From a bacterium (lineage in GTDB: Bacteria > Bacteroidota > Rhodothermia > Balneolales > M1805), in contig SBGQ01000117.1 of NCBI GenBank assembly GCA_006226965.1, positions 1-44,995 of the forward strand: DNA of 44,995 bases. The letters run 5' to 3'. The notes under the pieces were generated by a model. The model was given only the letters and a program-made list of their open reading frames with translations. It had not been told where the DNA came from and ran no database searches. Below are positions 1-44,995 of this stretch, piece after piece. Both the position numbers and the translations under genes were made by a program. The first letter of the stretch is position 1; each line of letters starts with the position of its first letter.

Positions 1-560
1 GCCATGTCGGTATCTGTAAAGCCCGGAGCAATGGCAACTGAAATCACACCATCTTTTCCAAATGCTCTGGCGATGGTTTTATGAACACCGATAATTCCGC
101 TTTTTGAAGCTGCATAAGCCGAATAGTGTTCCGTTTCTCCCCTATAGCTAGCTCTCGATGCAATCACTATATGTGTACCTGATTTTCGTTTTTTCCACTC
201 GGGTAATGCCCATTTTACCAATTGAGTCGGCGCTTGCAAATTAACTTGTAAAACGCGATTCCAATGAGTTTCCCATGCTTCATCTGAAACATCAAATGCA
301 CAGGGTTCTGAAATACCTGCATTATTGATGATAATTGTTGGGGTGAACTCACCTGTTAATATAGGTTTTAGATGTTCAGCCACTTGTTTGGAATCAGCCA
401 AATCACAAGAAACTCGACGGAAATTTTCAAATCCATCAAAATCAGCATCAAAAACACCTGTTCTTGATACTCCAATTACCTTAAAACCGGCTTTTAGTAA
501 TTCTATGCTGATTGATTTTCCGATTCCACGTGATGCGCCTGTAACTAATGCAAGATTCAT
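1..560 (-). CDS. SDR family NAD(P)-dependent oxidoreductase (partial, C-terminus outside window)
   Basis: A short-chain dehydrogenase/reductase running off the left edge; about 186 codons are visible. The N-terminus carries the Rossmann nucleotide motif TGASRGIG (residues 8-15), followed by the NNAG motif and the catalytic YAASK (Y-x-x-x-K) near residue 150. These are the family hallmarks of cytosolic NAD(P)H-dependent oxidoreductases such as 3-oxoacyl-ACP reductases. The ATG at 560 begins directly with the beta-strand that leads into the glycine motif, so the start is secure. It follows the DUF2480 gene on the same strand after about 65 bases. Substrate cannot be told from sequence; FabG-like activity is one option among many. 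Confidence 0.85.
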   Translation of the reverse strand, partial: MNLALVTGASRGIGKSISIELLKAGFKVIGVSRTGVFDADFDGFENFRRVSCDLADSKQVAEHLKPILTGEFTPTIIINNAGISEPCAFDVSDEAWETHWNRVLQVNLQAPTQLVKWALPEWKKRKSGTHIVIASRASYRGETEHYSAYAASKSGIIGVHKTIARAFGKDGVISVAIAPGFTDTDM

Positions 561-625
561 GCTTTCAAAATTTGTCTTCAATTGTGAACAAGTTAATTAA
601 CAGGCGCCCAATTAGAAAGATTAAT

Positions 626-1147
626 TTAGTTTTTAGGTTTGCGATACACAGGTACAAATGAGCAGGCTTCACCGTACATAATACGTTCAACACCAGTTTC
701 TATTAGTTTTTCAGTTGCTAAGGCATAAAATTCGTCTGTAATGGCTTTATTTCCGCAACCTTTTACCAACACACGCTTGGAATTCAGTTCAGACCAATTA
801 TTTAGTGTGATAGATTCTGACACTAGCTTTTTGAGGACTTCAGCTGTATTTCCTTTAAGTATTCGACGTGCAAATGGTTTTGCATGTTGAACAATCAGCA
901 TAAAAGCCCAAGGCTGTAAAATGGCATCAGTTGAGCAAAAAGTTGCTAGTATTTTACCTTCGTAACTACTCCAATCTATCTGCTGTAAATGCTCTCTAAA
1001 GTCTTTTTCTTTCAGCATCAATCCATGGAATAAATACGGGGCAATATCAAACTCGACGATTTCTTCTTTTGGCAAAAATTTTTCTAAATCGAGTGTAATT
1101 AATCCCGATTGTTCTACTTTGTTTACTATTGTTCCTGATTCGCTCAT
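626..1147 (-). CDS. DUF2480 family protein
   Basis: A 173-residue soluble protein that I recognise as DUF2480, a family of unknown function found mainly in Bacteroidota and commonly located beside SUF genes. There is no signal peptide or membrane segment. Three cysteines stand out: C71 in an FCSTDA context, C131 in KGCGNKA and C162 in GEACSF. They could bind metal or an Fe-S cluster, but that is inference. The gene lies just downstream of sufA, but a strong terminator hairpin (1157-1180) ends only 9 bases before its ATG at 1147, so expression probably needs read-through or a promoter not seen here. Confidence 0.75.
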   Translation of the reverse strand: MSESGTIVNKVEQSGLITLDLEKFLPKEEIVEFDIAPYLFHGLMLKEKDFREHLQQIDWSSYEGKILATFCSTDAILQPWAFMLIVQHAKPFARRILKGNTAEVLKKLVSESITLNNWSELNSKRVLVKGCGNKAITDEFYALATEKLIETGVERIMYGEACSFVPVYRKPKN

Positions 1148-1156
1148 ATCAAAATG

Positions 1157-1180
1157 AAAAAAAAGGCCGATGAATCGGCC
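1157..1180 (-). terminator. Rho-independent terminator after sufA
   Basis: Perfect 6-bp stem GGCCGA/TCGGCC with a four-base loop (1165-1180), followed on the minus strand by eight T residues (1157-1164). It starts 7 bases after the sufA stop codon and ends immediately before the DUF2480 start codon, so it separates the two transcriptionally. Confidence 0.85.
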
Positions 1181-1186
1181 AATATG

Positions 1187-1525
1187 TTAAACTGAAAAAG
1201 AATCGCCGCAGGAACAGGTTCGAGCAGCATTCGGATTGTTAAAATGAAAACCTTTGCCTTTCAGACCCTCAGAAAAGTCCAATTCGGTTCCGGCTAAATA
1301 CAAGAAGCTTCTCATATCTACAACCAGAGGAATTCCATGATCTTCAAACTTTTGATCGTGTTGTTCAGCCTTTTCCGGTTCATTATCAAAATCAAAAGCG
1401 TAGGTTAATCCTGAGCAACCACCGCCAACAACTTTAATGCGTAAAGGCGTTTCTTTTGTAAAGCCTTTATTTTCACGAATTTCGTTAATTCTGGATGCCG
1501 CACGATCTGTAACTGTGATAGCCAT
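1187..1525 (-). CDS. sufA: A-type Fe-S carrier (HesB/IscA/SufA/ErpA family)
   Basis: A 112-residue A-type carrier that accepts and delivers Fe-S clusters to apoproteins in the cytosol. The three conserved cysteines are all present: C37 in GGGCSG, and C104 and C106 in the C-terminal TCSCG motif. Length is typical. It is the last gene of the suf run, 8 bases after the nfu stop codon, and is followed by a strong terminator. SufA, IscA and ErpA cannot be told apart by sequence alone; the SUF context favours the name sufA. Confidence 0.85.
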   Translation of the reverse strand: MAITVTDRAASRINEIRENKGFTKETPLRIKVVGGGCSGLTYAFDFDNEPEKAEQHDQKFEDHGIPLVVDMRSFLYLAGTELDFSEGLKGKGFHFNNPNAARTCSCGDSFSV

Positions 1526-1533
1526 ATTATTTA

Positions 1534-2088
1534 TTAAACAGATTCAATGATGATTTCCGGATCAATTCGTTTTACCATGCTTTCGATAGCAAATAAGGTT
1601 CCGGTTGATGCCGTTGGGCATGTTCCGCAAGCTCCTTGATAGTGAACTTTCAATACGTTTTCATTTAATCCTAAGACTTGTAAACCGCCGCCATCAGCTA
1701 ACAAATATGGACGAACTTGTTCGTCTAACATCATATTGATTTGTTGTAGACGCGGATCGTCACTATTCATCGCTTCATCTGAAACGTGAACACTGTGGTC
1801 TTTCGCTAAATCAAATTGTGGTTCTGCTTCACGAATCGGAGGTGCTAATTGGCGTAATAATTCACTCCATTCAGCCTGACCATCCTGAGTTACTGTCACG
1901 TATTTATCAACGTAATACAATGAAATTACATGTGGAATTTCAAAAACAGCTTTCGCAAAAGCATCATCCTCTTTTACTTGTGCCGGATTATCATAAGCTC
2001 TTGTCACACCACGTGTAATAGGGTCTTTTAACACAAAACGCATCGCGTTTGGGTTAGGTGTACGTTCGATTTCTGCGATTTTTGGCAT
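1534..2088 (-). CDS. nfuA: NifU-like Fe-S carrier protein with Nfu N-terminal domain
   Basis: A 184-residue two-domain Fe-S carrier. Residues 1-85 form the Nfu N-terminal domain, opening with the typical ERTPNPNAMRF stretch. Residues 110-184 form the NifU C-terminal domain with the cluster-binding C-x-x-C, C154 and C157 in GACGTCP. The ATG at 2088 was chosen because it begins exactly at the family N-terminus; an upstream in-frame start would add 29 unrelated residues and overlap sufU. It sits 17 bases after sufU in the suf operon. The role is delivery of assembled clusters to targets. Confidence 0.88.
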   Translation of the reverse strand: MPKIAEIERTPNPNAMRFVLKDPITRGVTRAYDNPAQVKEDDAFAKAVFEIPHVISLYYVDKYVTVTQDGQAEWSELLRQLAPPIREAEPQFDLAKDHSVHVSDEAMNSDDPRLQQINMMLDEQVRPYLLADGGGLQVLGLNENVLKVHYQGACGTCPTASTGTLFAIESMVKRIDPEIIIESV

Positions 2089-2105
2089 GGTGAAAACTCC
2101 CGTTA

Positions 2106-2552
2106 TTATTCTGTAGTTGCCGTTTTTTGTCCGATCATAGCTGAATGTAAAGTATGCCAGGGTAAGGTTGCACATTTTACTCGAACCGGAAAATCTTTAA
2201 TACTTTTAAATACCGTTAAATGTCCCAAATGGTTGGGTTCTTGGTCAACATCTAATTTTCCGGTACTCATCATTTGAAACTCTTTAAACAAAGTTTCTAC
2301 TTCATCTAAGGTTTTACCTTTGGCTGCTTTAGTCATCATAGATGCCGATGCAGTTGATACGGCGCACCCTTTTCCAGTAAACTGAACAGAATCAATGGTT
2401 CCATTTTCTGCCAGTTTGATAAAAAACTCGAAACTATCACCGCACAAAGGATTATGCCCTTTTATTTTGATGTCAGCATTTTCCATTTCCCCGAAATTCC
2501 GAGGATTTTTGCTGTGATATGTAATTTGGTCGTTATAAATTCCTATGCTCAT
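2106..2552 (-). CDS. sufU: SufU-type scaffold / sulfur-transfer protein
   Basis: A 148-residue IscU-fold protein of the SufU subgroup. The metal/sulfur ligands are visible: C37 and D39 in NPLCGD, C63 in GKGCAVSTAS, and C127 in RVKCATLPWH. The insertion between the second and third cysteine sites typical of SufU is present. In characterised SufU systems the protein takes persulfide sulfur from SufS, taking the place of SufE. Its ATG overlaps the sufS stop codon by four bases (ATGA), so the two are probably translationally coupled. No SufE gene is seen in the operon, consistent with this role. Confidence 0.88.
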   Translation of the reverse strand: MSIGIYNDQITYHSKNPRNFGEMENADIKIKGHNPLCGDSFEFFIKLAENGTIDSVQFTGKGCAVSTASASMMTKAAKGKTLDEVETLFKEFQMMSTGKLDVDQEPNHLGHLTVFKSIKDFPVRVKCATLPWHTLHSAMIGQKTATTE

Positions 2553-3787
2553 GCGAAAATCTGTTGAACTTTTAATAGACCTTGTACTAAAGCGTCAATT
2601 TCTTCTTTTGTGTTGTAAACCGCAAATGAAGCTCTGGATGTAGCCGGAATACCGAATCGTGTCATTAATGGCTGCGCACAATGGTGACCAGCACGAACGG
2701 CGATTCCTTCCATATCTAAGATTGTACCTACATCATGCGGGTGAATCTCGTCCATAATCAAAGAAATAATAGAAGCTTTTTCTTTTGCAGTTCCTAAAAT
2801 GGAAATTCCCTGCATTGGTTCAATTATAGATGTAGCATAAACTAATAAGTCATGTTCATGCGCAGCCATTTTTTCTAAACCTATAGATTGAATAAATTCT
2901 ATCGCAGCGCCTAATCCTATGGCTCCGCTAATGTTAGGCGTTCCTGCCTCAAACTTATACGGCAATTCATTATAGGTAGTTTTCTCGAAAGAAACCTCCA
3001 TAATCATATCACCGCCGCCGCGAACCGGTGGCATTTTACTAAGCCATTCTTTTTTGCCATACAGTACGCCAACTCCTGTCGGGCCGTACATTTTATGAGC
3101 AGAAAACACAAAGAAATCACAATCCAAATGCTGAACATCAATCTTTGAGTGCGGAGTTGATTGAGCGCCGTCAACAAGTACAGGTATTCCTTTTTCGTGT
3201 GCTCTATCAATTACAAACTTAACTGGGTTAACTGTCCCCAAAACGTTGGAAATGTGAACCAGGCTCACCAATTTTACTTTATCGGTAAGCAAGTTTTCAA
3301 AAGCATCTAAGTCAAGCTCACCGTTATCTAAAACCGGAATAACCTTGATTTTAACACCTTTTGAAACGGCGTGAATCTGCCATGAAACAATATTAGCGTG
3401 ATGCTCCATTTCAGTGAGAAGAATTTCATCGCCCTCTTTGAAATAAAACTGAGCTAAAGAAGCTGCAACTGTGTTAATGGCATCAGTTGTTCCCGATGTC
3501 CAAATTATCTCTTCTTCATGCTTTGCATGAATGAAGTTTTGAACCGTTACACGCGCTTTTTCATACGAATCGGTTGCAGTCTGAGACAAGTAATGCACAC
3601 CTCTATGCACGTTGGCGTGTTCGTTCGAATGATATAATCGAATACGTTCCTGAACAGAACGAGGCATCTGTGAAGACGCCCCGTTATCCAGAAATACCAA
3701 TGGTTTACCATGAACCTGGCGACTAAGAATGGGAAACTCTTCCCTGACTTTTGCAATATCTAAATCGTTTGTAAGTAAGGTATTCAT
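2549..3787 (-). CDS. sufS: Cysteine desulfurase SufS (class II)
   Basis: A 412-residue PLP-dependent cysteine desulfurase of SufS/CsdA type. It releases sulfur from L-cysteine as a persulfide for Fe-S assembly. The PLP lysine is K232 in SAHKMYG, the cofactor aspartate is D206 in VDGAQS, and the persulfide-forming cysteine is C370 in RAGHHCAQP. The short loop around the catalytic cysteine marks class II enzymes. It overlaps sufU by four bases and follows sufD by 13 bases. Confidence 0.95.
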   Translation of the reverse strand: MNTLLTNDLDIAKVREEFPILSRQVHGKPLVFLDNGASSQMPRSVQERIRLYHSNEHANVHRGVHYLSQTATDSYEKARVTVQNFIHAKHEEEIIWTSGTTDAINTVAASLAQFYFKEGDEILLTEMEHHANIVSWQIHAVSKGVKIKVIPVLDNGELDLDAFENLLTDKVKLVSLVHISNVLGTVNPVKFVIDRAHEKGIPVLVDGAQSTPHSKIDVQHLDCDFFVFSAHKMYGPTGVGVLYGKKEWLSKMPPVRGGGDMIMEVSFEKTTYNELPYKFEAGTPNISGAIGLGAAIEFIQSIGLEKMAAHEHDLLVYATSIIEPMQGISILGTAKEKASIISLIMDEIHPHDVGTILDMEGIAVRAGHHCAQPLMTRFGIPATSRASFAVYNTKEEIDALVQGLLKVQQIFA

Positions 3788-3800
3788 GGTAAATGCTTAA

Positions 3801-5105
3801 TTATGCCGGTAAGTGTTCTGTTACCTGATGGGCATACGTGGAAACGTACGCACTTAATTGTTTCTTGAGTGATTCTACTTCTAAGTTTTCAATAACTTCG
3901 AGAGCATATCCGTAAATCAATAACTCTTTTGAAGTTAATTCATCCAAACCTCTGGATTTTAAGTAGAACACTTCTTCTTCATCTAACTGACCAACCGTAG
4001 CACCGTGTGAACAACGAACGTCATCAGCGAAGATTTCTAATTGCGGTTTAGTATCAACGGTTCCGTTATCAGATAACAAGATATTTCTGTTTTCTTGGAA
4101 CGAATCTGTTTTTTGAGCGATTTGATCAACCCATATTTTACCGTTAAACACAGAATGTGCTTTATCATCAACCACAACTTTATGTAATTGGTGTGATGTA
4201 CAATTTGGTTGCTGATGATGCATTAAGGTGTGCGTATCAGACTCTTGTTCACCGTTAATCAGCACTAAACCGTCTAATATTGAATTGGATTGTTCACCTG
4301 TTAAATCTGCGCGTACATCAGAACGAGAAACTTTAGCACCAAAATGAATGGTATATGACTGATAGTCTGCGTTTTGATCTACTTTGGTTCCCAATCTGTT
4401 GATGTGGAACGCTTTTTTTGATTCACGCTGAATGCGATAATGCTGCAAATGAGCACCTTCCGCCATTCTGATTTCAGCAACCGGAATGTTTAAATATTCA
4501 AACTCACCGAGACCGATAAAATCTTCGATGATGGTTGCTTTAGCGAAGGCATCAGCTAAAATAACACATCGAGGTGCAATTACAGCTCCTTCAGCTTCTT
4601 TTGTCACAAGATTAAGAATGTGAACCGGAGATTCGAATTTGGTTTCTTTTGGGATGAATACCAAAACGCCGTTATCAACAATGGCACTGTTTAATTCAAC
4701 AAAGAAATCATCTTTCGGATGAATTAAAGAACCTAAATGCGTTTCTAATTCATTGTATTGTGGCTCACCTGCATCGCTAAATGTTTTTAAGCAAGCACCT
4801 TTTGGTAAGTTCTCAATTCGAGATAAATCCTGACGGAAAAAACCATTTACAAATACCAACGTGGAATCTATGGCTTCTTCTAACAAATATGGAGTAACAT
4901 CAACCTGAATATTGGATGCGGTTGACAATTTGAAATCAGCACGGGCAATATCTTTAAGATTCAAAAAACGCCATTCTTCATCTCTATTTGTCGGAAACTT
5001 TATCGATTTAAAACGCTCAAGAGCAGCATTTCTGTAATCGGACAAAAACTCCAACTGAAAAGAATGGTTTTGAATCAAGCTTTGAAGAGTTTCTTTAGCT
5101 TGCAT
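3801..5105 (-). CDS. sufD: Fe-S assembly scaffold subunit SufD
   Basis: A 434-residue SufB/SufD-family protein. An N-terminal helical region contains the EEWRFLNL motif (residues 43-50) shared with other SufD proteins, followed by a right-handed beta-helix core. The C-terminus has DDVRCSHGATVG and the FYLKSRG helix typical of the family. It forms the SufBC2D scaffold with SufB and SufC. Its start overlaps the sufC stop by one base (TAATG), indicating translational coupling. Confidence 0.92.
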   Translation of the reverse strand: MQAKETLQSLIQNHSFQLEFLSDYRNAALERFKSIKFPTNRDEEWRFLNLKDIARADFKLSTASNIQVDVTPYLLEEAIDSTLVFVNGFFRQDLSRIENLPKGACLKTFSDAGEPQYNELETHLGSLIHPKDDFFVELNSAIVDNGVLVFIPKETKFESPVHILNLVTKEAEGAVIAPRCVILADAFAKATIIEDFIGLGEFEYLNIPVAEIRMAEGAHLQHYRIQRESKKAFHINRLGTKVDQNADYQSYTIHFGAKVSRSDVRADLTGEQSNSILDGLVLINGEQESDTHTLMHHQQPNCTSHQLHKVVVDDKAHSVFNGKIWVDQIAQKTDSFQENRNILLSDNGTVDTKPQLEIFADDVRCSHGATVGQLDEEEVFYLKSRGLDELTSKELLIYGYALEVIENLEVESLKKQLSAYVSTYAHQVTEHLPA

Positions 5106-5878
5106 TATTTAACAGCCCCGTTTGTGTGAACATCAGCTAAAATCCAGTCGTAACCACGCTCTTCTAATTCTAAAGCGAGTTCTTTTCCACCTGATTTAAC
5201 GATTTTGCCTTTTACTAAAACGTGTACAAAATCAGGCTCGATGTAATTCAACATTCTCTGATAGTGTGTAATCATCAACACAGCTTTTTCAGGTGTAAAT
5301 AATTTGTTGATACCATCGGCAACAATACGTAAAGCGTCGATGTCTAAACCTGAATCAGTTTCATCTAAAACGGATAATAATGGTTGTAAAACAGCCATTT
5401 GAAGAATTTCGTTACGTTTTTTCTCACCACCGGAAAAACCTGTATTCACAGCGCGATCTAAAAACGCAGGATCCATTTCTACAACTTTTAATTGCTCACG
5501 AATGTAATCATCGAACTCAAGCGGATCTAATTCTTCGCCACCTTTTGACTTTTGAATAGAATTGTAAGCTTGGCGTAAGAATGTAGCGTTTGAAACTCCA
5601 GGAACTTCAACAGGATATTGAAATGCAAGAAAAACACCTAAACGTGCACGTTCTTCCGGATCCATTTCCAAAATATTTTCACCGTTGAATAAGACTTCAC
5701 CGTCAGTTACTTCGTAAGCGGGGTGTCCCGCAATTACTTTAGACAAGGTACTTTTACCACCGCCATTCGGGCCCATAATGGCATGTTTTTCACCTTTATT
5801 GATAGTTAGATTAATGCCTTTAAGGATTTCAACCTCTTCTCCTTCGATGCGGGCATGTAAATTTTTGATTTCTAACAC
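5105..5878 (-). CDS. sufC: SUF ATPase subunit SufC
   Basis: A 257-residue ABC-type ATPase that drives conformational change in the SufBC2D scaffold. The Walker A motif is GPNGGGKST (residues 36-44, catalytic K42), the ABC signature is SGGEKKR, and Walker B is [10 protein letters not shown], the latter typical of SufC. There is no membrane segment. It lies 47 bases after sufB and overlaps sufD by one base. Confidence 0.95.
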
Positions 5879-5925
5879 GGATTTTCCTTTTTAGTATTTA
5901 TTTGTTTTTTAATTCGTTTTCTGGA

Positions 5926-7371
5926 TTAACCAACACTGCCTTCGAGCTTGATACCCAATAATTTTTGGGCTTCCACGGCAAATTCCATCGGTAATTCTGC
6001 AAATACATCTTTACAGAACCCATTGATAATCATGGAAATCGCATCTTCTTCTGACAAGCCACGCTGTTGGAGATAAAAAATCTGATCTTCACCAACTCGT
6101 GACGTTGTGGCTTCGTGTTCAATACTCGATTTAGAGTTTTGTTGTTGGATATAAGGGAAAGTGTGTGCGCCACAATTGTTACCAATTAACATGGAATCAC
6201 ACTGAGAATAATTTCTGGACCCGGTCGCTTTCGGTCCGATTTTCACTAATCCACGATAGGAATTGTTCGATTTACCGGCGGAAATACCTTTTGAAATAAT
6301 GGTAGAACTCGTGTTTTTACCCAAGTGAATCATTTTTGTACCGGTATCAGCTTGTTGCATTTTGTTAGTTAGAGCAACAGAATAAAATTCGCCGATTGAG
6401 TTATCACCTTTTAAAATAACAGATGGGTATTTCCAAGTAATTGCAGAACCTGTCTCAACTTGAGTCCAAGAGATTTTAGCGAAATCACCTTTACAAATTC
6501 CGCGTTTGGTTACGAAGTTGTAAATACCGCCATTACCTTCTTCATCTCCGGCATACCAGTTCTGAACAGTAGAGTATTTAATATCTGCATGGTCTAAGGC
6601 AACCAACTCAACTACTGCAGCATGCAACAAGTTTGTTGAGAACTGAGGCGCTGTACAACCTTCTAAATAACTGACACTTGCGTATTCTTCTGCAACAATT
6701 AAGGTTCTTTCAAACTGACCCGATTCCTCATTGTTGATACGGAAATAGGTGTTTAACTCCATCGGACACTTAACGCCTTTCGGAACAAAAACAAACGAAC
6801 CGTCAGAGAACACGGCTGAGTTTAAAGCAGCAAAAAAGTTATCGTTTGACGGTACAACTGAACCCAAATATTTTTGTACCAATTCAGGATATTCTTTTAA
6901 CGCTTCACTGATAGAACAGAAAATTACACCGGCTTCTTTAAGCTTTTCACGGAATGTAGTAGCGACTGAAACTGAATCGAAAACGGCATCAACCGCAACA
7001 TTCGCTAAGCGTTTTTGCTCTGATAATGGAATTCCTAATTTCTCGTAAGTCTCTAATAAAACAGGATCAACTTCATCAAGACTGTTTAATTGCTTTTTGA
7101 TTTTAGGAGCAGAGTAATATGTAATTTCGTCGTATTTAATCGGTTTGATGTCCAGATTTGGCCAGTTCATCGGCTCTTCCATCTTTAACCAGTTTCTATA
7201 TGCCTTAAGACGAAATTCGAGCATAAATTCAGGCTCGCCTCTTCTCTTCCAGATCTCACGAACCACATCTTCGTTTAATCCTTTTGGAAACTCATCATAT
7301 TCAATTTCTGTAACAAACCCGTATTTATAGGGTTGTGATACCATTTTGTCAATTGTTTGCGTATCGCTCAT
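5926..7371 (-). CDS. sufB: Fe-S assembly scaffold subunit SufB
   Basis: A 481-residue SufB, the scaffold subunit on which the nascent Fe-S cluster is built. Family marks include [19 protein letters not shown] in the middle, the EGCTAPQFS stretch and the C-terminal [21 protein letters not shown]. Length matches the usual 465-485 residues. It is the first gene of the operon; a candidate promoter lies about 30 bases upstream. I saw no Rrf2/IscR-type regulator gene next to it. Confidence 0.95.
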
Positions 7372-7401
7372 GTGTAAAATTGGGTTCCAATTAATAATGT
7401 G

Positions 7402-7409
7402 TAAAGATA
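7402..7409 (-). promoter_or_regulatory. Candidate -7 element of the suf operon promoter
   Basis: On the minus strand TATCTTTA matches the Bacteroidota TAnnTTTG -7 consensus except for the last base, and would give a leader of roughly 25-30 bases before the sufB ATG. No clear TTTG -33 element was found, so support is weak. Confidence 0.35.
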
Positions 7410-7616
7410 CAAAAACTTAGCCCCTTACATGGACTAAATCTTAATAAGCATAATAATTCGTGCAAAATATGCAACTTTTTACCTCCATTTATCCAATAGA
7501 AACTTATTATCCGCAGAATAGACTTCCTTTATTCTCGTACTAAAAAGTCTTAATTAAAAGCTTCTTATTTGCTTATCAATGCTCTAAAAGTTCTAATCAA
7601 AATAGACAAGTCTTTG

Positions 7617-7624
7617 TAACTTTG
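7617..7624 (+). promoter_or_regulatory. Candidate -7 element (TAACTTTG) for the 7653 gene
   Basis: Exact match to TAnnTTTG in the 281-base divergent gap between sufB and the next plus-strand gene. Transcription would begin near 7630, giving a leader of about 20 bases. A clear -33 TTG at the right distance was not seen. Confidence 0.45.
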
Positions 7625-7652
7625 CGCTCAATTCACTAATCAAGACACTATT

Positions 7653-8258
7653 TTGAAAAGTTATTTTAAGCTTCAGAAATTTTACAATGAATCCCCAATT
7701 TGGGTTGTGATCATTCGTTTTTGTTTCATTCTCGGAATTTCTATTTGGTTTGGCGCTTTGGTCTTTTTTGCATTTGGCGCGGCAGGTATACCATTTAAAA
7801 TCGCTAATACATGGAGTTTGACAGGTGTAAATCCAACTATGCCAGAGCAGATAGTTAGTTACAGAACTGTGGGAGGTGCGATTACTTCACAAATGCTTAT
7901 TAAATTGAATCAAATTGAGATTATTGCCTTATTTCTAACATCAGTAGCATTGTTTTTAGCTTGGATTCCAGAACATAACAGAAGCACACTTCTACTCTTT
8001 CAAACGCTGATTATGGCTTCTATGGGTATTTTATTGTTGATTTATATGGAAAAAATCGGCGTTAGAATGTTCGAGATTCAATCCACGATTCCGATTGATT
8101 TTTCGATTACTGATGAAAGCCTAAAACTTGCGGCGCACAAAGAATTCGAAGTACTGCACAAACGTTACTCTTCTTTAGTTTCAGCGAACGCCATTTTAGC
8201 ATTCTTGCAGATACTTTTATTCTCGATAAATCCACTAGCTAAAGTCAGAACGAACTAA
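7653..8258 (+). CDS. Four-TM integral membrane protein, DUF4149-like
   Basis: A 201-residue membrane protein of unknown function. Hydrophobic segments lie near residues 18-42, 88-106, 112-132 and 175-195. The overall pattern, an early WFGALVFFAF helix and a late VLHKRYSS segment before the last helix, resembles DUF4149, but I assign this only by eye. The start is TTG at 7653: no ATG occurs in frame before the first helix, and the candidate promoter at 7617-7624 leaves little room upstream. An ATT directly before the TTG is an alternative initiation codon. It is divergent from sufB and 58 bases before the cyclophilin gene. Confidence 0.65.
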   Translation: MKSYFKLQKFYNESPIWVVIIRFCFILGISIWFGALVFFAFGAAGIPFKIANTWSLTGVNPTMPEQIVSYRTVGGAITSQMLIKLNQIEIIALFLTSVALFLAWIPEHNRSTLLLFQTLIMASMGILLLIYMEKIGVRMFEIQSTIPIDFSITDESLKLAAHKEFEVLHKRYSSLVSANAILAFLQILLFSINPLAKVRTN

Positions 8259-8283
8259 ACCATAATAATTAGTCATAATTCAG

Positions 8284-8291
8284 TATTTTTG
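8284..8291 (+). promoter_or_regulatory. Candidate -7 element (TATTTTTG) for the cyclophilin gene
   Basis: Exact TAnnTTTG match 25 bases before the ATG at 8317, within the 58-base gap after the upstream gene. The -33 element is not obvious. Confidence 0.4.
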
Positions 8292-8316
8292 GCCTTCATT
8301 TTAAATAGCAGACAAT

Positions 8317-8814
8317 ATGATTGAAATTAAAACCAAATTCGGCACCATTCGCATCAAATTATATGATGAAACACCTTTGCACAGAGATAACTTTTTGAAA
8401 TTAGCGAAGGAAGGATTTTACAATGAAACTCAGTTTCACAGAATTATCCCAAATTTCATGATTCAAGGCGGCGACCCCTATTCAAAACCGGGCGAAAGCG
8501 GACGAATTGGCACTGGCGGACCCGGATATACCATTCCAGCTGAAATCAACGGTACATTCAAACATAAAAAAGGCGCTGTTGCTGCTGCTCGCTTAGGCGA
8601 TCAAATGAATCCAAAAAGAAACAGCTCCGGTTCACAATTCTACATCGTAAACGCTAATACCGGCGCTCATTTCCTCGACGGACAATACACTGTATTTGGT
8701 GAAGTTGTTGAAGGCTTGGACGTTGTTGATGCTATTTCTGCAGTTCAAACAACTTCAAGTGATTTTCCTGTTGAAGCTGTTTCAATGGAAGTTTCAGTTG
8801 TAGAAGCTGAATAA
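8317..8814 (+). CDS. Cyclophilin-type peptidyl-prolyl cis-trans isomerase
   Basis: A 165-residue single-domain cyclophilin that isomerises X-Pro peptide bonds during folding. Visible marks are FHRIIPNFMIQGGDP (substrate-binding arginine and the FMxQGG core), the SSGSQFYI strand and the LDGQYTVFGEV strand. There is no signal peptide, so it is probably cytosolic. It precedes lysS by 47 bases and may be co-transcribed with it. Confidence 0.93.
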   Translation: MIEIKTKFGTIRIKLYDETPLHRDNFLKLAKEGFYNETQFHRIIPNFMIQGGDPYSKPGESGRIGTGGPGYTIPAEINGTFKHKKGAVAAARLGDQMNPKRNSSGSQFYIVNANTGAHFLDGQYTVFGEVVEGLDVVDAISAVQTTSSDFPVEAVSMEVSVVEAE

Positions 8815-8861
8815 CATCTTATTGTCTAACAATACGTTAAAAGTATAATCTAAATTAATTC

Positions 8862-10385
8862 ATGTCAGAACACGAACTCAGTATAAGCGAACAGGAAGAA
8901 CTCCGCAGAGAGAAACTTCAACAACTTAGAGATTTAGGTGTTAACCCATACCCTTACGAATTTGATGTTACCCATCACAGTGCTGAAATTAAAGCGAATC
9001 CGGATAACTACATTACCGAAGACCATAGTGTTTCTCCGAAAGTAGCTGTTGCCGGTAGAGTTATGACTCGCCGAATTATGGGTAAAGCTGCTTTCTTTAA
9101 TCTTCAAGATGCAGAAGGAACCATTCAGGTTTATATTCGCAGAGATGATGTCGGCGAAGAAAACTACAATACCGTTTTCAAGAAATTGGTTGATCTTGGT
9201 GATATCGTTGGAATTAAAGGTTTTGTATTCCGCACTCAAACCGGAGAAGTAACCATCCATGCAGAGTATTTCGAGTTGTTAAATAAAACCTTGAAACCTA
9301 TTCCAGTAGCTAAAGAGATTGAAGAAAACGGCGTAAAGAAAGTATTTGATGCTTTTGCTGATAAAGAATTACGCTACCGAATGCGCTATGTTGATTTAAT
9401 CGTGAACCCACAAGTTCGAGAAACTTTCCGCAAACGCACCAAATTGGTTCAGGTTATGCGCGAGCACATGAACGAATTGGGATTTTTGGAAGTTGAAACA
9501 CCGATTTTACAACCGATTTATGGTGGTGCTTCTGCTCGTCCTTTTGTTACACATCATAATGCTTTGGATATGAAACTCTATATGCGTATTGCAAACGAGT
9601 TATATCTGAAACGTTTGATTGTAGGCGGATTCGACGGAGTTTATGAGTTCTCAAAAGACTTCAGAAACGAAGGAATGAGTCGTTTTCATAATCCTGAATT
9701 TACTCAAGTTGAGTTGTACGTAGCTTACAAAGATTACAATTGGATGATGGAGTTCACCGAAAAAATGGTTGAAAAAGTAGCTATTGCATTACATGGTTCA
9801 ACTAAAGTTCAGGTTGGTGAACATGAAATCAATTTCCAGACACCATGGCCACGTATTCCGATGTTCGAAGCCATCGAAAAAGAAACCGGACATAATTTAT
9901 ACGGTAAATCATTAGACGAACTCAAAACTATAGCTCATGAGTTAAAAATTCATGTTGATGATACCATGGGTATCGGAAAAATTATTGACGAGATTTTCGG
10001 TGAATATGTTGAACACAAATTGATTCAACCTGTATTTATTACCGATTACCCGATTGAAATGAGTCCGCTTGCTAAAAAACACAGAAGCAAAGAAGGACTT
10101 GTTGAACGTTTCGAGGGAATTTGTAACGGAAAAGAAATCTGTAATGCCTTCTCTGAATTAAACGACCCAATTGACCAACGTGAACGCCTTGAAGAACAAG
10201 CAAGTTTACGTGATATGGGAGATGATGAAGCTATGGCTGTTGATGAAGACTTCTTGCGTGCTTTAGAGTACGGAATGCCTCCAACTGCCGGATTAGGTAT
10301 TGGTATTGATCGTTTAACCATGATCATGACAAACTCTGAAAGTATCCGAGATGTTTTATTCTTCCCTCACATGAGACCGGAATAA
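8862..10385 (+). CDS. lysS: Lysine--tRNA ligase (class II)
   Basis: A 507-residue class II lysyl-tRNA synthetase that charges tRNA-Lys. An N-terminal OB-fold anticodon-binding domain (about residues 60-160) precedes the catalytic domain. Motif 2 is [18 protein letters not shown] and motif 3 is [11 protein letters not shown] near the C-terminus. The length matches the compact form of the enzyme, without the C-terminal extension found in some Bacteroidota. A strong terminator follows 20 bases after the stop codon. Confidence 0.96.
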
Positions 10386-10404
10386 TCAACTATTTGAATT
10401 CTTT

Positions 10405-10437
10405 AAAAGCGAGGTGATTTGTCACTTCGCTTTTTTT
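10405..10437 (+). terminator. Rho-independent terminator after lysS
   Basis: Stem AAAAGCGAGGTGA / TCACTTCGCTTTT with one G-U pair and a TTTG loop, running into a T tract ending at 10437. It lies between lysS and the permease gene. Confidence 0.85.
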
Positions 10438-10461
10438 ATTTCTGTGTATTTTGATTCGCCT

Positions 10462-11682
10462 ATGTTTTCAGCTTTAAACAGATTTATTGCCGCCCGTTAT
10501 TTTGGCGCTAAACGTCAGAATGGAAAGTTTTTATCCTTTATTCGCATAATGGCTATTGGCGGAGTTGCTGTCGGTTCTGCGGGTTTATTAATGGCGCTAT
10601 CAATTGTACATGGATTTAAATCTGTAATCCATAATAAAATAATGAGTTACGGACCTGAAATCGTGATTCAGACTTTTTCAGATTACCCGATGTATCGTTC
10701 CGATACACTATTAACATTTTTATCTAAAGAAGCTGAAATCCTTGCAGCACAACCTGTTATTGAATCACAAATTATGATTCAAATTGGAGATCGAGTTGAA
10801 GGTGTTTTTTTACGCGGCTTAGAATCTGAGGATAGAATCACAAAGCTTCCTGAATATGTAAAAGAAGGCGGATACATTTCAGTAAATGATGAAATCTTAC
10901 TTGGTGCAAAACTGGCTAAAAACTTAAACGCCACAATTAATGAATCTGCTTTTATCTACAGTATTAACGGTGTTCCGTCGAGATTAAATCCACCTGATAT
11001 ACGTAAAGCAACCGTTCATGGAATTTATGAAATCGGAATCGATAAACTTGATGAAGCTATTGTAATTGCGCCAATAGAATGGTCGAGAAAACTCCTGAAT
11101 TATCAACCTCATCAAATTGATAAAGTATTTATTAAGACTAAGCCGGGAACAGATATTAAAGCGTACAACGCTCTTTTAAATGACAAGCTGCCCTATCCTA
11201 TGCAAACAGAATCGGTTTATGAAACCTATGGTTCTATTTTTGCTTGGGTGAATCTTCAAGAACAAACCATTCCTTTGGTAATCGGTGTTATGATTATTGT
11301 GGCAGCGTTTAATTTAATCGGAACTATATTGATGATGGTTTTAGAGCGAACTCGTGATATTGGAATTCTAAAAGCAATGGGCGCTAATGACAAAACCATC
11401 AAATCTATTTTTCTTATTCAGGGAAGTTTAATTGCTATCAGCGGATTAGCGATTGGAATCTTGATTTCTTATACCTTCTTTTGGTTACAGACAACCTATT
11501 CAATTATTCCGCTGCCTCAAGAGAATTATTATATGTCCACAGCGCCGGTAGAACCTCATTTGATGGATGTTTTTTTAGTATCAATAATCACGTTTGTATT
11601 ATCATGGTTAGCCTCTTATTTGCCGGCAAAAGTCGCTTCTCAGATTCAGCCATTAAAAGTTATCGCATTCGGTAAAGCGTAG
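10462..11682 (+). CDS. ABC transporter permease, FtsX/LolC/LolE type
   Basis: A 406-residue permease with one N-terminal membrane helix (about residues 20-45), a large extracytoplasmic domain (about 50-265) and three C-terminal helices. This is the MacB/FtsX fold used by lipoprotein-releasing LolC/LolE proteins. The stretch ERTRDIGILKAMGA between the second and third helix is the family's coupling motif. The ATG at 10462 was chosen; an upstream GTG lies inside the lysS terminator hairpin and is unlikely. No cognate LolD-type ATPase is in the window, so it would rely on a subunit encoded elsewhere. Confidence 0.85.
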   Translation: MFSALNRFIAARYFGAKRQNGKFLSFIRIMAIGGVAVGSAGLLMALSIVHGFKSVIHNKIMSYGPEIVIQTFSDYPMYRSDTLLTFLSKEAEILAAQPVIESQIMIQIGDRVEGVFLRGLESEDRITKLPEYVKEGGYISVNDEILLGAKLAKNLNATINESAFIYSINGVPSRLNPPDIRKATVHGIYEIGIDKLDEAIVIAPIEWSRKLLNYQPHQIDKVFIKTKPGTDIKAYNALLNDKLPYPMQTESVYETYGSIFAWVNLQEQTIPLVIGVMIIVAAFNLIGTILMMVLERTRDIGILKAMGANDKTIKSIFLIQGSLIAISGLAIGILISYTFFWLQTTYSIIPLPQENYYMSTAPVEPHLMDVFLVSIITFVLSWLASYLPAKVASQIQPLKVIAFGKA

Positions 11683-11754
11683 TTTTTTATTAAGGAATTT
11701 TAAGTACTATTTTTTCTTTACAATAAGTTACATTGCTTGGGAAATAAGAAGTAA

Positions 11755-13737
11755 ATGATGCCATTCAAGAATACATGGAATAATAAAATGGGGATAAAAA
11801 AAATCATTTTAAGCAGCTTGATTGCATGTGTATTGTTTATAACTCTACCGGGAACTAGCTATTCCCAAACCTATTTAGATTCACTTAGAAATAATATCTC
11901 GTTAAGTAAACGAACAGATATTCAAAGAGTGGATGATCATTTAAAATTTTCGCTTGAACTGGTTTATATAAATCCGAAAGAAGCATTTAAACATGTAGAA
12001 GATGCGTTGTATTTAGCTACCTTAATTGATTACAAACGCGGCATTGCATCATCTTACAGAATTATCGGAAGCTTAAACTCAGCTGAAGAAAACTATATAA
12101 CAAGTATTGATTTCCTACAACGGGCATTAAGCATGTTCGAAGAATTACAAGACTCAACAGGAATTGCAAATTGTTATATCTCGTTGGGGCATACATTCAG
12201 ACGCCAAGACAATGTTTTTCAGGAAGTGTTCTACCACCGAAAAGCGTTCCAAATATTTGAGCGTTTAAACAATAAAGAACGTTTAGGCGTTTCCATGCAT
12301 AATTTGGGAGAAAGTTTTATCAAAATAGGCAAACTTGACTCTGCTCTAATCTTAACTAATAAGGCTATTCAGATAAATACAGATTTAAAAAGGATGACCG
12401 TATTATCTTCCTGTTACAAAGCTTTGGGAAAGATATATTACGCCAAGAACGATTACACCTTATCTGAAACGGCATTAAAAAAGGCAATCAGCATAAATGA
12501 CGATCTGGGAGAAAACTCTCAAAAATTAGCGCTTATTGAAGCCTTAATTTATTTAAGTGACATTTACGATATTCAAAAAAAATACGCCAAAACGATTGAG
12601 ACCTTAGAATATGCCGAAAAAGTAAACAGGAGCTATTACTTCACCGAGTTTACTAAAACGATTTACGAGAAACTCATTACTCTATATATCAATCAAAATA
12701 ACCTGGCGAAAGCCCGATACTATTTAGTTTACTCAAACAAACTCATAGACTCCATCCAAACTAAGCAACAAATTGACCGCTCAAGTTTAATGCTGAGCGC
12801 ATTTAAAACGTATCGTTTAGAAGAGCAAACTAATCTATTAAAAGAAACAAATACATTACAAAGTACAGTAATAAAACAGCAATCCTATTTAATCTACCTC
12901 TCTGCCATTTTTGTAATCTTATTAACATTAGGAATGGTTCTGATTTTCAGGATTAATCGTTCACTTCAATCAAAAAACCTGCTATTAGCAGAGCAGACAG
13001 CATTGATTACGCAACAAAAATCTGAATTGAGCACCTTAAATCAGACAAAAGATAAATTCTTTGGAATTGTTGCACATGACATCAGAGGGCCGATTGGAGC
13101 GCTTAGCCAGATAAATGAATTACTCATTGATTCCATATCAAAAAATGATAGAGAGCAACAACATTTTTTAGCAACTATCATGAAGAAAACGATTGAGAAT
13201 ACGTATCGATTAGTCGAGAATATTATCAGCTGGGCTTCTATCCAAATGAAAAAAGAGCACGCAAAGCCAACTGTTGTTTCAATTTCAGCCAGAGTAAAAA
13301 AATATCAAGATATCTATCAGCCATTACTTACGGATAAAAACCAGACTTTAATTACTGACGTGAATACTACACATCACGTTTTTGCTGATGAAAATCATGT
13401 TGATTTAATTTTGAGAAATCTGCTTAATAATGCTATCAAATTTTCGAATAGTAACTCCAGAATTTGGATTTCAAGTTCGATTGATACAACAGAATCTTAT
13501 TGTGTGATTGAAATAAGAGACGAAGGCCTGGGTATTGCAAAAGAAATGCAAAATAAATTATTCAAAATTGAAGAAATGTCGTCAACGCACGGTACTGCCG
13601 GAGAAATCGGAAGCGGTTTAGGATTAAACCTTGTGAGCGAATATGTAGGTATGAATAACGGAAAATTAAAATTCGTTTCAGAACCGGGAATCGGTACAAC
13701 TTTTATTGTAGAGTTACCTATAAAAAAAGGCGACTAA
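11755..13737 (+). CDS. TPR-containing sensor histidine kinase
   Basis: A 660-residue sensor kinase. It has an N-terminal signal/anchor segment, a helical TPR-rich sensor region (about residues 40-330), a membrane helix (about 378-400) and a cytoplasmic kinase. The phospho-accepting histidine is H441 in VAHDIRGP. The N box is NLLNNAIKFS, G1 is DEGLGIA and G2 is GSGLGLNLV. There is no receiver domain, and no response regulator sits beside it. ATGs at 11755 and 11758 give a 12-residue extension ahead of a typical signal peptide starting at 11788, so 11788 is a plausible alternative start. The ligand is unknown. Confidence 0.88.
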   Translation: MMPFKNTWNNKMGIKKIILSSLIACVLFITLPGTSYSQTYLDSLRNNISLSKRTDIQRVDDHLKFSLELVYINPKEAFKHVEDALYLATLIDYKRGIASSYRIIGSLNSAEENYITSIDFLQRALSMFEELQDSTGIANCYISLGHTFRRQDNVFQEVFYHRKAFQIFERLNNKERLGVSMHNLGESFIKIGKLDSALILTNKAIQINTDLKRMTVLSSCYKALGKIYYAKNDYTLSETALKKAISINDDLGENSQKLALIEALIYLSDIYDIQKKYAKTIETLEYAEKVNRSYYFTEFTKTIYEKLITLYINQNNLAKARYYLVYSNKLIDSIQTKQQIDRSSLMLSAFKTYRLEEQTNLLKETNTLQSTVIKQQSYLIYLSAIFVILLTLGMVLIFRINRSLQSKNLLLAEQTALITQQKSELSTLNQTKDKFFGIVAHDIRGPIGALSQINELLIDSISKNDREQQHFLATIMKKTIENTYRLVENIISWASIQMKKEHAKPTVVSISARVKKYQDIYQPLLTDKNQTLITDVNTTHHVFADENHVDLILRNLLNNAIKFSNSNSRIWISSSIDTTESYCVIEIRDEGLGIAKEMQNKLFKIEEMSSTHGTAGEIGSGLGLNLVSEYVGMNNGKLKFVSEPGIGTTFIVELPIKKGD

Positions 13738-13754
13738 AAAAATTAGCCGCCTTT
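13726..13754. terminator. Bidirectional terminator between the TPR kinase and hmuS
   Basis: Stem AAAGGCG-A-CTAA / TTAG-C-CGCCTTT around an A-rich loop, with A/T tracts on both sides. It includes the last codons and stop codon of the kinase gene and ends 6 bases before the hmuS stop codon, serving two convergent transcripts. Confidence 0.75.
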
Positions 13755-13759
13755 ACAAT

Positions 13760-16700
13760 TTATGCACGTTGGCGTTTTCTAATAACACCGACTGTAAACA
13801 CAATCCCGATTAGAAAAATGCTTGCCGATAAGGTGTAAATCGGTACTGAATTATCTTTTACCAATTCTATTAATTTGTCCAGACTGATTTCTTCTTTCGT
13901 CAAAATCATACCCTGCATTTGCTCTGAGCCTGCATTTTGAACTTTATTCAACGCTTCATTATATGCTTTAGCATCGTCTTTTGTTGATAAGTCAGAAATC
14001 ATAGCAGCTAATTTGGCATTATCACACACAAATCCGCTACATCCTGCTTGGTTTTCTTTAATCAATTCAACATGCAGTGCAGCTATCTCCTTTTTTACAG
14101 ATTCTGACGGATTCCAATATCCTTTTCGAATCGTTTCGAGCATTACTGCTGTCATTTCTTGCAATGCGTACGGGTTTTTATCTTTGAAAAACTCAACCGT
14201 GCCAAGCTTTAATTTATCCTGTACATAAATTTCATGATACCCTTCCCATATTTCTTTGTCAATCGCATCGGGTTTCATAACGTTCCAACCATAGGTATCT
14301 CGGAAGTTTTCAGCGAATAATTCCGCAGCGGTTGCCCCCTCTTTCATTTGAGCTTTAATGAATTTCGGATTGAATAAATTCGTTCTGGTTTCTGCCCAAA
14401 TCGCTTCTTTTAAGTCCTGTACAAAAGGGTTGTATTTATTACGATAATCATTAAAATATCCGTCTGGGTCTTTACCTGTTACATTTCTGATGGTTAATGT
14501 AAGTCCGCCCATAAATTCATATACGTGATCTAAGGATATCGGTCCGGTTACATTCGATGAACGCGGGTGAACAATTCCTTCGGCATCAGAAATCATTGTT
14601 TCGAAAACACCGGATTTATATTCACTCCAGGCATCTTCATCATATAACGCGCCCATATTTTTTAAATACTGTTGCGCTATTTCGTCTTCTGATTCCCACA
14701 CATCACCTTTTTCAACCATTCCCATTATAGCTGTTCCATATGAGCCATTTACACCTCCGAACACACGTTTATTTGCCAAACGTTGCGCATCAGCCGGAGA
14801 AAGTCCTTTTTCTTTCATAAGGCCTTCTGCTTTTACAGAACCTGCTTTTACGAAATTTTGCTCCGTTGATGTACCCTCTTGCGCTGCAAGCGCTACAGCC
14901 TTGTTTATGAGCGTTAAACGTGATGCCGCAATATCTCTCAACTGTCCTGATGTTTGTACGATGACATCAATTCTCGGACGGCCAAGTTTTTCAATCGGAA
15001 TTAACTGAACATCATAAACACGTCCCGCTTTATTCCAAAGTGGTTCTGCGCCAATCATATACAGAATTTGTGCGATGTTCATTCCATTATCACGAATAAA
15101 CTCAGAACTCCATAAAGTAAATGCCAGTTTTTTGGGATAATCGCCATGTTTTGAGATATGTTTTTGTAAGAGTAAATCACCCAGTTGTTTTCCCACATTC
15201 CAAGCCTCTTTTGTTGGCGTATTTTCAGCGTTTACAGAGTATAGATTGCGTCCGGTCGGAACAGTCCAAGGATTTACTGCTGGATCACCGCCCGGTGTTG
15301 GTGCGATATATCCTCCGTTTAAACCATTTACATACGAGTTCAATTCCGCATCAAAAGAAGCTTTCAGATTTTGTTTATAAACAGGAATCGATTCAAGCAC
15401 ATTTTTCAATTGCTCTAAAGCCAAAATCTTTTCATCGCTTGATTGATTACGATCATTTAATCGCTGCAACAATGCTAAATCAGCCGCTTTCATATAACTG
15501 AGCGGTTCATTACCGCGATAAATCCCCTGAATTACAGCCAATGCTTTTGTGCGATGTTTGTCTAAGTTCTTTTTTAAATCAGACTGTTTAAGTGATGGTT
15601 TTTCAATAAGTTCAATGGTTTGTAAAGCGGAAGCCAACGCATCAACACCCATCATTCTAACCGTTTTTTCAATTTCATCTTCTGAATACGGTACACCGTA
15701 AGCGTGCAATCCGATTTCTATTTTTTGTGCATTTAGATGAAATAAATAATGTGAAAGTTGAGCAACCGTTTCTTCATCTAACTCCTGAATCTGCGCATCC
15801 GTTAATTCAAGGTCTTTTTTTACAGATGTGGAATCTAAAAGCGTTCTGATTTTCTTTTTGTATTGAACAGCAAATGCCTCATCAGTAGTTTCTTGTAAGC
15901 CAGAAACAGCCAGATTCAATTCTTTAAGTGAACCGTATAATTCGGCTTCATCTAAAGGAGAAGTCAAGTGAGTAACCATGGTAGCTTGCGTTCTGCGTTT
16001 TGCCATCATGGCTTCGCCAACGTTGTTTATGCTATATACATACACATGAGGTAGCGGCGCAATCAATATTTCAGGCCAGTCTTTGAGTGATAATCCGGCT
16101 TGTTTCCAAGGTGTAAATTCTAAGTTTCCGTGTGTTCCCCAATGGCTGATTACATCTGCTTTAAATTTCATTCGAGACCATAAATACGATGCGATATACG
16201 CATGAGGCGGCGCTTTTTTTACACCATGAACCATTTTGTATTCCGTTTCACCTAAAGCGGACGGTAAGACAGGAAGCAAAGCAATATTACCAAATTCGAT
16301 TCGTGGAATTACGATGTACGATTTTCCGTCAATCTGAGTAGTTGAATAGGTTCCCGGAGCATTGCCATACAAGGCTTCTACTTCTTTGTACGCCTCAGCA
16401 TCAATTTCTGATTGTATCCAAGAAAGGTATTCATCAACAGGAATTAAATCGGGATTACCTTCTTTAACATAGGTTTCAAGTGAGCCTTTAGCATAATCGC
16501 CGTAAACCGGACCTTCTTTCATAATTCGTTGAAGCAACTCTTCTTCAGATTTGGGGTGACGATTTCCAGTATCAAAGCCCTGTTCTTTTAAATGATTGAG
16601 AATGCTTAAGAGTGATTTACCTACTTCCAATTGTCCGGCAACCATAGCATTTTGTCCGGCTCCTTTGTAGTAATAAATCGCCACTTTTTTGTCAGAATTC

Positions 16701-17764
16701 GGCGTTTCTTTCAAATTTAACCAATTCTCAACAACCTGAGTAAAACGATCGAGTTTGCCCGGAATTTCAGTATAGGTGTAATAATCTGTTTCTTTTTTTG
16801 TCTGAGCCGCAATTGCATACGGATAAATTGCTCCGTCAATTTCAGGAACTACCAGATTTTGACCAAATAAAGGTCCGGTCATACCCTGCTGGTCGTTTTC
16901 CCAATCTTCAATCGGTTGAGAAATAAGCTGAGGGTTAAGCAATGGAATATTTTGTTCTTTTAACCATTCAACGGATTTATCGCCTGAGACAGACGATAAC
17001 CTTCCATGTGCAAAAAAGATGACTAAGTCGGGATTAACAGCTTTTAGCATATCTAAACGTTTGATAAACCCGCCCAATACAACAACGTTGATGCCTTTTC
17101 GCTCCAATTTCAAAATTAAACTATCCTGATAACTTCTGTATTCCATTTGCGGATTCGCACTTGTATTCACAATGGCGACTTTTTTTCCGTTTGGTTTTAA
17201 CAGACCATTTTTTTGATAATCATTCCAATAATCAGCGATAGTTTCGAAATATAATTCCGTTCCGATTCTGTAAAACACCTCTTTGGGGTATGTTTTTGGT
17301 TGATTAAATGAAGGCGTAAACATCGTTTTTTCGGCTATAATCTGTGCAGAATACCCTAATAAAGATTCGTAATTCGCTAATCCACCGTTTGTTAAATATG
17401 CTTGAACCTGAACCGATTGTTCCGCACTAAAATCATCGGAACTAAACTCTTGGCTTGTTGAGTTATACATATACACTTTGGCACCGTTTGAACGAGCCTT
17501 TTCCAGATTCGTTTTTTGCTCTTCTGTTAACAGACCCAAATGGAAAGTGTAAATAACATCGGCATCAACTAAATCATGATAATTTGAAGTTTTTTCGACC
17601 GGAATTATCGAGATAAAACGGGATTGATTCGCTTTTTCCAGCTCTGCTAATGTTGATTCACGAAAGTTTACAAAAGCAATTGAAGTGTGTGCATGCTGAA
17701 AGCCAAGCCAAAGAAAAAGTGCAACAACAATTAGTACAACTAAGCTTATAAGTTTGTTTTTCAT
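13760..17764 (-). CDS. hmuS: HmuS-type CobN-like chelatase homologue (heme utilisation)
   Basis: A 1334-residue CobN/Mg-chelatase H-subunit family protein. Family marks include WGTHGNLEFTPWKQ (middle) and FGGVNGSYGTAIMGMVEKGD with the following SEDEIAQQYLKNMG. Unlike cytosolic cobaltochelatase, it has a membrane segment at the N-terminus (about residues 5-20) and another at the extreme C-terminus, SIFLIGIVFTVGVIRKRQ. Neither CobS/CobT nor other AAA+ chelatase partners are nearby. The position as last gene after hmuR-Y-T-U-V matches HmuS of Porphyromonas and Bacteroides, where the product removes metal from heme rather than inserting cobalt. The ATG at 17764 is 7 bases after hmuV; a longer in-frame start would overlap hmuV and place charged residues before the anchor. 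Confidence 0.85.
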   Translation of the reverse strand: MKNKLISLVVLIVVALFLWLGFQHAHTSIAFVNFRESTLAELEKANQSRFISIIPVEKTSNYHDLVDADVIYTFHLGLLTEEQKTNLEKARSNGAKVYMYNSTSQEFSSDDFSAEQSVQVQAYLTNGGLANYESLLGYSAQIIAEKTMFTPSFNQPKTYPKEVFYRIGTELYFETIADYWNDYQKNGLLKPNGKKVAIVNTSANPQMEYRSYQDSLILKLERKGINVVVLGGFIKRLDMLKAVNPDLVIFFAHGRLSSVSGDKSVEWLKEQNIPLLNPQLISQPIEDWENDQQGMTGPLFGQNLVVPEIDGAIYPYAIAAQTKKETDYYTYTEIPGKLDRFTQVVENWLNLKETPNSDKKVAIYYYKGAGQNAMVAGQLEVGKSLLSILNHLKEQGFDTGNRHPKSEEELLQRIMKEGPVYGDYAKGSLETYVKEGNPDLIPVDEYLSWIQSEIDAEAYKEVEALYGNAPGTYSTTQIDGKSYIVIPRIEFGNIALLPVLPSALGETEYKMVHGVKKAPPHAYIASYLWSRMKFKADVISHWGTHGNLEFTPWKQAGLSLKDWPEILIAPLPHVYVYSINNVGEAMMAKRRTQATMVTHLTSPLDEAELYGSLKELNLAVSGLQETTDEAFAVQYKKKIRTLLDSTSVKKDLELTDAQIQELDEETVAQLSHYLFHLNAQKIEIGLHAYGVPYSEDEIEKTVRMMGVDALASALQTIELIEKPSLKQSDLKKNLDKHRTKALAVIQGIYRGNEPLSYMKAADLALLQRLNDRNQSSDEKILALEQLKNVLESIPVYKQNLKASFDAELNSYVNGLNGGYIAPTPGGDPAVNPWTVPTGRNLYSVNAENTPTKEAWNVGKQLGDLLLQKHISKHGDYPKKLAFTLWSSEFIRDNGMNIAQILYMIGAEPLWNKAGRVYDVQLIPIEKLGRPRIDVIVQTSGQLRDIAASRLTLINKAVALAAQEGTSTEQNFVKAGSVKAEGLMKEKGLSPADAQRLANKRVFGGVNGSYGTAIMGMVEKGDVWESEDEIAQQYLKNMGALYDEDAWSEYKSGVFETMISDAEGIVHPRSSNVTGPISLDHVYEFMGGLTLTIRNVTGKDPDGYFNDYRNKYNPFVQDLKEAIWAETRTNLFNPKFIKAQMKEGATAAELFAENFRDTYGWNVMKPDAIDKEIWEGYHEIYVQDKLKLGTVEFFKDKNPYALQEMTAVMLETIRKGYWNPSESVKKEIAALHVELIKENQAGCSGFVCDNAKLAAMISDLSTKDDAKAYNEALNKVQNAGSEQMQGMILTKEEISLDKLIELVKDNSVPIYTLSASIFLIGIVFTVGVIRKRQRA

Positions 17765-17771
17765 AAGACGA

Positions 17772-18107
17772 TTAATTTTCTGGGATATAAATGATTTCAC
17801 CGTTCGGTAACTGATAAGCTGAGCCAATTTTCTTACCGTTTCCTTCTCCGGTTCCTTCAGAACCTTTGTATTTCACGATTTGATTGTCTTTTTTTTCGAT
17901 GATTTCCATGTTCTCTTTTCCGGGATTTTTCACCATAGTGAAATCATCTTTGCTGAATAATTCATTCATTTGATATCGGGCTACGAGTGCTACCATCAAG
18001 GCCAAGGCAAAAACCATCGAAACATCAAACAAATTCGCCATTCCTGATAAAGGATCTTCATCTTCGCCGGATTTACCAAACAATCTTCTTCTGTTTCGCT
18101 TTCTCAT
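17772..18107 (-). CDS. hmuV: DUF2149 family membrane protein (HmuV-like)
   Basis: A 111-residue protein of the DUF2149 type. A basic N-terminus (RKRNRRRLFG) is followed by a single membrane helix (about residues 25-45), with the remainder predicted outside the cytoplasm. This short-N-terminus, one-helix topology resembles ExbD/MotB-like partners, and an aspartate (LFDVSMVF) lies at the start of the helix, where proton-channel partners carry their key acid. The overlap of four bases with hmuU supports joint function. The ExbD analogy is inference from topology and neighbours. Confidence 0.8.
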   Translation of the reverse strand: MRKRNRRRLFGKSGEDEDPLSGMANLFDVSMVFALALMVALVARYQMNELFSKDDFTMVKNPGKENMEIIEKKDNQIVKYKGSEGTGEGNGKKIGSAYQLPNGEIIYIPEN

Positions 18108-18697
18108 TTTTCATCCTTTGTTGATTCTGTCTGATAATCAGCTAAAAACTCTAATGTTGAGACATCCTGAGCAAACCATCTTGTTTTTATCAATTGCAAA
18201 ACAAAACCCAATGCACCGATAACAATTCCGACAACCGTTGTTGAAAACGCGACTTGCATATTTTGCGCCATTCCGGCAATATCTCCGGAAGCTAAACCTA
18301 CTAAAGCCGGTCCCATTGGAATTAAGGTTCCCATCAAACCTAACATCGGACCTAAACGAGCCGGCATTTTTACCTTCGAAAGCTCTTTATCAGCTTCAAT
18401 TTCAAAGTCTGATATGGTTTTTTCACGTTCTGATGTTTGTTTTAATGGCTGAGTGATATCAACTAAAAACGGATATAAAAAAGCATTTTGCTTTTGGATT
18501 GAATCCGGAACGTTCTCATAATTCTTTGCTTTCAGCCATGTATTTAAGGTTTTATCGTAGTTCAATCGTTGAATAAACTGTGAGATAAATCCGCCGGCAG
18601 ATAATAGTATTCGGATAAAAAAGAATAACAAAACGATTATTACAGGAATTAGTAAGCCTGTAGAAATCCAATATAGAAGTCCGGTTAACTCGTTCAT
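18104..18697 (-). CDS. hmuU: MotA/TolQ/ExbB proton-channel family protein (HmuU-like)
   Basis: A 197-residue MotA/TolQ/ExbB-family protein with three membrane helices, at about residues 8-32, 122-145 and 150-172. The conserved GPMLGLMGTLIPMGPAL stretch and the following AFSTTVVGIVIG helix identify the family, whose members form proton channels that drive work in the envelope. It overlaps both hmuT and hmuV by four bases (ATGA), so translation is coupled. In this context it probably couples proton-motive force to the heme-processing complex. Confidence 0.87.
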   Translation of the reverse strand: MNELTGLLYWISTGLLIPVIIVLLFFFIRILLSAGGFISQFIQRLNYDKTLNTWLKAKNYENVPDSIQKQNAFLYPFLVDITQPLKQTSEREKTISDFEIEADKELSKVKMPARLGPMLGLMGTLIPMGPALVGLASGDIAGMAQNMQVAFSTTVVGIVIGALGFVLQLIKTRWFAQDVSTLEFLADYQTESTKDEK

Positions 18698-19407
18698 TGT
18701 TTACTTATAGTTGATAATTTTCGTTTTAGTTGGGGAATAAATGGCGCTAATAAACTTCCTGTAAGTATGGTTCCAACGATCACAGAAAGGCTGATTCCAA
18801 TTGAAGTCCAATCGTTTGTGAATACGATTCCGGGCGACTTTAAATCACTAACAATCAAGGGTAAAAACATGGAAGCTAACAGTTGTATGAAAGCGGCTAC
18901 AATGAGTAATTCAGTCTGAATCTCCCATTCCGGCAAGACTTTAGAAATGAAAAACTGAATGGAAATACACGCAATCCAAACACTAATCATGTAAATGCCG
19001 TTAATTAGCGAATAATCTAATCCGTCTATGGCAACAAATAAGGCATTTTGAATCACAATAAATCCGAGTGTTGAAATTACACCCGGAATCCATATAAACA
19101 CTTGTATCCACGTTTGCTTTTTCAACTCCACTCGGGAACGGATAAACGCGAAAGCAAATGCGATTAAAGCAATCGTTTCTATGAGTTGTAAAATGGCGAC
19201 ATAATTGATGATTGTAGGGTGTTTCAAGGCATCCATCCAACCAGATTCTGTCATATTCAAATTGTAGCGGTAAAAACCGCCCCCGAGAACCAAAAAGAAT
19301 AATCCTTGAATAAGGTATGAGAAACGCTGTTTAGCTAAAGTCCATTTTAGAATGGTGCAAAACCCGCTCAAAAGAATAAAGATGCCAAGAAACACGTAAA
19401 TCGCCAT
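18694..19407 (-). CDS. hmuT: Multi-pass membrane protein of the heme locus (HmuT-like)
   Basis: A 237-residue integral membrane protein with about seven hydrophobic segments and no recognisable enzymatic motif. It is assigned by position: it lies between the hemophore and the HmuU channel gene, as hmuT does in the Porphyromonas hmuYRSTUV locus. The start is 2 bases after the hmuY stop and the end overlaps hmuU by four bases. The function is unknown; it may be an assembly or transport partner of HmuU/V. Confidence 0.7.
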   Translation of the reverse strand: MAIYVFLGIFILLSGFCTILKWTLAKQRFSYLIQGLFFLVLGGGFYRYNLNMTESGWMDALKHPTIINYVAILQLIETIALIAFAFAFIRSRVELKKQTWIQVFIWIPGVISTLGFIVIQNALFVAIDGLDYSLINGIYMISVWIACISIQFFISKVLPEWEIQTELLIVAAFIQLLASMFLPLIVSDLKSPGIVFTNDWTSIGISLSVIVGTILTGSLLAPFIPQLKRKLSTISKQ

Positions 19408-19409
19408 CG

Positions 19410-20018
19410 TTAGAACAATCTGGAACCGTTGGGTTGAGTAATGAATCTAAATGTGTACACACGGGCATCAGGACGTGTATCTCTGTTTATGAAAGCCTCT
19501 GTTGTGGTATCAGGATTACCTCTGTAATAACTGATAATTTGCATTTTTGTATAGGTTCCGTCTGTATTTTTGAATACCAGAATCTTACCTGGAATCGGCA
19601 AAATTGCATGTTGAGGCCCTGTTTCAGCACTTCCGGTATAATTATACCAGCCCCCGTTTCCTGTTATTGCTTTTGCTTCTGCGGTATCTGATACATAACC
19701 GGATTGAGGCGCTTCATCATATTCATCAAACAAACCGTCAACGATTTGTGCTGCTGCCGTTCCAAGACCGCTTACGCCGGAATTAACAATAATTGTTGCT
19801 CCTTTAATGCCAATATCCCAATTTGTTGTCGCTGAATCTGTATTAGCTACGATGTCGCCGGTCTTAAAATCATAAAAGACATAGCTAGTTCCGGTTGCAT
19901 CTAAATCAGTTACCGTTGTGGCTTCTAAAGGTTCTGAGTCAGTATTCGTAGATGAATCCTCACATCCGTTAAACAATGCAATGGAAAACAAGCTTAATAA
20001 GGCTACTTTAATCTTCAT
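19410..20018 (-). CDS. hmuY: HmuY family heme-binding lipoprotein
   Basis: A 202-residue HmuY-family hemophore. The N-terminus is a lipoprotein signal with the modified cysteine at C19 (LFNGC), followed by an acidic EDSS stretch that may favour surface exposure in Bacteroidota. Family features are YDFKTG, a WDIGIKG strand, an NSGVSGLG turn and a terminal YTFRFITQ strand. The family binds heme at the cell surface and passes it to HmuR. The ATG at 20018 was chosen because it opens a proper signal peptide; the longer ORF would overlap hmuR. It lies 16 bases after hmuR. Confidence 0.87.
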   Translation of the reverse strand: MKIKVALLSLFSIALFNGCEDSSTNTDSEPLEATTVTDLDATGTSYVFYDFKTGDIVANTDSATTNWDIGIKGATIIVNSGVSGLGTAAAQIVDGLFDEYDEAPQSGYVSDTAEAKAITGNGGWYNYTGSAETGPQHAILPIPGKILVFKNTDGTYTKMQIISYYRGNPDTTTEAFINRDTRPDARVYTFRFITQPNGSRLF

Positions 20019-20034
20019 TTTAATGTGACTTATT

Positions 20035-22338
20035 TTATTTAAAGTTATAGTTGAGTTGTATGTAGTAAAGTCTCCCGGGTAAAAAAGACAATTGATTTGG
20101 ACGTGTGAAATCAAAAAGATTATCCACACCCAACTGCACACGTAATTTCTTAATCGGATAATTTGCCAAACTGATATTGGTTAAGGTGTACCCTTTTTCG
20201 TATTCATTATCCTGATCTAGAATCTGATTATTATTTTTATCCATAAAACCATATCTGCCTCTTAAAATGAGTCTGATACTGGTTTCCCAATGTTTATCGG
20301 GCGATGTTGCAAATAAACGTAACGTTCCGCTGTGACGCGATCTGTTAAATAAACCGCCGTAATCAGCTAATTGAACTCGTTCGTCTATATTAGTAGATGA
20401 ATTTCTTCTGTAAACGGCACCGCTGTTTATCTGATCAATTACCTGCTGATCCATAGCTTGCAAATAGGAATAACCGCTCATCAATGAAACACCGGGAATT
20501 ACATCCCAATGTAGTTCAGCTTCAATGCCTTGTGTATAAATCTCGTTTAAGTTGAAATAGGTATAAACGGATTGATTATTCGTTTTAATGGCTATCGGCT
20601 GAGAATCAATTAAGTTATTTATCGTATTTCTGAAAACATTAACCTTAGTTCTTAATCTGTTTTTATAGGAATAATCCAATCCCACATTTATAGAAAATGA
20701 GCGCTCTGCTTGAATGGCCTGCAAGGTTGAAGCATCAATGAGTACTAAGGCTAATTCGCCTCTCTCCTGCAATTCCTGAACGCTCTCTTCAACAGTACTC
20801 GTACCAAAAACACTATAACCGGATGTCGGATTCGTAAAATTCAAAAACAGTTGGCGAAATTCCGGAGCTTTAAACCCGTTACCGATCGACATTTTTATGT
20901 GAAGATTTTCCTTAAGCTCATAGCGTAAGCCGAACTTTGGACTAAGTTCACCGGAATATTCACTGTGATAATCTCCCCTTAACCCCGCCGTTATATTAAC
21001 GTTCGAAGTTATATCCCAGTCAAGTTGCGTAAATCCAAAGTAAGACTTAAAAACAGGTTTTGATACATATCTATCGGCTTCAAGGGTTTCATAAGTATAT
21101 CCTAAGCCGGAAGTTGTACGCGCTTGGGAATTCCAAAATGCATCCCATTGTAACTCTGAGCGATGCATTCGCTGATTAAACGGACTCTCACTGTACACAC
21201 TGCCATTATCAGCATAATTGATTTGGGAAGTATTACCAAACCATGTTGAATTGTGAATAAACTCCATTTTTTGAGTGGAATTAAGATTAATTTTGAGAGT
21301 CGGGATTAAACTATAATCGTATTGTTTAGCTCGTTCATCCAATAAACGAATTGCATCATTTTCAATAATCTGTCCTTTATTTTCTTGATTTTCATGATAT
21401 AAACGAGCTCTTAGACCCAATTCAACACGATTCGTTAAAGTAGCTGAACCTTTATACATAGCTGTATAATTCAAAAACTCAGGTACAGTGTTGCCGACAA
21501 TGTTTGGGTTTAACTTATACCCGTTTGATGTATTACCATTTAAAAACAAAGACTGGGATAGTTTATCATTTTGATAAGCTGTTTCTAAACTATAGTCCTG
21601 CGAACCATAACTTCCAATTCTCGAACTTACTACAGATGTAAAACCTGTTTTGGGTTTTTCAGTGATGATATTAATTACACCTCCTAAGGCGTCACTCCCC
21701 CACAAAGCTGAGCTTGGGCCTTTTACAATTTCAATTTGTTTGATGTTGCCAACTGTTATTCTTGTTAAATCTAAGGTGCCGGAAGTGCGACCAATTACAG
21801 GCTGGCCATCAATCAGAATTAATGAATAATCGGCATCCATGCCCTGCATTTGTACACCCGTTCCATGATCTGATGTGAGAGTAATTCCCACTTGTTCCAT
21901 CAAAATATCATTTAAACGTAAGGATCCTGATTGTGCTAACTCTTTTTTACTTACAACAGAAACCGGCTGAGCGACTGACTCCATGTCTTTACTTGTTCTT
22001 GTTGCAGTTACAACTACATCTGAATTAGACCAAATTCTGTTTGATTTTAGCTCAATTGCACCTAGTTCAATAATGGGTTTTGTTATAGAAAGGGATTGTT
22101 CGTGGCGTTCATATCCTAAATGGGTTATGATGATTTTACCTTCATTTTGACTGCTTTTTAGTGTAAATGAACCTGTCGAATCCGTTATTACAATGGATTG
22201 ATGCCATTTCACATGAGCGCCTTTTAAATAGCCTTCATCTCCTAATACTTTCCCTTTTATGATAACATCTTTTGCGTAAAGCATCTCTAGGCTGCTTAGT
22301 ACAAAGATCAGGGTTAAATGTAAAAGTTTAATAAGCAT
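20035..22338 (-). CDS. hmuR: TonB-dependent heme receptor (HmuR-like)
   Basis: A 767-residue outer-membrane receptor. A signal peptide is followed by a carboxypeptidase-like regulatory domain (about residues 25-105), the TonB plug (motifs VVVTATRTS, ILIDGQPV, and a KGPSSALWGSDALGGVINI stretch) and a 22-strand barrel ending in an aromatic/hydrophobic strand (YIQLNYNFK). FKAPEF at about residue 490 resembles the FRAP box of heme/hemoglobin receptors. It is the first gene of the hmu operon, with hmuY 16 bases downstream. The ATG at 22338 gives a normal signal peptide; the longer frame adds 22 unlikely residues. Confidence 0.9.
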   Translation of the reverse strand: MLIKLLHLTLIFVLSSLEMLYAKDVIIKGKVLGDEGYLKGAHVKWHQSIVITDSTGSFTLKSSQNEGKIIITHLGYERHEQSLSITKPIIELGAIELKSNRIWSNSDVVVTATRTSKDMESVAQPVSVVSKKELAQSGSLRLNDILMEQVGITLTSDHGTGVQMQGMDADYSLILIDGQPVIGRTSGTLDLTRITVGNIKQIEIVKGPSSALWGSDALGGVINIITEKPKTGFTSVVSSRIGSYGSQDYSLETAYQNDKLSQSLFLNGNTSNGYKLNPNIVGNTVPEFLNYTAMYKGSATLTNRVELGLRARLYHENQENKGQIIENDAIRLLDERAKQYDYSLIPTLKINLNSTQKMEFIHNSTWFGNTSQINYADNGSVYSESPFNQRMHRSELQWDAFWNSQARTTSGLGYTYETLEADRYVSKPVFKSYFGFTQLDWDITSNVNITAGLRGDYHSEYSGELSPKFGLRYELKENLHIKMSIGNGFKAPEFRQLFLNFTNPTSGYSVFGTSTVEESVQELQERGELALVLIDASTLQAIQAERSFSINVGLDYSYKNRLRTKVNVFRNTINNLIDSQPIAIKTNNQSVYTYFNLNEIYTQGIEAELHWDVIPGVSLMSGYSYLQAMDQQVIDQINSGAVYRRNSSTNIDERVQLADYGGLFNRSRHSGTLRLFATSPDKHWETSIRLILRGRYGFMDKNNNQILDQDNEYEKGYTLTNISLANYPIKKLRVQLGVDNLFDFTRPNQLSFLPGRLYYIQLNYNFK

Positions 22339-22347
22339 ATTTAGAAT

Positions 22348-22376
22348 AAATCTTAATAGTTGCAATCGCGTCGCAA
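22348..22376 (-). promoter_or_regulatory. Candidate promoter of the hmu operon
   Basis: On the minus strand TTG (22374-22376) is followed after 18 bases by TAAGATTT (22348-22355), a 6/8 match to TAnnTTTG. The fit is poor, which could mean an activator-dependent promoter or that the true start is elsewhere. Confidence 0.3.
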
Positions 22377-22377
22377 T
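22362..22377. repeat. Direct repeat ATTGC with 11-base period upstream of hmuR
   Basis: GCAAT occurs at 22362-22366 and again at 22373-22377, about one helical turn apart and embedded in a GC-rich core (TCGCGTCG) inside otherwise AT-rich DNA. It overlaps the candidate -33 region of hmuR and is a possible operator. Confidence 0.35.
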
Positions 22378-22437
22378 TTTATTTAGATTTATTCCACATA
22401 ACAATAGTCGAAGCTCATTTTTCTCTACTAAAAGAGA

Positions 22438-22468
22438 TTTGACAACCCACTAGATGAGAATAGACTTT
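22438..22468 (+). promoter_or_regulatory. Candidate promoter for the transposase-derived gene
   Basis: TTTG (22438-22441), 19 bases, then TAGACTTT (22461-22468), a 6/8 match to TAnnTTTG at standard Bacteroidota spacing. Transcription would start near 22475, leaving a leader of about 25 bases to the ATG at 22498. It lies inside the left inverted repeat of the presumed relic element. Confidence 0.45.
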
Positions 22469-22497
22469 TATTGCTGGTTATATATTTAGTAAAATCA

Positions 22498-23070
22498 ATG
22501 ATTAACAAATACGTTTCTCGTTCCAAAATTTCAGAGGCTAAATTCAGACAGTTAGTTTCGTACTTTGCACTGAATTTAAGTGCTACACAAATTGCACAAC
22601 TGTCCGGTCTAAACAGAACTACTGTAAACCGTTTATTAGATGGAATAAGACGAGTTATAGAAGATAAATTTATTAGTGAAAATACCTTGTTTTATATACC
22701 AGAAAACATAACGGTTAGCGAGAAACTTCCATGTGGCATTATTCTTATTCATGAACAAATTCACTTATGTGTAAACAAGAATATTTACACTGAATGTAAC
22801 GTAATATTAGAATCAACGCCGTTTTTGCCGCAGTTTTTATATGATACTAGCACATCGGGGTTCATTAAACTGGATAATGCCATTTCAGAAACCGAAAACG
22901 GTCTCCTTTTCTCTTTCATTCAGTCGGTAAAGCACCATCAACAAATCTGTTATGGAATACCTGAAAAAAAAGTAATTCGTCACCTGTGTGAGCTCATTTT
23001 TCGCTTTAATTACAGAAATCAAAATAAGTATGATATTCTGTTAAAATGGATACGTCATAATCCGATTTAG
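22498..23070 (+). CDS. IS1595-type transposase-derived HTH protein lacking the DDE core
   Basis: A 190-residue protein. Residues 5-55 match the N-terminal helix-turn-helix region of IS1595/ISXO2-type transposases (RSKISEAKFRQLVSYFALN, then LSGLNRTTVNRLL). The last 25 residues match the family's C-terminal signature (FRFNYRNQNKYDILLKWIRHNP). The centre is shortened, and I cannot find the family's DE-x-(F/Y)-G catalytic block or the later acidic residues in conserved context. The frame is nevertheless open throughout. It is divergent from hmuR with 159 bases between start codons. This suggests a domesticated DNA-binding protein, possibly controlling the heme operon; a decaying insertion sequence is the alternative. 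ATG at 22498 is preferred over a TTG at 22471. Confidence 0.7.
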   Translation: MINKYVSRSKISEAKFRQLVSYFALNLSATQIAQLSGLNRTTVNRLLDGIRRVIEDKFISENTLFYIPENITVSEKLPCGIILIHEQIHLCVNKNIYTECNVILESTPFLPQFLYDTSTSGFIKLDNAISETENGLLFSFIQSVKHHQQICYGIPEKKVIRHLCELIFRFNYRNQNKYDILLKWIRHNPI

Positions 23071-23097
23071 ACATCTAGAGGGCTTCCGCACAATAAA

Positions 23098-23127
23098 AAA
23101 GCCCCGCAAAAAATTTTACGAGGCTTT
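23098..23127 (-). terminator. Terminator after sdhB
   Basis: Stem AAAGCC-C-CG / CG-A-GGCTTT around a 12-base AT-rich loop, followed on the minus strand by a run of T. It lies between the sdhB stop and the convergent transposase-derived gene and may stop both transcripts. Confidence 0.7.
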
Positions 23128-23149
23128 AAAATAATGAGCTAAATCAGCT

Positions 23150-23899
23150 TTAGAAATACGATTTAACGTACTCTCTGCGCATCATCGCAATTGCTGAAAT
23201 AGAAATACCTTTCGGACAAACTGCTTCACACTCACCATGATTCGAACAATCTCCGAAACCTTCTACATCCATTTGGTTTACCATTGATTGAACACGGCGT
23301 TTGCGTTCTGGGTCACCTTGTGGTAATAGTGCTAATTGTGAAATTTTTGCTCCGGTAAATAAAGAAGCAGATGCATTCGGACACGCTGCAACACAAGCAC
23401 CACAACCGATACAAGTAGCGTAATCAAAAGCATGATCAGCCAAATCTTTACCGATTAAAATGGAGTTAGCATCTGTGGCAGAACCTGTATTTACTGAGAT
23501 AAAACCACCTGCAGAGATAATTCTATCGAAAGCACTTCTATCCACTACTAAATCTTTAACAATTGGAAATGCAGAAGCTCTCCAAGGTTCAATTGTAATG
23601 GTTTCACCGTCTTTAAAGTGACGCATATGCAACTGACAAACAGCCGTATTAGCTTGTGGGCCATGCGCCATACCATTAACAACCAATGAACAAGAACCAC
23701 AAATACCTTCACGGCAATCGTGCTCAAATTCAACCGGGCGTTCACCTTTGTGAATTAAATCTTCATTAAGAACGTCAAGCATTTCAAGGAAAGAAGCATG
23801 GGTACTGATTTCTACTTCGTAGTTTTTCAGCTCCCCTTTTACTTTCGGGCCTTCCTGACGCCATACTTTTAATTTTAAACGAATTGTTTCTTTACTCAT
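23150..23899 (-). CDS. sdhB: Succinate dehydrogenase / fumarate reductase iron-sulfur subunit
   Basis: A 249-residue electron-transfer subunit. The [2Fe-2S] ligands are C62, C67, C70 and C88. The second domain has C163, C166, C169 and C173 ([12 protein letters not shown]) and C218, C224 and C228, which hold the [4Fe-4S] and [3Fe-4S] clusters. It passes electrons from SdhA to the quinone site in the membrane. It lies 11 bases after sdhA and ends the operon. Confidence 0.95.
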
Positions 23900-23910
23900 A
23901 AGTCAGAACC

Positions 23911-25857
23911 TTATTTATAGCTTCTTTGAGAAAGCTTAACATTTTCAAAAACTAAGTTTTCTTTATGCATGGTGTATTCTTTTCCTTCACCGGCAAATTC
24001 CCAGGCTGCTGCGTACGCAAATTCATCATCGTTACGTAATGCTTCACCATCCGGGGTTTGATATTCTTCGCGGAAGTGTCCGCCGCATGATTCATTTCTG
24101 TGCCATGCATCCATAGCCATTAATTCAGCTAATTCGATAAAATCAGCTACGCGTCCGGCAAATTCTAAATATTTGTTGAAGGTATTTTTCTCACCGGTCA
24201 ATTTTAGATTTGTCCAGAACTCTTCTTTAATTGCTCTAATTTTAACAATAGCTTCTTCAAGACCTTCTTTTGTTCTCGACATGCCAATGTTATCCCAAAC
24301 AACTGCACCTAATTCACGATGGAATTCCAAGGTTGTTTTATTACCGTTGATATTCAACAGTTTATTTATGCGTTCTTCCTGTTCAACAACGGAAGCTTTA
24401 AATGCATCATGATCTGTTGAAACAGGTTTTAAGGAATTGTTGGCAATGTAATCACCTAAAGTGTAAGGTATCACAAAATAGCCGTCAGCTAAACCTTGCA
24501 TCAATGCAGAAGCACCTAATCGGTTTGCGCCGTGGTCTGAGAAGTTAGCTTCACCTAATGCGAAACAACCGGGAACTGTAGTCATCAAATTGTAATCAAC
24601 CCAAAGACCGCCCATTGTATAGTGAACAGCAGGATAAATGCGCATCGGTGTTTCATATGGATTATCGCCGGTAATTCGCTCGTACATTTCAAACAAGTTG
24701 CCGTAACGATCTTCTATTGTTTTCTGCCCTAAACGTTTGATAGAATCAGCGAAGTCCAGATAAACAGCTTTTCCGGTTGCACCGACACCTCTACCCTCAT
24801 CACACGCATACTTCGCATTTCTGGAAGCAACATCGCGAGGAACTAAGTTTCCAAAACTCGGATATTTACGTTCGAGGAAATAATCGCGTTCGTCTTCAGG
24901 AATTTGAACAGGTTTACGAGTGTCACCTTCTTTTTTGGGAACCCAAACACGTCCATCGTTTCTTAAGGACTCCGACATCAGTGTCAATTTTGACTGATAA
25001 TCACCGGATTGAGGAATACATGTCGGGTGAATTTGTACATAACAAGGGTTTCCAAAGAAAGCACCTTTTTTATGAGCTCTCCATGCAGCTGTTACGTTCG
25101 AATTCTTTGCATTAGTTGATAAATAATACACGTTACCGTAACCACCTGTACATAACAGAACAGCTGAACCTGCATATTTTTCGATTTCACCGGTTTCTAA
25201 ATTTCTGGCAACAACACCACGTGCAACACCATCAACAGTTACTAAATCGAGCATTTCGCGACGAGTTAACAACTCGATTTTACCGGCATCAACCATGCGC
25301 ATCATAGCTGAGTAAGCACCGAGCAATAATTGTTGTCCGGTCTGGCCTTTTGCATAAAACGTACGAGATACTTGTGCTCCACCGAAAGAACGGTTTGATA
25401 AGACACCGCCATATTCACGACCAAAAGGAACACCTTGTGCAACCGCCTGATCAATAATGTTAACAGACTCTTCAGCTAAACGATGAACGTTTGCCTCACG
25501 AGCGCGATAGTCACCGCCTTTAATGGTGTCATAAAATAAACGATGAATGGTATCACCGTCATTTTGATAATTTTTTGCTGCATTTATACCGCCTTGAGCT
25601 GCAATCGAGTGTGCTCTTCGAGGTGAATCATGGATGGTTAATGCTTTTACATTATATCCTAGTTCAGCTAATGTTGCCGCAGCTGAAGCACCTGCCAAAC
25701 CGGTTCCTACAACGATAATCGTATGCTTACGCTTGTTCGCAGGAGAAACGAGTTTAACATCTTTTTTGTGATTTTTCCATTTCGACTCAAGCGGTCCGCT
25801 TGGCGCTTTAGCATCTAGTCGGCTGGAATTTTCAACTGTTTTAAAATTGATACTCAT
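23911..25857 (-). CDS. sdhA: Succinate dehydrogenase / fumarate reductase flavoprotein subunit
   Basis: A 648-residue flavoprotein that oxidises succinate to fumarate. The FAD dinucleotide motif is GTGLAGAS (from residue 51), and H83 in [10 protein letters not shown] is the expected site of covalent FAD attachment. The substrate domain has HPTCIPQSG and the C-terminal [10 protein letters not shown]. Length is typical for the Bacteroidota-type enzyme paired with a single cytochrome b subunit. It is 18 bases after sdhC and 11 before sdhB. Confidence 0.95.
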
Positions 25858-25875
25858 ATGAACTATCTCCGACTT

Positions 25876-26574
25876 TTATGAAAAATAGATGTACAATGGA
25901 ATGGATAAGAAACCAACTGCTACAAGTGCAGCAATAATTCCACCGATAGAATAAATAACAGGTGAAAACTTAGGTTTCATCATACCTAAAGACTGTAAAG
26001 CTGACCAAACGCCGTGGCGTAAGTGTAAACCCAACAACGCCATTACAAATGTGTAACCGAAAGCATAAACAGGATTTTTAAAAGCTTCCCAAACATATTT
26101 GTACAAGTCGCGTGCCTGAGCACCGTTTGCCAATGTGATTACATCAGCCGGTTTAAAAATGTTGAACTTGAACGACAGCACGTGAACTACGAGGAAAAGT
26201 AATAACACAGAACCGGTTACAATCATACTTCTGGAAGCCAAAGACTGTTTGCTTTTTGATCCCGCAGATTGATACAATTTATAAGATTCAGGACGCGCTT
26301 TTCTTTTACCTAACCAAACCTGAATACCGCTTATAGCATGCATTCCGAGGAAAAGAACTAAGAAAATCTCAGCCAGAATTAATAAACCGCCTAAAGACTC
26401 AAGAAAATGACCGTATTGATTAAAAGCTGTTCCGTCAGTTTTATATAACTGAAGGTTTCCAGCTAAGTGACCGATGGCAAAAATTGTCCAAATTATACCA
26501 GTAAAACCACTGATAAGCTTTCGAACGATACCCGTCACACCGCTTTTAGATTTAGCATTTGCAGGATTACTCAT
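25876..26574 (-). CDS. sdhC: Succinate dehydrogenase cytochrome b subunit
   Basis: A 232-residue membrane anchor with five predicted helices, the single-polypeptide diheme type used with SdhA and SdhB in Bacteroidota and epsilonproteobacterial fumarate reductases. Candidate heme ligands are histidines within or near helices: GHLAGN, GMHAISG, VVHVLSF and GLHLRHGVW. It heads the sdhCAB operon. No clear promoter was found in the 173-base gap upstream. Confidence 0.92.
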   Translation of the reverse strand: MSNPANAKSKSGVTGIVRKLISGFTGIIWTIFAIGHLAGNLQLYKTDGTAFNQYGHFLESLGGLLILAEIFLVLFLGMHAISGIQVWLGKRKARPESYKLYQSAGSKSKQSLASRSMIVTGSVLLLFLVVHVLSFKFNIFKPADVITLANGAQARDLYKYVWEAFKNPVYAFGYTFVMALLGLHLRHGVWSALQSLGMMKPKFSPVIYSIGGIIAALVAVGFLSIPLYIYFS

Positions 26575-26747
26575 ACAAAGACGACGCTTAAATTTAAATT
26601 TCTTATAGTTTTACGCCGATTAAGGTCTTTTACTCCCTAATTAGCCTCGCCAAATTAAATAAAATTGACTTTTATTGCTTGTATTTCGTGGTTTTTGCGC
26701 TTATTTGTATTCGTTCTATGTAACAAAAATCACATAACAAAATGGAG

Positions 26748-28172
26748 TTAACTTTGAGGTTTTGAAAAACCTGTTCTCGTCATTTCACCCCAGTTTTTTT
26801 TACCTCTCCACAAGTCCCAGTTCCCCTTAATTGCATTCCAAGAATTCAAAATGTGATAAACAAACGGTTCTGTTAGTACTGTAAAAATTAAGGCAGAAAT
26901 GTATCTGAGCTTTCGATATTGCGGAAAAGAGAATTCTTCAAAAGCGAGACTTAGCGTAGTAACAAATATCGCAAACGTATATACCAAGGTTAAAAACAGG
27001 CCGAAATAGTACCAATTCACTAAACCAAAATAGGTCATAGCTAAAATCAAAAAGATTCCTGAAAACTCTAGAATCGGCGCAAGCCATTCGAACAAAAACC
27101 AGAACGGATAGCTGATTAAGCCCATTACACCATATTTCGGATTTAAAAACAAGTCTTTATGAGTCCATAGTGTTTCAATTGTACCTCTGGTCCAACGGTT
27201 TCTTTGGCGCGAAAATATCTTGTAACTCATTGGCGCTTCTGTCCAGCACAAAGGTTCAGGCACAAAGGCTACCTCGTATTTCTCTTTTATCTGATGCATG
27301 TGTTTACGCATACGAACAACCAGTTCCATGTCTTCACCAACCGTATGTTTATTGTATCCGCCAACAGCCATTACTATTGCTTTATCGAACACACCAAAAG
27401 CACCTGAGATCAACATTAACCCGTTAATTTCTGCCCAAGCCATTCTTCCCATCAAAAATGCACGTAAATATTCAACTACCTGATGACGAGGTAAAAATGC
27501 TTTCGGCAAACGCACTTGTGTAATATTTCCGTTTAAAAATTCACATTCATTTGCAATACGAACAACGCCACCCGTAGCAATAACACGTTTTTGAGAATCC
27601 ATAAACGGACGCATCATATGAATAAACGCATCTTGTTGAATAATGCAGTCCACATCTATACTGGCAAAATATTCATGTGATAAAATATTTATACCGGCAT
27701 TTAAGGCGTCAGCTTTGCCCCCGTTTACTTTATCAACCACTACCAATCTACGAAAAGCCGGATTTTCTGATTTATACACCGCTTTAATTTCATTCGATGC
27801 CACTTTGTATTGAACAGCGAAATCAACTTTTACGAGCTGAAACGTGTTTATACATTTTTGTAGAGTATCATCTTTGGAACCGTCATTAATCACAATGATT
27901 TCCAAATTCGGATAGTTCAAAGAAAATAAAGACCGGATATTATCTACTACGGTTGCACTTTCGTTGTAAGCCGGAGCTAGGATGGACAATGGCGGAATAA
28001 AATCTGAGCTCATGAACGATTGTTCATCAAAGAAAAGCTTCCTTCTTTTGTATCTGCGCATTCCCTTAAATGCAAAAAAAACATGCGCTAAGTAGAAAAT
28101 GGAAACAGATACTGCGTAGATAAAAATAAATCCGTTAAATGCGTAGTAAGCCCAAATTAGTGAATCACTCAT
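26748..28172 (-). CDS. Processive family-2 glycosyltransferase, membrane-bound
   Basis: A 474-residue GT2 enzyme of the PgaC/BcsA/hyaluronan-synthase type. An N-terminal membrane helix (about residues 8-35) is followed by the cytosolic GT-A domain with INDGSKDD (UDP-binding), D173-V-D175, the acceptor acid pair E280-D281 and Q323-x-x-R326-W327. Several C-terminal helices follow. These residues mark enzymes that polymerise and export a polysaccharide from UDP-sugars. There is no PilZ domain. The ATG at 28172 overlaps the preceding stop (TAATG) with GGAG 8 bases upstream; an in-frame TTG four codons earlier is less likely. It is the last gene of a five-gene operon. The polymer is unknown. Confidence 0.85.
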   Translation of the reverse strand: MSDSLIWAYYAFNGFIFIYAVSVSIFYLAHVFFAFKGMRRYKRRKLFFDEQSFMSSDFIPPLSILAPAYNESATVVDNIRSLFSLNYPNLEIIVINDGSKDDTLQKCINTFQLVKVDFAVQYKVASNEIKAVYKSENPAFRRLVVVDKVNGGKADALNAGINILSHEYFASIDVDCIIQQDAFIHMMRPFMDSQKRVIATGGVVRIANECEFLNGNITQVRLPKAFLPRHQVVEYLRAFLMGRMAWAEINGLMLISGAFGVFDKAIVMAVGGYNKHTVGEDMELVVRMRKHMHQIKEKYEVAFVPEPLCWTEAPMSYKIFSRQRNRWTRGTIETLWTHKDLFLNPKYGVMGLISYPFWFLFEWLAPILEFSGIFLILAMTYFGLVNWYYFGLFLTLVYTFAIFVTTLSLAFEEFSFPQYRKLRYISALIFTVLTEPFVYHILNSWNAIKGNWDLWRGKKNWGEMTRTGFSKPQS

Positions 28173-29614
28173 TATAATCTCCAATCCAACACATGTTTTG
28201 AAAGTTTACTTTGAATGCTCATTTCTTCTTTATTGATTAATTCCATGTGCGCGTACCCGTTACTAACGTTTGCAAGACCTTTAGCAGCAGCAAGTCTCAG
28301 CGACTCATCAAGTTCTTCATTTTCAAAGATATTCAGGAAAAAACCATCGTCTTCTGTTATTAAAACACTAATTACATCAATTATCTGAATCTTTTCATGA
28401 ATAGCGGCTTCATCAAAGTAGGTTTTTAGAATATCTACCGATTCGATATAGGTGAGCGATTTACAAGCTGATAAAACGCGCATTCTTACAGTTGTATTCG
28501 CATGTCGTAAAAAAGAGAGAATCGTTGACGAACTTTCCGTTTTATTAAATTGAATGGCGATACGAATCACTAATCCAAGAACAGTTGCTAATTCTGTTTC
28601 AAAATGTGATGCTTCCAAATGAATTTCATTCGTATTGTAACGTTCCAAGGCTTTTAAAATCTGTACCTGTTCCCAATCAGTTAACTCAAATCTGATTCCG
28701 CTTAAAAATGATAAGGGTTTATCATTTCTGAGTCTGATTAACGCAATAATCGCCTGAATTCGAACCTGTCGATTCCTATCTGAGACTAAAACTTTAAGTG
28801 TCGGGATGGCCTCTTTTACATTCATTTTACCCGAAATATTAGCCGCTTTTGCCCTATTACTCCATCTTATGGAATGCAAGTTTTTAAGAGCCATTTTTTC
28901 CAGTTCATGTTCATGATACATGCGTTCAATTAATAGCTGAGAATCCCCCAAAAAATTATCGTGAATCTTGCTTAATAAATGCGCCAAAATGGTTTTCTGA
29001 AAACCCGTTTTAGCTACAGACTTTTGAGTAAAGCGTTGCAAATAATGTGAGTCTTGCACGTTTTCATCACTGAATAAAAATGAACTGATAATCTCTTCAT
29101 AATGCTCAATAAGGCGTTTTTTTCTAACAGCTACTCTGTTTTTTGTAATCCGACTAACGAAAATAATTATGATGGTAATTCCTGTAATCAGCACAAAAAA
29201 GGCATCAAGTTTTAATACCCAATTGGTGATTGGATCCGGATGATTAAAAAGCGGGATATCTAAATCATGTTGAGAAGGTGTATCAAACGTATTTATTACT
29301 GCTTTTGACGGCTGAATATCTTTGGGCTCAGCAAGAACTTCTGATTTTGTTACTTGTTTTGAGGTCGTTTTAATTGGATTATGCTCTCTTTTCGATAACC
29401 AAACGGTATCGCCCACTTCGATTGATTCAGGATGTTTAATCTGCGGATTAAATGTTAGTAAAGCGGTCTGCTTAAAGTTGTATTTCAAGCTAATTCGAAA
29501 GAAGTTTTCATTCTTACCGACAATATGAAATTTTTTATCCGCTACATTTTGCCCTGAAACCGATTGTATTAAGCCCCAAATTAGAATGCTTATATGTAGA
29601 GTAAATACGTTCAT
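28172..29614 (-). CDS. LysM - transmembrane - HEAT repeat protein
   Basis: A 480-residue protein. A signal peptide (residues 1-21) leads to a LysM-like domain at about 28-76 (HIVGKNENFFRISLKYNF, then NPQ and EVGDTVWLS), a low-complexity linker, one membrane helix (about 137-155), and a cytoplasmic part with HEAT-like repeats (about 240-475). LysM domains bind peptidoglycan or chitin-like glycans, and HEAT repeats make protein contacts. The protein may therefore connect the wall, the regulator upstream and the glycosyltransferase downstream; this is inference. ATG at 29614 overlaps the regulator stop (TGATG), and the gene ends in a TAATG overlap with the glycosyltransferase. Confidence 0.75.
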   Translation of the reverse strand: MNVFTLHISILIWGLIQSVSGQNVADKKFHIVGKNENFFRISLKYNFKQTALLTFNPQIKHPESIEVGDTVWLSKREHNPIKTTSKQVTKSEVLAEPKDIQPSKAVINTFDTPSQHDLDIPLFNHPDPITNWVLKLDAFFVLITGITIIIIFVSRITKNRVAVRKKRLIEHYEEIISSFLFSDENVQDSHYLQRFTQKSVAKTGFQKTILAHLLSKIHDNFLGDSQLLIERMYHEHELEKMALKNLHSIRWSNRAKAANISGKMNVKEAIPTLKVLVSDRNRQVRIQAIIALIRLRNDKPLSFLSGIRFELTDWEQVQILKALERYNTNEIHLEASHFETELATVLGLVIRIAIQFNKTESSSTILSFLRHANTTVRMRVLSACKSLTYIESVDILKTYFDEAAIHEKIQIIDVISVLITEDDGFFLNIFENEELDESLRLAAAKGLANVSNGYAHMELINKEEMSIQSKLSKHVLDWRL

Positions 29615-29985
29615 CAAACAGATAAAAATCGTTTAACTCGTATTGATAACTCGATAGGACTAAATGGTTTAGACACAAAATCGTCTGCACCGATTTTAAA
29701 CGCATCTAATATTACATTTTCCTGAGATGATGCGGATAATACAATTACTTTAATCGGCGGATTGCATTCGTTTTTCGCAATCTGTATAAGCTCTCTACCA
29801 TTAATAAACGGCAACATCAAATCCGTAATCATCAACTTGGGCGGATTTTCGAGAAGAATTTTCTTCGCTTCCAATCCATTTTTAGCAATGGAAATTTTGT
29901 AATTCTCTTTTTTAAGACGAAACTCCAAAGTTTTTAAAATCAACTCATCGTCTTCTACGATAAGTATGCTTTCTGAATTCGACAT
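29614..29985 (-). CDS. Single-domain response regulator (receiver only)
   Basis: A 123-residue stand-alone receiver domain. The acidic pocket is E11-D12-D13, the phospho-acceptor is D55 in ITDLMLPF, the switch residue is S84 in LSASS, and the conserved lysine is K106 in SKPF. There is no output domain, so it must act by protein contact. It follows the hybrid kinase by 4 bases and overlaps the LysM-HEAT gene by one, so its likely partner is that protein or the glycosyltransferase. Confidence 0.92.
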   Translation of the reverse strand: MSNSESILIVEDDELILKTLEFRLKKENYKISIAKNGLEAKKILLENPPKLMITDLMLPFINGRELIQIAKNECNPPIKVIVLSASSQENVILDAFKIGADDFVSKPFSPIELSIRVKRFLSV

Positions 29986-29989
29986 GGTT

Positions 29990-32581
29990 TTATAGATAAA
30001 ATGGTGAGTTTTTTAATTGTTTAATCCCAATTTCGCTTAAGGTTTTTAACGATTTAACATGTTTAGTAACACTTTCAACCTTATTCCCTTTTGCATCAAG
30101 TTCAATTTGTTCAAATTCGTTCCTGAGTTTTGAAAAACCGACAACACCGGCAGATGATTTTAACCGATGGCTTAATTCGATTACTTCCGACCAATTCCCT
30201 TCATTGGTATAGGAAATCAAACTCTCAATATTCGTATCTATTTGGTTGATAAAGGTATTGATGAGTTCACTTGAGAAATCCTTATCCCCGTCTGATATTT
30301 CTTGCAAATAATTAAAATCAATCAGATTTTCATCAAGTGAATTACTAACAACGTGATTTGCTTTATCTGTATAAAACTTAATTTTTTGAATCAGTTCAAC
30401 AGGCTTGAAAGGCTTCGAGAGATAATCATTCATTCCGGCCTGAATACATTTCTCACGTTCACCCGAAATGGTATGCGCCGTCATGGCGATTATCGGTACA
30501 GAATTATTCAAATTATTGCGAATAATATGCGTGGTTTGGTAACCGTCTAATTCTGGCAATTGGATATCCATCAAAATGATATCAAAGGAATCATTGAATT
30601 TTAAAAATTCGAGCGCTTTTTTACCCGTTTCTGCGACTAAAATCTTCACATTTAGTTTTTCAAGTAACTTAACTGCCAACTTTGAATTCATCGGATTGTC
30701 TTCAACCAAAAGCACTGAAATTCCGGATAAATCATTGTCTGATACAGAAATAGCCGTTAATGACTTATAATCATTTATCTGTTTTTCATTCGGCATTTTA
30801 TAGGGCAAGGAAATCGTAAATGTTGTCCCCATGTACTCTTTACTATCAACCGAAATACTCCCTGATTGCAATTCCACCAAATTTTTTACGATGCTTAAGC
30901 CTAAACCTGTTCCGCCGTATTCTCGCGAATGTGAATCATCAACTTGCTCAAAACGGTTAAAAATAGCGTTCAATTTATGTGCAGGAATACCAATTCCGGT
31001 ATCTCTAACCATAATCTCAAGTGTTGTTTCCACTTGCGTTTCAGAAAGCAGTTTAATTATAAGTGTCACCTTACCCGCATCGGTGAATTTTATTGCATTG
31101 TTGATAAGGTTTATCAGAATTTGAGTTAATCGATTCGGGTCGCCAAGTAAATATTCGGGCAAATCATCTTCAAAATCGACATCAAGTACAATCCCTTTTT
31201 GATTGGCTTTAGGCTTGAACATCACAATAAGTGAACGCAAAAGTTGCTCGGGTGAAAACATCGTGCTTTCGAGTTTCATCATACCGGCATCCATTTTTGA
31301 TAAATCTAATATATCGTTAATAATATGTAGCAGATTTTCGCCGGAAGTATGAATTGCTCGAATAAAATCGCGCTGTTCTTCATTTAATTGAGTGTTTTCC
31401 AACAAGTCTGAAAATCCGATTATGGCATTTAACGGAGTTCGAATTTCATGACTCATATTAGCCATAAAACTCTCTTTAGCTTTTATGCCTTCATCTTTCA
31501 CATTCATGGCTGACTTTAACTCAATATTAGCCTCAATTAAAGTTGAAACATCATTAATTGAAACCAATACGATATCAAGCTGTTCAGATTCTACGTCAAA
31601 AATTGGTGTAGATTTTATATTGATATGAAGTTCTTTTGAGTCAGTTTTAATGATATAATGGTCGGAGAATTGTTCTTTTTCGTTGATACAAACCGAAACC
31701 GGATTCTTAACTTTTCTATGTGATGAACTCAAATCCAAATTTAAAAGTGCAAACACATCGTCAGCCGGAGTACCAAAATTAAAACTGCGTTTGAATAACT
31801 TTTGTGCTTCGGCATTTATAAAAGCAAGTTTTTCTTGATGATTAAACACCAGTATTGCACTGGTTACATTGTCTAAAATGTTATTCAGGTACTTTTCACT
31901 GGCTTCAACACGCAAAATGATATTCGATTTTTCTTTGATTTCTTTGAACAGCCAAACAGCCGATGCAATCACAAAAAAGAAAATGAGTCCAATCGATAAA
32001 AACTGATAGATATACACTTTTTTGGCGTTTTCTGATGCTAAATCAAAGCGTGTTTTCAATAATTCACGTTCATTATTTTGCAAGAAAGCAATTCCGTTTT
32101 TTATCTGATTCATCAGCAAGCTACCGCGCTCAGTACGAATTAATTCAGCTGCTCTTTCATTTCCGAACTCTTGTGAGGCGGTTAATACAGAATCCGAGAA
32201 TTGTATTTTTTGGTTGATTATCTTCTCAACGCGTAACAATTCAGAAGTTTGAGCGGCATTATCTGAAATCAGCTTTTTAAGTTCATCTAACTGATCTTGA
32301 ATTTTAGGTTTCGTTTCATCCAGAACATTTTCAAAGGATTGGATGCCGGTAATAACATAACCTCTGTTCGAACTTTCAATTTCCTGAATATCCCCGATTA
32401 AGGTCTCCAATCTCAAAATTACGTCTTGTGTGTGTAATACACGTTCATTTGCGCTTACCAGCATGGAGTTACTGTAAATCGAGAATCCGACTAATACAAC
32501 TACAAGAATGAGTCCGACGGTTAATCCGACTATGATTTTTGTATTGTTTGTACCGTAATTAAAAGCGCGTTTCAGCCACAT
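29990..32581 (-). CDS. Hybrid histidine kinase (CHASE3-PAS-HisKA-HATPase-REC-Hpt)
   Basis: An 863-residue phosphorelay kinase. A membrane helix (about 15-36), a CHASE3-like periplasmic helical sensor (about 37-185, with ESSNRGYVITG) and a second helix (about 190-212) are followed by a PAS domain (about 228-350). The kinase histidine is H378 in NMSHEIRTP, the N box NLINNAIKFT, and G2 TGLGLSIV. A receiver follows with D672 (LMDIQLPE), then an Hpt domain with H805 (LSHRLKSSA). All steps of a four-step relay are in one chain except the final receiver, which is probably the next gene, 4 bases downstream. Confidence 0.92.
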   Translation of the reverse strand: MWLKRAFNYGTNNTKIIVGLTVGLILVVVLVGFSIYSNSMLVSANERVLHTQDVILRLETLIGDIQEIESSNRGYVITGIQSFENVLDETKPKIQDQLDELKKLISDNAAQTSELLRVEKIINQKIQFSDSVLTASQEFGNERAAELIRTERGSLLMNQIKNGIAFLQNNERELLKTRFDLASENAKKVYIYQFLSIGLIFFFVIASAVWLFKEIKEKSNIILRVEASEKYLNNILDNVTSAILVFNHQEKLAFINAEAQKLFKRSFNFGTPADDVFALLNLDLSSSHRKVKNPVSVCINEKEQFSDHYIIKTDSKELHINIKSTPIFDVESEQLDIVLVSINDVSTLIEANIELKSAMNVKDEGIKAKESFMANMSHEIRTPLNAIIGFSDLLENTQLNEEQRDFIRAIHTSGENLLHIINDILDLSKMDAGMMKLESTMFSPEQLLRSLIVMFKPKANQKGIVLDVDFEDDLPEYLLGDPNRLTQILINLINNAIKFTDAGKVTLIIKLLSETQVETTLEIMVRDTGIGIPAHKLNAIFNRFEQVDDSHSREYGGTGLGLSIVKNLVELQSGSISVDSKEYMGTTFTISLPYKMPNEKQINDYKSLTAISVSDNDLSGISVLLVEDNPMNSKLAVKLLEKLNVKILVAETGKKALEFLKFNDSFDIILMDIQLPELDGYQTTHIIRNNLNNSVPIIAMTAHTISGEREKCIQAGMNDYLSKPFKPVELIQKIKFYTDKANHVVSNSLDENLIDFNYLQEISDGDKDFSSELINTFINQIDTNIESLISYTNEGNWSEVIELSHRLKSSAGVVGFSKLRNEFEQIELDAKGNKVESVTKHVKSLKTLSEIGIKQLKNSPFYL

Positions 32582-32595
32582 AATTCCTGCTTCAC

Positions 32596-33402
32596 TTAAA
32601 ACGTGTAACTCAAACCGAAATCAAACAGATACGATTGAACATATCTACCCTGTTGGAATAACAATTCCTGGCTTGCAAAAGCTAAAGTGAGTTGCGCGCC
32701 CCAATGTGTAGATAGTTTCTTTACACCGGTTGCACTAATTGAACTGTTATTCAGCAAGATATTTGTAGTACTTAAATCTGCATTTCCTAATTGATTGATA
32801 AGCACATCAGGCGACCATCCTCGGTTCAATAAGATGCTGATTTTATCACCCTTATCATTGAAGAAATAATGAGTTGACAGTAAAATTGAAAGTCCTGTAT
32901 CACTTTCGGATAGAATCATAAACGGACGAATACTAAAAAGCCATTTATGCCAATACAAACTGGATGACGCAGTAATTAAATGTGTTGTATTGGTTCTAAA
33001 ATCGATATATCGATAACCTATGGAATGCTCCATTTTGTCAGGAATCGGGACAAACCATTCTAAGCCAAATCGTTTTTCAGGAAATAAACCTGAATTCGAA
33101 AATGCGGCACCTATATACGCGTATTGCTTAAACGGCAATAAAGGATAGGCTTCTAATTCGTATTGTAAACCCTGCTGATTAAATCTGTCCGTCCAGTTTA
33201 GCTTGGGAATTACGGTTCCAAATTGAGATGATTTGTAGTGATAAGAAATGCTTGAAACATGTGTGGGCTCGTACACATCGCTAAATGTTTGATACGAATA
33301 ATTTGCATGAACAGATTGCTGTGCTTTAACAGTGAATACACCAACTAAACAACCAAAAATGAAGAGAAAAAGTGACTTAAGTTTCAACGAAATTGATAGC
33401 AA
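32596..33402 (-). CDS. YaiO-like outer-membrane beta-barrel protein
   Basis: A 268-residue protein with a signal peptide (cleavage likely after VKAQ, about residue 28), alternating beta strands throughout and a terminal aromatic strand ending in LSYTF, typical of outer-membrane barrels. Spacing of aromatic residues and repeated motifs such as GYRYIDF and LSTHYFF resemble the YaiO family. It is the first gene of the operon, 14 bases before the hybrid kinase. It may form the exit route for the polymer made by the glycosyltransferase; that is inference. No ATG exists near the start, so initiation at TTG 33402 is the best choice. Confidence 0.7.
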   Translation of the reverse strand: MLSISLKLKSLFLFIFGCLVGVFTVKAQQSVHANYSYQTFSDVYEPTHVSSISYHYKSSQFGTVIPKLNWTDRFNQQGLQYELEAYPLLPFKQYAYIGAAFSNSGLFPEKRFGLEWFVPIPDKMEHSIGYRYIDFRTNTTHLITASSSLYWHKWLFSIRPFMILSESDTGLSILLSTHYFFNDKGDKISILLNRGWSPDVLINQLGNADLSTTNILLNNSSISATGVKKLSTHWGAQLTLAFASQELLFQQGRYVQSYLFDFGLSYTF

Positions 33403-33445
33403 GTAACAAATTGAGAAAGTGCCACATGTTACCTTTTTTAGAGGA

Positions 33446-33472
33446 AATAAAAAAGGGAGACTGAGCTCCCTT
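33446..33472 (-). terminator. Terminator after leuS
   Basis: Perfect 7-bp stem AAGGGAG/CTCCCTT (33453-33472) with a six-base loop, followed on the minus strand by a T-rich run. It lies 8 bases after the leuS stop and upstream of the YaiO-like gene. Confidence 0.85.
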
Positions 33473-33480
33473 AATAATTT

Positions 33481-36096
33481 CTAAGCTTTTACTACAATAT
33501 TGACAATTCGCTTGGGAACGAAAATCTCTTTTACGATTTCAGCGCCGTCCACATATTTGGCAACACCTTCCAATTTTTTGGCTTCTGTGAGTACAATGTC
33601 TTTGTTATCTGCATCTGCCATAGCGATTTTGAGCTCTCCTCTTAGTTTTCCGTTTACCTGAATTCCATAGGTAAATTCATCATCTACTAAATATTTAGCA
33701 TCAAATGCAGGCCATTTGGTGTAAGAAAGTTCTTCTTTTTGTCCCATTAAAGCCCAAACTTCTTCAGCGACGTGAGGAGCAAACGGATTTAAAACCTGAG
33801 CAAAAGATTTCATCACCGAAATCGGTTTTACTTCCCATTTAGCAGCATCGTTTACAAACACCATCATTGCAGAAATAGCCGTATTAAATTTAAACTCGGT
33901 AATATCTTCTGTTACTTTTTTGATGAGAGTGTGCAAAGCTTTTAACTGCTCTTTGCTTGGATTTGCTTCTTTTATGGTGGAATCTAACTCAGAAGTTTCT
34001 ACTTCGTCATTTACATACAAACGATAGGCACGTTTTAAGAAACGATACACACCTTCCACTCCACGCATCGACCAAGGTTTAACTTGTTCTAATGGCCCCA
34101 TGAACATTTCATACAAGCGCAAAGAATCTGCACCGTATTGGTCAATTACATCGTCCGGATTTATCACATTCCCGCGAGATTTCGACATTTTGTGCGATTT
34201 AGCCTCAACCGGAGTTTGTGTTCCTTTTATAAAGAAAGTATCTCCTTTTTTCTCAACTTCATCTTCACTCAGTTTTACGGGAGTTAAATGGTCAATTGAA
34301 TCTAAGCCTTTAGTTGAAACAAATTCACCTGCTTCATTTTTGAAAGCCGTGTATTCCATTTCACCTAAAATCATACCCTGATTGATCAGTTTTTGGAAAG
34401 GTTCATTTGTTGAAACAATACCGGCATCAAACAATACTTTATGCCAGAAACGAGCATATAACAAGTGTAAAACAGCATGTTCTGCCCCGCCCACGTATAA
34501 ATCAACCGGCATCCAATACTTTTCTAACTCGGGATCAACCGGTCCACCTTGATAATTTGGTGAGATGTAACGCAAGTAATACCAACAACTTCCAGCCCAT
34601 TGTGGCATGGTGTTCGTTTCACGCAAACCCTCTTTTCCTGTTTCAGGGTCAGTTATTTTTAACCAGTCTTCCGCTTTTGCCAAAGGAGGTTCACCTGTTC
34701 CGGTCGGTTCGTACGATTCAACTTTTGGTAAAGTAATCGGCAAATGTTCTTCTGAAAGTGCTTTAGGTTCACCATCAACATGAATAATCGGGAAAGGTTC
34801 GCCCCAATAACGCTGTCTGGAGAATAACCAATCGCGTAAACGATAATTCACGCTTTTTTGTCCTAAAGCTTTGCTTTCCAACCAATTGATGATGGTTTCT
34901 TTTGCCTGAGGAACTTTTAATCCGTTTAAACTAATTTCATCATTAGCCGAATTAACAGCCACTCCGTTTTGATTATCTGTAAAAGCCGCTTCCTGAACAT
35001 TTCCGCCTGAAACTACTTCAACAATCTCTAAATCGAATTTCTTAGCGAATTCCCAATCACGTTCATCATGACCCGGAACGGCCATAATAGCCCCTGTTCC
35101 GTATCCCATCAACACATAATCAGCAATCCAAATTGGAATTTGTTTGCCATTAACCGGATTTACAGCATAAGCGCCAGTAAACACGCCTGTTTTGTTTTTT
35201 GCTAATTCAGTGCGGTCTAAATCTGATTTTGTAGCTGCTTCGTCTTTATAGGTTTGTACAGCCGCTTTGTTTTCTTGTGTTGTGATGACATCAACCAAAG
35301 GATGTTCGGGTGATAAAACCATGTACGTAGCACCAAACAAGGTGTCCGGACGTGTGGTGAATACTCGAATTTTTGCATTATGCGCAGCTAAACTGAAATC
35401 TACTTCTGCCCCGATGGATTTCCCGATCCAGTTACGTTGCATTTCTTTGATAGATTCGGGCCAATCAACACCGTCAATATCTTGTAATAGACGCTCTGCA
35501 TAGGCTGTAATTTTTAACATCCACTGGCGCATCGGCTTTCTGATAACAGGAAAACCGCCGACTTCAGATTTACCGTCAATGACTTCTTCATTGGCTAAAA
35601 CGGTTCCTAATGCCGGACACCAGTTTACAGGAGCAAACGACTCATAGGCTAAACCGCGCTTGTGTAACTGCAAGAAAATCCACTGTGTCCATTTAAAATA
35701 ATCAGGGTCAGTTGTGTTTACTTCTCTGTCCCAATCATACGAAAAACCAATGGCCTGCAATTGTTTACGAAAGCGATCGATATTCTTTTGAGTCGTAATT
35801 GCAGGATGTGTTCCTGTTTTGATGGCATATTGTTCAGCCGGTAAACCAAATGCATCCCAACCGATTGGATGTAACACATTAAAACCGTTCATTCGCTTAA
35901 AGCGAGCAATAATATCAGTAGCGGTATAACCTTCCGGGTGCCCAACGTGCAAACCTGCTCCTGATGGATACGGAAACATATCGAGTACATAATATTTGGG
36001 TTTGCTGCGGTCGGATTCGTCCGTTTTAAAGGTTTTGTTTTTTACCCAATATTCCTGCCATTTCGGTTCAATCTGAGATGGATTATATGTACTCAT
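33481..36096 (-). CDS. leuS: Leucine--tRNA ligase
   Basis: An 871-residue class Ia leucyl-tRNA synthetase that charges tRNA-Leu. The HIGH-type signature is HVGHPEG (about residues 51-57), the KMSKS loop is KMSKSRG near residue 635, and the editing domain lies between ([15 protein letters not shown] and the [17 protein letters not shown] stretch). Length is normal for the bacterial enzyme. It is a single-gene transcript ended by a strong terminator. Confidence 0.97.
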
Positions 36097-36135
36097 GATA
36101 CTTTTAAAAATCTATTATTTTGATGTAAACGGGGC

Positions 36136-36143
36136 GAAATATA
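36136..36143 (-). promoter_or_regulatory. Candidate -7 element of the leuS promoter
   Basis: TATATTTC on the minus strand matches TAnnTTTG at 7 of 8 positions, about 40 bases before the leuS ATG, in the 155-base divergent gap with the carbonic anhydrase gene. The -33 element is unclear. Confidence 0.35.
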
Positions 36144-36251
36144 CGATTTTTTACACCTGAAAGGAGAGCATTTTGAAGCATTTGCTTGTTTTGTAGAATT
36201 GCCTTCACCTATCTTGCTTAATCAAAATACCATTCAACGAAATTGTAGAAC

Positions 36252-36893
36252 ATGGAAAAGTATTACCAGATTTTTGAGAAGAATAAAAAGTGGGTTGAAG
36301 AGCATAAAGCCTCAGATAAGGATTTCTTTAAACAGCTTGCAGAAGGGCAAAATCCTGATTTCTTATATATAGGATGTAGTGACAGCCGTGTAACCGCAGA
36401 AGAAATGACCGGTTCAAAACCCGGAGAAATGTTTGTGCACCGTAACATTGCAAACGTAATCAGCAATACCGATTTGAATGCCATGAGTGTAATTGAATAC
36501 GCCGTGAGCTATTTAAAAGTAGATCATATTGTGGTTTGCGGACACTATTACTGCGGTGGTGTTAAAGCAGCTATGGAAAGCAAAGATTACGGGATATTAA
36601 ATCCTTGGCTTCGAAATATTCGTGATGTGTATCGCCTTCATCAAAAAGAATTAGACAGCATTTCTAATGCGGATGACCGTTACCAACGATTGGTGGAATT
36701 AAACGTGCTGGAACAATGTATAAACGTAACGAAAACGGCTGCAGTGCAAAAACGCTATTTGAGTGACGGTTACCCTAAAGTGCACGGTTGGGTGTTTGAT
36801 ATTAAAACCGGGCATTTAATCGACTTAAAGTTTGATTTTGAGGAAAACCTCAAACACATTCGTGAAATTTATGACTTAGGTCATTCGGTATAG
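36252..36893 (+). CDS. can: Beta-class carbonic anhydrase
   Basis: A 213-residue beta-carbonic anhydrase that interconverts CO2 and bicarbonate. The zinc ligands are C42 (in CSDSR), H98 and C101 (in GHYYCGG), and the D44-R46 dyad is intact. There is no signal peptide, so it is cytosolic. It stands alone between divergent leuS and the M16 genes and is followed by a strong terminator. Confidence 0.95.
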   Translation: MEKYYQIFEKNKKWVEEHKASDKDFFKQLAEGQNPDFLYIGCSDSRVTAEEMTGSKPGEMFVHRNIANVISNTDLNAMSVIEYAVSYLKVDHIVVCGHYYCGGVKAAMESKDYGILNPWLRNIRDVYRLHQKELDSISNADDRYQRLVELNVLEQCINVTKTAAVQKRYLSDGYPKVHGWVFDIKTGHLIDLKFDFEENLKHIREIYDLGHSV

Positions 36894-36916
36894 CTCATTA
36901 TTTAATTTTGATTAAT

Positions 36917-36941
36917 TCCCTCGCAAGAGGGATTTTTTTTT
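36917..36941 (+). terminator. Terminator after the carbonic anhydrase gene
   Basis: Stem TCCCTC/GAGGGA with a GCAA tetraloop followed by nine T residues, 23 bases after the stop codon. Confidence 0.88.
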
Positions 36942-37240
36942 GATTTGCATAATCCATAAAAGGTTAAGCTATTCATTTCTGCATGCACTGTTTTTATTCG
37001 AATCTTGCAGTAAAAAAACAGGTGTTTATTTAGTGACAAATAAAAATCTAGCTGTTATTTCGGTAAGCCTTTTTGCATATGCAAGACGGTATAAATAATA
37101 CCTCAGCACAGTTGTCATAAGTTGAGCTCTAATCAATTCATCATTCAATGCTTTGATTAATTCTTTATCTTCGGACACATTTATGCTTGTTTATTAATGG
37201 GTACTAATATCAAATCAAAACAAAAAACAACACTTAAACT
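36942..37240. other. Intergenic region upstream of the M16 genes, with two inverted repeats
   Basis: No credible gene on either strand. It contains the perfect 12-base palindrome TTGCATATGCAA (37073-37084) and, 3 bases later, the inverted repeat GGTAT-aaata-ATACC (37088-37102). TATGCTTG at 37182-37189 matches the -7 consensus at 7 of 8 positions and could start the M16 transcript with a leader of about 45 bases. Confidence 0.45.
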
Positions 37241-38752
37241 ATGCTAAAACGTATCGGATTTACGGCACTTAGTTTGATGATTTCGGGTTTTTCCCTCTTG
37301 CAGGCTCAAAATCTGAAAGAATTTGAAAAAAAAGTGACCAAAATAACTCTGGATAACGGACTAAGAATCTTAGTAGTTGAGCGCCACGAAGCTCCCGTTG
37401 CCAGCTTTTTAACCTATGTGAATGTGGGTTCCGCTGATGAACCAATCGGGAAATCAGGAATTGCTCACATTTTTGAACACATGGCTTTCAAAGGCTCATC
37501 TTATATCGGAACTACCGATTACAAATCTGAAAAAATGTGGATTGATAAAACCGAATCGGCTTACAAAGAATGGTTGCAACTTAAAAATGCTGCTGTTTAC
37601 GATTCTGCTAAAGTTCAATCTGCTTGGACTGCTTTTAAAGCAGCTCAGGATTCTGCTAAGCAATTCGTAGTAAACAACGAATTTTCTCAAATTATCGACC
37701 GTGAAGGCGGCGTTGGTTTGAATGCATCAACCGGATCAGATCAAACCATGTACTATTACAGCCTTCCGTCAAATAAAGTGGAATTATGGTTTAACTTAGA
37801 GGCAGAACGTTTTAAAGATCCTGTTTTCCGTGAGTTTTATGTTGAAAAAGACGTTGTTAAAGAAGAACGTCGTATGCGTACCGACTCCTCACCTATCGGT
37901 CGTTTAATTGAAGAATTCCTTGCCGTTGGTTACACCGCGCATCCTTACGGTATTTCCGGAATCGGCTGGCCTTCAGATATCGAAGCAACTACAATTACCG
38001 ATGCGCATGATTTTTACAAAACGCATTACGTTCCTTCTAACATGGTTATCGCCATTGCCGGAGATGTGTATCCTGATCAAATCAAAAAATTGGCAGAATC
38101 CTATTTCGGTGATATTCCTGCGGGCAATCCTGCTCCTAAAACAACCATCAAAGAGCCAAAACAACGCGGAGAACGTCGCTTTGTAATTGAAGAGCAATCT
38201 CAACCTTGGTATATCGAAGGTTATCACACCGTTGCGTACAACCACCCCGATTCTAAAGCATTAGACATGATGTCGGCAATATTATCCGGTGGGAGAACAT
38301 CACGTTTATACAAAGTAATGGTTGAAGAAAAGCAACAAGCCTTAACTGTCGGTGCATTTAACGGATTCCCGGGATCAAAATACGAAACCATGTTCCTGAA
38401 CTATGCCCTACCAAACCAAGATGTTACCGTTGAAGAGCTTGAGAAAACAATTGCAGAAGAAATTCAAAAGGTTAAAGACGGCGATGTTAAAGAATCTGAA
38501 TTAGATCGTGCAAAAACCAATGCAAGAGCTTCCTTAATTCGTTCTTTAGGCTCAAATACCGGTTTAGCCATTCAATTAGCTCAATCCGAAATTTTATATG
38601 GTGATTGGAAAGCTTTCATTAAAGAAGTTGATGAAATTCAACGCGTTACCTTAGACGATATTAAACGTGTTGCCAATACCTATCTCATTAAAAACAATCG
38701 TACCGTAGGCATCATCAAAAAAACTGAAGAAAAAACTGCGGAGGCGAAATAA
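37241..38752 (+). CDS. Secreted M16 family zinc peptidase (catalytic subunit)
   Basis: A 503-residue M16B-type metallopeptidase with a signal peptide (cleavage likely after LLQAQ, residue 23). The inverted zinc motif H76-x-x-E79-H80 (HIFEH) is intact, and the downstream glutamate ligand lies in the FNLEAERF helix. The second, non-catalytic M16 domain follows, with GGRTSRLYK near residue 350. It acts in the periplasm on peptides. The next gene, 2 bases downstream, encodes the inactive partner, as in other bacterial M16 pairs that form heterodimers. Confidence 0.92.
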   Translation: MLKRIGFTALSLMISGFSLLQAQNLKEFEKKVTKITLDNGLRILVVERHEAPVASFLTYVNVGSADEPIGKSGIAHIFEHMAFKGSSYIGTTDYKSEKMWIDKTESAYKEWLQLKNAAVYDSAKVQSAWTAFKAAQDSAKQFVVNNEFSQIIDREGGVGLNASTGSDQTMYYYSLPSNKVELWFNLEAERFKDPVFREFYVEKDVVKEERRMRTDSSPIGRLIEEFLAVGYTAHPYGISGIGWPSDIEATTITDAHDFYKTHYVPSNMVIAIAGDVYPDQIKKLAESYFGDIPAGNPAPKTTIKEPKQRGERRFVIEEQSQPWYIEGYHTVAYNHPDSKALDMMSAILSGGRTSRLYKVMVEEKQQALTVGAFNGFPGSKYETMFLNYALPNQDVTVEELEKTIAEEIQKVKDGDVKESELDRAKTNARASLIRSLGSNTGLAIQLAQSEILYGDWKAFIKEVDEIQRVTLDDIKRVANTYLIKNNRTVGIIKKTEEKTAEAK

Positions 38753-38754
38753 GT

Positions 38755-40836
38755 ATGAAATTCATGTTCAAAACAAAAGTACTTTCTTTAGTAGTATTGC
38801 TTGGATTAGCGGCTTCTGCACAAGCACAAAAGAAATTTGACCAACTCGAATTTCCCGAGTTAAGAAGTTACAAAGCTCCGCAAGTGGAGACATTTAAAAC
38901 CAAAAACGGAATTCGTTTCTATCTACTTGAAAACAAAGAGTTACCGTTAATCAGCTTAAACTTAACTGTACGTGGCGGCGATATTCAAACTACTGACGAA
39001 AAAGTTGGTTTAGCCGGTATTTTGGGTGATGTAATGCGCAGCGGTGGTTCAAAAAGCTACCCTTCCGATAAACTAAACGAGTTATTGGAAAACAAAGCGG
39101 CTTCAATCGAAACCTTTATGGGATTCAGTTCAGGCGGGGCAAGAATGAGTGTGCTTAAAGAAGATTTTGATGCTCTTCTTCCTGTATTCATGGATGTACT
39201 CATGAATCCAAACTTCCCTGATGACAAAATTGAACTCAGCAAAAAGCAGACAAAATCCGGCATTACACGCCGTAATGATGATGCAGAAGGTATTGCTTAC
39301 CGCGAGTTCGACCAGTTGATTTACGGCAAAAACTCGGTGTATTCACGTTTCGCAGAAATGGCTACCATCGATGCTATTACACGTGATGATATTGTGGCTT
39401 ACCACAACAATGTGTTTGTAGGCTCAAATATGTATATCGGTGTTATCGGCGATTTCGATGTTAAGAAAATGAAAAAAGCGCTTGAAAAAGCGTTCGCTAA
39501 AATTCCAAAAGGCAAAGAAAACAAAATCGTTTATCCTAAAGTTGATTACACTTTTAAAAACAGTATCAACTTTGTAAACAAAACAGACGTGAACCAGTCT
39601 GTTGTTCTTTTGGGGCACATCGGCGGTAAACGTAACGATGATTATGCTGCCTTAAATCTGATGAACGAAATTTTATCAGGTGGATTTTCCGGTCGTTTAA
39701 TGCAAACCGTTCGTACTGATATGGGACTTGCTTATGGCGTTTTTGGTTCTTTTTCACAAGGAATTAACTTCGACGGACAGTTTTATGCGGGCGTTATGAC
39801 AAAGTCTGAGTCAACCGCAGCGGCAATTTCTGCGATTATCGATCAGATTAAAAAATTGCAGAATGAAACTGTTACTGAAAAAGAATTAAAAGATGCTAAA
39901 GACCGCATTTTGAATTCAACTGTGTTCCGCTATGATTCACGCTCTAAAGTTCTAAACGAACGTATTTCAAATGAATACAATGGTTTACCGGCTGATTATT
40001 TCGAGAAATACATCGATATGATTAAAAAGGCTTCCATTGCTGATATCCAACGAGTGGCTAAGAACTACTTAAAACCGGAAACACTCGAAATCCTCGTTGT
40101 CGGTAACAAAAACGAGTTAGGAGATCAGCTTTCTACGTTTGGAACAGTAAACGAGATTGATATCACGATTCCGATTCCGGGCATGGAAAAGAAAACGGCT
40201 TCTGGTGATACAGAAATGGCGAAAAAAGTAGTACTTGCCATGAAAAACACCCTTATTGCGTCTGCTGATGTGATGGGTTATTCTGCTGAAACTGAAGAAA
40301 CTCAATTCAATGAGATGATTCCGGGCGGTAAAATGACTATCAGTAATAAATCGGATGTTTCCATTGCTGAAGACAAAATTGAGTCTGAAATGTCAATGCC
40401 GCAAGGTATTATCAAGCTATCCATTTCCGGTTCTGAAGGAACCATGTCAATGGGTCAGATGAACAGACCATTAGCTCCTGCTCAGATTGAAGGCATCAAA
40501 AAAGAAATGAAACGTACTCCTTTGTATGTTGCATTACATATTGATGAACTGGATATGGTTTATACCGGTGAAGAAAAAATGGAGGGTAAAGTATTTAGCG
40601 TGATTCAATTTAACAGTGAACCTCAATTCACTTTATTAATTGATAAAAGCACTTCATTACCTGAGTATGTTCGCTACTCACAACTAAATCCGCAAACCGG
40701 AGAAGTTTCTGATGTAACGGTTCAATACAGTGATTGGAAAGATGCCAACGGTGTTAAATATGCCGGTAAAATTTCTACCATGGTGGTTGATAAAGTCGTA
40801 AGTGAAACTATCATTAAAAGCTGGAAAGCAAATTAA
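38755..40836 (+). CDS. M16 family non-catalytic partner with C-terminal LolA-like domain
   Basis: A 693-residue secreted protein with a signal peptide (cleavage likely after AQAQ, residue 25). Two M16 domains fill about residues 35-470. At the zinc-motif position it has GILGD, so both histidines and the glutamate are missing and it cannot bind zinc there. The substrate-binding partner motif GGFSGRLMQTVR is retained. The last 200 residues form an extra domain whose pattern (LPEYVRY, YSDWKDANGVKYAGKI) resembles LolA-like or outer-membrane lipoprotein-sorting folds. It is 2 bases after the catalytic gene, so the products probably assemble together. Confidence 0.87.
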   Translation: MKFMFKTKVLSLVVLLGLAASAQAQKKFDQLEFPELRSYKAPQVETFKTKNGIRFYLLENKELPLISLNLTVRGGDIQTTDEKVGLAGILGDVMRSGGSKSYPSDKLNELLENKAASIETFMGFSSGGARMSVLKEDFDALLPVFMDVLMNPNFPDDKIELSKKQTKSGITRRNDDAEGIAYREFDQLIYGKNSVYSRFAEMATIDAITRDDIVAYHNNVFVGSNMYIGVIGDFDVKKMKKALEKAFAKIPKGKENKIVYPKVDYTFKNSINFVNKTDVNQSVVLLGHIGGKRNDDYAALNLMNEILSGGFSGRLMQTVRTDMGLAYGVFGSFSQGINFDGQFYAGVMTKSESTAAAISAIIDQIKKLQNETVTEKELKDAKDRILNSTVFRYDSRSKVLNERISNEYNGLPADYFEKYIDMIKKASIADIQRVAKNYLKPETLEILVVGNKNELGDQLSTFGTVNEIDITIPIPGMEKKTASGDTEMAKKVVLAMKNTLIASADVMGYSAETEETQFNEMIPGGKMTISNKSDVSIAEDKIESEMSMPQGIIKLSISGSEGTMSMGQMNRPLAPAQIEGIKKEMKRTPLYVALHIDELDMVYTGEEKMEGKVFSVIQFNSEPQFTLLIDKSTSLPEYVRYSQLNPQTGEVSDVTVQYSDWKDANGVKYAGKISTMVVDKVVSETIIKSWKAN

Positions 40837-40862
40837 GCTTCTGCTTTTTTCTTTTTGATTTT

Positions 40863-40896
40863 AAGGGTTGGCTGATTTCAGTCAGCCCTTTTTTTT
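40863..40896 (+). terminator. Terminator after the M16 pair
   Basis: Stem GGCTGA/TCAGCC (40870-40887) flanked by AAGGG and followed by eight T residues. Confidence 0.8.
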
Positions 40897-40955
40897 GAAC
40901 TTGTTAGCCAACTCTTGAATACCGTTTTACCACTTTCTAACACTTTGATTAACAT

Positions 40956-41209
40956 GTCATTTCGGCGAGTGCCACTGTCAGGGCTTCTCTTGAAACATGT
41001 ATAGTGAAGCCTATATATACTTGGTTACCACTTACGTCATTGCTGCGTAAGCAGCAATCTAAGCAACTCTTGACAATGTGTGTAGCGAAGTGTACTTATA
41101 CTTAATTGCTATAGTTCAGAGACGACATTTTACTACCGTCATTGCGGCACAAGCTGTAGTCTGGTAATCCTATGAAATTTTTTTAGCGAAGCTTATATAA
41201 ACTACAAAC
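40956..41209. repeat. Three degraded copies of an about 75-base intergenic repeat
   Basis: Copies begin with GTCATT at about 40956, 41036 and 41138 and end near 41030, 41114 and 41209. Shared blocks are GTCATTkCkGC at the start, a CTCTTGAmA-like centre, and TGTrTAGyGAAG followed by TATA-rich DNA and ACTTrrTT at the end. All are diverged from one another. The rest of the gap from 40897 to 41314 shows no gene. Such GTCATTGCG elements are a common intergenic repeat class in bacterial genomes; their role is unknown. Confidence 0.6.
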
Positions 41210-41314
41210 TTATAAACATCCCCCGGATACCGTTTTTCAACAGTACGACATGAGAGTTTTATGGCTAGTTCCTAATTACACTTTTTCAACCGCAACCAGG
41301 ACGCAATATCCTAC

Positions 41315-43891
41315 TTATTTCACAAGTGTTGCTTTAACTACTACATGTTGCTGCTTGGTCTGAAAGGAAATAAAATAAAGACCGCTTGGTAAATTATCTG
41401 CTTTAAATGTATAGCTGTTCTGTCCGCTTAGGAGTCGATAGCCGTGTTGGTAAACAAGCGTTTGTCCGAGTACATTCGTAACTCTCACATCCATCAACAT
41501 AGTACTCGGGCTTTCCAATCGAATTGTAGTGCTTGGATTAAACGGATTCGGATAAGCCGGATACACCTTAAACGTAGCAGGAAGTTCAACTTCTGAGCCC
41601 TCATCTTGTGTAGAAGTTATCACCGGATGAACGCTTATTTGTATGACTCCGTTTTGTTCTGAAATCGAGTACTCAACAGTACTGGTATTGGTTATGCTGA
41701 GTAATTCAAGATGCTCCATATTTTCGATGGCAAACGTTATTGGCTCAGATAAATCGTTTGGTAAGGCATTGATACTGAATTGTTTACCGTCTTTTAACAG
41801 ACGGATGGATTTCTTACCTGAAATACTTGGAGGAATTTCAGCATCGTAAGGGTCAGAACCGACTAAGGCTTCATCAAAGAATACAATTACCGCTTCTTTT
41901 TCTTGATAACGGAGTCGGATTTCATTAGGTGTTTGGTGTTTGTAAAGCTGTACATCCGTTGCCTGAGCATCAGGAGTAACACTTAACACGGGAGAAAGAT
42001 CATTCGATTGAATAAAAAAGGATTGAAATGCCGGAATAATACCGTTCGACATTCCATTCGTTCCTGTTAATCCGTTCCATGTTTTGAAGTCTTCTATATC
42101 ATTATCATAGATATACACCGTGTTGTTAACCTGTGTTTTTGCCCACTCTACACTGTTCCAGTCTATGGCAAAGGGATAAGGATTACCAATCAGATTCCAC
42201 CCTTCATTTGAATAATTGACAGTAAAAGCATGATTTTGAGGAATTGCACCGCCATCATCATACGAAATCACTTTCGGAAACGCATCGGCTTGGCCGTTAA
42301 AATCGTCATCAGCAAAAACATACAAGGCATAACCGTTCCCTAAACCGCTCGGAGTTTCAAAATCAGTAACAGCCTGAAACTGATTGGCAGCCTCATTAAA
42401 CGTGTATAAACTGGCATTCCCAGCCGGAGCATTCGAACCGGTGGCGCCTTGTGTCCAAATATTTTCTAATGATGTACTAAAATTCCAATCTGAAACGGGA
42501 ATCGAAAGCATTCTCCACCCTTGTGAGCCGGGAATAACGACGGACTTATAACTTAAATGAGTTCCTATGTAAGCGGAGTTCGTTGTCGGTGTCCCATTGT
42601 CTAGACTAGTATAAACTATGGAATCCCATTCCGATAAATTCCATACTGTTGAAGCCTTTACAACGTCAGCTTTTCTCGAATAACTCACATTGGCGGCAAA
42701 ATCACTCCCATCGGTTAAACCAAACACATCGGTACGATTTCCCCATGCACTTGTCCCGCTTGATGTACTCAAAATAATGACATCATTCCCGTTAAAATTA
42801 CAGACTCCGGTTGATGCCAATGCTGTTCCCTGAACCGGATTAACGGCTCCAGAGTTTTTAAACACCCAAACAGAATCTGCTTTTAAACTACCTGTTAAGG
42901 CATAAGTTGAAGTCGGGCTGATGCCTGTTAAATCACCGCTTGGGTTGGAAAAGAGCATCAGATAAAGAGGATTCACAGAGAAGTTATAATCGAATTGACC
43001 CACATTGGCTATTTCCAGCCACTTATCATTCGAATTGCCCTCATAGTATTGGCTGATGATGATTTGCCCTGCATAAACACTTGTGTGAACGGGTTCATCG
43101 TATTCCTGATCAAGAAAAAAAGCACGGTAAATGAGCGAAGAATCGTGCACGAATGGGTTTTGTTTGCCTTGAAATGTCGCAATCAAATTGGAACGGTCAA
43201 TCTCTGCTTGGTCAATCGGGTCTTGCTTATGCCATTCGTACAACATGTCTTTCATGTTATTAAACCAAGTAGCATTGTCATTGCTGTTAAACTTTACGGA
43301 ATCTTCATTTTGGTACATCGTCCAGAAATAGAACATGGTACGAGCAACATTCCCTTTGTGTGACTCTCTGGGCTCAAAACTGGAATTGTAATATTCGGCA
43401 TACAAATCAATGACAGAAACATCGGGTTTAATACTTGTCGTAGTTCCGTTGTATAACCATGTAGCAGTATTATTGTCGTCAATTTCAGCGAACGGGTGAT
43501 TATTCCGGGTTGAGTTAGCAACGTCCCAAGCCGGATACAATTGATGGAGATCGCTCACCATCGGCGATTCCGAATTATAGTATGATTGCGGCCAGGTGTG
43601 TTCAGCATTGATACCTTTATTGAAAGCTACGGTTGAGGCATCCCCTTCGGCGTAGGTATAGGAAATTTTTTTGCCTGTGTACACACATTCAAGGGTATCA
43701 TTATGGCGGTCGATTCGTGCATAAAGGGTATCTCTGGCTCTGTTATAACTATATACCGATGTGGGATAATAGGCTGAGCGTAACTCTGTTTGAAGAGTTG
43801 AGCCTGTAGAACCCGGGAAAATCGTTTGTGCCATTGATTGTTGAACAAAACATGCGCACAGAAACATCAATACTGTGAAGTAACGAACCAT
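41315..43891 (-). CDS. Secreted endonuclease I with T9SS type A sorting domain
   Basis: An 858-residue exported nuclease. A signal peptide (about residues 1-21, ending SMAQ) precedes an endonuclease I domain (about 25-270) with the catalytic H98 in NAEHTWPQS, DLHQLYP, RNNHPF and FEPRESHKGNVARTMFYF. A lamin-tail-like beta domain follows (about 275-400, from IIISQYYEG), then beta-rich spacer regions. The C-terminal 80 residues are a type A sorting domain (YPNPFNPSTTI, NVLGQ, LPSGLYF and a final KATLVK) that directs export through the type IX system. It probably degrades extracellular DNA for nutrients or biofilm turnover. ATG at 43891 opens the signal peptide; a GTG four codons earlier is less likely. 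Confidence 0.9.
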   Translation of the reverse strand: MVRYFTVLMFLCACFVQQSMAQTIFPGSTGSTLQTELRSAYYPTSVYSYNRARDTLYARIDRHNDTLECVYTGKKISYTYAEGDASTVAFNKGINAEHTWPQSYYNSESPMVSDLHQLYPAWDVANSTRNNHPFAEIDDNNTATWLYNGTTTSIKPDVSVIDLYAEYYNSSFEPRESHKGNVARTMFYFWTMYQNEDSVKFNSNDNATWFNNMKDMLYEWHKQDPIDQAEIDRSNLIATFQGKQNPFVHDSSLIYRAFFLDQEYDEPVHTSVYAGQIIISQYYEGNSNDKWLEIANVGQFDYNFSVNPLYLMLFSNPSGDLTGISPTSTYALTGSLKADSVWVFKNSGAVNPVQGTALASTGVCNFNGNDVIILSTSSGTSAWGNRTDVFGLTDGSDFAANVSYSRKADVVKASTVWNLSEWDSIVYTSLDNGTPTTNSAYIGTHLSYKSVVIPGSQGWRMLSIPVSDWNFSTSLENIWTQGATGSNAPAGNASLYTFNEAANQFQAVTDFETPSGLGNGYALYVFADDDFNGQADAFPKVISYDDGGAIPQNHAFTVNYSNEGWNLIGNPYPFAIDWNSVEWAKTQVNNTVYIYDNDIEDFKTWNGLTGTNGMSNGIIPAFQSFFIQSNDLSPVLSVTPDAQATDVQLYKHQTPNEIRLRYQEKEAVIVFFDEALVGSDPYDAEIPPSISGKKSIRLLKDGKQFSINALPNDLSEPITFAIENMEHLELLSITNTSTVEYSISEQNGVIQISVHPVITSTQDEGSEVELPATFKVYPAYPNPFNPSTTIRLESPSTMLMDVRVTNVLGQTLVYQHGYRLLSGQNSYTFKADNLPSGLYFISFQTKQQHVVVKATLVK

Positions 43892-44136
43892 AAAAATATA
43901 CACCTAGAAAAAACGTGCGCTAAGGTACTAATTAATCAACTAGATACGAAGAGATCTTTAGTGATAAACAAAATATAATCTAATTGTGATGACATCTATT
44001 TTAATGGAACTATCAATAAAAAAGTAATATCACCCTGTTTGTAAGCATACACAGTTAAATTTCTCTTCAGATTTAACCGATTTCTTTTTAAGAAAACTTG
44101 GAATACAACGAAAAACCTTGCATCTTAAACGATGAA
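43892..44136. other. Intergenic region upstream of the nuclease gene
   Basis: No gene seen. On the minus strand TTCG (43947-43950), 19 bases and TACCTTAG (43920-43927) loosely match the Bacteroidota promoter and could drive the nuclease gene. Support is weak. Confidence 0.25.
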
Positions 44137-44160
44137 GAGCCCGGGCTGCAACCCGAGCTC
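44137..44160 (-). terminator. Hairpin after the DUF6266 gene, possible terminator
   Basis: Stem GAGC-U-CGGG / CCCG-G-GCUC on the minus strand, where the internal pair is a U-G wobble (it would be a C-A mismatch on the plus strand). It lies about 45 bases after the DUF6266 stop. The following T tract is short, so efficiency is uncertain. Confidence 0.5.
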
Positions 44161-44205
44161 CTCTTTAGATAAGCGACGTCAATCGTTAATCTAAAATTCA
44201 GAGAA

Positions 44206-44835
44206 TTACATCTGAACTCGAACAAATGAACTACTACTCACTTGGTCGCCTCTTTCGTTCTGAAAACAGGCCCAAGTGAGTACTTCATCACCGGAAAAAT
44301 CCGGTGGAAGCTCAATACTAGCTGTTACTTCGCTTCTATCGGCAATCCTATCGAATTGCAGTACCGTATCTTTATCAGGATTAAATACAACTACAGAGAG
44401 TTTATCTAAACCAGACTCATTACTTGCAGTAGTATTATAATGCCAAGTAACATTCATGGAACTATCCGCTGCTTGTGCATTTATCGTACTAGGCTTAGGT
44501 AACTTACCATTTGTAAGCTGCACCTGTTCGAAGGCTATTTGAAATTCGGGCATTGTACCTGAAATAGCTTGCTTTAGATTCACCCTGAACGCTTCATTAT
44601 AAGCACTGGTTTTCGAATCTTTCGACTCAAATCCCTTTGCAATAAAGCCTGATACTTTTCCAAGAAAGTTCTGCATTAAAGCGAACTTAGCATTGGTTTC
44701 TAACTGAGCTGCTGTAGGTGCAGCTTTACGTTGCGGAGCAAGACGTACGAATCCGTTATCGTCTTTTTTAAAGTAAACAAGATGTGCAAGTTTACCGGAT
44801 GTAGCTCCTAGAGGTCCGAGTGTTTGACGGGCCAT
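44206..44835 (-). CDS. DUF6266 family protein
   Basis: A 209-residue protein whose opening, ARQTLGPLGATSGKLAHLV, matches the DUF6266 family of Bacteroidota, for which no function is known. A first half rich in helix formers (residues 40-100) is followed by a beta-rich half that looks like an immunoglobulin-type sandwich (NVTWHYNTTA, LSVVVFNP, VLTWACF). There is no signal peptide or membrane helix. The start codon is 24 bases after the end of a possible upstream reading frame, so the two may be co-transcribed. Confidence 0.7.
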   Translation of the reverse strand: MARQTLGPLGATSGKLAHLVYFKKDDNGFVRLAPQRKAAPTAAQLETNAKFALMQNFLGKVSGFIAKGFESKDSKTSAYNEAFRVNLKQAISGTMPEFQIAFEQVQLTNGKLPKPSTINAQAADSSMNVTWHYNTTASNESGLDKLSVVVFNPDKDTVLQFDRIADRSEVTASIELPPDFSGDEVLTWACFQNERGDQVSSSSFVRVQM

Positions 44836-44859
44836 GGTTATTCACCTATTGTTTTTGAG

Positions 44860-44994
44860 TTATAGTTGTTGTGAGTTGCCCCATTCCACTCCGAAGAGCG
44901 CACCAAGGGCGGGGTGTTTAAGAAAGAAATCAATGTTCTCATTGAAACTTAATTTATTATTGTTTTTGTTTCGCACTCTGTTTTTTGAGTACAG
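44860..44994 (-). CDS. Possible C-terminal fragment of an unidentified gene
   Basis: An open frame of 44 codons from the right edge to a TAA at 44860-44862. It encodes a sensible-looking tail, including LSFNENIDFFLKHPALGALF and VEWGN, but I do not recognise it. It lies on the same strand as the DUF6266 gene and 24 bases before it. An overlapping short ATG frame exists, so chance openness cannot be excluded. Confidence 0.35.
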   Translation of the reverse strand: MYSKNRVRNKNNNKLSFNENIDFFLKHPALGALFGVEWGNSQQL

Positions 44995-44995
44995 C

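Follow-up and report, generated by a model that had tools for sequence, protein, structure and literature searches.

A catalytically dead IS1595-type transposase gene linked to the heme-uptake genes hmuR-hmuY in Balneolales

The window, the whole 44,995-nucleotide stretch of contig SBGQ01000117.1 that was analysed, contains the gene of a former IS1595-family transposase lying divergent to hmuR. The protein descends from an IS1595 transposase and has a dead catalytic centre. Together with its orthologues in the order Balneolales it forms a group of genes that occur in single copy, are under purifying selection, are linked to hmuR and inherited jointly with it, and retain the ends of the insertion sequence (IS) at their flanks. 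The best explanation, which we hold to be reasonably probable, is that this immobilised transposase has become an autoregulated DNA-binding protein that tunes the neighbouring hmuR-hmuY genes.

The window gene and its protein

The features of the locus are collected in Table 1. A preliminary description, made from the sequence of the window, had proposed an intact frame of 190 codons starting 159 bases from the start of the divergent hmuR, and both statements hold. The window genome has one copy of the gene. Pfam confirms the identities of the two neighbouring genes, with a TonB receptor match for hmuR and a HmuY match (PF14064) for hmuY. Downstream of hmuR-hmuY follow a DUF981-like gene, MotA/ExbB and DUF2149 genes and then a CobN chelatase gene, and the run from hmuR to CobN is a heme-uptake operon. 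On the far side of the dead gene lies sdhB, which is convergent to it. The inverted repeat between the two, from its sequence, is a probable two-way terminator shared by both genes.

Table 1. Features of the dead transposase locus, with positions numbered along the window.
Feature	Position	Strand	Remarks
hmuY, heme-binding lipoprotein (PF14064)	19413..20018	-	
hmuR, TonB-dependent heme receptor	20035..22338	-	Divergent neighbour of the dead gene; start ATG at 22338
Iron-box-like palindrome TTTAGAATAAATCTTAA	22340..22356	.	Beside hmuR start; 1 mismatch to TTTAGAnnnnnTCTAAA
Second, more degenerate iron-box half TTTAGATTTATTCCACA	22382..22398	.	
Left IS-end remnant CCCACTAGATG	22446..22456	+	-52 to -42 from ATG; relatives there have GG[GT]nCWTGACTA
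Catalytically dead IS1595-type transposase gene	22498..23070	+	Intact ORF from ATG at 22498 to TAG at 23070; 190 aa
Parts of the dead gene			HTH, residues 1-60; degenerate middle, 61-130; C-terminal helical domain, 131-190
Right IS-end remnant, reverse complement CCCTCTAGATG	23072..23082	-	Just past stop; relatives have TAGTCAWG overlapping stop
Inverted repeat AAAGCCCCG...CGAGGCTTT	23098..23127	.	Arms 23098-23106 and 23119-23127; between dead gene and sdhB

The protein begins with NKYVSRSKISEAKFR and ends with FRFNYRNQNKYDILLKWIRHNPI. Pfam finds a helix–turn–helix (HTH) in it and nothing else, and its match to the IS1595 profile NF033547 is marginal (E = 0.012) and lies in the HTH part. Its assignment to the IS1595 family, made in the preliminary description, is nevertheless borne out by the orthologous proteins described below, 10 of 11 of which match NF033547 at E <= 0.01 (best 2e-11), all under the curated cut-off. 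In common with the IS1595 transposases (NF033547; PF12762, DDE_Tnp_IS1595) the dead genes encode an HTH containing the motifs NKYxxRSKISEAKFR and NRNTVNRYL and a C-terminus of the form FWGxAKxRLxKFxG...HLKECEFRFN...LLKIIRxxPL, and are flanked by terminal inverted repeats. They differ from these transposases in that the catalytic middle is shortened and fast-evolving. The window gene differs further in its lack of catalytic acidic residues, its single copy and its fixed site beside hmuR.

Aligning the window protein with active IS1595 transposases places a serine, a gap and a phenylalanine at the D1, D2 and E columns, respectively, so that all three catalytic acidic residues are missing, in agreement with the earlier remark that no DDE block could be recognised. 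D1 (VDES region) and D2 (SDGW region) are absent from all 11 orthologues. The glutamate is retained in three of them, is replaced in most of the others by D, K or S, and is gone in the window. The dead gene does not therefore possess the D-D-E triad of an active IS.

For the window protein AlphaFold2 predicts an HTH formed from helices at residues 13-24, 29-36 and 40-60 (pLDDT > 90 for residues 11-60). The C-terminus is modelled confidently as three helices, and the middle is left unresolved. The Fodinibius roseus orthologue gives a better fold, with a mean pLDDT of 86. The conserved HTH, predicted with pLDDT above 90, would provide the protein with a DNA-binding domain. Fold searches of the PDB returned weak HTH matches only, with no full-length relative, and a PDB sequence search returned nothing convincing.

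Orthologues, linkage to hmuR-hmuY and selection

Searching 129 genomes of the order with a profile gives 11 intact short-form genes of 190-204 aa, one per genome, and a frameshifted copy in genome G116 that is the sole pseudogene among the 12. No further short-form orthologue was found in a class-wide search (245 genomes), and a sample of the phylum (395 genomes) likewise contained no further short form and only longer relatives, including a Chlorobaculum group. In the tree the 11 orthologues form a single clade in 96% of bootstraps, and the window copy has diverged furthest (branch 2.06). Their genomes belong to no fewer than four genera and three families of the order. The proposal that a transposase was domesticated "in this lineage" is therefore upheld as regards domestication and is too narrow as regards the lineage.

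In 10 of the 11 genomes, hmuR-hmuY lies divergent to the intact gene. With one copy per genome, and the same locus in 10/11, the genes do not show the mobility of an active IS. In the eleventh genome, that of Fodinibius sediminis (G067), the gene is intact, hmuR has been lost, and a TonB receptor gene and a PepSY-type gene are found in its place. The neighbour on the far side is of about eight kinds across the 11 genomes and thus varies while hmuR stays, so that the pairing is not merely conserved gene order. Single-domain hmuY is present in 14 genomes, 10 of which have the dead gene, and conversely the dead gene is accompanied by single-domain hmuY in 10 of 11 cases (Fisher p = 4e-11, uncorrected for relatedness). 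The remaining four genomes with hmuR-hmuY (G055, G060, G112 and G117, the last two being short contigs) have no dead gene, which therefore seems dispensable for the operon. G116, with the sole decayed copy, has no hmuY. Finally, the hmuR tree contains the same groupings as that of the dead gene. G004, which belongs to another family, is nested among the same partners in both, and this suggests that hmuR and the dead gene travel together.

The closest pair of genes, those of G062 and G063, gives a dN/dS of 0.12 for the whole gene, with 0.02 for the HTH, 0.37 for the old catalytic middle and 0.04 for the C-terminal helices. Across the eleven intact frames synonymous divergence is saturated. Comparing the window gene with its distant relatives gives pN/pS values of 0.23-0.36 in the HTH and 0.65-0.82 in the C-terminus, which is less constrained. 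A conserved position, divergent to hmuR in 10/11, is thus found together with catalytic loss and purifying selection, the dN/dS values being those of G062/G063 and not of the window species. The preliminary description had stated that scattered, truncated homologues unlinked to hmuR, or a dN/dS near 1, would point to a dying insertion sequence. The opposite is observed on both counts, with one clade, intact frames and hmuR linkage in 10/11, and with dN/dS of 0.02-0.12 for the whole gene and its constrained parts. Clade, frames, linkage and dN/dS together lend strong support to its term "domesticated transposase".

Remnants of the element ends and the iron box at hmuR

In the relatives an inverted repeat surrounds the gene, for example GGGCCTTGACTAAAA ... 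TTTTAGTCAAGGCCC, which in F. halophilus (G061) is perfect over 15 bp. Relative to the start codon its core, CWTGACTA, lies at -47/-48. A reversed copy lies over the stop codon, and in seven genomes a third one stands some 40 bp beyond it. Some copies are one or two bases off. This positional sharing of the core was reached by no shuffle. Active IS1595 elements from other phyla with an NRNTVNRYL-like recognition helix have ends of the form GGGTCWTGACTAGAACAG, i.e. GGGTCATGACTAGAACAG or GGGTCTTGACTAGAACAG, and active elements with other recognition helices have other ends. An end matrix was built solely from the ends of active elements and scored across windows of each locus. The left-end region falls in the best 2% of these in 10/10 relatives, lying near -57 relative to the NKY codon in nine of them, and the right end in the best 0.3% in 10/10, a match that is partly fixed by the terminal codons of the gene. 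Unrestricted searching for inverted repeats near the gene reaches significance in only a few genomes; it is the shared position and the active-element matrix that make the case for retained ends.

The same matrix does not detect the ends of the window locus, which are shown only by their match to each other. They agree at 10/11 bases, as good a match being reached in 4/2000 shuffles, and agree with the ends of any other genome at 8/11 bases at most. The terminal inverted repeats of an IS are thus recognisable in 10 relatives, and diverged but matching in the window. Both window ends have CTAGATG as their core, and the window protein is the sole one with a recognition helix differing at positions 41 and 46 (N41T, Y46L). 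That both ends and the helix have changed together would fit a protein–DNA pair that still works, albeit in a single case. The left-end site is inside the intergenic region shared with hmuR, but it is situated beside the dead gene and does not overlap the hmuR start region. As the candidate operators flank the dead gene, clear of that region, the sequence does not require control of hmuR.

Of the paired sites found by a search across the order, six lie at the dead gene and ten are located elsewhere. A block, TAGTCATG...TTTAGTCATGACTA, is common to five genomes belonging to a single genus of the order (L210-L214). It lies at ~1501-1555 in each, upstream of a gene for a lipoprotein-like product containing CxxCH, and has a CATGACTA core as in IS1595 ends and no adjoining dead transposase gene.

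Palindromes of the type TTTAGAnnnnnTCTAAA are found at most of the hmuR promoters examined in the order. This palindrome was considered as the operator of the dead protein and rejected, since genomes that lack the dead gene also have it at hmuR, and it occurs elsewhere in the genomes. It is probably a DtxR-type iron box of a general iron regulator, and a DtxR-family protein is encoded a few kb from hmuR in one genome that lacks the dead gene. Because the palindrome is present without the dead gene, it is assigned to general iron control. The ends of the element itself are the best candidate operators. Genome-wide counts of TTTAGAnnnnnTCTAAA show no excess over a reversed-pattern control in most genomes, so that a regulon cannot be defined from them.

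Proposed function and relation to known systems

It is proposed that several genera of the order descend from an ancestor in which an IS1595-family IS inserted beside hmuR, and that loss of the D-D-E residues of its transposase rendered the element immobile, whereas selection preserved the DNA-binding HTH and the helical C-terminal domain. Most probably, the protein continues to bind the former terminal inverted repeats, with CWTGACTA as the core in the relatives and CTAGATG in the window. One of these, the left end, is in the promoter region of the gene itself, some 48 bp before the start codon, where binding would result in autoregulation. Occupancy of this site, within the shared intergenic region, could also tune hmuR-hmuY on top of the general iron repressor. 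Possibly the protein also brings the two ends together to form a loop, much as a transposase does prior to cutting. A role as heme or iron regulator is plausible from the position of the gene and its joint inheritance with hmuR.

A lost catalytic centre with IS ends still visible, the long branch of the window copy and one pseudogene among 12 would also be expected of a dying IS, that is, an old immobile copy in neutral decay whose frame is open by chance. This explanation is most unlikely given 11 intact frames over saturated synonymous divergence, dN/dS of 0.02-0.04 in the HTH and C-terminus, and the constancy of partner and position. Alternatively, the protein could act as a dominant-negative guardian that prevents related active IS1595 elements from transposing by binding their ends, an idea in keeping with the end core shared with active elements that have the same recognition helix and with the active or fragmentary IS1595 copies also carried by G066 and G067. 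It is nonetheless improbable, as the window genome and most others contain no second IS1595 copy, the active element of G067 has a different end (GGGTCTTATGAAGT), and the linkage to hmuR would be left unexplained.

The protein could also be an autoregulator with no heme role, selected for some other genomic target and carried with hmuR on one transferable locus. Such an arrangement would suit candidate operators that flank just the dead gene, an hmuR promoter with a general iron box of its own, the survival of the gene without hmuR in G067, and the unrelated genes that adjoin other dead IS1595 genes, such as the nitronate-monooxygenase-like gene in Neisseriales. It would not readily account for the retention of hmuR as partner in 10/11 while the other neighbour changes, nor for the finding of the sole decayed copy in a genome without hmuY, and we regard it as rather unlikely. 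Autoregulation combined with tuning of hmuR-hmuY is accordingly the preferred reading.

A scan for recurrence, with one genome per species, revealed further IS1595-like genes whose catalytic residues are damaged, in Chlorobaculum, Neisseriales and Desulfobacterales. These fall outside the Balneolales clade in the tree and are apparently independent of it. The Chlorobaculum genes retain the first Asp and in most the second is absent; each genome has one strong match (L131, L135, L141, L144, L226-L230), with the left end at -55 to -59. In four Neisseriales genomes (L136, L140, L148, L149) the gene is divergent from the nitronate-monooxygenase-like gene and has CTAGACTAGAATAG at the left-end place. 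In Desulfobacterales the surroundings of the dead gene are shared by two genomes (L137, L186), with a response-regulator gene downstream of it. The left-end site persists in 5/5 Chlorobaculum cases, in 4/4 Desulfobacterales cases (one weak) and, weakly, in 4/5 Neisseriales cases, and the right end is mostly missing in all three groups. The left-end test with the active-end matrix fails for one Neisseriales gene and for both Sulfurovum relatives. It is possible, and is suggested here tentatively, that IS1595 transposases repeatedly became bacterial transcription factors whose catalytic centre decayed and that kept the HTH, the C-terminus and the left end as operator, the Balneolales protein looping both ends to control heme uptake with no cutting. 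Separately, the related genome G056 contains many active-length IS1595 copies (L008-L022), mostly at contig ends, and these probably break the assembly of that genome.

The bacterial TldR proteins are nuclease-dead transcription factors, and as such resemble the dead gene in that the enzyme of a mobile element has lost its nuclease and taken on a regulatory role (PMC13418256). They are RNA-guided and descend from TnpB, whereas the dead gene encodes a DDE transposase with an HTH and is flanked by the ends of its own element. Ner/SfsB and antitoxin-derived regulators are likewise DNA-binding proteins of mobile elements recruited by the cell (PMC8987985). These were, however, regulators already within the mobile element, while here the transposase itself is recruited; the review mentions neither 'DDE' nor 'IS1595'. 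In FHY3/FAR1, from MULE transposases, a transposase has also become a host transcription factor, but these proteins are eukaryotic, derive from another transposase family and are uncoupled from a neighbouring operon (PMC13306707). PgFur of Porphyromonas gingivalis is an iron regulator linked to HmuY in the literature; it belongs to the Fur family and is unrelated to the dead transposase, next to which a general iron box is present besides (PMC6613475). Within the library of papers that was searched, none was found on an IS1595-derived regulator or on a DDE transposase turned bacterial regulator.

This family displays the ancestor, represented by active elements, the intermediate, in which both ends still flank a dead gene, and likely parallel cases, and the recognition helix of mobile relatives allows the operator to be predicted. 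The switch of a selfish element to the service of its host is an old question, which thereby becomes directly testable with one protein and 200 bp of DNA.
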